Under the pieces are notes generated by a model. That model saw nothing but the letters and a program-made list of their open reading frames with translations, ran no database searches and was not told the DNA's origin. Shown in pieces: positions 1-64,000 of a stretch of DNA of 64,000 nt. Made by a program: the position numbers and the translations under genes. Source of the stretch: Thysanoteuthis rhombus (Eukaryota > Mollusca > Cephalopoda > Oegopsida > Thysanoteuthidae); NCBI GenBank assembly GCA_963457665.1, contig OY735215.1, forward strand, positions 41,407,825 through 41,471,824, given 5' to 3'. The stretch's first letter is position 1. Every line of letters starts with the position of its first letter.

Positions 1-540
1 TTTCATTTATACTGATACGCATACAGAAACGGCGAAAGATTCAAATTCACAATTCATGTATGAATGATCAGAATAATTGTGCTGCAAGCAAGAGGAAATA
101 TATTTTCTGCATTTTTCCATTTCCTATGTGAACACTTTTCCCAGGTTGATTAAGCATTCATATTCCTGACAACATTGTTATTCTACATTTCATTCTTGGA
201 TTTCAATAATAAAATAAACAGAAAAAAACTTTTTCCCAAACAGACTTTGATCAAAGTCTCCAGAGATTATTTGGCTCCAACGCACACGGGAAGCAATAGT
301 AATTTGTCAAATATGAAACAGTTCTATTTGGAGAGGAAAGAGAAAAATTACTAGGAAGAATTGATCTCGGTCAGAGAATAATGTTCCTTTTTCAGCAGAA
401 GAGAGAGGGACAAAAATAACTTCTTTAATTTTAGTCATAACTATTATGAGACATCAGTTTTCATTGCTGAGAAAGCTATTTTCAGTTTTCAAATGGACAA
501 ATGTATATAAATGGTCATAATGATACTTATGCTCTATGCT

Positions 541-873
541 AGGGTTGGGCAACCTATGGCCCACAGGCCAGATTTGGTCAGTAAGCAAATATTGGGATAC
601 TATGCTTATCTGATCCACGAACAATTTTTCCATTTTTTATGTCTGCCGCAGAGTGAAATAAAATGCAACTAAATTGAGTTCCTTGATTACAAACAGCATC
701 CTTGGTTAAGCACAAATGATTTTCAAAGAGGGATTATTCACGAATTTGAGAAAAAATACAACCAGATGTATTTGAATAGATAATTCCCATATTTCAAACT
801 TTTTATGGCATTCATCTAGTCCACTGTCAACTTATTATTACACAAAGAAGCAAAAAGGTTGCTGCCCTCTCTG
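541..873. mobile_element. hAT-like non-autonomous element (relic)
   Basis: The left end reads agggttgggcaacctatgg followed by a cccacaggcc motif, a style seen at the ends of many hAT elements. Near 850-873 the opposite end carries aaggttgctgccct, which is an imperfect inverted match. The flanking 8-mers (ctctatgc and ctctgctc) agree only partly, so a target duplication is not proven. I see no coding remnant inside. Family assignment is inferred from end sequence only. Confidence 0.35.
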
Positions 874-1045
874 CTCTGTGCAAGTCATTGTGAGAACAGA
901 ATTTTAGCGACTGATCTGACTTATGAACTTGGGTCATTTACCATCTTTTGTATATCTATCTTCGTGTATCTTCAACTGATTTTGACAAAAATATGCAAAA
1001 GAATTAGTATCAAAATGTGATGACATTCCAGTACCAATATTTTTT

Positions 1046-1390
1046 ATCATCATCATCATCATCATCAGCCTTTTAGCACCCATTATTGGATGTAGACCTT
1101 CCTGAAGATACCATGGGTGTCGTGGATCCAGTATTTTCTGAATATATCAAGTTTGTCATGCCATTTTATATTATGTCAGCCTTTGTTTTGCATGTGATTT
1201 CATACGAGTCCTGAAGTCCAGCCCATTGCCATTCAAGTTTTCTTATGTATTCTATGATATCTGGGACTCCAAATTTGCCTATAATATATTGTACTGTCTT
1301 GTGATCTCTCCATCTTATATTGAGCATGATTCTCTCCTCTGCACATAGCATGTATACCCTTCTTTTCAGAACTACCAAGATATTCCTTTA
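1046..1390 (-). pseudogene. RTE-like LINE 3' fragment (copy 1)
   Basis: On the minus strand this reads the C-terminal end of an endonuclease/reverse-transcriptase ORF2: a WRDHKTVQYI block, then a KLEWQWAG block, as in the WAGH region of RTE-type polyproteins. It ends in a (TGA)n-type tail, seen on the plus strand as an atc repeat at 1046-1068. The copy is 5'-truncated and holds no polymerase domain. The same 3' end recurs about ten times in the window. Confidence 0.7.
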
Positions 1391-1891
1391 AGTAAAATAT
1401 ATGAACCAAGTTTTGATGAGGTTAGCTTGAATCAAATTTGACTTCCTGGATAGCTCTTACAAAGACAAGAACAATAAAAGAAGTATAAATTTACTTTGTT
1501 TAAAAGCTGCTCTCCAAAAGTGAATTATGAACTATCCATTTATATGAAAAAAATGCTGACATTTCTGCTGCACATGATTATAATAAAGGGTCAGAAGAAC
1601 AATCTCCCTGAATTTAGAGAAACTGCAAATGATGTTAAACTTTCAAGAAAGCAAAATCTCACTGGAAACCTTACACATTGTAAAACAGGTTCAGTCAGTG
1701 TGAATGCAACAGTGACACAGTACACAAGCTTGCTCAATGTCACCATATTGCTGATTGAGAAAACACCCGGAAAAGTGTTTTTATTTTCACCAACCTAACC
1801 AATTCTTCATAGCTAGATAAATGTTAGAACTATGGAACAAGCACTAAAAGTATATCTCTGAATTTTTGAGATGAGGTATTATTATTATTTT

Positions 1892-2199
1892 TATTATTAT
1901 TCGGACCATCCTCATCTTGGTTGTTTTTCATACAACGTTTCGGCCGTTGTATTCTACGGCCTTCATCAGGTATCATCAAGTAATCTGATGGTTCTAAGTT
2001 CAATCCCAGTGTGAGACAATAATAATACTACTAATGCTAAGAGGAGAGTGCAGTCAATATACCCCCGTCAGTTAAATAAAGGGTTCAGTTCGTTACTTCC
2101 CTACACCTACCAGATGATACCTGATGAAGGCCGTAGAGTACAACGGCCGAAACGTTGTATGAAAAACAACCAAGATGAGGATGGTCTGAATAATAATAG
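1892..2199. mobile_element. Small inverted-repeat element, 85-bp arms
   Basis: The segment 1892-1976 is repeated in inverted orientation at 2114-2199 with only a few mismatches. Each arm holds the core acaacgtttcggccgttgt, itself nearly palindromic, next to a cctcatcttggttg block. About 137 bp separate the arms and include gttctaagttcaatccca, which resembles a Pol III B box. Both ends are edged by tta/ata triplet runs. A diverged relative lies near 24806-24930. It is probably a non-autonomous foldback element or MITE; no coding sequence is visible. Confidence 0.65.
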
Positions 2200-2249
2200 A
2201 AATAAGCACTAAAAGGTTCTATCCTTCTTTGTATGTGCTTTTTTGTGTT

Positions 2250-2420
2250 CTAGTACTCCTGTCCAGATCGTTTTGTCTACAGACTTGAAAATCAACATCA
2301 GTACTGTTCTCCTCAAGAATTTCTAAAAAAAATTTCTATTTTTCTTTATTTTTGAAAAAAAAGTTTTTTCGACCATTTTTGGGGGACAGGTTTAATAATA
2401 ACATTCAGAGATCATAAATG
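2250..2420 (+). repeat. Dispersed repeat family E, copy 1
   Basis: The stretch with agtactcctg, gttttgtctacagacttg and a following T-rich tract aligns by eye with 5245-5345, which has agtacctcctg and ggtctacaaccttgaaaa. The two are clearly related but diverged. No coding sequence or termini are recognised. Confidence 0.4.
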
Positions 2421-2993
2421 GAATTTTTTCAGACTACACTCATTCTCTGATGGAATTTCTTCACATGACTTCAAATTTAGGTGATACGGTTGTTCAATTG
2501 TTGACTGTGATGGCAAGTTTCCAATTTTCTTACATTTTTTCATATTATCACATAGGATATAGACCTACTGATTCATTGAGTTGATACAAGCTCTAATTTC
2601 GACTCTTCTTTGATCTTTGAAGCCATATACATTACTTGTTATCAGATACGTAATGGGAAAATACATTGCTCTTTTGCTTTTATTTACTTTCTGAAATGTT
2701 TCATGTTTTCCTTCCAAGAGAATGAGGTTGAAAATCCTCTGGATATTTTTCAAACATTGATATAGTCAAATCCTCCAAATGTGAATGAGTTTCTCTTCTA
2801 CAAGCTAGCATAATACGTTTGTTTTTTGTTTTTTTTTCCCTTTTAAATACGAAACAGGCATTAACAACAATACAGGTATAACATATCAAAGAAAATAAAT
2901 TATAATCCCTTGAGCAAAAAACAATTAACGAAATAATGGTTATACATTAGATTTTTTTTTTTTTAAATTCTCATTACCTGCCTAAAATCAGTC

Positions 2994-4171
2994 TTTTCTT
3001 TATGTAGCTGAGTACATAAGTTTCTTTTTGTAGTTGAGTATATAATAACAAGTTTCTTTATGTAGTTGAGTATATAATAACAAGTTTCTTTATGTAGTTG
3101 AGTATATAATAACAAGTTTCTTTATGTAGTTGAGTATATAATAACAAGTTTCTTTATGTAGTTGAGTATATAATAACAAGTTTCTTTATGTAGTTGAGTA
3201 TATAATAACAAGTTTCTTTATGTAGTTGAGTATATAATAACAAGTTTCTTTATGTAGTTGAGTATATAATAACAAGTTTCTTTATGTAGTTGAGTATATA
3301 ATAACAAGTTTCTTTATGTAGTTGAGTATATAATAACAAGTTTCTTTATGTAGTTGAGTATATAATAACAAGTTTCTTTATGTAGTTGAGTATATAATAA
3401 CAAGTTTCTTTATGTAGTTGAGTATATAATAACAAGTTTCTTTATGTAGTTGAGTATATAATAACAAGTTTCTTTATGTAGTTGAGTATATAATAACAAG
3501 TTTCTTTAATTAGTTGAGTATATGATAACAAGTTTCTTTATGTAGTTGAGTATATAATAACAAGTTTCTTTATGTAGTTGAGTATATAATAACAAGTTTC
3601 TTTATGTAGTTGAGTATATAATAACAAGTTTCTTTATGTAGTTGAGTATATAATAACAAGTTTCTTTATGTAGTTGAGTATATAATAACAAGTTTCTTTA
3701 TGTAGTTGAGTATATAATAACAAGTTTCTTTATGTAGTTGAGTATATAATAACAAGTTTCTTTATGTAGTTGAGTATATAATAACAAGTTTCTTTATGTA
3801 GTTGAGTATATAATAACAAGTTTCTTTATGTAGTTGAGTATATAATAACAAGTTTCTTTATGTAGTTGAGTATATAATAACAAGTTTCTTTAATTAGTTG
3901 AGTATATAATAAGTTTCTTTTTGTAGTTGAGTATATAATAACAAGTTTCTTTATTCAGTTGAGTATATGAGAAGTTTTTTTTTGAAGTTCAGTATATGAT
4001 AACAAGTTTCTTTATTTAGTTGAGTCTATGATAACAAGTTTCTTTATTTAGTTGAGTATATAATCACAAGTTTCTTTATTTAGTTGAGTATATGATAACA
4101 AGTTTCTTTATATAGTTGAGCATATAATAACAAGTTTCTTCATTTAGTTGAGTATATGATAACAAGTTTCC
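2994..4171. repeat. 32-bp satellite/minisatellite array, about 36 copies
   Basis: The unit combines tttctttatgtag with ttgagtatataataacaag (32 bp). Units from about 3050 to 3885 are almost identical. The left edge (2994-3050) and the right third (3885-4171) carry substitutions and short indels, as expected when unequal exchange homogenises the core. Two core units share the variant tttctttaattag at 3501 and 3885, exactly 384 bp (12 units) apart. All frames are closed, so it is not coding. Confidence 0.95.
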
Positions 4172-4249
4172 CCCATTGAGAAAGTTAAATAAGATTGACA
4201 TTTTAATTTCCTGGTTCCTTCCCTACCATCACACAACCAACATAAGTTT

Positions 4250-4595
4250 CAATTTTCAAGTGGGTTTAGCCTGGTTATCTACATATGTGTTGCACATACA
4301 GTCTATACTAATGGGGCTAGAGAGCTGAAAAGTTCAACATTATTAAGGTTTCTAGTGGAGGGGGTCAATTCGCAATGTAAGTATATGCTATATTGGTCCC
4401 TTAGTTTGTGCCTGGCATTTTTTTTAAAAAGAGAATTCTTTAGTGATTACCACCGAACAAAAAATCAGAGAAGTGACTTATTCATTGATCACCCCTTTTT
4501 CCAATTTTTTAGTTGATCATTCCCAACACAGTGTGCTGCCCAAAGATGTTAGTCAGGTGACAGTTTCTTTTGAGTGACTAACCAAACCTGTTTTA
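4250..4595 (-). mobile_element. Dispersed repeat family 1 (SINE/MITE-like), copy 1
   Basis: Reverse complement of a repeat whose head reads caggtctggttagtcact, followed by a catcacatgacca-type block, a tgatcaatgaataa block and acattgtaaattga. The head lies at about 4560-4595 on the minus strand. Related copies lie near 16160, 32467, 36141, 45416 and 51680. No reading frame is conserved and no tRNA head was recognised, so the class is unresolved. Confidence 0.6.
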
Positions 4596-4815
4596 CTTTC
4601 AATTAAATCCATTAAAAATTTGTTTATCTTTTCATATTTTCCCCCTTCACATATATGTCCGATATACAATTCATCACCAAAGCTCCAATGGTACAAGATC
4701 AAACAGAAGAATTAGATAGAGTGCGCTAGAAATCCCTACAGTGAATCACAATTCATCAAGCCTCTGCAAATTTTGAAATAGCCCAGAATCAAAGACTCAT
4801 CACTGTAATAGAACA

Positions 4816-5079
4816 ATGCCCTTGGGCAACACAGGCAGTGATCCCATCAACCAACTTCCAGTGCCTGCCACCTTCAGAGTCAGGTTACAAAGCTATTTGA
4901 GGGTCCACAAAAGAATGTATGACAGAAGTCTTCTTCAGACCCCAGCCAATATTGATACATATCTTTTCATAATACTTGACCCATGTGTAAGTAACTCATA
5001 TTGTGCATATACAGCTTTTGGGAGAATCTTTATCCCATCTATGTTCAGTAAGCTTGGTAAATCAATCACTGGAGATTGA
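4816..5079 (+). CDS. Unrecognised 87-codon ORF
   Basis: An ATG-initiated reading frame of 87 codons starting MPLGNTGSDPINQL. The interval is richer in GC than its surroundings and does not match the repeats described here, which is why it is kept. There is no recognised domain, signal peptide, splice context or neighbouring exon. It may be chance, an untranslated exon or part of an unrecognised repeat. Confidence 0.15.
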   Translation: MPLGNTGSDPINQLPVPATFRVRLQSYLRVHKRMYDRSLLQTPANIDTYLFIILDPCVSNSYCAYTAFGRIFIPSMFSKLGKSITGD

Positions 5080-5164
5080 ACAACGAAGCGGAAGCTCCCA
5101 ATAAACCAAGCAGCTCCCAATTCAAAACTATAATCAGATAGCCATTATTGAGGACGTATTCTAA

Positions 5165-5420
5165 TATTATCACAGTAGCCCCTCTCTTTTTTTTCATCTG
5201 TGTGTGTGAGTGCATTTGTGGTTGTAGTACCTACATGTTATCAGGAGTACCTCCTGATAACATTTTGGTCTACAACCTTGAAAATCTGCATAAGTTCACC
5301 ACTATGCACCATCTTAAAAGATTTTTGTTGTTTTTCAAAAAAAGTGCTTTCGAGGTCTCTATGCTCATTTCAGACAGACAAGGCCCAAATCTTGTGCTGA
5401 TATTTTTTTAGATGATTTTA
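5165..5420 (+). repeat. Dispersed repeat family E, copy 2, with hairpin
   Basis: It aligns with 2250-2420. It contains an unusually regular hairpin at 5220-5277, and it abuts a family 2 fragment on the right. Confidence 0.4.
5220..5277. other. Two-tier inverted repeat (hairpin)
   Basis: The inner arms tgttatcaggag (5236-5247) and ctcctgataaca (5251-5262) are perfect complements around a 3-base loop. Outer arms ggttgtag (5220-5227) and ctacaacc (5270-5277) are also perfect. The small loop is unlike a microRNA precursor. No function is implied. Confidence 0.75.
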
Positions 5421-5537
5421 GATAAAAGATTGAATCTCTAAAAAATTAATCTACGATAGAAATTCTATCATTTCAGATAACTCTCTGGATAATTAGTTCT
5501 GGTACATGCGCGGGCTACGGTGATTCATTTATGCAAT
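5390..5537. mobile_element. Dispersed repeat family 2, rearranged copy
   Basis: The left part is the minus-strand head of family 2: ataattagttctggtacatg is the reverse complement of the gtaccagaactaattat head. It is joined directly to the plus-strand tail gggctacggtgattca. Head and tail in opposite orientations imply an inversion or foldback rearrangement. Confidence 0.5.
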
Positions 5538-5719
5538 GTATAGATAACATTAATGTTTTTGATTGGTATAAGCCAGAATACTGTGTAATACAAAAAGAAA
5601 GCTCATAGAATACAACAGAATGAAAAAGTTTTGATCTTAGACAACTGACAAGTACTTCAAGAACGAAAGTTATTATTTGGAAAAATCTTCACAAAAACTT
5701 AAATGATAAGTAACAATTC

Positions 5720-6065
5720 AAGAAACAGTATTCTTAACAAGTTGAAAATTCCGGTGTATTTTTAGCCAGTGCTTTATTGATTCAGCATGGTTCGGTATCA
5801 GACAATCAGTAGTGGGAGATCCGAAGAAAATTGAATTCTCCAGAACTTTTGGAGATTCTGGGCGGAGAAACAGACAAACATGAGGGCGTAGACATAAATA
5901 TATGAAACCAAAAAAAAATATCTCGCAGTCAAAATAAATTTATTCAATTCTTCCTTAACCTGTGGCCAAACCTTCCGCTAAAAGCTATTGAAATTCTTTG
6001 AGAACTTTTGGAGATGTTGTGTGGTCAAATAACAGACAAACATGAGTAAATGTATATACCTCTTC
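5720..6065 (-). mobile_element. Two tandem units of the 165-bp foldback-element repeat
   Basis: Anchors agaacttttggagattctgg (about 5840) and gagaacttttggagatgttg (about 6000) are some 160 bp apart, and each is followed by aacagacaaacatgag. They are the reverse complement of the ctccaaaagtcctcaatg core of the units at 20455-21250. I do not see inverted termini here, so this looks like a truncated or internal fragment. Confidence 0.5.
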
Positions 6066-6885
6066 AAACTTTGTTGGCAGAGGTAAAGAAAAAGTGATTT
6101 GAACGCTCGGCCTATATTACACAAATCAAATTTATATAAATGAGCATAAACATAAAATATAAATGAGCAAGTCATTAAACATGACAAAGATGCTTACAAT
6201 CTAAAGTCACTTGATTGTAGAACTTGTACAGATCCATGTATTTGGATATTTATTTGTTATATGAAAGAATATATTTTGGAGGAAAGATCAATTCAAAAAA
6301 TGACAAAAGCATCTACTTCCTGACAAAAGCGATATCATTAAAACATCATACCAAAGTCTTGTAATATCATTAAATAACTTTGAGCAGAAAAAAACCAGGG
6401 AACAATTTAATCAGAGGAAACAACCCGTTTCCCTACTTGAAGATCTCATTTCAGGATTCAATCTGATTCATTAATCTCTACCATCATGAAAAAAAAATCG
6501 CAAGTAAATAAAACTTTCTCAATGTTTGCAATTCTCATGTTCGTATTCAACTCTTCTTTGATGAACCATCATTGACCGCAAAGCACGTTGCATGTAATTA
6601 AAACATATTATGGTCGGATTTCTTTATCAAAGGGTTCTGACGTTGTGAAGAACATGACATCTAAAGGGAAGTTCTTCAGATTTTTCCTACCAGGCTCTTA
6701 ATGTACATCACAATGACACTCGTACATTCTACTTATCTTCGAGAAGATCTTAGATCTTTCTTATTGCCTACCGTTGCATGTAAATGTATTCGACCCCTAA
6801 ATTATTTTTTCCTATTACCAAGCAATTCGATGTACATTATTCCAGTCTTATACATCATTCATGAATGGAGAGAAATTAGTACCAT
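6066..6885. other. No gene recognised
   Basis: AT-rich sequence without a supported gene or a repeat unit that I can place. A 76-codon frame runs through 6701-6931, but only its last ten residues resemble a transposase and belong to the next entry. Confidence 0.5.
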
Positions 6886-6889
6886 ATCA

Positions 6890-7355
6890 ATACTTGCAAA
6901 ATCAGGTCATCCAAGAAGGATTTCAACATAATGGTTGACTAAAATCATAAGGGAAGTTTCAGTCAACCCCAAAGGATATCCAGACAGATCTGAAGGACCC
7001 TGGAAAAGATATACTCATTTCAACAATTCAAAGAATATTGAACCGACAAGGATTTCATAGAGGAGTCACACTAGAAAAAGCCTCTACCGAAGAAACACAG
7101 AGGAATGGTTCAAGGAGAACAAAGTTAGGGTAATTGAATGGCCTTCTCCAGACCTAAATCCAATCTAACATTTGTGGCTTGAGTTACAATGCTGTTCATA
7201 AAGGAAGCCATTGGATCTGAATGTTTTCAAACTATTCTCCATTGAATAATGGTCAGAAATACCAGTTGCAAGATGTTGAGGCTTCATCAAAGGCCACAAA
7301 AAATGTCTATTAGCAGTGATCAGTGGTACCAAAGGATCACATACTAAGTATTAGT
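6890..7355 (+). pseudogene. Tc1-like transposase pseudogene
   Basis: Fragments in order, in shifting frames: KSGHPRRIST (linker after the DNA-binding region), ISTIQRILNRQGFHRG (second helix-turn-helix), EEWFKENKVRVIEWPS then PDLNPI and HLW, and a C-terminus ending SGTKGSHTKY before a stop. In DDE transposases of this group the third acidic residue follows the NPI motif; here that codon is TAA (7166-7168). About 100 residues holding the first two catalytic aspartates are missing between the helix-turn-helix and EEWF. It is clearly dead. Terminal repeats were not identified. Confidence 0.8.
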
Positions 7356-7676
7356 TAAGTACTCCAAATACTCATGCAAAAGTCATTATAATAAAGTATT
7401 GATAATTATGGAAATAAAAATATTTGTATCATTGATTCTCTCTTATTTACTAACAATTCAGATAGTAAACTGTTTGACCAATTCGAATTCTGAATGATTA
7501 AGCAGGAAAATGAATTGGGGTTGAATGCTTTTGCATGCAACTGTATACAGCTTATAATAGACTCGCATAGTACCTGTAAAAATTGACAGGATTATTTAGT
7601 TATAGATCAGCACTTCTGCCGAGTGTAGTGCATATTAAAAGGTGTTACACACTACAAAAAAACAATAACAAAAAAA

Positions 7677-7702
7677 ACACATATATATATATATATATAT
7701 AT
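7677..7702. repeat. (AT)n microsatellite
   Basis: Uninterrupted alternating A/T run after a short aca-rich stretch. Confidence 0.95.
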
Positions 7703-7719
7703 GGATACGCATTGTGTTT

Positions 7720-8945
7720 AATATATATGAATTACATGGGGGGACAACTTGATCAGTAGTATTTTCCAAATGCTGCTTCCATCTAATATAAGCTACTTAA
7801 TCAATGCTTTGTTCCCCTCAAATCCAACTGTTGACTGACAAAGATTCAAGAGATAAGAATAAAGTGTTTCTATTTGATGGAATAAGACATCGTAAATACA
7901 CACTACACTAAGATCACAGATTAACAACTATTATGTAAGAAAACAACATTAACAACAAAGGTTAATAGAAAAGTCTTTTAAAGGTAGAAAACTTTAAAAT
8001 TGCCATAGTCAGCAGATGCATAATAAAACATAAAAGTGAAGGAAAAGAAGTTTTAAATTTGTTTTTAAAATAAATCCCCAGAAGCCTCTTTCGACAGACA
8101 CTCATCAGGTGGTTTTAGAGTCAATTTACTTAAAAACCAGAAAGCCGGTACTCTGCAAACAAAAGGAATTTGTTTTCATGCTAAAACTTTTTCAATTTAA
8201 CTGCACTTTGAGCGCGTTTTGATTTCAATTTTCACCCCCAGGCAACGTACTTGTTCGCCATTTTGAATAACATTTTCTGAATTAGTTCAAATAATTTCCA
8301 CACAATACATTTAAAACATTTTCTGTTGAGTCATCCTCTGATGATTGTCATTTGAAAGAAGCTTTTAAGGTTGTTATTTTCCCTCCTCCTGTTCTTCTAC
8401 GCATCCACTAATTATGGCAATTTTAAAGATTGATCGCCCAAGTATTTTGCTGCTTTTAGTACATTTTAACAACTAAACTACTAATCTCATCTCATGATTT
8501 GGGAATTCTGAAAAGAAATCACAACTTTCACCTATGAGAACACAGTATTCCAATGTATTAATATTTGAGACTATAAATTGAAATACAAATTGACCATGAC
8601 TAATTCAACAGCTGAAGAAGTGGTGACTTCGTCAGGTCACAAGTGTAAATTAGATAAAAATATTGACAACTCAACCTGAAAATGAATTACCATAGCCACG
8701 TTGCTTCATATTTTTCCACAATACCTCCTGTCAGTTAGTTCTTGTCTATCTGTGACCCAAGACTCCACTAGCACACCTACCCCATCTCAACTCTTCAGAT
8801 AGTGATACAAAGTTACATAGAGCAATATATGACTTGACAAGAACAAAGGTCCCAACTGACTGGAGTTTCAAGGGAATGGGTGTAACAGAACTAATAGAAC
8901 AAAAAAAGGATGTAATTTTCATTTCTTAAAAATTAAAATTTATCC
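7720..8945. other. No gene recognised
   Basis: AT-rich, without a long reading frame and without a repeat that I could pair elsewhere in the window. Confidence 0.5.
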
Positions 8946-8951
8946 ATACAC

Positions 8952-8953
8952 TT

Positions 8954-9009
<56 letters not shown>
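8952..9009. repeat. Compound (CT)n(AT)n microsatellite
   Basis: A run of ct dinucleotides passes directly into a run of at dinucleotides. Confidence 0.95.
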
Positions 9010-9011
<2 letters not shown>

Positions 9012-9489
9012 CTCATTCTGACAGAGTTTTTCCACAAATGCCTAAACATCATAAATGCTACATCCTATCCGTAGCAAAATAAAATCACAACTGATTATTA
9101 TTGTACCCTCTAAAAATGAGTGATAAAAGACAAATTTCAAAGAAATGAAAAGGCTGATTAAAAGGTTGCTATTGTACTACCTGTGGAGATTTTCAAGGCA
9201 ATGTACCCCAAAATGTGGTTAGTATCACTGAAATAAACGTAGGGAGGGACGGACAGATGAATGAAGAAGAAAGAACACCTCTAGCCTATGTTTTTCGTTA
9301 TTTGGTCAGCTCGGTGATCATAGCTACAGCGACTCAATCGAATATCTAACTACCTTATCCTGCCTGTAAAATGATTTTCAAATTGGTACAAGTTGGGAAA
9401 TAAAGGTTAGAACAAGCGTTGAAAGAAAACCAATTAAATTTTTATGATATACAAATAAAATGAAAGACAACGATAGCAATACAGTTGCT

Positions 9490-10045
9490 TTCATAAAAAA
9501 AGTAAAGATGTCTTCAGTAGAAAAGATCAAGTCTTCAGTAGAAAAGATAGAGTTGCCGTCAGGAGAAAAAAAAGAATTGGAAAGAGTAATTATTTCATCC
9601 ATAACTTGGATGCTTCAATGACTTACATTGACAGAGTTTTCAAACACAATCTTCAATGGAAAAGAGAAAATTGCCTTCAGTATAGAGGAGAAAGTTGCCT
9701 TCGGCAGAGAGGAGAAAGTTGCCTTCAGTAGAGAGGAGAAAGTTGCCTTCGGCAGAGAGGAGAAAGTTGCCTTCAGTATGAAGGAGAAAGTTGCCTTCAG
9801 TAGAGAGGAGAAAGTTGCTTTTGGTAAAGAGGAGAAAGTTGCCTTCGGTAAAGAGGAGAAAGTTGCCTTCGGTAAAGAGGAGAAAGCTGCCTTTGGTAGA
9901 AAAGATAAAGTTACAGTAGCAGAACACACTATAAGCCATGTGGTTAAAATAGCATAATCTGTGAGATGGTAGAGAGTAGAGTGACTTCTATGAATGTGAA
10001 TTTCCATTTCTACTGAAGGCAACATCATCTTTTCTACTCATCTGG
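9490..10045. repeat. 24-bp minisatellite with outlying and inverted units
   Basis: Ten in-register units occupy 9673-9912, each close to gccttcggtaaagaggag plus aaagtt. Looser relatives (tcttcagtagaaaagat) lie at 9508-9565. An inverted one (tctactgaaggcaac) lies near 10008-10022. Units 1-4 alternate agt and ggc variants, suggesting a 48-bp dimer. As 24 is a multiple of three and no unit contains a stop in several frames, the array is open in one plus and at least two minus frames. The plus frame gives repeating EEKVAFG/S octapeptides; one minus frame gives LPKATFSS. No promoter, splice context or homology supports translation. Confidence 0.9.
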
Positions 10046-10049
10046 AAGT

Positions 10050-11600
10050 GAACTTAAAACCTTGTCCGAGTGTTGCTTAAAAGAGTCCAGTGAAACATCA
10101 GTTAGGTTTCTTATATTAGCTGTGTTTAGGCTAAAAAATCAACTCATTTTGATGTGTTCAAATTGAACTAAAACCAAATATCATATAATTTCCAATTAGA
10201 GTAGAAATGAGAAATTCAAAATAAATATAGTATAAATGTAAATACTTTTTTTTCATAAATCAAGAAGTAGATAGCTCATAAAATAAGTTCATATGAAAGT
10301 ATTTAAATTATAGAAAAAAAAACACCTTGCTACTCATTTTCAGCTCAGTCCTTTCAGCGTTCTATGTTTACTCCAACGTCCATGCTTTCCATATTTAAAA
10401 AGCCCGCCATTGTTCAGTCGTTGCTGAGGCAGACGTAAAACTAACTCTCTTTCCAACAACTTTGCTTCAAAGCCGATTTCTCATTGTGCACACTTTATCT
10501 TCTCTTTTCATTCAACATGTTTTGAGTGTATTTGTTTATAATAACTGATGCAACATGTATGCAACAATATTCTTTCTACATCATTAAATGTTCATATATC
10601 TCATCAAAAAATGACTGTTCTTGCTTGTTTATTCCAATGGAGACCAAAATTCTTCATTCAATTTCTACAAGTGAATATTCTATGCAGAATACATCTTTAT
10701 GGGGCCAAACAAACAACTGACCCAAAACAACAAGCAAGTAAGCTATTGAAATGATCAGGTCATCTGATAGCTGGACTTTCTTCCCAAAGGTTTTCTCTCT
10801 TTTGTATTGTACTTCATGTTTTCAAGTGTTGGTATGATACAATCTGTTCTATCACTCACTCGGGTAAGAACTGGGTTTGATGCGAAATTTAGTTCTATTC
10901 TTGTGATATGATAGGTAGATATGGTCCAGGGAAGAAGATGCATATGGTATAATGACAGAGAGTCAGCTCGCACTTAGGGAATGGAGCAGTGGAAAATAAA
11001 AACCAAGACCTGTCAGTGATTGGATTCCTTGCTCTAAAAGACAGATTGAGTTGTCAACTAGTTCTTCTGGCCATCAGAATCACGTAACGTCTTGATCTGT
11101 TGAGGGATCGAGTTCAGTTTAGGTGATTTTTTTTTCTTCTGGAATACCGGATGAAGGACAATTGTTACCGAGATAAGAGTGAATTGTTTTGTTATTCAAC
11201 TGTTCAAGCCACAATTCTTTCAATGATACTTCATGAGTAGATAACTGCATTGCGTTCTTATCTTCCCACCAAAGAATATAAACTCAGATACTGTGAACCT
11301 GATCCAAATCAATTATCTCAAAGGTATCCATTAGTCAGAACCTACGGCACACCAGAGAATTGTTCAATACACTTGCTTTACTTATCTATTTATTTTCGTA
11401 CTTGAAAATACAAATTTTTGCAGCAAATTCAAGTTTATAAGCTTCCATGAAGGGTTTTTTTTTTTTCATCAGAACATATTGCATGGAACTACAAAGTCCC
11501 AATCTTCTTGACACTGTATACAATAATAACAAAATAGTTTGGATGTTTTGAATAAATCATGAAATTTTTGATTAAGTAACGTCTTGAAAAAATTGAAATG
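10050..11600. other. No gene recognised
   Basis: Only short frames, none with recognisable motifs. Confidence 0.45.
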
Positions 11601-11639
11601 AAAAAATTAGGGAAGAATTTGATGGCTTATAGAATGTAC

Positions 11640-11840
11640 AACAATGGATCAATAAGTCAACAGTCTGACAATAACATTAACTGAATTTTCTCTGTATACT
11701 GTTCAATATACGTACTTCATGTAGAAGCATTGGGTTAAGGGCATGGACAAGGAATGAGGATTTGTTTAAGAATGAATATTTGTTACGTGAAATAAATATT
11801 TTTTTCCATCATTACATAACAGACTTTTATATTCTAGAGA
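11640..11840 (+). mobile_element. Mariner deletion derivative (copy 1)
   Basis: Begins ggatcaataagtcaacag and carries an actgaattttctct block. Then, after an abrupt junction, comes a degraded match to the mariner transposase C-terminus (aagggcatggacaaggaa, then gaggatttgtt). The same architecture is seen at 34590 and 39210. Most of the transposase is absent. Confidence 0.5.
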
Positions 11841-11859
11841 GCACAAACTCAACTTTCAA

Positions 11860-12312
11860 GAAGAAGAAAATACCATTAGTCCTAAACAGAAGGGTATGCA
11901 ACCAATATATCCTCCTGATAGTCACCTATGGACCTGAAATATGGAACTTTACAAAATTGAGAACCATGCAACAAGTACAGGAAAAATCATGCTCAACATC
12001 ACGTGGAGAGATCATAAAACAGCACAGTACATTAGAGGAAGAACAGGAATTAGAAATATAAAATCAGTCAAGAAACACAAATGGCAATGGGCTGGTCATG
12101 TTGCAAGAATTACCAATAACTGATGGACATCACGACTCAAAATGTGGATCTCCAGAGATCATATGCAAAACTGTGGCCAGCAGAAAATAAGATGGCAAAA
12201 GATACTAGACAAGTTCAGAAAGTACTGTCTGCAATATCCATGATAGAAAGATCTGGCAAATCTTGGGGAAGGTCTATGTCAAACAAAGGACACTAAAAGG
12301 CTAATGATGATG
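11860..12312 (+). pseudogene. RTE-like LINE 3' fragment (copy 2)
   Basis: Reads VLNRRVCNQYILLIVTYG and EIWNF in one frame, then after a frameshift near 11945 IMLNITWRDHKTAQYIRG, KWQWAGHVARI, and beyond a stop SRLKMWISRDH and DKFRKY. This is the region after the palm domain in RTE-type ORF2 proteins. The tail is taatgatgatga. The copy is 5'-truncated with at least one frameshift and several stops. Confidence 0.8.
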
Positions 12313-12319
12313 AACATTT

Positions 12320-13250
12320 GAAGACATACTCAATATTCAACATGATAAGAATTGAAAATCATCAAAATGACCAGGTAAGAAAAATGGCAATATATAAGTA
12401 CACCACTATTTTCCTGGCTCTTATAGTTCCATGAAAGTAGTTTTAGACTATTTTTGCTCCATGCGCCACCCCCAGAGCTCAAAAAATAAGACATCCCTAT
12501 TACTATAAAAAAATATTTCAATTATATATTACATGGCAAATTCTCAATAAAACAATACTTTTTGAAACTTCTTTACGGTGTGAAATTTGGTCACATTGCA
12601 ATTACTTCTTTGCTCTTACACCTCACACTATTTATGAATTAAGCATCAGTTAGTATTGTATAATTAGAGATTAATCAGCTAAGCCTAAATGCAACTCAGT
12701 TTTGGGCCACTTAACGATTTTTTTTTTTTCCAAATTGCCCGTCTATGTGGTACATACCCTATGTTCACTGTTCCAAAGCCATACCATTTTAATGACGGTA
12801 TGAGGGAAGCTGAGATCAATACTCATTCAGTGAGATACCACTGATTCACCATTCTATCATAATGGATCATAGTCAGAAGCTTTTACAACGATCCGACCCA
12901 TTCTCTTGAATAGATACTGGCCGGTGTTTATGCTTTATGTCAGTACTGTCTTTGAAGACATTGCTTGGATTAAATCAAAGCAAAATAGGAAAAACTTTCA
13001 GAAAATTAACAGATCACCAGTGACATCTATGGCTTACATATAAGCCATAGAAATGCCAACAGCCTACTTGTAATTTCACCAGGATTAAGAGAGTTGGGGT
13101 ATGTGTGCGTGTGTGGGTCTTTATAATCATGATTTCCAATAGACTATGGTCACAGACATTGATGCGAAATTGTAAGATACTACCCATCATTAGGCACAAA
13201 CAATATATTTTCCTCCGAGTGAAAACGTCAAAAAAAAAATCTTTGGTTAG
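12320..13250. other. No gene recognised
   Basis: AT-rich, without recognisable coding sequence. Confidence 0.45.
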
Positions 13251-13255
13251 CAGTG

Positions 13256-13472
13256 CCAGAAGATGGTAGCCATTTTAAATGGCTAAAAGAGGCTAGATTT
13301 TTCAATGACTGGCTCTATAATATCTTATCAATATATTGTATGTTTATACTCTTTGGAGCCATGGCATGAGTCTCAAGAGATTATTTATATATAAAATATG
13401 TTTTAGCAAGACAGTTATCTGAAAATGTTATCTAGCCAATTTTAGCCGTTTAAAATGGATACCATCTTCTGG
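13256..13472. mobile_element. 217-bp MITE with about 45-bp terminal inverted repeats
   Basis: The left end ccagaagatggtagccattt, continuing taaatggctaaaagaggctag, is matched in inverted orientation at 13428-13472 (gccgtttaaaatggatacc, atcttctgg) with about five mismatches. The centre is AT-rich and non-coding. No target duplication is obvious, so the superfamily is unassigned. Confidence 0.7.
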
Positions 13473-13479
13473 TCCCATC

Positions 13480-14500
13480 AAAGCTTGCTCTCATAAGAAT
13501 CTAAACAGCACCATCAAGATAGAAATGAACGCATTCCTTTTTTCTTTCATCTCAACAGCCTCTCTTCTTTTCAAGCTATAAATGGTACGTTAAAAGTAGA
13601 CCTGAGCAAGCAAAGTTATTGACTGAAAGTCAAGGATGACTTTGAAAGCAATTTCATAACAGACAATTTGAAGCAACCTTACAAGTTACATATAAATATA
13701 GGGAAAAGATCACAGGCATAAGTAAATATAAAAGAAAAGATGAAAAAGATAAAAATTGCACAACTGCAACAGTTAGATGCATACCAGGTCTTAAAATGGC
13801 TATAATATTAGATGCATTAGGGTCTTTTGTTGAGTTATCTTAATATAGATCTGAGAGTGTCTGTAACAGAAGATGTCTTTCTGAAGGTATATGTATATAT
13901 ATTATATAAATATATAAGACCAGTATTCGATGATACCCAACAAGATGATATTAATAGTTGACAACGTGAAAAGAATAATAAATTGTTCAATGTATGGAAA
14001 AAGTCAGGTTCTAAAAGTAAACTTACATTCGCAAAACTTGAGCATCTTCCGTATCAACCCTTAATAAAATCAAAGTTACATTTCTTTCAAGGTTATTAAC
14101 TCATAGCAATCAACAGGCTCTTATTGTTATAAGGAAACATAGGCTCAAAATCATAAATGATATTTTCCAAACATATTCAAAGTTTTTTTTAAGTAACTGA
14201 CGTTTAACATTTGTTCTATGACAATGTTGGCAAAAACCAGTAACTTTTAGGACATGGCTTCATTTTGTACTTTCGTCTTATAAGGCTGCAACCATTGAAA
14301 CATGTGTACAAATTGTTGATTTCAAAATCTATTTCTGATTTTTTCCACATTGTCATCTATTGACATCATATACAAATACACAAACACACATATGCTTCTG
14401 TGATTACATGAAAATGTATGATAGGTAAACATCACAAATACACGTGCACATAAAACACATGATAAATTAGTATTATCTGTAGATATATGTATATTTATTG
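13480..14500. other. No gene recognised
   Basis: AT-rich; contains short frames only. Confidence 0.45.
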
Positions 14501-14504
14501 CCAC

Positions 14505-14800
14505 ATACGCTCATCTTATATACCTGCATACATGTGTATATGCACATTTATATGTTGATGTGTATGAATGTATGAGTAGATGCACATATGAGCGAACATA
14601 GATGTGTGTGTATACACACATAGGAAAGTGGATGTGTGAGAATGTGTGCGTGTATATATACACACAAATGAACAAGGATGTATGAGAGTGTGTGTATACG
14701 CACATATGAATGTAGGTGTAGGAGACTGTGGGTGTGTATATGCGCAAATGAATATAATTGTGTAAGTATACACACATATGAACTTGCACGTGTGAGGATC
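14505..14800. repeat. Degenerate TG/CA-rich minisatellite, unit about 42 bp
   Basis: Blocks of the type gtgtgtatacacacata recur near 14608, 14650, 14690, 14733 and 14767, separated by gaatg and gatgtgtgagaa spacers. Scarcity of minus-strand stops leaves all three minus frames open for 84-92 codons, rich in Tyr, His, Ile and Thr. That is a composition effect, not evidence of a gene. Confidence 0.7.
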
Positions 14801-15060
14801 AATTTAAGGAATATTTGTATGTTTTCTTATAAAAGTAAAAGCCTATTAAATGTTAAGAGTAGATAACATTGAAAGAAATGCAACATTGATTTTATTTAGG
14901 GAGTGATACGGAAGACGCTGAAGAGTTTTCTGAATATAAGTTCACTTTTAGAAACTGAGTGCAGGTGCTTGTCATTGACAACTGAAAAGACTCCATCTCA
15001 CAATCCTTTTTCCAGTTACTTGAAAAACACACAGGCCTTACTTAATATCCAAATGCAAAG

Positions 15061-15124
<64 letters not shown>

Positions 15125-15250
15125 CACACATATGCTTTTATAGATGCACATACATATTTTCATATTTGGTGTAAATATAATACATACACACATATATACA
15201 CATACAAATACACACACACACACACACACACACACTGTGTGTGTATATAC

Positions 15251-15293
<43 letters not shown>

Positions 15294-15310
15294 CATGTAT
15301 GTGTGTGTGT
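15061..15310. repeat. Compound (AT)n/(AC)n microsatellite block
   Basis: (AT)n at 15068-15121, (AC)n at 15210-15235, a gtgtgtgt turn, then (AT)n at 15256-15291 and a (GT)n end at 15299-15310. All reading frames across it are simple-sequence artefacts. Confidence 0.95.
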
Positions 15311-16159
15311 ATCCCTGTGCTCTCTGGAAAGCAAGTAAGTAACAATTCCAGGCAAACACCTCCGTCACAATCCAAAATATGACAGATTTTAAAGGGAGTA
15401 GTCTTGGGAAATGAACAAGGAATTTCAGAAAGAATAATGGGGAAAAATGGTATTTCTATTCCGCCAAAGCCATTATGTTAAAAGGTTCTTATCAATGCCA
15501 ATTCCATTACCTACATATATTTATAGCAGGATATTGGAAAATGCCCTTCTCTTTAATAGAAGAAAAGAATAATGTCTTTCTTCTTTCTTTATTGGTTTCT
15601 GGTCATGTATTTATTAAAATGGAGTTAGTAGACTGAAACTAAATCACTTGACACTTTTAACAATCTCACTTAGAGTGCAACAGCCAAAATGAAGGCGTTT
15701 ATGCTCTGATAATTGCGTGTGATTATGCTGCTTGACCATTTAGCCCCTATATTTTGATTCTTTTACAAAACAAGAATCAAAATAAAAAATATTGCTTTTT
15801 CCAGCCATCGACATGTAATGTCTTTTTCCTGAGAATCATTTACAGTGATTCAAAGAGAAAAGCAGCATATTTAGGCATTATTTAGACATATATGCCCAAG
15901 GTTTATCTTTGTCACCAAGTCCATATACTCACTCCTTAGTAACAGAGTCACATGACACAGAAAAAAAGTTATTTGTATACCTGTAAATCAGATAATATAT
16001 TTGGATTTCTACAAAAAGGAAGATTATGTTTACCTTAAATTCCAAAATATAGACAATAATGAGGTAAATAAAACAATGATCAAGTCACTATGCAGGTATG
16101 AATCTACAAGCAAATATTTCTTGAGAAATAAATTCCGTCAAAACGAAACAAGATTTGAA

Positions 16160-16575
16160 CAGGTCTGATTAGTCACTAATTAGAAACCATCACATGACCA
16201 AAGTCTTTTGGCAGCATGGGGAGTGGAAAATGGGTGATCAATGAATAAGTTATTTCTCTCACCTTTTGTTTGCAATGTTAGTGCAGCTGGGCATAGAGTA
16301 AGGGACTAATTCAGCATAAACTTACATTGTAAATTGAACTCCAACTAAAGACGTACTTTCGGTGGGAATTTTCAGAAAACAAAAGAATGTTTTTCCTCGA
16401 CATAATAGGGTGTAATGAGGATTAGAGCACCATTAAGGACTACCACAGAAAGTCGCTGGAAATCCCGACCATAGGGAGGGTTTTCAAATAGTACATATAA
16501 ATATCAGAACTCATAAATAATTAAAACCAAGCAACAGTGATTAAACCAGTCTGTTGTGGGTAGCAGTGATTGCCA
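16160..16575 (+). mobile_element. Dispersed repeat family 1, copy 2
   Basis: Head caggtctgattagtcacta, then accatcacatgaccaaagtc, cagcatgg, tgatcaatgaataag and acttacattgtaaattgaac. Near 16525-16570 it has aaaccaagcaacagtgatta and ggtagcagtgattg, a segment shared with the copy at 45416-45870. This indicates a family length of at least about 410 bp. Confidence 0.65.
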
Positions 16576-16599
16576 TCATGATTTTACTTTGATGTTGCA

Positions 16600-18000
16600 T
16601 CTTAATGAAGATATACTCCTAGTCAATTAATCAATTTACTGTAAGAGCTCTCGAGGAATAACAGCTCAATCAATTCACAATGCATACTTATTAAGCACAA
16701 GATCAATTATCACTTTTAGAAAGAATGGATATGATTGGTCAATCCAAAGGTGGAATGAGCTAGGATCAAATCACAATGAAAGTTTAGAATTCCACTGTGA
16801 ACTTTGTGATTGTACTATTCACAAATGCTGTTATGTTAAGGTTAGCCTAGGCCATCAGAAAGGTATCTTTGTACAATGAGATGGGAAACTGAAAGGACAA
16901 GCCTTGCTGCTACAGGGCCAAGCCCTACTATGACTTCTATAACAAACAACCAAAGATGATTACTGCAACTTTGCATTCATTAACTTTTAAGGATCTTTGC
17001 TTATCAATACCAGGGGCTATTAAAAGATTATTATAAATAGTCATTGATGAATTGCCTCTCCTTAATAGGGTGAGGATTGGTCTTGTTCTTGTTGTAATAG
17101 TGGGAAAACAAAAGTCAACACTGGCCTCATAATTAAGTTTGATCAAAAATTAACATTGCAAAGCAACAGAGGAAACTATAGACCCATTATAACGTGGAAG
17201 TCAAGGTTCATAATTTTTTACTTCGTTACAAGTGAGTCTGCATAGTAACAAATTTCCATTTTCAGAAACCTTGATCCAAGTACCCCCCCGCCAACTTCTT
17301 CAAGACTAACGCTCATGATTTATGCTGAAATGAAGAGAAAACTGTCAGGTTTCAGGGTGGGTTGAGTTTAGTCCGACAGGAAGACAGAAACAAATATAAT
17401 TTTTTTTACAAACTGTGATACCTTACCAGAAGGTTACTTTTTGACTAAAGTTAGATGCATACGTAGTGTTGGTCATTTCTTTACTGACATATGAAAGGTA
17501 AAGGGGCGATGAATTTCATAAGTACTGAAATATTTTCATCCAACTCATTCCCTTTTTGAAGTTGGTGTAACCTGATTCAGTAGGAATCTTTCTATTTTTC
17601 TAATAAGTTTTATTTTATGATCCATAATAACGCTTTGAAAATCAGGGTCCATGCTCAAACCATGTTACTAGCAATTCAGCATTATATCGAGCTGTTTGTA
17701 ATGATTTTACAGTGAACTGCCAAATTAGCATGAGAATGGCATTATTAGTGCTACTAAAAATATGGCACTCCTACCGGCACTGGTACACAAACCACAGGCT
17801 GCTGGTATAAGGTTCAATTTTCACACTCTTTATGACATCTAAAATATGCAAAAGATGTCATGGAAGACATTTACAGAAACAATCTTGTGGATTTTTTATA
17901 ATGAAAGTAAAAGCAGAATATCCTGAGCTTACTGAAAATGCTCATCTTCAATGAAACCAGATTTATATGCTTATCTTCAGTGTTATCAAGATTAAATGAG
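16600..18000. other. No gene recognised
   Basis: No frame with recognisable motifs and no repeat that I could pair. Confidence 0.45.
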
Positions 18001-18029
18001 ATGAAGCAGAGCAAGCCTAACCTTCAAGA

Positions 18030-18430
18030 CTAAGATTCACTATTCCCAAAAAGAAGGGTATACAACCAATGCATCCTCTTGATCTTCACCGAAGGAGCTG
18101 AAACATGGAACTTGACCCAAAGATTGACCCTTGAACTGAGAGCCATGAATGTGCACAGGAGGGAATCATGCTGATGATCACATGGAGAGATTACAAAACA
18201 GCACAGTATATAAGAGGAGAAACAGCAGCCGATGATATAGAAAGAATTAGAAAACTTAAATGGAAATGGGCTGGTCATGTAGCAAGAATATAACCAGGAC
18301 AACACAACTCACAATGTGGATCCCAAAATATCATATGCGAAACTGTGGCCAGCTGAATATAAGTTGGCATGACGAACTAGACGAGTTTAGAAAGTACTGG
18401 CTCACATTACTGCCCACATTAGAGATAAGA
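18030..18430 (+). pseudogene. RTE-like LINE 3' fragment (copy 3)
   Basis: Shares with copy 2 the agaagggtatacaaccaatg start, the gctgaaacatggaacttgac block, the ggagagattacaaaacagca block, the aatgggctggtcatgtagca block (WAGHVAR) and the gacgagtttagaaagtactg block. It is broken by frameshifts and stops. It ends abruptly at about 18430, where a reverse family 1 fragment begins, so the LINE's own 3' tail is missing. Confidence 0.75.
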
Positions 18431-18475
18431 AATTCATCACATGACAGTTCCTATTGAATGACTAACCAGACCTGC
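18430..18475 (-). mobile_element. Dispersed repeat family 1, 45-bp head fragment
   Basis: catcacatgacagttcctat then gactaaccagacctg is the reverse complement of the family 1 head. It lies directly against the broken end of the LINE copy on its left. Confidence 0.55.
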
Positions 18476-18904
18476 CATTTCATTACTTGAAAATATATAC
18501 TTGTGATATTTTGCTAGATTTCCCAATTTTCAGAATTTATTGTGCAATTTTCTATAACTTGTTCAAAAAGTCAAGAAAAATTTGTTAACTGTTAATTAAT
18601 TCTTAATATTTTCCAACTGACAATAAAATTATTACAAAAGTTCGATCAGTATTTTATTGACCATGTTCAGATAATTATTTAGCACAGATAAGCAACCAGA
18701 TTGTGACACAAGATCAGATAGTTTGAGTGACGTAGCCGTACAGTACCTTCATGGTATTCTTGCAGAGCAACCAGAAGAAAGTCACTTCTCAAACCAGTCA
18801 AGATTCAGCAGAGAAAAACATGGGTTATCAAAATGATGGATAGACCCCTGGAGTTTTGAGAAAATTGTCATCTTTTCGGATGTGTCCTCATTTGCTCAAT
18901 TTCC

Positions 18905-19027
18905 GAAAAGCGGTTGAAATATGGAACCTAACCAAAAGATTGGCCATGCAGCATGCACAGAAGAGAATCATAATCAACATCACAGGGAGAGATCATAGAA
19001 TAGCACAGTATATTAATATATAATATG

Positions 19028-19066
<39 letters not shown>

Positions 19067-19345
19067 AACTAGGAGTCAGATATATCGTAGAATCCATTAG
19101 AAAACTCAATTGGCAATGGGCTGGTCAGGTTGCAAGAATAGCAGACAACCGCTGGATATCACGGCTCACAATGTGGATTCCAAGAGATCATACTCAAAAC
19201 TGTGGCTGACAGAATATAAGTTTGTGCAACGAACTAGACAAGTTTAGAAAGTATCGACCCTGCAATGTCCAAGATAGAGAGGTCTGGCAAATCTTGAGGA
19301 AGGTCTATGTCCAACAAAGGATGATGACAGGTCTGGAGATTATTC
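18905..19345 (+). pseudogene. RTE-like LINE 3' fragment (copy 4), with internal TA expansion
   Basis: Matches copies 2 and 3 from gaaatatggaacctaacc to tctatgtccaacaaagg. A 50-bp TA-rich tract (19011-19062) interrupts it exactly where the sister copies read cacagtatataagagg. The reading frames are broken. Confidence 0.75.
19011..19062. repeat. (TA)n tract grown inside a LINE
   Basis: A TA run with a few interruptions, flanked on both sides by LINE sequence that is continuous in the other copies. Confidence 0.85.
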
Positions 19346-19904
19346 ACCCAATAATTTTGTCTGAACAATCTGCAGTACCCACAATCAAAAATCGCAAATT
19401 TTCAGTTAAAGTATAGGGAGCGATTTGAAGCATCAGTCGCTTGAGGTTTCCAGAATGTATGGTGGAAATCTATTCATGAAATTACACATCCATTTTGCAG
19501 GAGACTTCTTCCAATATTCAGTGATAGTTATTTGAACAAAAGTAGTACCCTCTTTATGGAGGATAGAGTTCTATGCCATTTACCAGAAAAAATATATACA
19601 ATAAATGACATATACAAAATTGCAAAAGTGAATCACATAGCCAAGACAGTATCTTGACATGAATACTACTGAATATGCCAGAACCATTTGAATTGTAGGA
19701 GAAGGAAAATATTCAGAAAGACCTTAACAAAAGATTGACTTCATGTTTTCAATGTAGTCTGGTTGGATATCCCCATAGAGAATATAGCCAATCCGATAAA
19801 TTAGTTATCTGAAAGAAAATCTTGATACTTTAAAAATCTGTTAATGGTAACTCTACCAAATTTTGATTTGTAAGATAAAAAAAATCTAGAATTCTTCACA
19901 CTAA

Positions 19905-19980
19905 ATAAAGCCCTGGAGGTGCTAGTAATGGTAACTGCATGGACGATGGAATCAGCAACCTGAGTTCAAACTCAATTTGG
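19905..19980 (+). repeat. Possible tRNA-derived SINE head
   Basis: taatggtaactgcatgg could be a degenerate A box, and gagttcaaactcaatt a B box, at a tRNA-like distance. There is no cloverleaf that I could complete by eye and no second copy was paired. Confidence 0.25.
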
Positions 19981-20250
19981 GGCTGTTGATATTCACTTGG
20001 CACTAATGCTAAAAAGGCATGAATTCATCACTTCTCCTCCCCCATCCAGCTAAGCGTAAAATAGAAAAAATGAATACTACACATAAATTTAAGTAACTCA
20101 ATTTTTATCAGTATAACACCACACATTGTACACATATCCTCGAACACTATATATAACAATGTTATATTCAAGATAATATACATATATACACTGAAGGTCA
20201 GCATGTTTGCTAATATCTGCATCGGTACAAATATACAGATAAAACATACC

Positions 20251-21413
20251 AGTCCAGGCAATTAGTCCAAAAATTATTCAGTTGGTGACAAAAGCATGAA
20301 ATTAGGCACAAACATTCTTTGGTAAGTACTGATTTTCAGATTTTTAGATATCGAAACATTCTCAAATTGTCCGTCCATAACAATGGTTGCTAAGGAATTC
20401 ATCTTCCATAGCAATTACAAATTTCTGGATCCAAACCATACCTGCCTAAATCATTTTCCAAAAGTTAAGAATTAATTTCAATCAGATTTTGTGGAAGGGT
20501 GGAGCACAAATGCAAAAAAAGTGATCAAATCTATTTATTTTCCGGAAATTTATTTTTAATAAAGAGATATTTTTGCAGCTTTTTTTTTTTTCTCATATTC
20601 ACTCCTGTCTCTCTACAGGATGTCTTCTGAACTTCTCAAAGAATTTCGATGACATTTAGTAGAAAGATAAACCACACTGTACAAAAGAAATGATCATCTT
20701 TTGGGGTAGGTTCAGGAATTTAAGATATTTTTTCCATTTTAAAATTTCATACATTTCTGTATTCCCACACTTCCGTCCACACGATATCTCCAAAAGTCCT
20801 CAATGAATTTCAATGAAATTTTGTGGATGGGTGAAAAACAAGATAAAAAAAGGAGTGATCAAATTTTTTGGTTAGATCCAAGAATTTGTGTCACATCAAA
20901 AAATATTTTTGCATTTTTTAAAAATACATTTTTGTATTCACTACTATCTAATCGTATGATATCCCCAAAAGGTCACAACTGATGAAATTCTGTGGGAGGG
21001 TCAAACACATTGTAAGGGAAAAATATGTAAATTTCAGTGGGGAGTGACGTAAGAATTTGTTTTCGATTGAGACAAATTTTTCCGTTTTATTATTTTATTC
21101 ATTTCAGTTCATGCTTCTGTCCACACAAAATCTCCAAATGTTCTCAATGATATTTTGCGGGAAGGTAGGCCACAAGATAACAAGGGAGTAATCAAATTTG
21201 GTGGTTACATCAAGGAATTTGTATCTCATTAGGAGATATTTATAGGCTTATTAGGCTTGTTGCTAGGTTCAAAATATTACCTAGCAATCATTGCTACGGA
21301 AAATCTGTTTCAGAATATCTGAAATTGTTCAGTTAACACTGAAGTATCATACAGTTTTATACTTTTATCTCAAATAAACAATTCAGACCAAATTTCCACC
21401 GATCGCCTGGACT
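20251..21413. mobile_element. 1.16-kb foldback-type element with tandem core (pearl-like)
   Basis: The termini agtccaggcaattagtcc (from 20251) and gatcgcctggact (ending 21413) are inverted partners. The match extends inwards for about 165 bp, including ataacaatggttgctaagg on the left and the complement of tagcaatgattgctaggt on the right. The interior has about five diverged direct repeats, with anchors like ctccaaaagtcctcaatgaa near 20455, 20620, 20788, 20962 and 21130 (period 165-174 bp). Each carries a ttttgtgg, an aagtgatcaaat and a ccaagaatttgt box. No transposase is encoded. The plan of inverted termini around tandem units of about 160 bp recalls the bivalve pearl elements and other foldback elements; this is an analogy, not a sequence match. 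Confidence 0.75.
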
Positions 21414-21624
21414 ATGTATCTCTATATGAATTAAGAAAAGTAACTTTATTATTATAATCTATACATGTACAATGGTGTAGATACAGACAGTATGCATACA
21501 TACATGAGTAGATTTATACCAAAAGTACTTACAGTCGTACAATGTACCATAAAACACCTAAAAATTTGTGTGTGTGCATGGGGAATTGTGCGTAAGTAAA
21601 TATATTACTTAGAATTTGGACTGT

Positions 21625-21735
21625 CCAGTTCTGCATAGGGCAGAGGTAGAATGCCAGCTTCTGTGTCTGAAGCAAAGGTTTCAATCCTACCTCATGGCAC
21701 TGGATGGGATATTGGATAGTCTATAGCCACACTGA
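21625..21735 (+). repeat. tRNA-like sequence, probable SINE head
   Basis: gggcagaggtagaatgccag resembles a tRNA D-arm/A-box segment. 30 bases on, aaggtttcaatcctacct resembles a T-arm/B box, and gcttctgtgtctgaagc could form an anticodon stem-loop. A complete acceptor stem is not convincing. Probably a tRNA-derived SINE relic. Confidence 0.45.
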
Positions 21736-21953
21736 AGAGTTGTAATACAACAAAACAACTGTCTTTGGATGGCACAATTATTGATTGATATATATATATA
21801 TAGCTGCATCAGTGTGTGCTAAGCCTGATGGAAAAAGTATTTATTTTCTAACATAATCTCCTCCCTAGCCAATGCCATACACAGTGAAAATTCCTGAGCA
21901 AAATTCAGCTAATAACTATATCAGGTGTGCAGAAGGCAGACGTATTGATTCAA

Positions 21954-21954
<1 letters not shown>

Positions 21955-21996
<42 letters not shown>

Positions 21997-22000
21997 TATA
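21955..22000. repeat. (TA)n microsatellite
   Basis: Alternating TA run with one tacaca interruption. Confidence 0.9.
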
Positions 22001-22009
22001 TTTACATAC

Positions 22010-23630
22010 CAAAGTACAAATCAGTAATCCAATATCCGATGTGTGACAGCTTATTTCATAAAGTGCTCTATACATCCAACATCAATTTAAAATCAAAAAA
22101 ACTACTTTCTTCAAGAGAAACAAAGTATATTAGTTGAATTTTTAAATCTAATTATTTTCATTGAATTGAGATAAACCATTAATCACACAATATAGAGCAA
22201 TATACTAAAAATTTGAGATAAAACTAAAGATAATCCATCACTCTAGACAACTGATAGTACCACGAAATACGTGTTGGGTGATATCTTTCCCAAATTTTTA
22301 GTACAAACATATATAGTCTAGAGAGCTTCACAGCTTTGAACAATAAACACATTGGAACAACTTTTTCAAAAATGTTTTTGTGTCACTTCAGTCACTTATT
22401 TCCCAATATCTGTTGATATAATTTATATAATTTTCTTCAGAGTTTTTTTTTTTATATTTTACATTTACTTTTGTTATTATGGTTCTATGTGTGAATTTTC
22501 TTTTGTTGAGATCATCAATTGTTTACCATGTAACCATTACAGGGATTTTGAAAACAAAACAATGATATAAACATAGCACTCTAGCAGTGTTAATTAAACA
22601 CCATCTTCCTTTCAGTTATGATTTTAATATATAGCTTACATCATACATGTACTTTGTTATTTCATATAGGGTGTTATCATAATGTATTGTTTACAGATGG
22701 CATTTTATACAACACATCATTTAAATTTTTGAAACTTACTTGGTTACCCAAATAATATATTTAATGATGTGAGAAGTTGTTTGTGTCTCTTCTATTGAGA
22801 GTTCACCCATGTGAATATTAAATCTGTTGTGTTGATTTTAATATCAGACTGCATGCAAACCAACTTATGATGTCATCTTTAAGAATGCTAATTGATAGCA
22901 GTTGATATTCTGCCAAGGTATTCAACCACAAAATTTGACAATTTTTTTCACAAATCTTAAATTTGATTTTCTATGTTGTATACCATCTTGCTTCCATCAA
23001 TTTGTTTTTTTCCTTCAAATTATCAAACAAATTACCCATACATACACGGCTGAATCAAAAACAAAACACTTTTTATCCAGTAGTAACAACTAAATAGTCT
23101 ATTCCATTAATATACTTAGAGAATTTGGTACTTGTTATATTTGTTATATATATATGTATATATATATCATTATGGAAGGAAATAATGTTGAGACGTCAAG
23201 CTATGGACTTACAGATACATCCTTTTACATAAATATATTAGTGTTCCAGCAGTAAAACTCCCAAGAATAGATAGATAGATAGATTCAGACATGCATTTTC
23301 TTGAGCGTAAACTAGAAATACTAACTAAAAAATTGAGAAGGTATTCCTTGTCTGCATTATACATTTATAAATATATATATGTAGGTCATTTATATGCATT
23401 ATGTCAGCATCAGTGGTATATCACATTTGGTGCTGTGATCGGGATGAATTTCTTTCAAATAACAAATGGACACAATGAATGACGAAGAAAAAAATGATGC
23501 AGCAGACACGTATCCCCTGGCAACAGGCTACAAGCCAGAGATAAGCAACCAGCTATGAGTTATTGATCAGATGTCGTCCAATTCAAATACGAAAGCAGTG
23601 ATTCAGTGCAGCAGACTTTTATGGCCATCT
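22010..23630. other. No gene recognised
   Basis: AT-rich with short frames only. The 72- and 63-codon frames at 22352 and 22902 are rich in Phe, Ile and Tyr and look like chance openings in T-rich DNA. Confidence 0.45.
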
Positions 23631-23634
23631 ATAC

Positions 23635-23635
<1 letters not shown>

Positions 23636-23669
<34 letters not shown>
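23636..23669. repeat. (TA)n microsatellite
   Basis: Uninterrupted alternating run. Confidence 0.95.
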
Positions 23670-23671
<2 letters not shown>

Positions 23672-23717
23672 TTTCTGAACAAATAACTTGCAAGTACACA
23701 TGCAATTTCATGCGCGT

Positions 23718-24078
23718 GTGTACAATCATCATCATCATCAACCTTTATAAGTCTACTGCTTGATAAAGGCCTTTCCCGTTTGCCTCCTCGACGATCGTAA
23801 TTGCAGTTACTTTTGCTAAGTCTCACCGGCAAACCTTTTTATCCCATCCCTCAATATTGCATCTGGTCTTTTCCTACTGCATTCACTCTCCAATGGACAC
23901 CAGTTGGTTAGCCTCTCACTACACCTTTGGTTGTCCCTTCCTGTTAAGAGTTTAGCTCAACTCCATTTTGTCTGCTAAACTATTTGAATGATATCCTCTA
24001 CCTCTAGTCCTTCGTCTGATCCATGTTGATCTTTTTCTATCTCTTAGAGTTGCTCTATCCATGGCTCTCTGTGCAGTT
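23718..24078 (-). pseudogene. RTE-like LINE 3' fragment, second family
   Basis: On the minus strand it reads FKTAQRAMDRATLRDRKRST then WIRRRTR, the QRAMER...LRDR block found after the polymerase domain in RTE-clade proteins. Further on are diverged matches to the WSWA and RWRD regions, out of frame. It ends with a (TGA)n tail (atcatcatcatcatc at 23726-23740). It differs clearly from the WRDHKTAQYI family. It is bounded on its 5' side by a (TA)n tract at 24091. Confidence 0.7.
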
Positions 24079-24085
24079 TTAAACC

Positions 24086-24090
<5 letters not shown>

Positions 24091-24146
<56 letters not shown>
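24091..24146. repeat. (TA)n microsatellite
   Basis: About 28 uninterrupted dinucleotides immediately next to the truncated LINE. Confidence 0.95.
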
Positions 24147-24148
<2 letters not shown>

Positions 24149-24325
24149 GTGATATATTTTCTATTTGTAAAAATACAAAAAGAAATAGAAAACTGATTTT
24201 ATGCATTGAAGATGTTCAATCACAGAGCTCAATATTTAACACAGAAAATAGAGCTATTAATATATATAAAATAAAAAAACAGCTATATATCATTGTAATT
24301 CTTATTTTATACATATGTGTATGTA

Positions 24326-24598
24326 TCAGGTTGTAAGAAAAGTTCCATTTGATCTTTCAGTTCATTTTGACCACCCAAATATAATGTTCATTGAAAATTC
24401 ACTTCATTTCGTCATCATATACTCTCCTTTGCTTCCAATAATCTTTTTCCATCTATTAACAAGTTTTTTGATACCAGATTTGTAAATTTCCTTTGATTCT
24501 GACCTAAAATCAGAGACTTTTAACCGCATCTCTTGGAGTGAATCATAGTCCATCTAAATGGATTTGCAAACACCCAAGCAAATGATAGACAGTTGGAG

Positions 24599-24600
<2 letters not shown>
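24326..24600 (-). pseudogene. Mariner transposase C-terminal fragment
   Basis: The minus strand reads MDYDSLQEMRLKVSDFRSES, then KEIYKSGIKKLVNRWKK and IIGSKGEYMM before a stop (24404-24406). The pattern of a basic YKSGIKKLV.RW block followed by KGEY/KGDY just before the stop is characteristic of mariner transposases. The end tcaggttgtaagaaaagttc, preceded by TA, looks like a mariner terminal repeat. The catalytic domain and N-terminus are missing; a (TA)n tract lies where the upstream part should continue. Confidence 0.7.

Positions 24601-24654
<54 letters not shown>
24601..24654. repeat. (TA)n microsatellite
   Basis: Alternating run preceded by cacacaca, at the broken end of the mariner fragment. 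Confidence 0.95.
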
Positions 24655-24659
<5 letters not shown>

Positions 24660-24805
24660 GCATATATCACTTAAAGAAATTATGTGAATTTGTGACATTT
24701 TATGAGAGCCACTTTCTTCTCAGCAATGTTGAATAATTTTGCTAAAATAATTCAGTTAGGTCACTCTGCATTGCTCAGGCTATCTGCAAAATATTAATTT
24801 ATCAT

Positions 24806-25025
24806 TTTTCTGAGATGAGGAATTATCATTATCATACACTGATCTACTTGAACTAGTATCCTCATTTTGGTTGTGGTAGTCACAACGTTTCAGACATTAT
24901 TCTCTTGAGCCTCCTTCAGACATATTTTGCAGTTGGTAACCTTCTGATGATTTCGGTCTGAACCCATTATTCAATCCGAAAGGTCGGATTGTTTTGAGTT
25001 CACTGTCCATGCTAGGGTAATACTT
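24806..25025 (+). mobile_element. Diverged relative of the 1892-2199 element
   Basis: tctgagatgaggaattat, cctcattttggttgt, tcacaacgtttcaga and gcctccttcaga follow the same order as gagatgaggtatt, cctcatcttggttg, acaacgtttcgg and ggccttcatcagg at 1868-1970. The second inverted arm is not clear. Confidence 0.5.
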
Positions 25026-25229
25026 TATGTTGGTTTATTATTCCAAGTTGCTTTGTCCTTCTGCAACGTCACTTGTCTTACTCTCCCACTGACTTCGAGT
25101 ATATGACTAAGCTTCATCTGCCACCTTATAGATAATAGTATCTAAACCATGTATACTAGCATAATATTGAGAATTAAGTTCAAAACTTGGTTTGAATATT
25201 GTACGTCACAAAATAATCCACCATAACAG

Positions 25230-25517
25230 ACGCGTGTACCAAGACTAATTATCTAAAAATTTATCTAAAATGATCCCCCACAAAATCATGAGTACAAGTT
25301 TTGGGCATTGTTGGTCAAAAATGACTACAGAGACCAAAAAATAAACTGTTTCTAGATTGTGTCCTATGGTGTACTCATGCAAATTTCCAAGGTCATAGCA
25401 CCAAAATCTTTGCAAGTAGCACCCAGAGACATAAAAATGAACTAAGAGAGAAGAATCTGTTGCTAATTGGCTGGCTGGTTGGTTGGGCGTGCCATTTGAG
25501 GGGCAACGGTGATTAAA
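25230..25517 (+). mobile_element. Dispersed repeat family 2, copy
   Basis: Head gtgtaccaagactaattatc with taaaat repeats, a gggcattgttggtcaaaaat block, an aaggtcatagcaccaaaat block, a gaagaatctgttgc block, a ggctggctggttggttgggc block, and the tail ggggcaacggtgatta. The same order of blocks is seen at 49508, 55340 and, truncated, at 39580. Non-coding; class unresolved. Confidence 0.6.
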
Positions 25518-25519
25518 TA

Positions 25520-26220
25520 GTAGCTACATTTACAAAGGGATCCCCATACCAAATACTTCACTTTTTTAAAAAAAACTTTTATTCAAGATCTCTCTCTCTC
25601 TCAAAAAATAACAGAGTGAGAAAGAAAGAAATTACCTGCACAAAGAACATGCACCCTGCTATTCTAAGTAAAGGTTTGAATCTAAATGAATAAGTCAGCT
25701 GACAGCCTAAGCTACATTTAATTTTCACTTTTGCAATGTATCCTTTTTTTTTTTTTCATCAAGTCGTATTTTTTAGGAAAGAAAAATTTTAACATCCACA
25801 TCCGAATGTAAACATTTTCAAAAAGAGATAAGACACCAGGATATTCTTTTATTCAATTATATTCTGACACATCAATATCAAGAAGAGTGAACTAACATTA
25901 AGTTAAGGAGAACTGTAAAAGTAATTCATTTACCATGACAAGAGACTGAGCCTCAAACTTAAAGCTCATGTATTATGTATCTGTCTATTGTACTTTTACA
26001 CCTACTTACTACAGTATATAAGATCTAATAAAACCTGTATATTTGAGGTAGGTATCTCAGCACATATTCAAAAAAAACAAGTAATAACCAGCGTTAATAA
26101 CCCATTAAGAGTCATTAGCTCTTCTCCAAATTCATCAACTTACAATTAGCAGAAAAGAGAAGCTAGATGTTTATGATGGGGACATTTGTAGACCTTTAAC
26201 ATGTTCGGCTAGCTAACTTT
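25520..26220. other. No gene recognised
   Basis: AT-rich with short ct, a and t homopolymer runs. Confidence 0.45.
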
Positions 26221-26224
26221 TCAT

Positions 26225-26390
26225 TTCAGTCCAGGGAATTTGAAAAATAATTCAAAGGGTGGAACTTTTGATTAAATTTACTTCCTTTGTACTTTTTGGA
26301 ATTTTTTCCCATTTTTCTTCAATTCAATTCAAATCACAAAAGAGTTCCATTTTTTAAATCCAATTCATTGAAGTTTATGAGAGCTTATAA
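26225..26390 (+). repeat. Dispersed repeat family 4, copy 1
   Basis: Shares acttcctttgtactttttgg, an ttcttcaat block and cacaaaagagttccattttt, ending attcattgaag, with 58290-58385. A weaker third copy lies at 34165-34265. Confidence 0.55.
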
Positions 26391-26819
26391 AAGGTCTCTG
26401 AATCAAAGATTACTAAGCAAATTAGAACCAGCTCTGAGTATACGAATGGATATCAGTGTACATGCATCAAAATGAAAAAGAAGACACAGATATCATAATA
26501 TCTATATGCCAGTATTGCTTCCTGGGCTCTTAGTTAGGATCGATCATGTCTCATCTTTGGGTCAGACATGACAGAAATGGAGCGAACCTGGTCCCCAGCA
26601 GAACCTCCCCACTACCCTAAAAACAGAGGGTCATGGGTTGCTCCTATACTTTTTTGGCGCATGCCATGGAGACAGAGCAATTTTTATCTTCACTGCTCTC
26701 ATAGGGAGGCAAATGAATAAAATTTATCTGCCTATTAGAAACTGTCAACCAAAACTGTCAACTGGTTTCTAGTATTAAGTATGAGTGAGAACCTACGATG
26801 CCTTGATGATTACCCAGCT

Positions 26820-26880
26820 CATCTTGAAGACCAGGGATGGCAAATATTTTTAGTTCAGGGTCAAAATTTGAATTTTTTGA
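26820..26880 (+). mobile_element. hAT-like end sequence
   Basis: ccagggatggcaaatatttt resembles the start of several hAT non-autonomous elements. The partner end was not found. Confidence 0.25.
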
Positions 26881-27015
26881 ATAATCCTGTCTTAGGAATG
26901 TCACTTTCATGTATACATATAATTCATTTTTCAGTAAATCCTTATAGGTAAGCAGACTGTTTTCTGATACATCTATAAAACTAGGAATTTGATAATGTAT
27001 GATTAGAGATTTCAA

Positions 27016-28015
27016 AATATACTAATGAAACTCCTCCATCACTTTCATAGGCTAATCTACTCGTGAGTTCAATTCCACTACTGTGCCAGACTAAGCTTAG
27101 CCAAGTAAATACCTATAACAAGTTGACTGAAGAGTTTATTTTTCACAGTTGAATATTTCACCCCTACACAGGAAGTGACTATTCTCCTTTGTAAATTAGA
27201 AATTCCTTCAAAATGTCAATATGATATACACCAATATTTTCATCTTTAATTATTCTTACATGCTACAAATGAAACCAACATTCATTCTAATGTGATTGTG
27301 ACTACATCAAGGGATAGTTCTTTGTGAAAGATCATCGTTGTTTTAGCACAAGTCTTATAAATCAATAAACAAATAGAAGTTACAAGTGCAAAACCATTTA
27401 TCCTCTGTAATTCATTAAGTTTTACATTTCATTTCTATAAAACCTTTCTCTTAAAATTGTATTTTATCAGTATCAGACACCTTTATTGATAAGTCATTAA
27501 AATTCTAGCTATCATAAACTTTTGGGTTAATTTCATCATAAATTCAAAAAACCATTACCTTTAACTTAATGCTACCATGTCTGCAATATAGTTAGATTAG
27601 TAAAAATTGATTGATTTCCAAAAGAAGAAGAAAAATTCATTCTAGCAGACAAAGATATTATTTCAAGACATTCATTAGCTACGATAGAATAACCAACTGG
27701 ATCTGGATCAAACATTGGACCGGTCATCTAAACTTCACAGCAACCAGTTTTTAAAAGTAAGAATACTTCAGTTATTCAGAATCTACTAAAATAATATGCA
27801 ATGTGTATTTGTTTATTTATTCTTTCTGTAACACCCCTGGTCAATTAAATATACATTGTGACCAAAGGAACATAATCGACTTAATGATAATATTGTCAAG
27901 TTGCATCCTATGCATAATTCATTTCTATTGTCCGCGTACATAGACCGCAATGTGTATCCACATATTTCGTAAATGCTGTCATTTTTGATGACACAGGTAC
28001 ACTAGTATCAATAAT
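27016..28015. other. No gene recognised
   Basis: AT-rich, with no usable frame and no repeat that I could pair. Confidence 0.45.
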
Positions 28016-28019
28016 AGCC

Positions 28020-28076
28020 TCAATCTTGGGGAAGGTCTATGTCCAACGACTGACGCCAAAAGGCTGATAATGGTGT
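28020..28076 (+). pseudogene. RTE-like LINE extreme 3' end (copy 5)
   Basis: tcttggggaaggtctatgtc then caac and gccaaaaggctgataatgg is the last 55 bp of the family seen at 12255-12312. Extreme 5' truncation. Confidence 0.6.
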
Positions 28077-28689
28077 GGCACTCTTGAAATCCTTGGCTCA
28101 ATATGTAATTTCCATGACATTAGAAATGTTTCAATGATATTCATTAATCAGGAATCAGAATGCAACTATACATACACACAAAGTCAGGGGGTGATGCACA
28201 ACAGTGAAAACGCACAACCAGTATGCAAAGAAAATTACAAAAGGTGTTACATTATCATCAAAATGGAAACAAATTACTGAATGTATGAATTATTAAGGAA
28301 GGACAGAGAAGAAATGCAAAGGTCTATCAATTGAATTTCTGCTGCCAACCAGTTCAATCACTTAATTATTAATGAGAGGTGAAAACGACAAAGGCAGGCT
28401 TTATCGAGGAAAAAAAAACAACAATAAGTGCACCAAAAACGAGAAAGAAAAATATTTTCATTTAATTTTCAATATGAATATGTTTGTTCCAGGGGGTTGG
28501 GATTGGCTTGTTTTGTGGGTTGGTTATCGCTTCATTAATGAAGAATCACAAAGATTCAGGAAAATTACAAAATGCCTGAGGTAAAACATGCATCATTTTC
28601 AATAGGCGTGAATCCGTTCGTTTACTCAACACAATATTTGCTTCAGAGTTTTCAATGCATCATGGGATAAAAGTGAACAAACTGATATA

Positions 28690-29612
28690 GCTATGAACGA
28701 ACAAACAAACAGATATATATGAACAGACTGAGATGGATAGATAGATATGAACAGGGATTGATAGATATGAACAGGCTCAGATAGAGAGATGGATATGAAC
28801 TGATTGAGACGGATAGATAGATATGAACAGACTGAGATAGACAGATAGATATAAACAGACTGAGATAGACAGATAGATATAAACAGACTGAGATAGACAG
28901 ATAGATATGAACAGATTGAGATAGAGATAGATATGAACAGATTGAGATAGAGATAGATATGAACTGACTAAGATAAAGATAGATATGAACTGACTAAGAT
29001 AATCATAGATATGAACTGACTAAGATAGAGAGATAGATATGAACTGACTAAGATAGAGAGATAGATATGAACTGACTAAGATAGAGAGATAGATGTGAAC
29101 AGACTGAGATTGATTGATAGATATGAACAGACAGATTAATTGATAGATATGAACAGACTAGGATTGATAGATATGAACAGACTAGGATTGATAGATATGA
29201 ACAGACTAGGATTGATAGATATGAACAGACTGTGATAGATTGATAGGTAGATATGAACAGACTGAGAGATTGATAGATAGATATGAACAGACTGAGATTG
29301 ATTCATAGATAGTTATGAACAGACTGAGATATAGACAAATAGATAGTAAGGTAGATATGAATTGACCAAGATTGATAAATATTAACAGTCTGAGATAGAT
29401 TGTCAGGTAGATATGAATTGATTGAGATGATTAATGAGATATGAATTGATTGAGATAGATAATTAGGGAGATATGAATTGACTGAGATGATTAGGTAGAT
29501 ATGAATTGACTGAGATAATTAGGGAGATCTGAATTGACTGAGATAGATAATTAGGTAGATATGAACTGACTGAGAGAGATAATTAGGTAGACATGAACTT
29601 ACTGAGATAAAT
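28690..29612. repeat. GATA-rich minisatellite array A
   Basis: Units of 24-32 bp built from agatagatatgaacagactg and gagatagac-type spacers. Subtypes change along the array: aacagactgagatagac on the left, aactgactaagatag in the middle, aattgactgagataattagg on the right. Confidence 0.9.
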
Positions 29613-29616
29613 TATA

Positions 29617-31069
29617 AGGCTGGGTGGTATATTGATTTATCATGATATATCGATATATTTTCAAACAGTATAAGTTTGAGCAATACTTTTCACATCTATA
29701 AAGCCACAATGATGCTAATTTAGCTATTTTGGTTCTAGATCTAACTCTTTTTCTTCTCAGGCTCACCTGTCCCCCTTCCCTCTATCACAGTTCCTCTTAT
29801 CTATCTCACTTGAAAACTTTTTTGTCCTATTTACATTTTTGCCAAACTGCAATTGGTGACCTTTAATCGGAAATTCATCAAACTTCGGAATTTCAGTCAT
29901 TGGAAGTTGAGATTGTTGAGACATGATTAAGAGAGAAAGGAAAACAGGAAGAATGATATCATGACGTCATGTCATATCTACTCTCGTTTGCAAGTTCTCA
30001 GTATCTTTTTGTGAACCTCGAGTTGCTATTATGAAAAATATTATTTTTATCAAATAACAGGTACATACATTTTATTTGTTTTTCTTTTTTTATGAAAAAA
30101 AAATCTGCAACTGGGATATCATTAAAACAGGGAATCTTATAACAAAAGCATTAAGAAATATAAAAACGTAACAATTTTACAAAGGGCGTATATTTGTCCA
30201 TAATTTTTAGTTGTTTGTCAAACCAAGATATATCATTAATGATCACAAATAAAATCCCAATTTTCCTCAGAGTTTTCATGACTCAGTGGTCTAAAATGTC
30301 TGCGAAACAACAGAATCCAATTGGGAGTGACACATTTTTTTCCTTTCTTCTTTGCTTGCAAGGTCAGTGACAGATTAACCATTATGCTGAGTAGGCTTTC
30401 TCATTCTTTCTTACTTATTTTCAAGGCTAACAGTGGATCAACCATCAAGCTAAGTAGGCTTTTCTTTCTTCCTCTTGTCAAACTCCTATAATTAAGTTTT
30501 GGCCCTATCTTTAATTGTAACAATAATAACGGATCACAATGACCAGACCAAAAACCAGAGATGTTATGCATGAATAACAGTGATACAGTGACGTACACTA
30601 CAATCAATGACAAATTCACTTCAACTGCTAAAACCCAACTCAGGCTGACTTGTTCAGCTGAAGTTGGCAAATCCAATTTACAGAAACTATCAATAATGGA
30701 GTTGGGATGAGACACAGTTTCAGGGTAATACTGTATGGAGAAATGAATTCTGTTTAGCTTACATTTTAGATTCAATGAAGCAAGAGAGTTTGACCAGAGC
30801 ACAGCCAAGCTTCAAATTTTAGGTTTCTTATGGTCAGAGTATTCTTGTCATATTTGAAAAAGCAGCATTCCCAGAGATAAGCCTATTTTGTTTCATCTTT
30901 TTATTTATTATAATTTTGATTTCAGCCTGTTTTGATAAAAGTTTTTGTGAAATCTCACGTGGCTTTGACTTGCAATTGAAAATGAAAAAATGGCCAGGAT
31001 ATATATTGTATATCAGTAATCAGCCAGACAATACAGGGATATGAATTGCTGTCCATATCATCCAACCCT
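29617..31069. mobile_element. Probable 1.45-kb DNA transposon inside the GATA array
   Basis: The left end aggctgggtggtatattgat, followed by tatcatgatatatcgatat, is inverted-matched by the right end gtccatatcatccaaccct. Ends starting aagggyTGGGyGrTAT are common among animal hAT-type non-autonomous elements. GATA-type repeats lie directly on both sides. A minus-strand frame of 135 codons (30401-30808) is open inside, but it starts at TTG and has no recognised motif. A diverged direct duplication (gattaaccattatgctgagt and gatcaaccatcaagctaagt) lies at 30370-30460. Confidence 0.55.
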
Positions 31070-31071
31070 TA

Positions 31072-31515
31072 TAGATATGGACTAAGATATATACATAGAT
31101 TGATAGATATGAAGACTGACAGATAGATTTACTGATATAAACTGACTGACATAGATTGGTAGATAGATATGAACAGATTGATAGATAGATATGAACAGAC
31201 TGACAGATAGATTGATAGATATGAACAGACTGACAGATAGATTGATAGATATGAACAGACTGACAGATAGATTCATAGATATGAACAGACTGACAGATAG
31301 ATTGATAGATATGAACGGACTGACAGATAGATTGATAGATATGAACGGACTGACAGATAGATATGAACAGATTAACAGATATGAACAGACTGACAGTTCT
31401 ATAGATATGAACAGACCGATAGATCTATAGATATGAACAGACTGGCAGATTTATAGATATGAACAGACTGACAGATTTATAGATATGAACAGACTGACGA
31501 TAGATTGAGAGATAT
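31072..31515. repeat. GATA-rich minisatellite array B, 30-bp unit
   Basis: Units of the type atgaacagactgacagatag plus attgatagat, about eight in register at 31190-31370. The 30-bp length keeps one plus frame open (MNRLTDRLID repeats), a simple consequence of period and composition. Confidence 0.9.
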
Positions 31516-31519
31516 GATC

Positions 31520-31740
31520 AGATTGGAAAAATTGAACGTTTCATCCAAAAACATTCTTCATACATACCCTAGTAGTTCAAATTATGGTCATCAATACTGT
31601 CACATAACTGTTTTAATATTATGTGTTTACTTCATATTTTGTGCATATAATTGTATCAGCTGTATTTCAGTTGTGGTGTTATTTGAACTTAGTAAAGCAT
31701 GTATGTAACGTTGAATTTTTCATACTATGCAAATACTTAC
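31520..31740. other. Unique spacer between GATA arrays B and C
   Basis: Non-repetitive sequence of about 220 bp with a 67-codon frame starting MRDMIRLEKLNVSS and no recognised motif. Confidence 0.4.
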
Positions 31741-31749
31741 TGGTCCCAC

Positions 31750-31975
31750 TGTAGATACATAGATATTACTAGGCATAGATAGACAGATAGATCTGACCAG
31801 TGATTGATAGACTGATAGATCTGACCGATGACAGACTGATAGATATGACCAAGGATGGATAGATAGATCTGACTATTGATTGACAGGGGTAGGTAGACAG
31901 ATAGATCTGACCAGGGATACATAGACATAGATTTGACCAAATACATAGATAGATCTGACCAAATAAACATATAGA
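31750..31975. repeat. GATA-rich minisatellite array C
   Basis: Units with gatagatctgaccag in place of gatagatatgaacag; irregular 24-40 bp period. Confidence 0.85.
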
Positions 31976-32466
31976 GAGAAAAGGCTAAAAATCATAGCTT
32001 AGAGACAAAGATATTGGATTCGATAAGTACTCTAAAGTAATGATTATGTTACAATGTTGTACAGTGTAAATCTTCTAAGCAGCCGTAAAAATTAGCATTC
32101 AAAAGAGTAGCTTTTATGTCATTAAAAAATATCACTGAAAGCAAACCCCCTCTCATCTGAACTTGCAAGGTCTGTTCAATTGACTCACTGATTTATCAGG
32201 ACATAAGTCAATTCTGCAATCTCCAACAAATGTATGTATCTCAGGTTTTCTCCTTCAATCAACATTTATCCCCTTGACTTGTCTTTATAAGTCTGTCTAC
32301 TCTTCTAATGATGGCTGCCACTTGTTTCAAATCTAATGGCAGTGAAATCATATTTTTGATGAACACAGCCTGGTCAAAGTATTAGACGTTAACAATCAAA
32401 CCATCTTCCAGTTATCCTACGAAATGGCATAGAAATGCAATTATGCCACCCGAGATTTTATCGAAA

Positions 32467-32800
32467 CAGGTCTGGTTAGTCACTTGATAGAAACAGTCTC
32501 ATGACTGACGTCTTTAGGCAGCATGTCATGTTGGTCAATAAAAAGTTTGAATTTTCAAAGTACAAGGTTGGATGCTGCTAGACACAAAGAGGATAATTTA
32601 GCATAAACTTACATTGTAAATTGAACACTTTATTAAAAACTTATCCAAAAAGAAGAAAAAAATTCTTTCCTAGACATAAGGAGTAAATGTTCAAATTTTT
32701 GGCCCTCTACCTCCATTGCTGCGGCCAGTATGCATGATACGTACATACATACATAGCCAGCCTGCCAAGCCAACCTAAAAATCAAAGAAACCAATGTCGA
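32467..32800 (+). mobile_element. Dispersed repeat family 1, copy 3
   Basis: Head caggtctggttagtcacttg, then gaaacagtctcatgactgac, ggcagcatg, acttacattgtaaattgaac. The tail acatacatagccagcctgcc then aagccaacct is shared with 36530-36570. Confidence 0.65.
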
Positions 32801-32809
32801 CAGTTTCGA

Positions 32810-34160
32810 ATCAAAACTAAAGTGGACACTTCGTGTGCAGACACAGGTCATTCAGTGCATAATCAGGAAGTCAGGTCGGACATTCTAACCGTCAAGTAAG
32901 TGCACAATTAGAATTTACAATTTTGTTAAATAAATTCTCTATTGTTATTGGCAGCTTCCAGCAAAGAAAGGAGAGAAAACAGACATAGTGGAAATGAACA
33001 GGTGTTCAGTAAAGAATTACAATTTTTTCAACAACACTAGCTGAAAACCTTATGTTTAGAACAGGATACTGGCTAGCAAGAAAAAGAAACAATGAAGACC
33101 TCTTTTGACTTTTTAGGCTTCCATACTTTAAAATCAGGGACATTAGTTTTTGGCTTGAGAAAAAAAATCTGTTTTGCTCCCAGATTTATGGACCTCTTTG
33201 GAAATATAGTTTAAAACTAGCCCCTATGAAATATCTTCAGCATAGAACTGTTTTATTGAGGTAAAACGCAATTTTCTTGAAAGATCATCTGATGCAGCAG
33301 AATACGATAATAGCTACAGAGTTTTAGGGACATTTTTTTCCCTTTGTTCAAGATACTCAGGAAATGTTTATTCCTTCTGGATTTTACACCGATGATCATG
33401 TAAACATTTGATTGCCACTTAAAAGCAAGAAGATGTATCATCCTACTCCAACGTCCTGGAATCAGATACGGACAAATTGTACATCAACAGCAAGTTTAGA
33501 TCTAAGAAAGCGATACAAAGCAGGCGCCAAATACACACCAATTGTAGCCAAGAAAGAAAGCAAAAGCAATATGCTTTCTATCGTCCTTTTAATGTAACCC
33601 ACTGGCATCCATTAACCTCCCTTAATCTAGATTCAATCAAGGTAGCTCTCCCTTGAAATCTCACTCTGCATGGCAATGTCAACAGATGAAGGCAAGAGAA
33701 ATAAAACTCAGGTCAGAGAAGTGAAACTTGTTAAAGTAGTTTGCCTGAGCCCCAGTTGAGATTTAATAGCAGCATTACATTCTCTTTCTCTGTTTTCTGA
33801 AGAAAAGTATTTCTTAAGTGGTTTTTACCAGCCTGACCGCCTACCTCCCTACTCGCTTTCTGTCAGGCAGGCAGGCTACCACATGTAGTAACATAATAAA
33901 TAACATGCAAGGTGGATTGAATAACTTAATGGTGCTGTATTGGGAGGGGGGCTGGGGGAAAAAGGGAGGCAAAGAATCCACAAATCACCTTCAGCAGCCC
34001 TCAAGCAATACATCAGCGGTCTCATCCTCAATGGCACATTGCTACTTAACACATTTATCCTCAACACATTCCCAAACACTTTTCCAGTGTCTTCGGGTAT
34101 ATACAATTCTGCTCAAAGGTTTAATTCATATGTATTAACACTTAAATTCATGTAGAAAAA
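32810..34160. other. No gene recognised
   Basis: Less repetitive than its surroundings. A 106-codon plus frame (33818-34138) begins at GTG, and no motif is seen in it. Local composition near 33930-34000 is G-rich. Confidence 0.4.
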
Positions 34161-34164
34161 ATTC

Positions 34165-34265
34165 AATTTTGAGTGAAGTAACTTTTGATTACAGTTACAC
34201 CTCTTTGAACTTTGGGTAATTTTATTAAAAATTCTGTTCAATTCACTGAGGAGTTCTATAAGTTT
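34165..34265 (+). repeat. Dispersed repeat family 4, diverged copy
   Basis: aagtaacttttgattacagt, ctttgaactttgggtaattt and gttcaattcactgaggagtt follow the order of the blocks at 26260-26380 and 58300-58385. Confidence 0.35.
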
Positions 34266-34587
34266 TACGGTATTTTCAGATGAGTTTGATTATCACTCAC
34301 AGGCAGTTACTTATGGTTCATGAATTTAAGAGTTGAGATGAACCACTTGAAACAATTCTTGCTTTTATCTTTTATACAAATACCAAATTCTAGTTTTGCA
34401 AGGATAATGCCCTCAGAGGGTTAGAAAGATTTCAAATACAGATTTCCAGAGATGGAAAATATGTACTATGGCTTGGACAAATTCACAATGCAACGTGAGT
34501 TTGAAGATAATGAAAAAATTTAATCAGAAAATTTATGCTTCCCTAAGTTCAGGATACATCCATACATATATTGCTAATACATAGGTG

Positions 34588-34780
34588 GGTGGATCAATAA
34601 GTTCATGGCTTGACACAGTTATTAACTAAATTTTGATCTGAAGTTTCCATTGTATAATTTTTTATCTATAATATTAATGAAGAAATATTGGGTAAAGTGC
34701 ATTGACAAAAAAAAGAGATTATGTTGAAAAGTGAATATCTTTGTGTAATATGCATTTCCATCATAGATTAATTGATATAC
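34588..34780 (+). mobile_element. Mariner deletion derivative (copy 2)
   Basis: ggatcaataagttcatggct, then gaattttgatctga-like text (aaattttgatctgaagtttc), then aaagtgcattgac and gattatgttgaaaagtga. The last reads DYVEK and a stop, as at the C-terminus of mariner transposases. The bulk of the coding region is absent. Confidence 0.6.
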
Positions 34781-34789
34781 CTACGTACT

Positions 34790-36135
34790 AACACACAAAA
34801 AATTACAACCACTCTATTCAGTACTTTGATATACTTTAAATTCTACAATCAAGTCGAAAGAACACATTTGTAGACAATATTGTATTGATGAATAAAGTGG
34901 TGTGATTAATTTTAATGAATTTATGATTGTTCACATCATATTCAAAAACTTATGACTCTCATTGATTATTTAGAGAATGAATATATGCAAATTAGGAGTA
35001 GTGAACTGGAGTGATGATTACTAGCAGAAGCATGATCCACCATTCCCTGTGCTCTGCTACATCATTTGATATCTTGATAAAATGCTAGACAGAGAAAAGA
35101 GTAACAGGGTGCTCGAGTAATCACTCACAGCTTTTGGCTACCACAGCCATGTATTCATAAATTTCAAGTCAATTTAGAATCAAATAATAGGATTGATTAA
35201 AGCTTGGTAATGATACATAAATGAAATCAGAATCACGCCCCTTGCATCACAAAGAATATTTTACAATATGTTAACATTTTTCAAATGATAATTTCCGAAA
35301 ATCACTCAATTGTAAAAATCAATAAGAATTCTTTTAACTAATGGTTTTCTTAAGAAATTTTGTTTTGTCCATAGGTTGAAAATCTGAAAAATAGGCAGAT
35401 TCAATATCCTAACCGATAAGGAGAAACCTTGCTTGCCGCAGGAAAGATTGATTAAAACTTAATGTTTTGGGGGTTTTTTTAGTTAGGGTCAAATAATGGA
35501 TAAAAAAATCTAATGAAATTTTAGATTTTGAAGGCTACTTGATTGACTGAAGTTTGTTCCCCAGGAAAGTGAGTGTTTGATAGATTTTTTTGACATTTCC
35601 TTGATGAAGAAACTTAAGGCGAATTCTATAGAAAAAAAAATGTGAGTTAATGGACTGTTTCTTTCATGGAAAACACCATGTAAGGGAAAAAATACGTCTG
35701 ATTTGATTTGATGGAAAAAGAACTTATTTTTTCTAAAAGAGAACTAAAAAATTATAATACATAATTTTTTTTTCTCCAAACTGTATTTGATACCTTGTAC
35801 AAAATTTTGATCATATAAAGAAAAAGAAAAGTTTTTTTTTCTTTTAAAAATACATTCCAATTTGGTTCTCTTCCACTACATATTGTCATCCTCTCTGTTG
35901 TTCACGATTCTCCACATATTTGATTGACACCCATATTTAGGCTCAATGACATATCTAATATATTCATGATTTTAACCCTGGGTAAAGTTTGCCTTAAAGC
36001 CTCTCATGCTATGAATGACAAAATGAGGAGAACAAAACCAGGGGTTAATGTATAAAGATCACCACACAGTAAAAAGCTGTTACCTCATGGTAAATCTTGA
36101 CAGGGTTTGGTTACATGCAAATAACAGATAAAAAT
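34790..36135. other. No gene recognised
   Basis: AT-rich with many T and A homopolymers; no paired repeat and no frame worth keeping. Confidence 0.45.
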
Positions 36136-36140
36136 GGAAC

Positions 36141-36605
36141 AAGTTTGGTTAGTCACTCATTAGAAACCATCACATGACCAACATCTTTTGTTAGCATGTT
36201 GTGATGAAGGCGATCAATTAGGAGATTGGGAAAAAGGAGAGATCAATGGATGGATTATTCCCTTTGCTTTTTGTTGTGCTGTGATCACTAAAAACATCTG
36301 AATTTTTAGAAAACAAGCATGAATGCCATTGGACACGAACCAACTGATCAATGTAGCATAAACTGACATTGCAAACTGCCCCCGCCCACACCACCACCAC
36401 CACCACACACATACACACTAAAAAATCTTTTTAGGAGAGGAAATCAAAAATCTGTAAAAATTTGTAATCATGATAGTAAATGTCTGAATTTTCAGCCCTG
36501 TTGCTCCATCGGTACAGCTTACACAAATAATACATAGATAGCCAGCTGGCTAGAGAGACCAACTTGAAAGCTGAAGGAACCTATGTTGACAGTTATGGTT
36601 GACGG
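36141..36605 (+). mobile_element. Dispersed repeat family 1, copy 4
   Basis: Head aagtttggttagtcactcat with agaaaccatcacatgaccaa, then gcgatcaattagg, aaactgacattgcaaactgc, a cac-rich stretch, ctttttaggagagg, tgtctgaattttcagccctg, ttgctccatcggtacagctt and atagccagctggctaga. It shows the fullest 3' half of the family. Confidence 0.65.
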
Positions 36606-36964
36606 TTTCCAATGAGAAAGGCAAAATATAATGTGCATGTCTATGTGTATCATTGAATTTATTTATTTGATCATCATGCATAATCGAACCATATGAACTA
36701 GTAGTGTCAAAAGTAACACCTGGATATCTAATGGGATAAAGAAGGTCTATTTACAAGTGAGATATTTTTCATTTTCAATTTGATTTTAATGGTGGACTTG
36801 ACAGTATGTGGTCTACCATGCAAGAACAATATTTTCTATTCGTAATATAATGATGAAGATTTGTGAAACATTTTTAGCATCAAACAACTTCATATATTTT
36901 ATGAGGAAAAAATTCAAGACAAACAAGAAAGACAAATAAATGTTCAGCTTAACTTCTTGTGAGT

Positions 36965-37495
36965 TGCTATTTAGTCCATGGGTCAGAGGAAATATAGGTA
37001 CACAAAATAGTACTAATATATTATTGTAATGAGCCTTTGGGGATGACAGCGCTATGTCCAAATATGCTTAATAGACATGCAAGATACCCAGCTCAAGTGA
37101 ATAATTAGTCCATGGGCCAGGGGAAATATTAGTACAAAAAGTAGTACTAAAAATGATTGGTACGAGTCCTCATCAGTGTCAAAAATGTGTCCAAATATAT
37201 TTTTATTACTGCCTGGAGCAACCTAAAAGTCCATCAATAATTCAATTTCATACTCTATGGACATGTACAAAACCCATATGTATCGTTGAATCAAGTACCA
37301 ACACATGTACCATTACACCAAATTTTGGCTCCTTGCCCATGGACTATCATATTTTGATTACTAACTTCAGCTGGGTGACCCAAAGGTCTATCAACAATTC
37401 TTATACTGTGCAGGGATATATAAAACCAAAATGCAGTTAAATCTAAATTTAGTACCACCACATTTACCAATACACTAAATTTAACAGGTCAGTTT
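36965..37495. repeat. Diverged tandem duplications, 135-160 bp
   Basis: ttagtccatgggtcagagga at about 36971 recurs as ttagtccatgggccagggga at about 37106. Further on, aaaagtccatcaataattc and caccaaattttggc (37225-37330) recur as aaaggtctatcaacaattc and cactaaatttaaca (37382-37485). A 95-codon frame crosses the second pair and is not credible as a gene. Confidence 0.55.
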
Positions 37496-37739
37496 GGCCT
37501 TTTCTAGCCTAGGAAGGCAACCAGTCTAGGAAAAAAATAACTCTGATTCTAAACCAAGGAGCAGAGCTCCGTTAAGGCAGTTGTATGCCAACTTTGACTT
37601 CTTTAAGGCAGCTTAAGCAGCCAAGCTAATGCCAAACATATCACGCAGCACTCCTTTGAACTAGATCAACAAAGGGATCCTGTTGACTAGGTATTCAAGG
37701 ATATCCATAGGCTTAGCTCGCCCTTTCAGTGTGATTCAA

Positions 37740-38070
37740 TTGTCCATTAAGACAAAAAGATGTCTCTTGGGATGGGAAATCTTTGAAAATTTATATCTCC
37801 GTGTTTGTTGTACATGACATTTGTTCCACTGAAGTTCATGTTAAGGTATACTTTCTTGCCTTCTCTATTCAGTTCATCTAGCATTCTTCGGAGTTCATGG
37901 AAGTTCTCTGCAAAGATGACAATGTCGTCTGCAAATGTGAGGTTATTTATATATTCATAGTCTATTCTGATTCCTTCATTTTCCCAGTCTACATTTTGGA
38001 AGATCATCTTGAGGCAGGCTGTGAAGACTTACAGTGAGCTGGTATTGTGTTGCTTAACCCTCTTCTTGAG
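37740..38070 (-). pseudogene. RTE-like reverse transcriptase fragment (palm domain)
   Basis: The minus strand reads FTACLKMIFQNVDWENEGI, YINNLTFADDIVIFAEN, and LDELNREGKKVYLNMNFS ending near TNVM. FADD is the reverse-transcriptase catalytic motif C; the following LNMNFS..TNVM segment is conserved in RTE-type LINEs. Upstream, a KKRVKQ-like stretch is followed by an in-frame stop before the FTACL block. The downstream WAGH region is not attached. The fragment probably belongs to the same family as the ten 3' ends. Confidence 0.8.
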
Positions 38071-38351
38071 CTGAAAGGGCTCTGAGTCTTTATGTAGACT
38101 GATGTTGGTGGATATGCTGCAAAACTTTGACGACTTTCTTAATGATTAACTCAATATGCACATCAATTATCTTGAAATTATTTGAGTATTGGATCCAGGG
38201 TCCGACTAGTCCTTTAGTCCATAAGCAAATTAATAGCAATCCTCTTCTCTCAATTTACAGTGGTCCTTCTCCCTGACTGGTTGCCAACCAAGGAGTGTGA
38301 ATCTAACAACAATGGAAAGCAAAACATATTTCATGGATGTTGCTGCTACCA

Positions 38352-38428
<77 letters not shown>

Positions 38429-38432
38429 AGTG
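38352..38432. repeat. (TA)n(TG)n microsatellite
   Basis: About 30 TA dinucleotides, then a short tg run. Borders the MITE on its left. Confidence 0.95.
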
Positions 38433-38447
38433 TGTGTATACTTATAT

Positions 38448-38661
38448 ATTATTAGGAAATGGATATGATCCAAAAGAATAATTATAAATTGCATTATATT
38501 GTGTTGAAACTCCATTTAAAATGATCTCCCATCATTTGTCCTAAACATGAATAGAATAAACAATTGAAGAAAATTAAATTAAAGATCAAATAATACATTC
38601 ATAGTGTAATGACGGGATATCATTTCAGATAGAGTTTCAATAGAATATAACGCATTTTGAA

Positions 38662-38665
<4 letters not shown>
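38448..38665. mobile_element. (TA)n-bordered MITE, short copy
   Basis: The left arm gcattatattgtgttgaaac then tccatttaaaatgat (38491-38525) is inverted-matched by the right arm atcatttcagatagagtttc then aatagaatataacgc (38618-38652). Simple TA tracts lie just outside both ends. The order of blocks, including gaatagaataaacaattgaa, matches 41605-41930. Confidence 0.65.

Positions 38666-38706
<41 letters not shown>
38666..38706. repeat. (TA)n microsatellite
   Basis: Uninterrupted run directly after the MITE's right arm. Confidence 0.95.
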
Positions 38707-38709
<3 letters not shown>

Positions 38710-39073
38710 TGAATGGCTTAGCTTTGCAAGTAAAGTTTATTGGGAGGAATTTCCAAAGTAGCAAGAACATAGACAGTGGGGTTTCCATGCAGAATAACCC
38801 TACAGTCTGAGCAATAGAGTTTCAAGATGAACTCAACTAGCCCAGGGCCAACCCTATGCTTTAAACCAAGGTAATACATCTCTCTGCAACTTCAAGCAAA
38901 GATCAAAGATCCTCCAACAAAGCAGATGTGTAGAGGTCAGCTACACCTCAGAGTAGTGACCAAACTGGGAAGCTGTCAACATGGTCGAGAAGGGGAAGTC
39001 GAACTTGGACACAACACTTCCTCCAGGCTTAGCAGTTTGATTCCCCAAGCTGTTTCTAAGATGAAAAAAGCCA

Positions 39074-39098
39074 TAGAGAGAGAGAGAGAGAGAGAGAT
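39074..39098. repeat. (AG)n microsatellite
   Basis: Uninterrupted gagaga run. Confidence 0.9.
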
Positions 39099-39207
39099 GA
39101 AATTAAGATAACATAGAGTTGAATTTACACACAAGTAGCATTGTATCTCTAAAGATATGTCTATATGGATGTATGAGGCTGCATCAATCTTTAAAGGATA
39201 TACAAAG

Positions 39208-39395
39208 ATGCATCAATAAGTTTGCAGCCTGACAAGTAGTTATGAGCTGAATTTTGATCTGAAATTTCCACTGTAGAGTCTTCAATATATATTCTTCACT
39301 GAATTAAGTGTATTTATAAGGAAGGTGATTATGTTGAAAAATAAATACTTTTTTTCATCATTTGGCCACAGATCAATTGATTTACCAACATACAT
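39208..39395 (+). mobile_element. Mariner deletion derivative (copy 3), C-terminus readable
   Basis: After catcaataagtttgcagcct and ctgaattttgatctgaaatt, the frame at 39306-39344 reads KCIYKEGDYVEK and a stop, which matches the canonical end of mariner transposases. The rest of the transposase is absent. Copies 1 and 2 have the same two blocks at the same spacing. Confidence 0.7.
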
Positions 39396-39579
39396 GAGTA
39401 TACACCTCATGGTTTGAATGAATTCATGAGTGATGTCTCAACTTGTTGATTTTAAGCCATTACTCACATTTTCAAACATGTATGATCATTTTGGCACATT
39501 ATTTATATATCAGAATGTTTTCACATGTAATTATTTTCTTCTCAAGTCACTTGCAACCAGGCCAATCATAATTCTTGTA

Positions 39580-39738
39580 TTATTGAGCAGTGTAGCCCCA
39601 AAGGTTGTAACCCTAAAAAATTTGACCAGGAGCATCCAGAGATACACAAACCCACTGACAAGCAAAGAGAAAATAATCCGTAACCTACTTGACTGGTCAA
39701 TCGGATGGGCTACTTGTAGGTCTACGGTGATTTGATAG
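39580..39738 (+). mobile_element. Dispersed repeat family 2, 5'-truncated copy
   Basis: aaaggttgtaaccctaaaaa, tttgaccaggagcatccaga, a ctggtcaatcggatgggc block and the tail gtctacggtgatttgat align with the 3' half of 55340-55832. Confidence 0.6.
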
Positions 39739-40294
39739 GTAGAAAAAGTGGTCAAGTATGATAGCAAGCATAATTTCACCATTCTAAGGAGTGTCTTGTA
39801 ACATTCAAAACATATACGTCCAAGAATTCAAGGGTTTTGTTTCTTTACCAGTTTTCCGTTGACATAACTCAGGATATATTGAAGAAGTACCACAAATGCC
39901 GAAACTCACTTGTGCATTTGCAGATGGAACTGATTGTATTACAGCAAATCCAATTACATGGAATGAGAAATCAAATTTCTAGCAGTATTATGAGACAACT
40001 TGGAATCAAGACAGGAAAGGGGGGAGAGTGGAGGAAGCAAGAGAACAAGTCTTCCTTCTTTTTTTTCTTTTTTTTTTCCTCTCTCTTCCTTATTTCCAGG
40101 CAATAGCGGCCATTTAACTGCCAGTATATGAAATGAACCAGATGTCATGTTCTCTGTAATATAATTAGGGGTTAACAATCAAATGCTTTCAGCTAAGGGA
40201 AAGCCGAAAGAGATGAAGAGTGTAAAAGATTAAGGGTTAACATTGAAGGACATATGAAGAGACATCTTTTGAGACAGTGCAGGTGAGTGCATGT

Positions 40295-40300
<6 letters not shown>

Positions 40301-40326
<26 letters not shown>

Positions 40327-40327
40327 G
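40301..40327. repeat. (TA)n microsatellite
   Basis: Short uninterrupted run. Confidence 0.9.
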
Positions 40328-40354
40328 AATATGTGTGTGTACATGTACCAGTAC

Positions 40355-40885
40355 ATTATCGTCATCAGCCTTTTAGCAGCCATGTTGGACATAGACCATC
40401 CTCAGGATTCACCAGACCCCTTTATCCTGGGCATTCTGGAGTCAATTCTTTCAGAACTTGTTACGTCAGCTTATATTTTGCTGGCCACAATTTTGCATCT
40501 GATCTCTGGGGATCCACATTGTGAGTCAGAATGTCCATCAGTTGTCTGCTAACATCACCAGCCCATTGCCATTTGAGTTTTTTGATGAATTCTATGATAT
40601 CCCCCAACTCCTGTTTTTTCTCAAATAAACTATGCTGTTTTGAGATCTTGCCATGTGAGGTTGAGCATGATTCCCTCATGTGCATGTTGCATGGTTCTCT
40701 GTTTGAGGAACGATCTTTGGGTTCAGTTTCATGTTTCAGCTCCTTTGGTGACTATTGGGCGGATGCATTGGATGTAGATTGTTCTTTTTAAGACTAATGG
40801 GATTTACTTGTTCTCAAAGATTGAGCTCGCTTTACGAAAAGCTCTCCATCCAAGAAGGATTCTTGGCTTAATTTCTTCTTCTTTG
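40355..40885 (-). pseudogene. RTE-like LINE 3' fragment (copy 6)
   Basis: The minus strand reads a KLKWQWAGDVSRQLMD block and, upstream in other frames, the gctgaaacatgaaactgaac, rrvYN and ctttcgtaaagc regions of the family. It is one of the longer copies (about 530 bp) but 5'-truncated before the polymerase domain. The 3' end reads cagccttttagcagcc on the plus strand with a short catcg tail. Confidence 0.75.
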
Positions 40886-41367
40886 GAGAGTTACACACTC
40901 ACTCCAAATCAGGCATACACAAATACAGATATATTTATAGCATACATAAAAATTTATACATTGTGCGACATATCCAAGTCACACTTTACCAAGTGATAGA
41001 AGTTTAGTACAAAGTAGGGAATATGCTGAAAACTTTTAATGATTGAACTTGTTATCAAACCAGTAGACAAGCCAACAAGTACTTCAAAAGAAAAATACAC
41101 ACAGTGTAATTTATTCAACTTCATATATGTGTACACACACATGTATATACACATATACATTTATACATGTGTGCGTATGCGTGCGTGTATAACCATTGAT
41201 GTCTAAATATGAATGAGAGAAATAAAATAAAATTCTGTGTGGAAAACTTCGAGCACAGTACATTAACAGCAATCAGAAAATAACTGCCATGACTTAAAAT
41301 TGTAAGATGATTGTGAACTATATAAATTTCTAAAAGGAAAATTCTCTTTCAGTATTAATGTTTCAAA

Positions 41368-41369
<2 letters not shown>

Positions 41370-41405
<36 letters not shown>
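41370..41405. repeat. (TA)n microsatellite
   Basis: Uninterrupted run. Confidence 0.95.
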
Positions 41406-41410
<5 letters not shown>

Positions 41411-41604
41411 ATTGAACATGAATATACCCAGTAACAAATTTAAATCTGTTTCGTGTTAAACACTCATTCAGACACGTACTTAACATTATCGATTACTACC
41501 TCTTCTACTACAACATCATCATAATATATATACATTGAATACATAATTTGTCCCTCTACTGGTATACATATATACACATACATATATATCTATATCATTA
41601 AAAA

Positions 41605-41922
41605 GTGGATACATAATCCAACAGAATATTTATGAAAGCATTACATTATTTGAAACTCTATTTGAAATTACCTCCAGATGTTACATGGAGAATAAGTCAC
41701 TTGGCCTAGACAACGTGAATAGAATAAACAATTAAAGAAAAAATGGGGCAGCTGTAGGAATTGAACCTGCAGCTGATAAGGTAGCCACTTCAACATAGTG
41801 TTGCTCTTAACCATTGAGCTAAACAGTCCGCTGGAAAGACAAAGACCCAAATAACCGCTTCATATCCACTCTTCTACTCTTGTTCATACACTGTCAAATA
41901 GGGTTTCAAATAATATAAACCA

Positions 41923-41930
<8 letters not shown>
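41605..41930. mobile_element. (TA)n-bordered MITE, long copy with tRNA-like body
   Basis: The left arm acattatttgaaactctatt then tgaaatt (41641-41667) is inverted-matched by caaatagggtttcaaataat (41892-41911). The block gaatagaataaacaattaaa is shared with the short copy at 38448-38665. Unlike that copy, it carries the tRNA-like segment at 41748-41838. TA-rich simple sequence lies on both sides (about 41525-41600 and 41930-41999). Confidence 0.65.
41748..41838 (-). tRNA. tRNA-like sequence (probably SINE-derived, not functional)
   Basis: On the minus strand ttagctcaatggttaagagc matches a Pol III A box/D arm, and aggttcaattcctacag matches a B box/T arm. They are about 50 bp apart, slightly long for a standard tRNA without a variable arm. 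The acceptor ends do not pair cleanly by eye. Its position inside a MITE suggests a tRNA-derived insertion or SINE body. Confidence 0.4.
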
Positions 41931-41994
<64 letters not shown>

Positions 41995-41999
41995 TATGT
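41930..41999. repeat. (TA)n microsatellite
   Basis: Long TA run with one tg interruption; borders the MITE on its left and a mariner 5' end on its right. Confidence 0.95.
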
Positions 42000-42007
42000 G
42001 CACATTT

Positions 42008-42376
42008 ATTAGAGTGTTCAGAAAGTAATTATGCATTTCACTGCAATAAATCATAAGCCTAAGGAAAGACTAAGGATAAATGGTACTATACAACATCAGT
42101 ATTTAGTTCATAGTCTCTTCTCATGAGTATATTGTTTAAAGAATATAGTGAAGATCATAGAGTATAGAAAAGTTCATTGAGTATAGTAAAGTTGAACTCT
42201 ATGAAGGTTAAAGATTTTAGAGTGCAACATATTCTCAATTGCTTACTGTATGAATTTTTGAAGGATACTACTGGTATGCAGACAATAAGAAACATTTGTG
42301 AAGTGTATCCTGATGCAGTGAAGGCTCATAAATGCCAGCTGTGTTCACAAAATGGTGATTTTGATTTGAAAATACG

Positions 42377-42378
<2 letters not shown>
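42008..42378 (+). pseudogene. Mariner 5' end with transposase N-terminus
   Basis: ttagagtgttcagaaagtaa resembles a mariner terminal repeat next to TA. After about 200 bp of leader, the frame at 42210-42378 reads VQHILNCLLYEFLKDTTGMQ, TIRNICEVYPDAVKAHKCQL and NGDFDLK. This is the N-terminal helix-turn-helix of mariner/SETMAR-type transposases (I..LL.EF.....A....I..VY......C..W......GDFDL). The match stops exactly at a (TA)n tract; everything downstream, including the catalytic domain, is missing. Confidence 0.75.

Positions 42379-42410
<32 letters not shown>
42379..42410. repeat. (TA)n microsatellite at the mariner breakpoint
   Basis: Uninterrupted run immediately after the transposase frame. 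Confidence 0.95.
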
Positions 42411-42413
<3 letters not shown>

Positions 42414-42579
42414 TTGCTGGCCTCTTTTCGATCACCACACCATAACAATTCTAATAGTTTTAATACCTAAGAAACAAGCCCAAGGCATATATACAGCATA
42501 TTGATAATGGGGACTGAGTACTGAATATACATCCCTGATTTTCTTTTTCACCCTCCTACCAACTTCAGGGCATCAGCTA

Positions 42580-43830
42580 AGGACGTTTCCAGAAACAATC
42601 CAATGGTTGTTCTCAAAAACCTTCTCTCAGAGTTATCCCAAATGCAAGCAAAGTTGTTAATGGAACCTGTTTTCTGTTTTTCCAGTATTTAAAAACACTG
42701 GTTAACTTCCAGTCTCTCTCGATATCAACCAACTAGCCTTCTGGACAGCAGAAGTAAGGTCTTCGAGTTCATCATCAATAGGCATATCTTCAATCCATCT
42801 CAAATGCGCCGACTATAATCACCCACGGAAATAGTGGAGCACTGGATACAAGCTTTGTTGCACGTGCCATTGCCTTTGGTATCACTAAGGCTTTTGACAC
42901 AGTGTGGCTCAAGGGATTGCTCCACAAGCTCACCAGTTATGGCATCTCTGATTGAGTGCATTCAATCATAGGATCCTTTCTGTCTGGGAGAACAATGCAG
43001 GTGGCTGTTAATGACCAGATCTCAGTTGTTCATGGAATCAGTGCTGGTGTACCTCAGGGCTCTGTCTTTGGACCAGCTCTCTTCCTGATGTCCATAAATT
43101 ACTTGCCTGACAATATCATCGGGTCTTTTGTTGATATCTATGCCGATGATACCACACTCTATGAGCATTCTTCAGGGAAAATTAATCACCAGGACATGGT
43201 ATCTGATCTTTCCTCTGATCTATCCTTGACAGTTGATTGGAGAAGAATCTGGCTTGTGTCATTCAACAAAACTAAAACCAAGCTTTATTTTTCCATCATC
43301 ATTGTAACATCCCTCAATTTCCCCCCAAATCAACTGGATGGAACCACTCTCAAAGGGGCCACATGCTTTGATAAACATCTTGGCCCAAAGTTTACACCAG
43401 ACTTGAATGTGACTTCCATGTTTCATGTTGCCCTAGACGTGGTGAAAATGATAGGTTCATTATACCGCTCCCGAAAAATATCTGACCCAATCTGCCATTC
43501 CATATCTTTAAAAGAGTCAAATACAACCCAAAATGGCTTATAGGAGCTCCATCACCTGGTTTGAACAGTAAGGGATTTTCCAGTCTGAACACATTTTCCT
43601 ATCTCTAGTGATTCCTCTCTACATTTTCTGACCATACCACGTACCCGTAGCAATTTCCACTCGAACAGCTTCTTCCCCCACCCACCGAATAGCTGTTTTG
43701 TGGAACAATCTTCCCTGAAAGTGCTTTCTTTCTGGATATAATATCCATCTTTTTAAATGCAGGATCAATAAATATCTTGTGAACCTGAAATTACTTTAAC
43801 CCTATACCTAGAGTGGCCCCTGTTATGACA
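42580..43830 (+). pseudogene. Jockey/CR1-like LINE reverse transcriptase, decayed
   Basis: From about 42720 a degraded SRSKVFEFIINRHIFNP block; then ITKAFDTVWLKGLLHKLTSY followed by an in-frame TGA (42953-42955). Then an open stretch of 195 codons (42956-43543) with SFLSGRTMQVAVN, ISAGVPQGSVFGPALFL, NYLPDN and DIYADDTTLYE. GVPQGSVxGPxLFL and the YADD box are reverse-transcriptase motifs; AFDTVW carries the first catalytic aspartate. Further on are KTKL, IGSLYRSRK and, out of frame near 43680, a HRIAVLWNNLP C-terminal motif. No endonuclease domain precedes it, so it is 5'-truncated. Confidence 0.85.
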
Positions 43831-44137
43831 ATCTATACTGTATATACTCATGTGTAGTTCAAGTTTTGGAGATCAAAAATTCTAGGTAAGATTAGGAGTC
43901 ATTCATGAGTGAGGATTTTGTAATTCAAAATGTATTTGTGATTATAAATCAAGGGTGGGTCTATATATGAGATTGACTTATACCTGAAATATATGGTACA
44001 TCTTTTGTAGGGGCAAACTCTTATATTAGAATAAGAAAACAACGAATCAACACATATAAGACTTTCCTTTTTTTGCATTCCCAAAAAAGATTGTAAAGAA
44101 AAGATATAATGTTAAAATTTGATCAAACTCTTGGATA

Positions 44138-44428
44138 ATGTCAGTGCTAATACAAAACCAATTTAACAAGCAACCTGGCATTAAAATCAAAGAAGGTAGC
44201 ATCATGACAGAATACAGAAGGGATGAAGTCTATGGACAGGAAGTTCCTCAGAATAGAGACTTCCATGGCCAATGCCAGCCAAAGAGAAACAGTAAAAGTG
44301 CTGAGAAGAAACTCAGACTGTTTTATGAGAAACAAATCAATAGTTTACTGGAGAAAAGCCAAGATTTAATAGAAACGAATTCCAAAATCTACTCAATTCA
44401 AACAACAATTAGAGATAAAAGCAACTGA
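44138..44428 (+). CDS. Unrecognised 96-codon ORF, lysine-rich
   Basis: ATG-initiated frame starting MSVLIQNQFNKQPGIK, rich in Lys, Glu, Gln and Ser, with possible helical character from residue 50 onwards. The charged reading continues out of frame after the stop. No domain is recognised. It could be chance or a decayed mobile-element frame. Confidence 0.2.
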   Translation: MSVLIQNQFNKQPGIKIKEGSIMTEYRRDEVYGQEVPQNRDFHGQCQPKRNSKSAEKKLRLFYEKQINSLLEKSQDLIETNSKIYSIQTTIRDKSN

Positions 44429-44563
44429 CCGTATAAAAACAGCAAAAAATCTATTAAAAAAAGGCATAAAAAATTCAAAGGAAAAGTTTGAAAAAAAATT
44501 GAATTTAAAATTAATGAGGAAAGTATAAAATATATTTATATACATATTCACATACTCAGAAAA

Positions 44564-44564
<1 letters not shown>

Positions 44565-44616
<52 letters not shown>

Positions 44617-44660
44617 CTTTTATATATATATATACACATACATATATATATATACTCGTA
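44565..44660. repeat. Compound (CA)n/(TA)n microsatellite
   Basis: Alternating cacaca and tatata segments. Confidence 0.95.
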
Positions 44661-44769
44661 CAGATGGAAAAAACATACACATATATTTATGTATAAACAC
44701 AGGGAAAACATTTCTATGTGCATACAAACTATTGTATCGTACAAAAGAAGAAGGAAAATGTCATTTATA

Positions 44770-45410
44770 CATTAGATGCATAATGTATACAAATAAAAGT
44801 TATGATTTCATAAGTGCACATGAATCTCTAAGGAATGCTGAAGATGAAAAATTAAAAAACATACTATGAAACATAGTCACTGAAAGATTAAGTATTTTAG
44901 GTATTCTCGGTGACACCTGCAAAATGTCAAATGTTAATCAGTTGGTTTATACAAATAAAATGTGACTGCTATAGATTGATACATACATAAAACAAATACA
45001 TATAATTCAAAATAGGTATAAACAGTCAGTGGGTATGATATTGTCAGACTATTTTCCTCAGTTGTATTTTCATTTGTTCACAACATTTTGACAGTGTACC
45101 CTCTGGCCTCCATTAGGTGTTTCTGGTCTTAGAATGTGGAATCACTTCCCAAAACACATGTTTATATTGAACTAGACACCTCAGATCTGTTTTTTATATA
45201 AACTATTCCAATATATGTTTTGATATCAAATTACGAGTTGCCCAACAATCGGATATTAAGTAAAACTGGCATTCCAAGGGAAATTATGAATCGCCATCAA
45301 CCATATAGGTTTTTTTTCTTACCTTGTGAAGAAATAGTGGTGGTTAAATTAAATAACCACAATGCTACCAGTATTGTTTAAACCATAAATTCAGGATTTC
45401 AAAAAAAAAT
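44770..45410. other. No gene recognised
   Basis: AT-rich without a usable frame. Confidence 0.45.
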
Positions 45411-45415
45411 AAAAA

Positions 45416-45870
45416 ACAGGTCTGGTTAGTCAATGGAAACTATCACATGACCAATGTCTTTAAGCAGCATGCCATGTTGGAGGTAATCAATCAAAAAACT
45501 GGAAAAAGGGGTGATGAATGAGTAAAGTTACTTCTCTCACATTTTTTTGGTCACTGATCATAAAAAAGTTTGAAGGTTTTTTTCAAAAGCATGAATGCTG
45601 CCAGACACAAATTAAGGGATCAATTCACATCCAAAATTATACCCCTCACTATAAACTCATTTAGGGGGGGGGTTATAAAAACAAAACAAAAAACAATTCC
45701 CCAATTTATTGAGGGTAGTGTCAAGTTTCTACTATAAATGGTTAAGGCTGGACAAAGTCAGAATAAATAGATACATGAGAATGCTAGATCTCATTAATAA
45801 ACTAAACCCAGCAACAGTGTTCAAACAGGTCTATTGTAGGTAGCAGTGATTGATAATTTCAAGATCAAGT
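45416..45870 (+). mobile_element. Dispersed repeat family 1, copy 5
   Basis: Head caggtctggttagtcaatgg with aaactatcacatgaccaatg, gcagcatgccatgttgg, and near the end aaacccagcaacagtgttca and tgtaggtagcagtgattga. This shares the distal segment with the copy at 16160. Confidence 0.65.
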
Positions 45871-46428
45871 ACTAAGTTTAAAAACCCCTCTAAAACATAC
45901 AAAAAAAAACAATCAGTAAGACTATTTACAAGTTCTCAATAATATGGGACAGATTACTGCAGCTTAAATCAAGATAAATCTAATAATGAATAAATATTGG
46001 GTATGGACAGTTAAGCAGCACATGATTAGAAACCACCGTTGCGTGCTTACTAGATATTTGTTTTGTGCTTTTAAAAAAATAGGAAAATTAATCTCAATTT
46101 TTAACAGGATACATTTCCACAATAAAGGAATGCCTTGATTAGTGCAAGTTTTGATCTAGTATGATTAAGGAATTGCTGTACAGATTAATCTAACTAAGTA
46201 TAAACTGAGAAAAAATCATTTGATTTTGATGAGACCTTGAACAGTGCAGTTTTGAAAAGTATGGAAAATCTTGGAATGAATTAACCGCACTAACCAAGGT
46301 AGTCCTGTATTGCAACGTTAGTTGAAATAACCCACAAATTCCAAGCAATAAAATAAGAAAAAAAAGGAATCTTTATGTACTCAGAACAAATTAATAGTCT
46401 CCCCAACAAACTAATAGTAAAAGTCATC

Positions 46429-47250
46429 CTTTGATATGCTGGTAATATTGTTGCTCATTCAAAGGAAGATCAAATGGCTGAGAGAGGCTGACAATGACCA
46501 CTTCAGAGCAACAAGATTAAAGACCTTTTTCTGAATATAAACCAAAGATGGGTTTGACCAAGTGCCAGACCAACAAGGGTGACATTAAAACTTAACCTAC
46601 AAGCAGAGAAAGGAGTAGAAAACAAGTCTACTTATGCAGTACACCAGGGCCATTACATAAGTAATAAGCCTGTGTACAAGTGGTTTTAGTGATCATATAG
46701 TGACTATGCAGGAGCCTTGGCATTGCAAACTAATAAGACCATTCACCTCCAATTTTCATCAGAACATGTCCAGACAACTACTAGCATTTAAGGAAATATC
46801 TGAGTGACACGCTGAGATAGGAATGCAATCTTTTATTCATATTTCAATTAGTGTGTAATTCAAAATACAGGTTTTTTTTGTCCAGACATCTTTTTCCTAC
46901 TTTAGATTCTGTTCTGGCCATTTGGTAACAGCAGAATACTTAATGGTTAATAGAAGCTAAAAATGTGCGATGCAGTCCATGTGGTTAGCATTTATAACTA
47001 ATATATTTTTCTTTTTACTTCTGCTACAAGTGAGGTACAAAAAATAATATGTACTGCATAAATTCTTCTTTTTCTACTGGTAAGTTGAGTTTTAATGTCA
47101 CCCTTATTGGTCTGGCATTTGGTCAAACAATCTTTGTTTAATATTCAGGAAATGGTCTTCAATTTTGTTACTCTGAAGAGGTCATTGTCAGCTCCACTTA
47201 ACCATTTGATCTTCATTTAAATAAGCAAAAATATTACCAGCATATCAAAA
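46429..47250. mobile_element. 822-bp inverted-repeat element, arms about 200 bp
   Basis: The left arm 46429-46642 starts ctttgatatgctggtaatat and includes aagatcaaatggctgag, gctgacaatgaccacttcag, gccagaccaacaagggtgac and tatgcagtac. The right arm 47051-47250 is its reverse complement with roughly 15 percent mismatch and small indels. The arms stop sharply at the same base pairs. The 408-bp spacer is AT-rich and non-coding. No target duplication is evident. Long-armed foldback element or MITE; superfamily unknown. Confidence 0.8.
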
Positions 47251-47299
47251 GCTGGCTTCCAGCTACATATTGCATTAACCATTTACAGGATTTTGAATG

Positions 47300-47716
47300 G
47301 AACTCTTCACCTTATTCACAATAATAAAGCATGCCTGTCTATTAAGAGATTCCCAATAGAGTATCAACAGCTGGTGATGAAGTCCTGGTTTCTGTTGCAT
47401 ATGTCAGTTTAGTGATCCTTGCAAGTCTCAAGTCTGAAGTTTTTCTAAAATGAGGTATAATTATTCATAGAAAGCAATACATTGAATAAGGTCATATTCT
47501 AAAGTACAAAAAATATGTACACAATCTTTGAAATTGTTATATAAGTAAAGAATAATAAAACTACTTTCAATCAATTATTTTAATGAGGCAAAGAACACTC
47601 TGTAAGCACCCCTAGGAACTTATCTGTCCGGTCCCAAGCTTACCTCCAAACAACAATACAATTTTAAGCAATCACACTTGAAATAAAATAGAGAAAATCT
47701 AAATACTGGACTTTGT

Positions 47717-47747
<31 letters not shown>

Positions 47748-48700
47748 ATACACATTCACCTACTGTGTGTTCAACATATGCAATACTACACATTACCACA
47801 AAGTTCAGTAAGAACTCACAAACTCATCCTCTATTGACAGACACTGACAAACAAACTTTTAATAGCACTATTCACTAGTGAACAACTTTTTACTGTGTCC
47901 AAATTGCAGAAATTACTGTTTAGTTTAAAATTTTATTTCAAAATTCGTAAAGCGGGAAAATTATGTATACCTGTACATACACAAACATATTTAATTATGT
48001 AGACTGAACGGATGGATCTGATGAAAATACTTAATTCATATTATATTCATATACAACAGAATTATATAAAAAGATCAGTTCTATTCAGCAATGGACATAG
48101 GTTTTGGAAACAAGGCTTGTTATAAGGCTGAAGCTAAGATTTATGCTCAGGGCTCACCAAAGGTTCCATCAGAGTAAAATGAGGTGAACTCATGATGTTC
48201 ACGGTTCCAGGGCACATGACCAATTTCAGGATCATTTTGAGCCGTACAAAAAAACCTGGAAATTTAGAAGTAGATATATGCCACGTTCTTGCTAAGCTCT
48301 CCCTCATTTCCACCACTTGTTCAATTCATGATCAGGTAGCAGATTTTTTTTTTAAAACTATGTGTGTACAAAGAGTGATATAAGTATTCTTACCTTTCCA
48401 CTTAAGGATACAACAAAAAAATGAGAAATGAACAGTACTAAATATAAAAAATCGACGAATAATAAATAATCTGGATGTCCTGGAAAAATAACAGTAATCT
48501 TGTAAAATATCAATGCATAAACTATGGACATTAGCCTTACCATCTCTACAACATCAAAAAGGAATTACATCGGACAATCAAAATATATGGAATGAATAAA
48601 CAATATATAGATTAACATCATCAAAAAAGCAATTTTAAATAGAAGCAAAAAGAAAAGCTGTTACCCCATGTACGACACTCAAACAGAATTCTTTTAAGAA
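47300..48700. other. No gene recognised; (CA)n at 47716-47742
   Basis: Only short frames. The simple CA run is the one distinct feature. Confidence 0.45.
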
Positions 48701-48715
48701 CAAACTGAAGTTTAA

Positions 48716-48843
48716 CCCTTTTGAGACTTCTGGGACACACATATGACTGCTGGGATGTACTTGTCCGGTAGATCTCTTTTAGAAGTCTACAGGGACATTT
48801 TAAGTCAGGCATTAAGCCCCTGGATGTGTGAGTCGTAAAAGGG
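48716..48843. mobile_element. 128-bp piggyBac-like MITE with TTAA duplications
   Basis: TTAA at 48712-48715 and again at 48844-48847 flank inverted ends cccttttgagact and agtcgtaaaaggg, which match at 11 of 13 positions. piggyBac elements integrate at TTAA, duplicate it and start with CCC or CCY, so the class is well supported. No coding sequence. Confidence 0.7.
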
Positions 48844-49084
48844 TTAAAGGAATTGCAACAATAAAACTGCTAAGACAGACATAAAAATGAAAAGAAAAAA
48901 AAACAGTTTTGTCAAAGATCATGCGAGGCAAAAAGCTAAATACAAAAATTCTATCTCTGTTATTCTTCAAAGAATTCATGAAATAGGACATAGAAAAACT
49001 TCCAGTCTAGATCAACTTTACTGCTTAGATACAATCTTATTAAAAGTATCCAAAAGCCAAAAATAAAGCAGTTAATCTATAGCC

Positions 49085-49255
49085 ATAAGTCTTATCATGG
49101 GGTAAATTTACTTCCTGTAAGGGGTAAATGTTGGCAAAAAGTTTTATTTCTATTGATTTGAATAATCAAGTCGAATTTTATAAAAGAGGTAAATCTGGAT
49201 GAATGACCTTTCTGAAAGGGTAGATTACACAAAGAAAGGTTCAGAACTGCTGATC
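49085..49255. mobile_element. hAT-like non-autonomous relic
   Basis: The right end aggttcagaactgctg is the reverse complement of a cagcagttctgaacct start, a form common in hAT elements. atctata occurs just outside both ends. The left end matches only loosely. Confidence 0.35.
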
Positions 49256-49295
49256 TATACCATAAAATAATGCAAGAGCACTTTCAAAGAATCCA

Positions 49296-49375
49296 TTCTC
49301 TACAGCACAAGTCAGCAAACTACAGCCCACAGCCTCATTCCATCGAACTCCCGACTTAATTTAATATTCTTTGTT
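49296..49375 (+). mobile_element. hAT-like end sequence
   Basis: caagtcagcaaactacagcc then cacagcc resembles the GGCAAACTaCGGCCC start of many hAT elements. A similar start lies at 55890. Confidence 0.3.
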
Positions 49376-49507
49376 TTCCTTATATGTCTTTGCTTAGCAA
49401 ACAATGAAATCAAGAATTTGAAAAATAGAGCAAAAGTCTAGGACAAGACATAAAAAAAACTTCTGTTCAAATATCCATACCTTGCATTAATGAATATCAG
49501 TAGCCCA

Positions 49508-49836
49508 AGTGTGTACCAGAACTAATAATCTAAAAAATTATCTGAAATTATCTAAAAATATTTTTTTTGAATAGATCTTATATCAAAAATTATCTAAAAA
49601 AAATATCAGCACAAGATATTGGGTATTGTTGGTCCAGACTTACAGAAGAGAACCAAAAAAGCACTTTGAAAAAAAACAAAAACCTTTTAGATGGTGCCTA
49701 GAGGGGTATTCATACAAATTTTCAAAGTTTTAACCCCAAAAATGTGAGCAGGAGCAATTTGATACACACACACGGGCAGGCAAGTGGAGAGAGAAGAATC
49801 TTTAGTTCAGTTGGCTGGTTGGCCAGTCAGACTACA
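49508..49836 (+). mobile_element. Dispersed repeat family 2, copy
   Basis: gtgtgtaccagaactaataa head with repeated tctaaaaaattatctg, gggtattgttggtccagact, gagaagaatctttagtt and ggctggttggccagtcag. The tail actacagtgattagat has lost the ggg start. Confidence 0.6.
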
Positions 49837-50149
49837 GTGATTAGATAAATTTGTTTGTTCGTGTTTAACGTACCTCTTCCATCTCTTCTAAATAAATGAT
49901 TTACATAGTTTTACAAATGTCAAGCAAACTATTCTTCAAACTTTTCTTTACTGCATGAACCTGATTTTGATATGCAGGCAATTGGAAGACAGTCTGTCTC
50001 AAATATGTACTAAAATTGATTTTATGTGATTTACTTTCAATTGTCCTCCATCTGCCGCTGATATTGATACTAGTAGTAAAAGTCTACCATTAAAGTCAAA
50101 ACGGAGCTAAAGTGAACGGTTGGGGGGGGGTGCAAAGAAAGTCAGATTG

Positions 50150-50604
50150 TGACAAAGTCAACAAAAAGTCAATAGCCAGATATAGGAAAAGGAATGCTCT
50201 GTGACATACAGAGGAAAAACATGGAACCTAGCAGAACCCCTTGAAAACAAACTACAAATTACACGGAGAGCAGTGGAAACCATAAAAGATAGAGGAAAAT
50301 CAACATAGATCAGAGGGTAGACCAGAGTAAAAGATATCATACAAGTGATTTAATGACAAAAATAGAGATGAACTGGACACTTAGCAAGAAGGGGAGACAA
50401 CAGATGAAGCATAAGGCTAATCAATTGCTACCCATGGGACTGTAAATGCAGTAAGAAAAGACCAGAAATAAGATGGAAAGATGAGATAGAAATGTACGTT
50501 AAGGTATGTTAGGGGTTAGCATAATTACAGTCGTCAGGGGTGGAGCTAGAAAAGGCTTTAGTCCAGCGGTGGACTTACTATGGCTGATGATGATGATGAT
50601 GATA
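50150..50604 (+). pseudogene. RTE-like LINE 3' fragment, third family
   Basis: Reads a diverged TRRAV block, then KIEMNWTLSKK (the position of the KWAGHLARR motif), RPEIRWKDEIE and, after frameshifts, the GWS..EKAL/QRWTYYG ending found before the stop in RTE-clade proteins. The tail is gatgatgatgatgatgat at 50587-50602. It shares little with the WRDHKTAQYI family. Confidence 0.65.
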
Positions 50605-50944
50605 TAATGAGACGAAGCAAGCCAAATTATTTAATTTTGAGTGTGTGTTGGAGAGTATCACTCAAAGAGAGAAGAGTAAGACTCAGGTTGTTTAAAAATT
50701 ACAGAAACTAAAATCTTTACATTTTATTAAATTATAAGACACAAACATTTCAGGAGAGCTATTCTCTAGCATAAAGTATAATACATGAGTAAGAATAAGG
50801 TATCTAATGGATTTGCACAATTGAAACCGCAGTGAACTGAAAGTCATGAGGCTTGATCCATACTAGAGGTGAGGTTGAACATTCTGACATTCAAAATTAA
50901 TTCACTAAATTCCATCAGTAAATTGAGAAAGCTCATTATTAACA

Positions 50945-51345
50945 GTCTTTTATCATCTATCGTTGGACATAGACCCTCCCCAGAATTCACCAGATTTCTC
51001 CATACAGAGTGTCGTGGAGCCAATACTTTCTGAAACTGGCCTCCGTTTCACATTTGATCACTGGATATCAAAGTTGTGAATCATGATGTTTATCAGTTCT
51101 TACAACATGACAAGTGCATTGCTATTTGAGTTTCCTGATGGATTCTATGATGTTTCAGACTCCTGTTTTTTCCCTAATATATCGTGCTACCTTGCAATCT
51201 CTACATGTGGCATTGATCACGATTCTTTCATGTGCACGTTGTATGGTTTTCAGTTAGAGAGAGGGTCAATCTTTTGATTTGGTTCCATGTTTCATCTCCT
51301 TTGGTGACTATTGAGAGGACGAAATGGTTGTATACCATTCTTAAA
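50945..51345 (-). pseudogene. RTE-like LINE 3' fragment (copy 7)
   Basis: Plus-strand blocks gttggacatagaccctcccc, cgtggagccaatactttctg, gtgaatcatgatg, catgtgcacgttgtatggtt and tttcatctcctttggtgact match copies 6 and 10 in order. The frames are broken. Confidence 0.7.
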
Positions 51346-51679
51346 TGTATACACAAAATTATTTATATACATATACCCTTCTCTTTGTTTACTTGACTTG
51401 CAACAACATGCAATCATGATTTGTTAACTATTAAGAGATAAGATGTTACACATTACATTGTATAAGTTCATCTTTTACTAGGACCATCATTGTTGGCTGG
51501 CCGAGGGCAATAAATACCCAGGCGCCAGCCCTGGTCAGAACCTTTCTTAGATATTCTCCATAATGTTTGGAAACTCTTCCAATGATTTTCTATCTTAGCC
51601 TTCTTCTCATTGAAATTTTCATTTTTTCTCTGAAAGTGTTTAGAGACTATCAACCAAAAGAGTCAAAATAGATTTCTTC

Positions 51680-52078
51680 AGTTTTAAAGTTGGTCTGACT
51701 GGCTGGATATGTATGTAGGCATGTATCACATATACAAGCTGCACCAACAGAGCTAGAGAACTGAAAATCTAAACATTTTTTCCTCATTTTATATAGGAAA
51801 AATGGATTTTTTTTTCAACACACTCGACATATTAGGTTTTTGGTGGAGTTGTCAATCTATAATGTAGGTTTATGCAGAATCGATCTCTTAATTTGTGTCA
51901 GTTTTTTTTTTTTTCAATTCAGACTTTTTTAGCGATCATTGTCCAACAAAAGGCAAGAGAAGTATCTTATTCATTGATGATCCCTTTTTTGATATATATG
52001 ATTGATCACCTCCAACAAAACATAATGCCAGAAGACGTTGGCCTTGTGATGGTCTCTATTGAGTGACTAATCAGACTT
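51680..52078 (-). mobile_element. Dispersed repeat family 1, copy 6
   Basis: Reverse orientation: tggtctgactggctggatat, acaagctgcaccaacagagc, gttgtcaatctataatgtag, tgatcacctccaacaaaaca, and head tgagtgactaatcagac. Confidence 0.65.
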
Positions 52079-52084
52079 TCTCTT

Positions 52085-55000
52085 TCTCTTTCTCATTCAT
52101 TTCACACTCTTTCTGAGACCTTCTTCCTCTCTATCTTCCACTTTGATTTTCACTCTTATGCACATGAAATTATGTTCTGCAGCTAGCAGGAGAGTTTTTA
52201 TAATATTAAGATTAATATTGAATTTGCGCAACATAAAGAATTGCCGAAATAATTAATAACCTAATTCTATTTTTCAAATTACAGTCCAGAAAGAGTTTAA
52301 TCTCACGCTAGCTACCTGTGTGAGTTTTTTTTTTTTTTTTCAGGTTGACTGTTTTTTTTAGTCATATGAATAAATAATGATAACTCTAATAAATTGATTT
52401 AGAAAGTTGCAAGTTAACAACAGAGTAACTCAAATGCCTTACAACACCATTAGAATGTTCAACCTTCCAGTAGCTCAACCACAATGCTATCAGATTTACC
52501 CTCCTCCCATCTGCAGTTAATATTTTATAATTAACAACTGAGTAGAATGATAATTAGAGTAGTTCTCTCGGAGCACAGGATATCTTTGGAATAACAAATT
52601 ACAGAGTCGCATTTCCCTGACAATTAAGAAACTTTCTTTTTTCGCATGAGCAAAAAATATTTCTGATTCTTTGAAAAGAACTTCCTATTCATGAACTAAA
52701 AGCAAAGATTTCTGTTCAACATTAAAAGACGAGACAAAAGAATCGAGGCAAATCAAAAATGACAGAGATAAGTGCATCTTGAAACAAAAGGACCAGAAGT
52801 CTTCAGAATCTTTTTTTCTTTCTTTGGTTGCATAAGCTTTTAAAAATAGAATTTTAAAAGTCTGATGTTAAATTTAGAGTGATTGCAAACAGGAAATTGT
52901 TAGACCAAAAAAAGCATTTTTATAGGCCAAGAGATCTTAAATTCAGCTTCACTTTTAGAGTGAGCATTCAGATGCTTTCTCTATTTCTCTTCCCCAACAC
53001 TAAATTTGTAAAACAATTCAACTATCAATATGAAACATCAATAGTGTTCTATATTTATTACAGGGTGTATGACTGAAATTCACTAATCATTCAACTCTGA
53101 TACATACAAATTTGCAGCAGTTAAATTCACATTAACATTACATATGTATCAATTCATATATAAATTCCTCCTTTACAACTGTTGCTGAAATAGCTATAAA
53201 TTCTCCATTAAGCTGCGTATAACAGGTACAAGAAGTGCATCGCTTCACTAAATCAGATGAAAATAAAAAACGGAAACATCAAACTTCGAACGAAGTGTCA
53301 TGGTTTCAAAAGCAGATACAAGTAGTTTGTTCAAGATTTCTGTATTTCTATAAACATCTTCATCTCAAATTTAACGTTATTCTAAATCAATAAGAGTTAT
53401 TTAGTAATATTTAAAAATTATTCAACTGAGAAATGAAATTTTGTAAATGTGGCAGAATATAACCAGCAAAATAATTGAAAGTATTTGTCTTTACAGAAAT
53501 GTTTTTTCCCTAATCATACTTGAATCATCATCTTCATGAAGCAGATATTGTCTTCAAAATATTCTTGAACTCTTTACATTGGATATACTGTATACTACAC
53601 CCGAAACATTATGAGTAGTGGTCTGTTTATCAAAGCTCGATATGGATAATTATGGGGTTTGGATAAGTTGCGGTCAGTAGTAGTCTTTGGAATACACCTG
53701 CAAACCATTTTTCTTATAATGGTAAGAAATATTTGTCAACTCTACCGAGTAAAATTTAGGTCTTAAGCAGAAATTAAACTTGACTATTTTGAAGGAGACT
53801 ATAAAGGCTTTAGTACAATTTTATTTATCATCTCCCTCTTTCTTTCCTCTTCTGACATATCTACTTCTTTTTTCTTCCTTATCCTTTTTCTTTCTTGTCT
53901 ATTTTGACTACTTTCTTTACAACTTTCTTACAAAGTGCCTAAATTTTATTTCTTGTTAGATCCATAGAAGGCTGCCATCTTGAATGTGAGCTTGCCTTTT
54001 TCTGAGCGCTCATTGGATCTTGATAGAAAGGGAGAAAAGTTTCTTTTTTTCATATCGTATACACAAATGTATTTGGGACTCCCCCCTCTAAGAGGCATAA
54101 ATCAAGCAAGAAACGGTCTAAGTAATGAGACGTTCATACAGGCAACTAAAAACTCTCAAAGAACACAAAGAAAATAATTACCTAACAAATATGAAACTAG
54201 AACAAGGAACAATTTTTCTATGCGTATAAGATTTGTACTCATGTTTATGTATGAGTGAGAACACTTCTTTTAAAAGGTATCTTGAACTCATACATAAATT
54301 TAAAATGCAATGTGTATCTATATACAATTTTTTTTTTGTGTGCAGATGTGTGTGTAACACTTTCTAATGTGCATACAGACACTTATTCTAATCCGAGCAA
54401 AAGTGCTGGGGAGCAACATTTTGATCCTTGGCAGACAATACAGATACTACACTCTGATCACCAACAGAGCGCAGGGCAGCGACACATTGATCCTAAACAA
54501 AGCACATAGATATTCTGATCCTTGATAGAAGTACCAATCCATACAATAATGATCTCATCATTTTTTCTAAGCAATGATAATAACTACACATGTAAATACC
54601 TAATATTTGAGTCCATACATATAGTTTGTGTCAAACATAGGGAATTCGTTTGCTGAGCAGATTTTTTAAATTTCTAAACCAGCAAGTTTTGATAGCAATT
54701 GAAAGATCATGTAAGGTCTAATTAAGCAATTTTCCAGTTTACTGATAGCAAGTTGAAGTAAGAGTATCACAAGAGAATTTATCAAGGAAAAGTAAGCCAA
54801 GTGCTGTAGACATTCTCTAGAATGACTTCTTATCAGGTTTGAGAGAAAGAGACAAAAATGGATAATCTTACATCAGAGTACTTAAACCAAGTAGTGCCCT
54901 TACACTGACAGCAACTGCTGTCCCGGCTTGAGCTCCTTACATTCATTAGAGCTTACTCGTCCTGTTTGCGATATATGAATTATACCTGGTGGTGTTATTC

Positions 55001-55330
55001 ATTTCATTCTGCATTATTTTACCCTGGCTAGTGGGAGAGATGGATTAATGCCTTTCCCAAAAATATTAGTGCAAAGAGAGCACAAACTTTCTCAGCTGAT
55101 TCATTCTCCTTGCTATTATCCACTTGGACACTCCACTCCTCAACATCATCTCAAAGCAACAACATTAAGATTAATGAATCCTCTTAATTGGTGATGAAAT
55201 TACATTACTTCTCTTCTAATAATGAATATAATAAAAACAAAATTTAATGAAAAATTACCCATTAATTTATGCTTTTCTCTCGTATATATAGGCATCTCAC
55301 AAAAATATAGAATAATCACATAAGTGTATC
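52085..55330. other. Long stretch without recognised genes
   Basis: The largest interval in which I could place no mobile element. It holds homopolymer T runs, CT-rich text at 53825-53950 and a loose duplication at 54418-54530 (ttttgatccttggcagacaa, cattgatcctaaacaaagca). Frames of 60-84 codons lack motifs. This would be the best place to look for missed host exons or regulatory DNA. Confidence 0.4.
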
Positions 55331-55339
55331 ATTACATCT

Positions 55340-55832
55340 TGTACGCGTACCAGAACTAATTATCAAAAAAATCATCTGAAATCTATGACAAAAAGTAGAT
55401 CTTGTACCTGATATTATGAAAAAAAAATAGATATTTCATCTAAAATTATTGAGAAAAATAAATCTTCAATCCAAAATTATCCAAGAAAATGAATCTTTTA
55501 TCTAAAATTATCAAAAAGAAATAGATCTCTTATCTAAAATTATCTTAAAAAATAGATCATAAATCTAAATCTTTAAAAATAAAAAACACAAGATTCAGGC
55601 TGATCCTGGAATGAGCACATAGACCCCAAAAAGTACATTTTTTAGAAAAAGAAGAAGATCTTTTTAGATGTTACTTATTGCTATACTCATACAAATTGTG
55701 AAGGTTGTAACCTCAAAATATTGACCAGGAATCCCCAAAGACACACATACATATAGGCACAGACACTCAAAGGAGGAAGAATCTGTAGCTCACTTGGCTG
55801 GCTGGCTGGTTGGGCCACTTGTGGGGCTACGG
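55340..55832 (+). mobile_element. Dispersed repeat family 2, longest copy
   Basis: Head gtacgcgtaccagaactaat. Then a series of irregular units containing tctaaaattatc and aaaaatagatc that behaves like an internal variable tract (55370-55570). Then gctgatcctggaatgagcac, gaaggttgtaacctcaaaat, attgaccaggaatccccaaa, gaagaatctgtagctcactt, ggctggctggctggttgggc and the tail ggggctacggtgattcaat. Copies differ mainly in the number of tctaaaattatc units. Confidence 0.65.
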
Positions 55833-55887
55833 TGATTCAATCTAAATAAAGGTATCTACTCTTATGAAAAAAGGAACCTTTATCTAC

Positions 55888-55970
55888 AGCAGGGATTAGA
55901 AAACTGTAGTCTGCAGATTGAGTCTTGCCCATCAAGACATTCCATCTGGCCCACGAACATATGAAATATG
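55888..55970 (+). mobile_element. hAT-like end sequence
   Basis: agcagggattagaaaactgt then agtctgcag, with ctggcccacgaac further in, resembles the hAT-like ends at 541 and 49296. Confidence 0.3.
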
Positions 55971-56603
55971 CTATTATTCTTGAAAACTTATTTATATATA
56001 TATTTTGTTCCTTTCATATTATTGTGTATAAAATGAAAAAAATGTTTTTTGTTCATACATCTAATATACATAAGGATGAACAAAAAGTATAGTATCCATA
56101 ATAAATTATACATACAAAAAATTAAAACTTTTCCATCTTAGGAATATCAACTATAAAATGGTTAATAATCTCACTCAAAGAAGACTATCAGATGATATAA
56201 AGCAATCAATCATAGAAAAATATTCACAAGACAATAGAATATCAAATTTCTAATGAACTTAACCTTTCAAGAACAACTGTTACATCAATCACTAGAAAAT
56301 TCCTTGATAATGATGCATTTGAAAATATAAACAAAAACTGTAATCTTAGTCAGAAGCAGGTTATCAATTAGAGTTTTTATAAATCATTTATTTTCATTAT
56401 TTTTAATGATTGATGCAACATTTGATATTGGTGGGGTTAAGTTCATTAAGAATACTTGATATACTATTTCATCATTCTCATTGATTCTTCATCTTTAACA
56501 CTATGGTTAAAAGAATTGTTTTAGAGTTCATGTTTATTCATAATGGAAAACATTATTCAATCTGGTTAAGAATAAATGATTGAAAAACAGAGTTATTCAA
56601 GCT

Positions 56604-56658
56604 TTATATATATATATATACATACATATATATACATATAAAGATTGGATAACTCCAC

Positions 56659-56715
<57 letters not shown>
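56604..56715. repeat. Two (TA)n microsatellites with a short unique spacer
   Basis: Interrupted run at 56604-56640 and a long pure run at 56660-56715. Confidence 0.95.
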
Positions 56716-56718
<3 letters not shown>

Positions 56719-57299
56719 TTACTTCAATTTTATCTTGGACCTCAAATACCAAGAACATTGCCAATCAGGCCTAATTCCCCAAAAGTTTTCTCAACTTTAA
56801 TGTATAGGCATATATATATTTATGTACAAAAGATTCATAGATATTTATTAAATATGTGTCACTATTTCATTGATGTATTCTTGATTTTATAGTATGAGTT
56901 CTCAAAGTAAAAAAATCATTTTTTGTATAAATTTCACATTGAGACATGTCATAGAAAAAATCAAATTTATTTTCCTAAGTAGACATTTTGAGGCCTAAGC
57001 TAAAATTTGCCAGCAGTGAACTGGAAATAATGTTAACACCGACAATGTGACAAAAAAAAAAATTTAAATATTAAACTAAAATATTTGATACTTGATTTAC
57101 ATGAATAAGCTTTCTTAATCTGTCAGAATTTGAAGAACCAATACCAAACACACAGAATGAAGACCATAAATTTGCATTACACAATCAAATCAATTCATGA
57201 GGTCAAAGATTTTTTTTCTTCTTCCTCAATCACAATGACTAATATAGTTATGTAGTCACATTGATTCAAGTTGGAGAAAATAAGCAAAAATCTATGCTA

Positions 57300-57785
57300 G
57301 CCATTCTCAACCTTTTGGGGCCATGGCCCCCTTGAGAGCTATTCTCAGGCTCAAACAGAGATTCAATCCCAATTCATTCAACATGGCCATAATTAGCACA
57401 TGTATAATGAAACATAAAAGAAGAAGAGAAAAAAGTTCCAGGCTTGTTTTTTTCTTTTAAATCCTTACAAGCTTGTTGCATCTGACACTCATTAGAGGAT
57501 GACTTATCAGAAAAATGGTGAGGTGTACTGTGTGGAAACAATTCGAATAAATTAAAAAAATGTTGTTTAAAAGACTTTTCAACAGAGTCTATAATTATTA
57601 CTGGCAAAAATCCCAATGGGGGGCTGGTTTTTAAGATAATCAGTATTATCAGTCACAGTTTTGGTTATGTCTTTGTACAAAGTCTATTACTAATAAAGAT
57701 TTTAGCTGAGGACCCCTTTTGAATGTGCCAGAGCCCTCAAAGAGTGCAGTATGTCCCCCCCCATTGAAAATGAATGATCTAGACC
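57300..57785. mobile_element. Possible hAT-like element
   Basis: Left end gccattctcaaccttttggg then gccatggccccctt; right end tgtccccccccattgaaaat. Both resemble hAT-type TTCTCAACC and TTTTCAAxxGGGG starts in opposite orientations, but they do not match each other well. Minus-strand frames of 80 and 68 codons inside have no recognised motif. Confidence 0.35.
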
Positions 57786-58284
57786 TTAAACAAGTCTCTG
57801 AAGTTCTTTGATAGCTACAATCAATATATTCATATATTTCAAAATTATAAGTCACACATGATTATAAATATCTACTCATTCTTTATTCACTACATTCAAG
57901 TGACAAAATAAAATTAACTAGCCAATGAATCTAATGTCTTTGAAAGCTAGTTTAATGCAACCAGTGAAAGGTTATCTTACATATATCAACTTGTATAATC
58001 TGTCTGACTAGTCTGTCTTTCTTTCTTTTTTTAGGCTGGATGTCGTAGTTATCCAATATAGAAACCAAAGAACAAATAAACCACTCATATCAGTACCAAA
58101 AGAAAAAAAAAAAAAGAAGAAATTGAAAATGGGCCTAACCCATGAAACCAACGAGCAAGTAACAAAGCAGAACAGACAAGACTAAAAATGAAAAATAACT
58201 TGATATACACTAAAGTTAACTTGAAAATTCATACAAAGGAATTCGAATAGTGATTCATGGGGGGGAAGGAGGTTAACTTCTCAT

Positions 58285-58388
58285 CAGAGTTACTTCCCTT
58301 GCACTTTTTGGTAATTTTTTTCTAATTTTTCTTCAATGCAATTCACAAAAGAGTTCCATTTTTTAAATTCTATTCATTGAAGAGTTTC
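58285..58388 (+). repeat. Dispersed repeat family 4, copy 2
   Basis: ttacttcccttgcacttttt and cacaaaagagttccattttt then attcattgaaga match 26278-26375 closely. Confidence 0.6.
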
Positions 58389-58707
58389 ACCACAGTTACA
58401 AGCAGTCTATGGATTTAAGAGATGAATATGCCATCTGCACTAATTGATCTAAGATTAATTATTGTATGCAGTTCAATTGGACTCATTCCCACAAGTATGT
58501 TCTTCACTTTTCACACCATTTCAGTTGTGTATCCTCCAGCCCACACAAAACCAAAATGTTGCGAAAAATCAACAATGTAGACAAATAAACTAGTCCAAAT
58601 TAACCATATACAATGATTGAAACATCTAATCTCACTAAATTCAGACAAGAACTGATCAATCTTTATTCTATTTTCTTTTCCAAATCATTACTTTCTATGC
58701 ATAACAA

Positions 58708-59000
58708 AATCATCATCATCATCAGTCTTTTAACTCGCTGGACACAGACCTTTCCCAGGATTTGCTACATTTCTCTATCACGGGCGTCACGGAGCCAGTA
58801 TTTTCTAAATTTGTCCAGTTCATCTCACCATCTTGTATTTTGTCAGCCTTGGTTTAGCATGTGATCTCTGGGGATCCATGTTGTGAGTCATGATGTCCAT
58901 TGGTTGTCTGTCATTCCTGCAGCACGGCCTGCCCAATGCCATTCAAGTTTTCTAATAGATTCTGTGATGTATTAGACTCCCGTTTTGTTGTAATGTACTT
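58708..59000 (-). pseudogene. RTE-like LINE 3' fragment (copy 8)
   Basis: atcatcatcatcatcagtct tail on the plus strand, then ggacacagacctttcccagg, acggagccagtattttctaa, gggatccatgttgtgagtca and gcccaatgccattcaagttt, in the same order as copies 1 and 6. Confidence 0.75.
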
Positions 59001-59244
59001 TTTGGATATGTGAACACATTTTTTGCAACCCCTTCACTCATTGTCATAAAATCAATAGGTACTAAGACTATGTATTAGTCTTTAGTCATAATCAAATAGT
59101 GACAAAACAGAAACAAATAGATACCAAAAAAATGGCAACCAATTTATAATCTATGAATTGTATAGTGTTACAATAAGCACCAGAAGGAATACTATTTTGA
59201 ATAGAGATTTTTAAAAACTTTGAAGAGTTACATAATTATTTCAA

Positions 59245-59332
59245 GAAATTTTCAAACATTCCTGGAGACCCCAAATGATCTTTACACGTCCCCTAGAGAG
59301 GTCCCGACCATTCTTTGAGAAGCCCTGCATAA
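59245..59332 (-). mobile_element. hAT-like end sequence
   Basis: The reverse complement begins gcagggcttctcaaagaatg and continues gtcgggacc, a typical hAT-style end. The partner was not identified. Confidence 0.35.
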
Positions 59333-59399
59333 CAATATATCGTATTTCGATCTGACTGTTGCAGCATTGGAAAAGGATGAATTGAAGTTATCTTTTCTA

Positions 59400-60155
59400 G
59401 TATTTCAACATGCACACAATTATTAGTAACAATGAAGTCAAAAACAAAAGATGAAAGCAACAGGAAAAAACAACTTTTTTTTTCAAATGAAAGGAAAAAA
59501 AAAACAAGAACAGAGCCTGAATTTTCATAGAAACTTTTTTTAACACTAAAAAACAGAAAACCATAAAAATACCAACACGTTAGGAAAACACAAAATGTTA
59601 AAACTTGACATGTTCAGTGCCAAGGGAGATTGATTCATTATTTCTGTTACTGTACCTGTTGTTTAGCACCAAAAAACATAGGTGCTGAAGGTGTTAATTT
59701 GGGTTTTTTGAAATGGTAAATGAGAAAGTTCCACATACATATGTTGATTTATATGTACAGATGTGTGTTTGTATGAGTTTATGTATATATATCTAAGTGT
59801 ATGCAGCCGTATATATATATATATTTTTGTCAAAGCATATGCTTATACATACACATAAAAGTATACACTAATGTATTCTATAATAAATATCACACACGTG
59901 TTTGTAAGAGTGAAAAAATGAAAATATATATACATATCAGCAGAAGCATGTACAGACATGCACGCATATATATCAATTCTTGTTTTTGTAAATTCATATG
60001 CTTGTAAAACTCAATTTATACAGTCTTTGTTTCACTTGATACATTCCCGAGCATTACTTGCCCAATAAAAAAAAAAACAATATCAAAATATTTACAAAAT
60101 AATAGTAAAAAAATATTGATAGATCTATACCAAACAAATGGGGAAATAAGATATA
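59400..60155. other. No gene recognised
   Basis: AT-rich, with TA/CA simple stretches at 59725-59830. Confidence 0.45.
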
Positions 60156-60159
60156 ATCT

Positions 60160-60390
60160 TATGAATATTTCCGGGGTCCCCCAATATAGCGTAGTTCGCA
60201 ATATAAGGCAGGTGTATGAAGGACCCCAATATTTTTACCTACATTATCACTCAACCATCCAGAAAACCACAAATAAGAACAGAATTTCCTTCTGAACCCA
60301 TAAGCCCAATATTTTACGCTCGGCACTATTTTACTATACAGTAAACCCGTTTGTGAATAGAGGTAACACAACTTTTACGCCCCAACTGAG
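60160..60390. mobile_element. Possible pogo/Tigger-like relic
   Basis: ggggtcccccaatatagcgt then agttcgcaatataaggc, and acagtaaacccgtttgtgaa, resemble the ends of pogo-type elements (CAGT..., ...ATATAGCG). The two ends were not reconciled into one element. Confidence 0.25.
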
Positions 60391-60667
60391 AAATATATAG
60401 GCAAACTAACAGTGAAAATGAAAATGCAAGTGGTCAGTGAACAAAACATATTTTAAAAATCAATTTGAGCTTTTTCACACTGGAACTCAGAAGCAAATTG
60501 TCCTGCTTTTGAGAATATGTATTTAGATATGAGAAATAGTTGCTTCCACATTATATACCATATATTCAGGTGGACAAAGCAACTATCAGATAAGATGAGA
60601 CTCAAATTTTACTCCCCTTGAATTTCTTGGTTTCAGCTCATACCGATGGTACAAATCGACACCTCCC

Positions 60668-61280
60668 CTCATCATTTTAGTATCTGATATTGGACATAGA
60701 CCTGCACCAAGATTTGCTAAACCTTTCTATCATTGGTGTCGCCATCTTATATTTTGCCACCACAGTTTTGCATATGACCTCTTGGGAGCCATATTTTGAG
60801 TTGTGATGTGGAGCACTCACCTGCCATTTCTACAAACAAGACCAGCCTATTATCATTTTCTAATGGTTCCTACAATATCTCAGGCCAGTTTTTTCTTTAA
60901 TATACTGTGCTGTTTTGTGATCTCTCCATATGATGATGAGTATGGTTCTCTCATGTGTATGTTGCATGGAGGTTAAGTTCCATGTTTCAGCTCCATTGGT
61001 GACTATAGGGAAGATACATTCATTGTACATCCTTCTCTTAAGATTAATGGGATTTTCTAGTTCTTTAAGATAGAACTTGGCCAGTTCAAAACTTGCCATC
61101 CTAGAGTGATTCTTTGCTTGATTTATTCTTCTTATGGAGATTCATTGTCTTAGGTAGATGTAGTCATTTACTTTCTCCAGCTCTGCATTTTCTGTTCTGA
61201 TTGTGGTGTCTTTGTCCTCAACAAGTTTGTTGGACATGATATTTGTTCAACTGAAGTTTATGTGGAGACTGAATTAAACA
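60668..61280 (-). pseudogene. RTE-like LINE 3' fragment (copy 9, longest)
   Basis: The minus strand reads, with frameshifts, a NIMSNKLVEDKDTTIR block and ELEKVNDYIYLRQ (just after the palm domain), then RMASFELAKFYLKELENPIN, LKRRMYNECIFPIVTNGAET and WNLT, then ILIIIWRDHKTAQYIKEKTG. The open part is 60860-61099. This copy links the NVM...NK segment of the 37.7-kb fragment to the WRDHKTAQYI ends, supporting one family. The 3' end reads tattggacatagacctgcac on the plus strand. Confidence 0.8.
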
Positions 61281-61739
61281 CCTTGGATGTATTACAAATA
61301 ATAGAGTAATTCTTTAATGGGAGGCGACAGGCTCTGAAGACCAACAATGATCAACAAAAAAGTGGTGTTAAACATAGCCAACACTGGCGCATTTTTTCTC
61401 CTTCAGTGCTTGGCCATCTCAGGTAGGCTGTCCAATGGTGATATTATTCTCATGTTCGTATATTTGTTTGTCATATGAATATTCAGGTAGCTTAAAATTT
61501 ATTATAGGGTGGGGTCTTAGGCAGCTTATGGAACCAATCAAGTAGTATTTTGGGAAGGATTTAAAGGTCAGTGTTTTTGTACCTGGCCTATAGGACAATC
61601 CCACTGAGAGGTCCACCAGAGGAAAATCATTTCGAAATAAATCTAATTTCAGAAAACTTGTGATAGTGTATTTTCACTATAATCGCCCAATCAACATAAG
61701 AAGTCTTCCAAGGTCCACACATATTTTTTTGAGAACATT

Positions 61740-61785
61740 AACTTGTCTGCAGAGAAAATAACTGAGAAACACTGCTCTAGGACAA
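61740..61785 (-). mobile_element. hAT-like end sequence
   Basis: The reverse complement reads ctagagcagtgtttctcagt, like the AGTGkTTCTCA starts of hAT elements. No partner found. Confidence 0.3.
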
Positions 61786-61920
61786 TATCAACTATGTTTT
61801 AAAGAGGTGCAAATCAAGATAACGAATATTAGGCTTCTTCATATGCAAAAAAAAAATTGATTTCAGTCGTAGCAATTAGTTTTAAAAAGCTATCATTGAT
61901 ACTTCTTGAAACACTGATAA

Positions 61921-62250
61921 CTACTTCTGTCTGCTTTCTTCCCAGCTCAAACAATCTAATACCCAAATAGTCTCCAAAAAAGATGCTCTCATCTCACACT
62001 GTCTTGTACTTAACACTCTTCTTCTACTGATTATCATGTTTTTTTTTTTAGATGATTGTGAAATATAACCCATCAAATATCTCTTCGCACAGTTATACAA
62101 AATAATTTCAGAAAAAATTGGTTCTCTCAGGAGATTGCATAGTTGAGGTGAATGTGCTACTATCACCTGAAAGTAATTCAAGAACACACTAGTTGAAATA
62201 TTAAATGTACTTGAAATAAGCTTTTTTGTGACAGCAGTTAATTGTGTCAT
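61921..62250 (-). CDS. Unrecognised 109-codon ORF
   Basis: ATG-initiated minus-strand frame starting MTQLTAVTKKLISSTFNIST and ending SWEESRQK. No domain, signal peptide or repeat match is seen. It lies close to a hAT-like end and may belong to a decayed element, or may be chance. Confidence 0.2.
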   Translation of the reverse strand: MTQLTAVTKKLISSTFNISTSVFLNYFQVIVAHSPQLCNLLREPIFSEIILYNCAKRYLMGYISQSSKKKNMIISRRRVLSTRQCEMRASFLETIWVLDCLSWEESRQK

Positions 62251-62532
62251 AAAGCCAGCTTCAGTTTAGTTGGGGTGGAATTAAACTAATATCAACAAAG
62301 ATGTTTTTTTTTTAAATCATGATGATATTCTGATAGCAAGGGGGGAGGTGGGGAGTTACAAGTGAAACAAATACTTTATCAAATATTTTGCTATTTTATG
62401 CTAAATATATGTGTGTAATATAAATACATACATATGTTCAAAGATAAGCAAATATGTATACAAATACATGCATATACAACAGATATACATGAATACAAAA
62501 TATATAGATAATTACACAAACACATGAATACA

Positions 62533-62534
<2 letters not shown>

Positions 62535-62588
<54 letters not shown>
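62535..62588. repeat. (TA)n microsatellite
   Basis: About 27 uninterrupted dinucleotides. Confidence 0.95.
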
Positions 62589-62592
<4 letters not shown>

Positions 62593-63108
62593 ATTTTGTT
62601 AAATATATGTCTATAACTCAAGATAGTATGTATAACACAGAAAATCAAAACTACACATTGTATCTTATATTTCCACGATCACCAGGCAATGTTGTAGTTT
62701 TGATTTCTTTGTTATATTGTCTTTATACACGCTTTCTACCAGATACTGAGAAGTCTTTTTTACAGATACCACAATCTTTGAACACAATATTGATATATCT
62801 CAAAATAGCTACATTTACGCAAAAACAAATATATAGATAAGCTTTAAAGCGGCATATGTGTGTGTGGTTGTACTAGGTATGTATGTTAGTGGGTAATGCG
62901 AATCAAAGTGATTGTACAATATCTAAAGTGCTCAACAAACAACACTGAATAGAAATTACCAAGTAAGCCTGGCCATATCTTTTTGTAAAATTGGTGTTAA
63001 GTTGCTTTTCATCTCTGATCTACAAAAATAAAAACAGCAAATAATTCAAAATTTACAACACATGGTTTCTGGTTTTTTTTTTCAATTCCAAAAAGTAGTC
63101 AGACTGAC

Positions 63109-63297
63109 CAGAGGCATAGCTGAGGGAGAGTGAAGAGGGCTATTTGAGAAGCCCCCCCCCCCGGACCTCCAATAGAGGGGTACCCTAAAAGCTTTATAAG
63201 TAGAAGTTCATCTACTGAATTTCTATTGACAAATCTCACCAAATATTGGAGGAGTCCCTCATGAAACCAAGTCCCCAAATCTCTAGCTATGCCTCTG
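63109..63297. mobile_element. 189-bp hAT-like MITE with 8-bp target duplication
   Basis: The termini cagaggcatagctgagggag and ctctagctatgcctctg are inverted partners (first 13 bases identical). The flanks agactgac (63101-63108) and agactaac (63298-63305) match at 7 of 8 bases, the duplication length typical of hAT. The CAGxGGCrTAGCT start is also common in that superfamily. The body has a C9-10 run near 63153 and no coding sequence. Confidence 0.75.
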
Positions 63298-63436
63298 AGA
63301 CTAACAATTGTAACATATACAAAATAACAAGAAAACCATCATCATGAATATTAGACAGACCAATACGCTCATCACTGAAAAGAAATAGATTCATCCGCCT
63401 CCATGTTAAACAACATGCATATATAAATATAGAATA

Positions 63437-63768
63437 CAAAGTGTGGCTGTTAAATAACGAGAGCAGGCTTACGTAAATCAAATCAATGCATCAATCTCTT
63501 GCACCATTCAGACAGACGTACATGTGACATGCATACTTCCCTTGGAATTTCAGTTCATTGGTCTATTTTTGAAATGACCTTTTTTACAACGGGTAGGAAA
63601 GGCGTGTCAACTGTGATTTGTAACAGCAAACTAAAGACACACGTGGATTAAAAGTTTCAGGGGTTATATGCGCTAGCCCATTGTTTGATGAATATCACGT
63701 GGTCAGCACATACATGCTGTGGTTCAATTTACATAAAACCAATCTCATTATTTAATAGCCACACCTTG
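63437..63768. mobile_element. 332-bp mariner-like MITE with TA duplications
   Basis: The ends caaagtgtggctgttaaata and tatttaatagccacaccttg are inverted partners. The match extends to about 26 bp with three mismatches and more weakly to about 45 bp. TA lies directly outside each end (63435-63436 and 63769-63770), as expected for Tc1/mariner insertion. No transposase fragment is recognised inside. Confidence 0.75.
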
Positions 63769-64000
63769 TACAAGCAAACATAGCTATAAAGATTATATGT
63801 GTTGATATACATACATGGCCTAATCAAACCATAAGAAAATGATTAACTGTTCATGATTTCATGTATCAACAAAGAAAAAAACTCAGGACTATGCTTATTA
63901 GTATGATTTTCGGAATAGTCTTTTAATTACAAAATGATACAATCATGGACATCCACAGCAACTTTTCTAGGGGGTGGAAAAGGATATAATTCAAGGGGTA

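Follow-up and report, generated by a model that had tools for sequence, protein, structure and literature searches.

What kind of sequence occupies positions 20251 to 21413 of the window, that is, of the 64,000 nucleotides of contig OY735215.1 of Thysanoteuthis rhombus that were analyzed here? The first-pass annotation had described inverted termini of ca. 165 bp around five 168-bp tandem units and had taken them for a non-autonomous element. A repeat scan and alignments compared with shuffled sequences confirmed this anatomy, in which inverted ends of ca. 165 bp flank five diverged units of ca. 168 bp.

The copy in the window and its surroundings

The outermost arms of the element (20251 to 20271 and 21393 to 21413) were detected by a plain repeat scan, while the complete arms extend over about 20251 to 20416 and 21245 to 21413, with the first nine bases identical at both ends. 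The local alignment of the two ends scored 40.5, compared with a maximum of 27 in 1,000 dinucleotide shuffles. After removing the outer 15 bases, the score was still 35.5, a value reached in none of 1,000 dinucleotide shuffles and, as a control, in none of 494 random pairings of random places in the window. Identity amounted to 114 of 141 aligned columns, in an alignment whose freely opened gaps added 54 gap columns. A second control spoke against the ends: a scan of the whole window for inverted pairs separated by 300 to 6,000 bp, after filtering of simple words, returned eight clusters with scores of at least 36, three of which beat the element. In such a repeat-rich window the inverted-end score is therefore unexceptional, and it is the copies elsewhere with common boundaries that decide. 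The features of the copy, with end types A and B named after the two kinds of end found in the family, are the following, and the last row gives a remnant of its unit family that lies elsewhere in the window.

20250 to 20251, no strand: position of the left target dinucleotide, CA in place of the family's TA
20251 to 20413, plus strand: left terminal repeat, end type A (profile match to 20416; from the profile and consensus identity)
20412 to 20456, minus strand: inverted unit stub of ca. 45 bp, remnant of the opposed A-side array (from a shuffle test)
20456 to 20619, plus strand: unit 1 of the B-side array (82.8% identity to the unit consensus)
20620 to 20783, plus strand: unit 2 of the B-side array (79.7%)
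20784 to 20958, plus strand: unit 3 of the B-side array (79.8%)
20959 to 21127, plus strand: unit 4 of the B-side array (83.8%)
21128 to 21244, plus strand: unit 5 of the B-side array (80.2%)
21245 to 21413, minus strand: right terminal repeat, end type B (from consensus identity and scores)
21413 to 21414, no strand: right target dinucleotide, TA
5830 to 6050, minus strand: separate unit-family remnant, one unit and parts of its neighbors (from nhmmer and BLAST pieces)

The units start at 20456, 20620, 20784, 20959, and 21128 (spacings of 164, 164, 175, and 169 bp), and the last one ends near 21244, so that the array holds about 4.7 units. All 10 pairs of units within the array scored above every one of their 200 dinucleotide shuffles, and Tandem Repeats Finder, at a score of 40, gave no row for it. 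No open frame of 90 codons or more was found within 20251 to 21413, and no target duplication was seen at this copy. The remnant at 5830 to 6050, beside which no end was found, was recovered by nhmmer at 6015 to 5860 (E = 1.8e-32, the remnant itself being part of the profile) and at 6015 to 5873 with the family profile (E = 6.8e-22); compared with unit 4 alone, its score was inside the shuffle range.

Several other features of the window were recorded. Among its inverted pairs, the one at 21897 and 24743 (score of 44, above that of the element's ends) may be simple sequence. Another, at 46430 to 46600 and 47090 to 47249, spans ca. 0.8 kb with well-conserved arms of ca. 160 to 170 bp, and its sequence is unrelated to the left end of the element. 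A third (14009 to 14153 and 14825 to 14953) has arms of ca. 130 to 145 bp around GTGTATATATACACAC-like repeats. Tandem repeats include a minisatellite with 36 copies of a 32-bp unit and 95% matches (3018 to 4170), two arrays of similar appearance in which the units are AGATAGATATGAACAGACTG-like and several periods are nested (28708 to 29613 and 31095 to 31979), and a 24-bp repeat at 9664 to 9912 that is open in frame on both strands (EEKVAFGR-like on the plus strand and LPKATFSS-like on the minus strand). A dispersed repeat at 18012 to 18416 has similar sequences at 11844 to 12230, 40831 to 40428, 51342 to 51012, and 61039 to 60671. Two reverse transcriptase fragments matched Pfam RVT_1, one above the curated cutoff (42956 to 43543, plus strand; E = 3e-8) and the other below it (37747 to 38028, minus strand; E = 1.6e-4), and an 84-bp tRNA-Asn(GTT) gene or tRNA-like sequence lies at 41745 to 41828 on the minus strand.

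Dispersed copies, common boundaries, and the target site

We searched the 2.73-Gb host genome with the element and, scoring the best 40 of 3,622 first-look candidates, obtained at least 98 matches at no fewer than 39 places. All 39 were retrieved and scanned with profiles (loci L001 and L009 to L046). At E ≤ 0.001, the end profile gave 49 matches in 30 of the 39 loci and the unit profile 281 matches in all of them, with profiles trained on these same loci. Because the sample consists of the top-scoring members of a larger family, it leans toward well-kept copies. Both ends were present in 18 loci, while one or both were missing in the other 21, in some cases perhaps as a result of short retrieved stretches. 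In L037 and L038, which lie ca. 0.6 Mb apart on one contig and in opposite orientation, the same end adjoins the same flank; they are probably one duplicated locus and hence not independent. Beyond the host, the viral and prokaryotic collections yielded no relatives (viral_contigs and genome_contigs) and no match among phages, which says little given the nature of these collections. Nor did we find a description of the family in the open-licence literature or in the available part of the Octopus vulgaris repeat annotation (PMC13282606). A literature text search with six pieces of the unit and ends returned at least 20 papers, each with only one of two 11-letter strings and judged from its title to be a chance match.

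Boundaries were examined in the 37 of the 49 end matches that start within 4 positions of the profile start, belonging to 25 loci. Between loci, flank identity was 0.279 from −40 to −21 and 0.291 from −20 to −3 (expected value of 0.279), and it was 0.783 at positions +1 to +8 of the end. The initial reading of the locus depended on copies elsewhere sharing the limits at 20251 and 21413, with no flanking homology beyond them, and this is what the family shows, with common boundaries and random flanks. Dispersed copies with common boundaries are also what membership of the foldback class calls for. That the window contains further inverted pairs whose scores are similar or higher would agree with ordinary DNA having been duplicated locally in inverted orientation, rather than with a mobile element; however, many contigs carry copies that agree in boundaries and order and lie within unrelated flanks, leaving this explanation with a practically negligible probability. 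For 20251 to 21413, the boundaries common to dispersed copies refute it.

The first bases across the border were strongly biased, with T at −1 in 31 of the 37 ends (P = 2e-10), A at +1 in 30, and an intact TA at −1/+1 in 25. Further out, A at −2 (23/37) and T at −4 (22/37) were also enriched, which we read as fitting TA-rich targets. When 10 pairs were compared at 7 boundary offsets, no target duplication of 3 to 10 bp rose above shuffled pairings (lowest permutation P of 0.10), although, the copies being old, eroded longer duplications could be missed. The TA borders thus fit insertion at TA with duplication of TA, the habit of Tc1/mariner elements, yet they may be the element's own last base pair. 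Empty sites were sought by comparing 14 joined flank pairs, which carried one base too many, with ca. 229 kb of sequence (the 39 loci plus the window), and no usable one was found. Five matches spanned the join: two to the locus itself, two to units of L022, and a weak one to L045 (63% identity, E = 6.6e-4).

Ground plan, deletion, and decay

The earlier view, drawn from a single copy, had missed that fuller members of the family have two opposed arrays, one of which is kept in the window copy. Fifteen of the 18 two-ended loci had a single switch of unit orientation, from minus to plus (outward facing), and thus tandem repeats in mirror orientation within long inverted arms, the structural mark of foldback elements. 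All 21 switches less than 150 bp apart, considering all loci, ran in this direction. In the other three two-ended loci (L022, L045, and the window copy), all units between the ends had one orientation. Folded as single-stranded DNA, a 926-bp two-armed member outperformed all 20 of its shuffles (z = −3.6), which agrees with a foldback nature.

The ends are of two kinds. Next to type A (163 bp) there is usually a unique spacer of ca. 200 bp, while type B (174 bp) adjoins the array, and the two consensuses are 83.5% identical outside gaps. One end of each kind was present in 16 of the 18 two-ended loci (nine with A on the left and seven with B on the left), and the other two, L022 and L045, had two B ends. 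By sequence, all 13 ends that the spacer follows were type A, and 30 of the 31 ends less than 30 bp from the array were type B, a split that is partly built in, since the consensuses were made from ends sorted by array distance; in most ends, the scores against A and B differed about twofold. Junctions are also recurrent. The array stopped at unit phase 129 to 131 in 18 of the 31 array-close ends and at phase 119 to 123, with a wider gap, in 9 more, and the junction between array and spacer was at phase 103 to 106 in 10 of 13 cases. A common center (phase 75 to 85 against 1 to 5, 12 to 20 bp apart) was found in 6 of the 21 centers, the other 15 having no common junction. A single founding element with the order A, spacer, opposed arrays, and B explains most of the set, and for the double B ends of L022 and L045 and the 15 deviating centers we propose deletions.

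Some details of individual members and consensuses stand apart from this plan. End B of L041 is interrupted. Both end consensuses contain an inner palindrome, like CCTTAGCAACGGTTGCTAGG in type B or CCATAGCAACAGTTGCTAAGG in type A, followed by a second TAGCAAC, and this palindrome may serve for binding or form a hairpin. In the spacer consensus, a 52-codon frame starts at an ATG and continues into the unit, with no stop in the consensus sequence, and may be due to chance. The 2.1 kb of extra sequence in L044 was considered as a transposase gene and rejected, since, judged by inspection, it is an insertion of hAT type nested within the spacer. It occupies about 5175 to 7312, its ends are CAGTGGCGGA and CAGTGGTGGA (CAGTGGYGGA), which we take to be typical of hAT, and its 8-bp repeats, GTCTGGCT and GTCTGACC, match at six of eight positions. 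Three frames of the insertion were scanned, with one weak match to Dimer_Tnp_hAT (E = 0.068, below the curated cutoff) and no other transposase.

Placed on this plan, the window copy reads as follows. Its left end is 88.1% identical to the type A consensus (built from the 13 ends that have a spacer) and 77.3% identical to that of type B, with scores of 115.5 and 59.5, respectively, when the window's own ends are excluded from the consensus. The right end is 88.7% identical to the B consensus, which was built from 28 ends sorted by distance and includes this very end and one A-type end, compared with 80.7% to A; excluding the window's own ends, the scores were 106.5 for B and 55.5 for A. Part of the difference between the two ends of this copy is therefore the old difference between A and B. 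Unit 5 is cut at unit phase ca. 129, the family's commonest junction between the array and end B. On the other side, the segment 20412 to 20456 scored 18 against the reverse-complemented unit, which none of 1,000 shuffles equaled, whereas 165 of 1,000 equaled its score against the forward unit and 909 of 1,000 that against the spacer. A previous reading of 20413 to 20455 as the tail of a forward unit, for which 39 of 500 shuffles were as good, was replaced by that of an inverted stub. The ca. 200-bp spacer is absent from the copy, and 20412 to 20456 gave no match to it. With the inverted stub directly after end A and no spacer, the spacer and nearly all of one arm have been lost, and the window copy is a deletion derivative consisting of end A, an inverted stub of ca. 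45 bp, five units, and end B. A single copy can thus mislead about anatomy, as the "ends plus tandem core" at 20251 to 21413 is the remnant of a two-armed element.

To follow the evolution of the arrays, 167 units were compared in 62 neighboring pairs, 89 other pairs of the same arm, 135 pairs between arms, and 4,656 between elements. Identity was 0.636 for neighbors, 0.647 for other pairs of the same arm, 0.641 between arms, and 0.645 between elements, and the units averaged 77% identity to their consensus. Because unit identity is nearly equal within and between elements, the arrays look old and inherited; those of the founder were apparently almost uniform, and their later decay shows no exchange that could be detected. 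The units keep a faint memory of rank, those of the same rank counted from end B being more alike between elements (0.664 versus 0.647; permutation P = 0.002; 54 units). For the ends, identity was 0.636 between left and right within an element and 0.702 between ends of different loci. This lower value within elements fits the A/B split and is unlike a young inverted-repeat element. The sampled copies look inactive and decaying.

These numbers also bear on a MITE that captured a satellite and is now seeding free arrays, following the model of Xenopus miDNA4, for which a path from captured satellite to free arrays is described in the available text of PMC12628747. Arrays without a detectable end in the retrieved stretch were present in 9 of the 39 loci, and in three of them (L025, L035, and L017, with two to three units each) units were slightly more alike within the array (0.707, 0.699, and 0.660) than to others (0.667, 0.671, and 0.645). 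Taken together, however, the nine loci were about as alike within (0.622 to 0.707) as to units elsewhere (0.635 to 0.671), so that they resemble remnants rather than new satellites. Over the retrieved stretches of the 39 loci, the units did not show the homogenization within an array that is expected of a satellite with long arrays. We therefore regard a satellite-seeding MITE as improbable. The suggestion that the core seeds free satellite arrays found no support in this sample, in which identity within arrays is about that between loci.

Class, mechanism, and comparison with known systems

The window copy is, with high probability, an old, internally deleted member of a multi-copy, apparently non-coding family of foldback-type DNA transposons. 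The original interpretation holds in describing a mobile, non-autonomous element that combines inverted ends with a tandem core, and in likening it to foldback elements, while neither kinship with pearl elements nor, in this sample, the seeding of satellites is supported. The founder would have consisted of end A (163 bp), a spacer of ca. 200 bp, several units of ca. 166 bp in one direction, a short center, several units in the other direction, and end B (174 bp). Its copies would have moved by cut-and-paste into TA sites by means of a transposase that acted on the ends and came from another element, probably one of the Tc1/mariner type. Unit number may have varied by slippage or by recombination or unequal exchange within the arms, and the window copy would have lost its spacer and nearly all of the A-side array through one or two deletions.

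As to the narrower proposal that a Tc1/mariner-type transposase powers the element, we hold the chances to be about even. The preference for T at −1 (31/37) and A at +1 (30/37), and the lack of a duplication longer than TA, argue for it. On the other hand, no transposase was seen in the sampled members, and comparison of the outer and inner parts of the ends did not support inner direct repeats of the Sleeping Beauty type (shuffles were as good in 31 of 1,000 cases on the left, 961 of 1,000 on the right, and 217 of 1,000 jointly), which led us to reject them. Moreover, Tc1/mariner ends often start with CAGT, unlike the GTCCAGG found here. The TA border suggests a partner of this type but is not proof of it, and the family is filed at the level of the foldback kind. 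Rather doubtful is the more specific idea of a TA-targeting, Tc1/mariner-powered foldback family with two distinct ends and a fixed pair of outward-facing arrays, whose layout was kept during the spread of the element because the units serve transposition, e.g., as repeated transposase-binding or hairpin-forming sites.

The other class considered was that of Helentron-derived elements (HINEs) of the pearl or Cg_HINE kind, in which satellite-like repeats move by rolling-circle transposition. Such elements share the unit length class, the array in the middle of the element, the non-coding nature, and the absence of a long target duplication, and arrays in different directions are reported inside some Helitron/Helentron elements in the available text of PMC12628747. 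According to the portions available of PMC7492417, PMC5139131, and PMC4067079, pearl elements are now filed as non-autonomous Helentrons, with subterminal repeats of 11 to 15 bp, a 3′ palindrome, and T-rich flanks. The family described here has instead inverted ends of 163 to 174 bp, no hairpin at the right end of the window copy (21363 to 21428; z = 0.49, with 128 of 200 shuffles folding as well), and flanks that, read on one strand, have T before the element and A after it rather than T on both sides. A HINE is thus very unlikely, and the long inverted ends, the missing right-end hairpin, and the T-left/A-right flanks leave the kinship with pearl elements unsupported. The likeness is limited to short arrays of 138- to 181-bp units within a non-coding mobile element, the size range of the consensus monomers given for oyster in the same partly available sources (PMC7492417; also PMC5139131 and PMC4067079 for the arrays). 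The difference resides in the Helentron ends and flanks, with BIV160 and Cg170 compared by description only (PMC7492417).

Closer likenesses are found among foldback elements. Tetris of Drosophila virilis, as described in the accessible part of PMC4079207, has variable tandem units of ca. 220 bp inside both inverted ends and three structurally complete copies, with DAIBAM as a probable deletion derivative. Our family resembles it in being non-coding, with long inverted ends, internal tandem units, and a deletion derivative. It differs in having at most TA where Tetris has target duplications of 8 to 10 bp and in its units of ca. 166 bp, the two being set apart by description and not by sequence; furthermore, Tetris units form kilobase-size satellites (PMC4079207), none of which were seen in the sampled family loci. 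In the Galileo/Foldback group, the available text of PMC3573991 likewise reports internal tandem repeats of ca. 210 bp (subfamily F), deletion derivatives, and two-ended copies without transposase. Unlike the squid family, Galileo belongs to the P superfamily, duplicates 7 bp of its target, and has copies that resemble one another more closely, with TIR identities of 92 to 97% within most subfamilies (PMC3573991). No target duplication of 7 to 10 bp, like those of Tetris and Galileo, was found over the 10 pairs compared here, among which eroded ones could be missed. Xenopus miDNA4 and Xstir are also comparable, being MITEs whose tandem core varies in copy number, and miDNA4 is assigned to Tc1/mariner; two opposed arrays with a fixed center are not described for them in the available text of PMC12628747.

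Foldback elements with tandem arms thus gain a further family, from a eukaryotic genome of 2.7 Gb. Since many copies are built on one ground plan and their units give no indication of homogenization within elements, the family provides a test of the concerted evolution of element-borne arrays, and in this sample such arrays do not evolve in concert. Its TA border separates it from both Tetris and Galileo, with their duplications of 7 to 10 bp.
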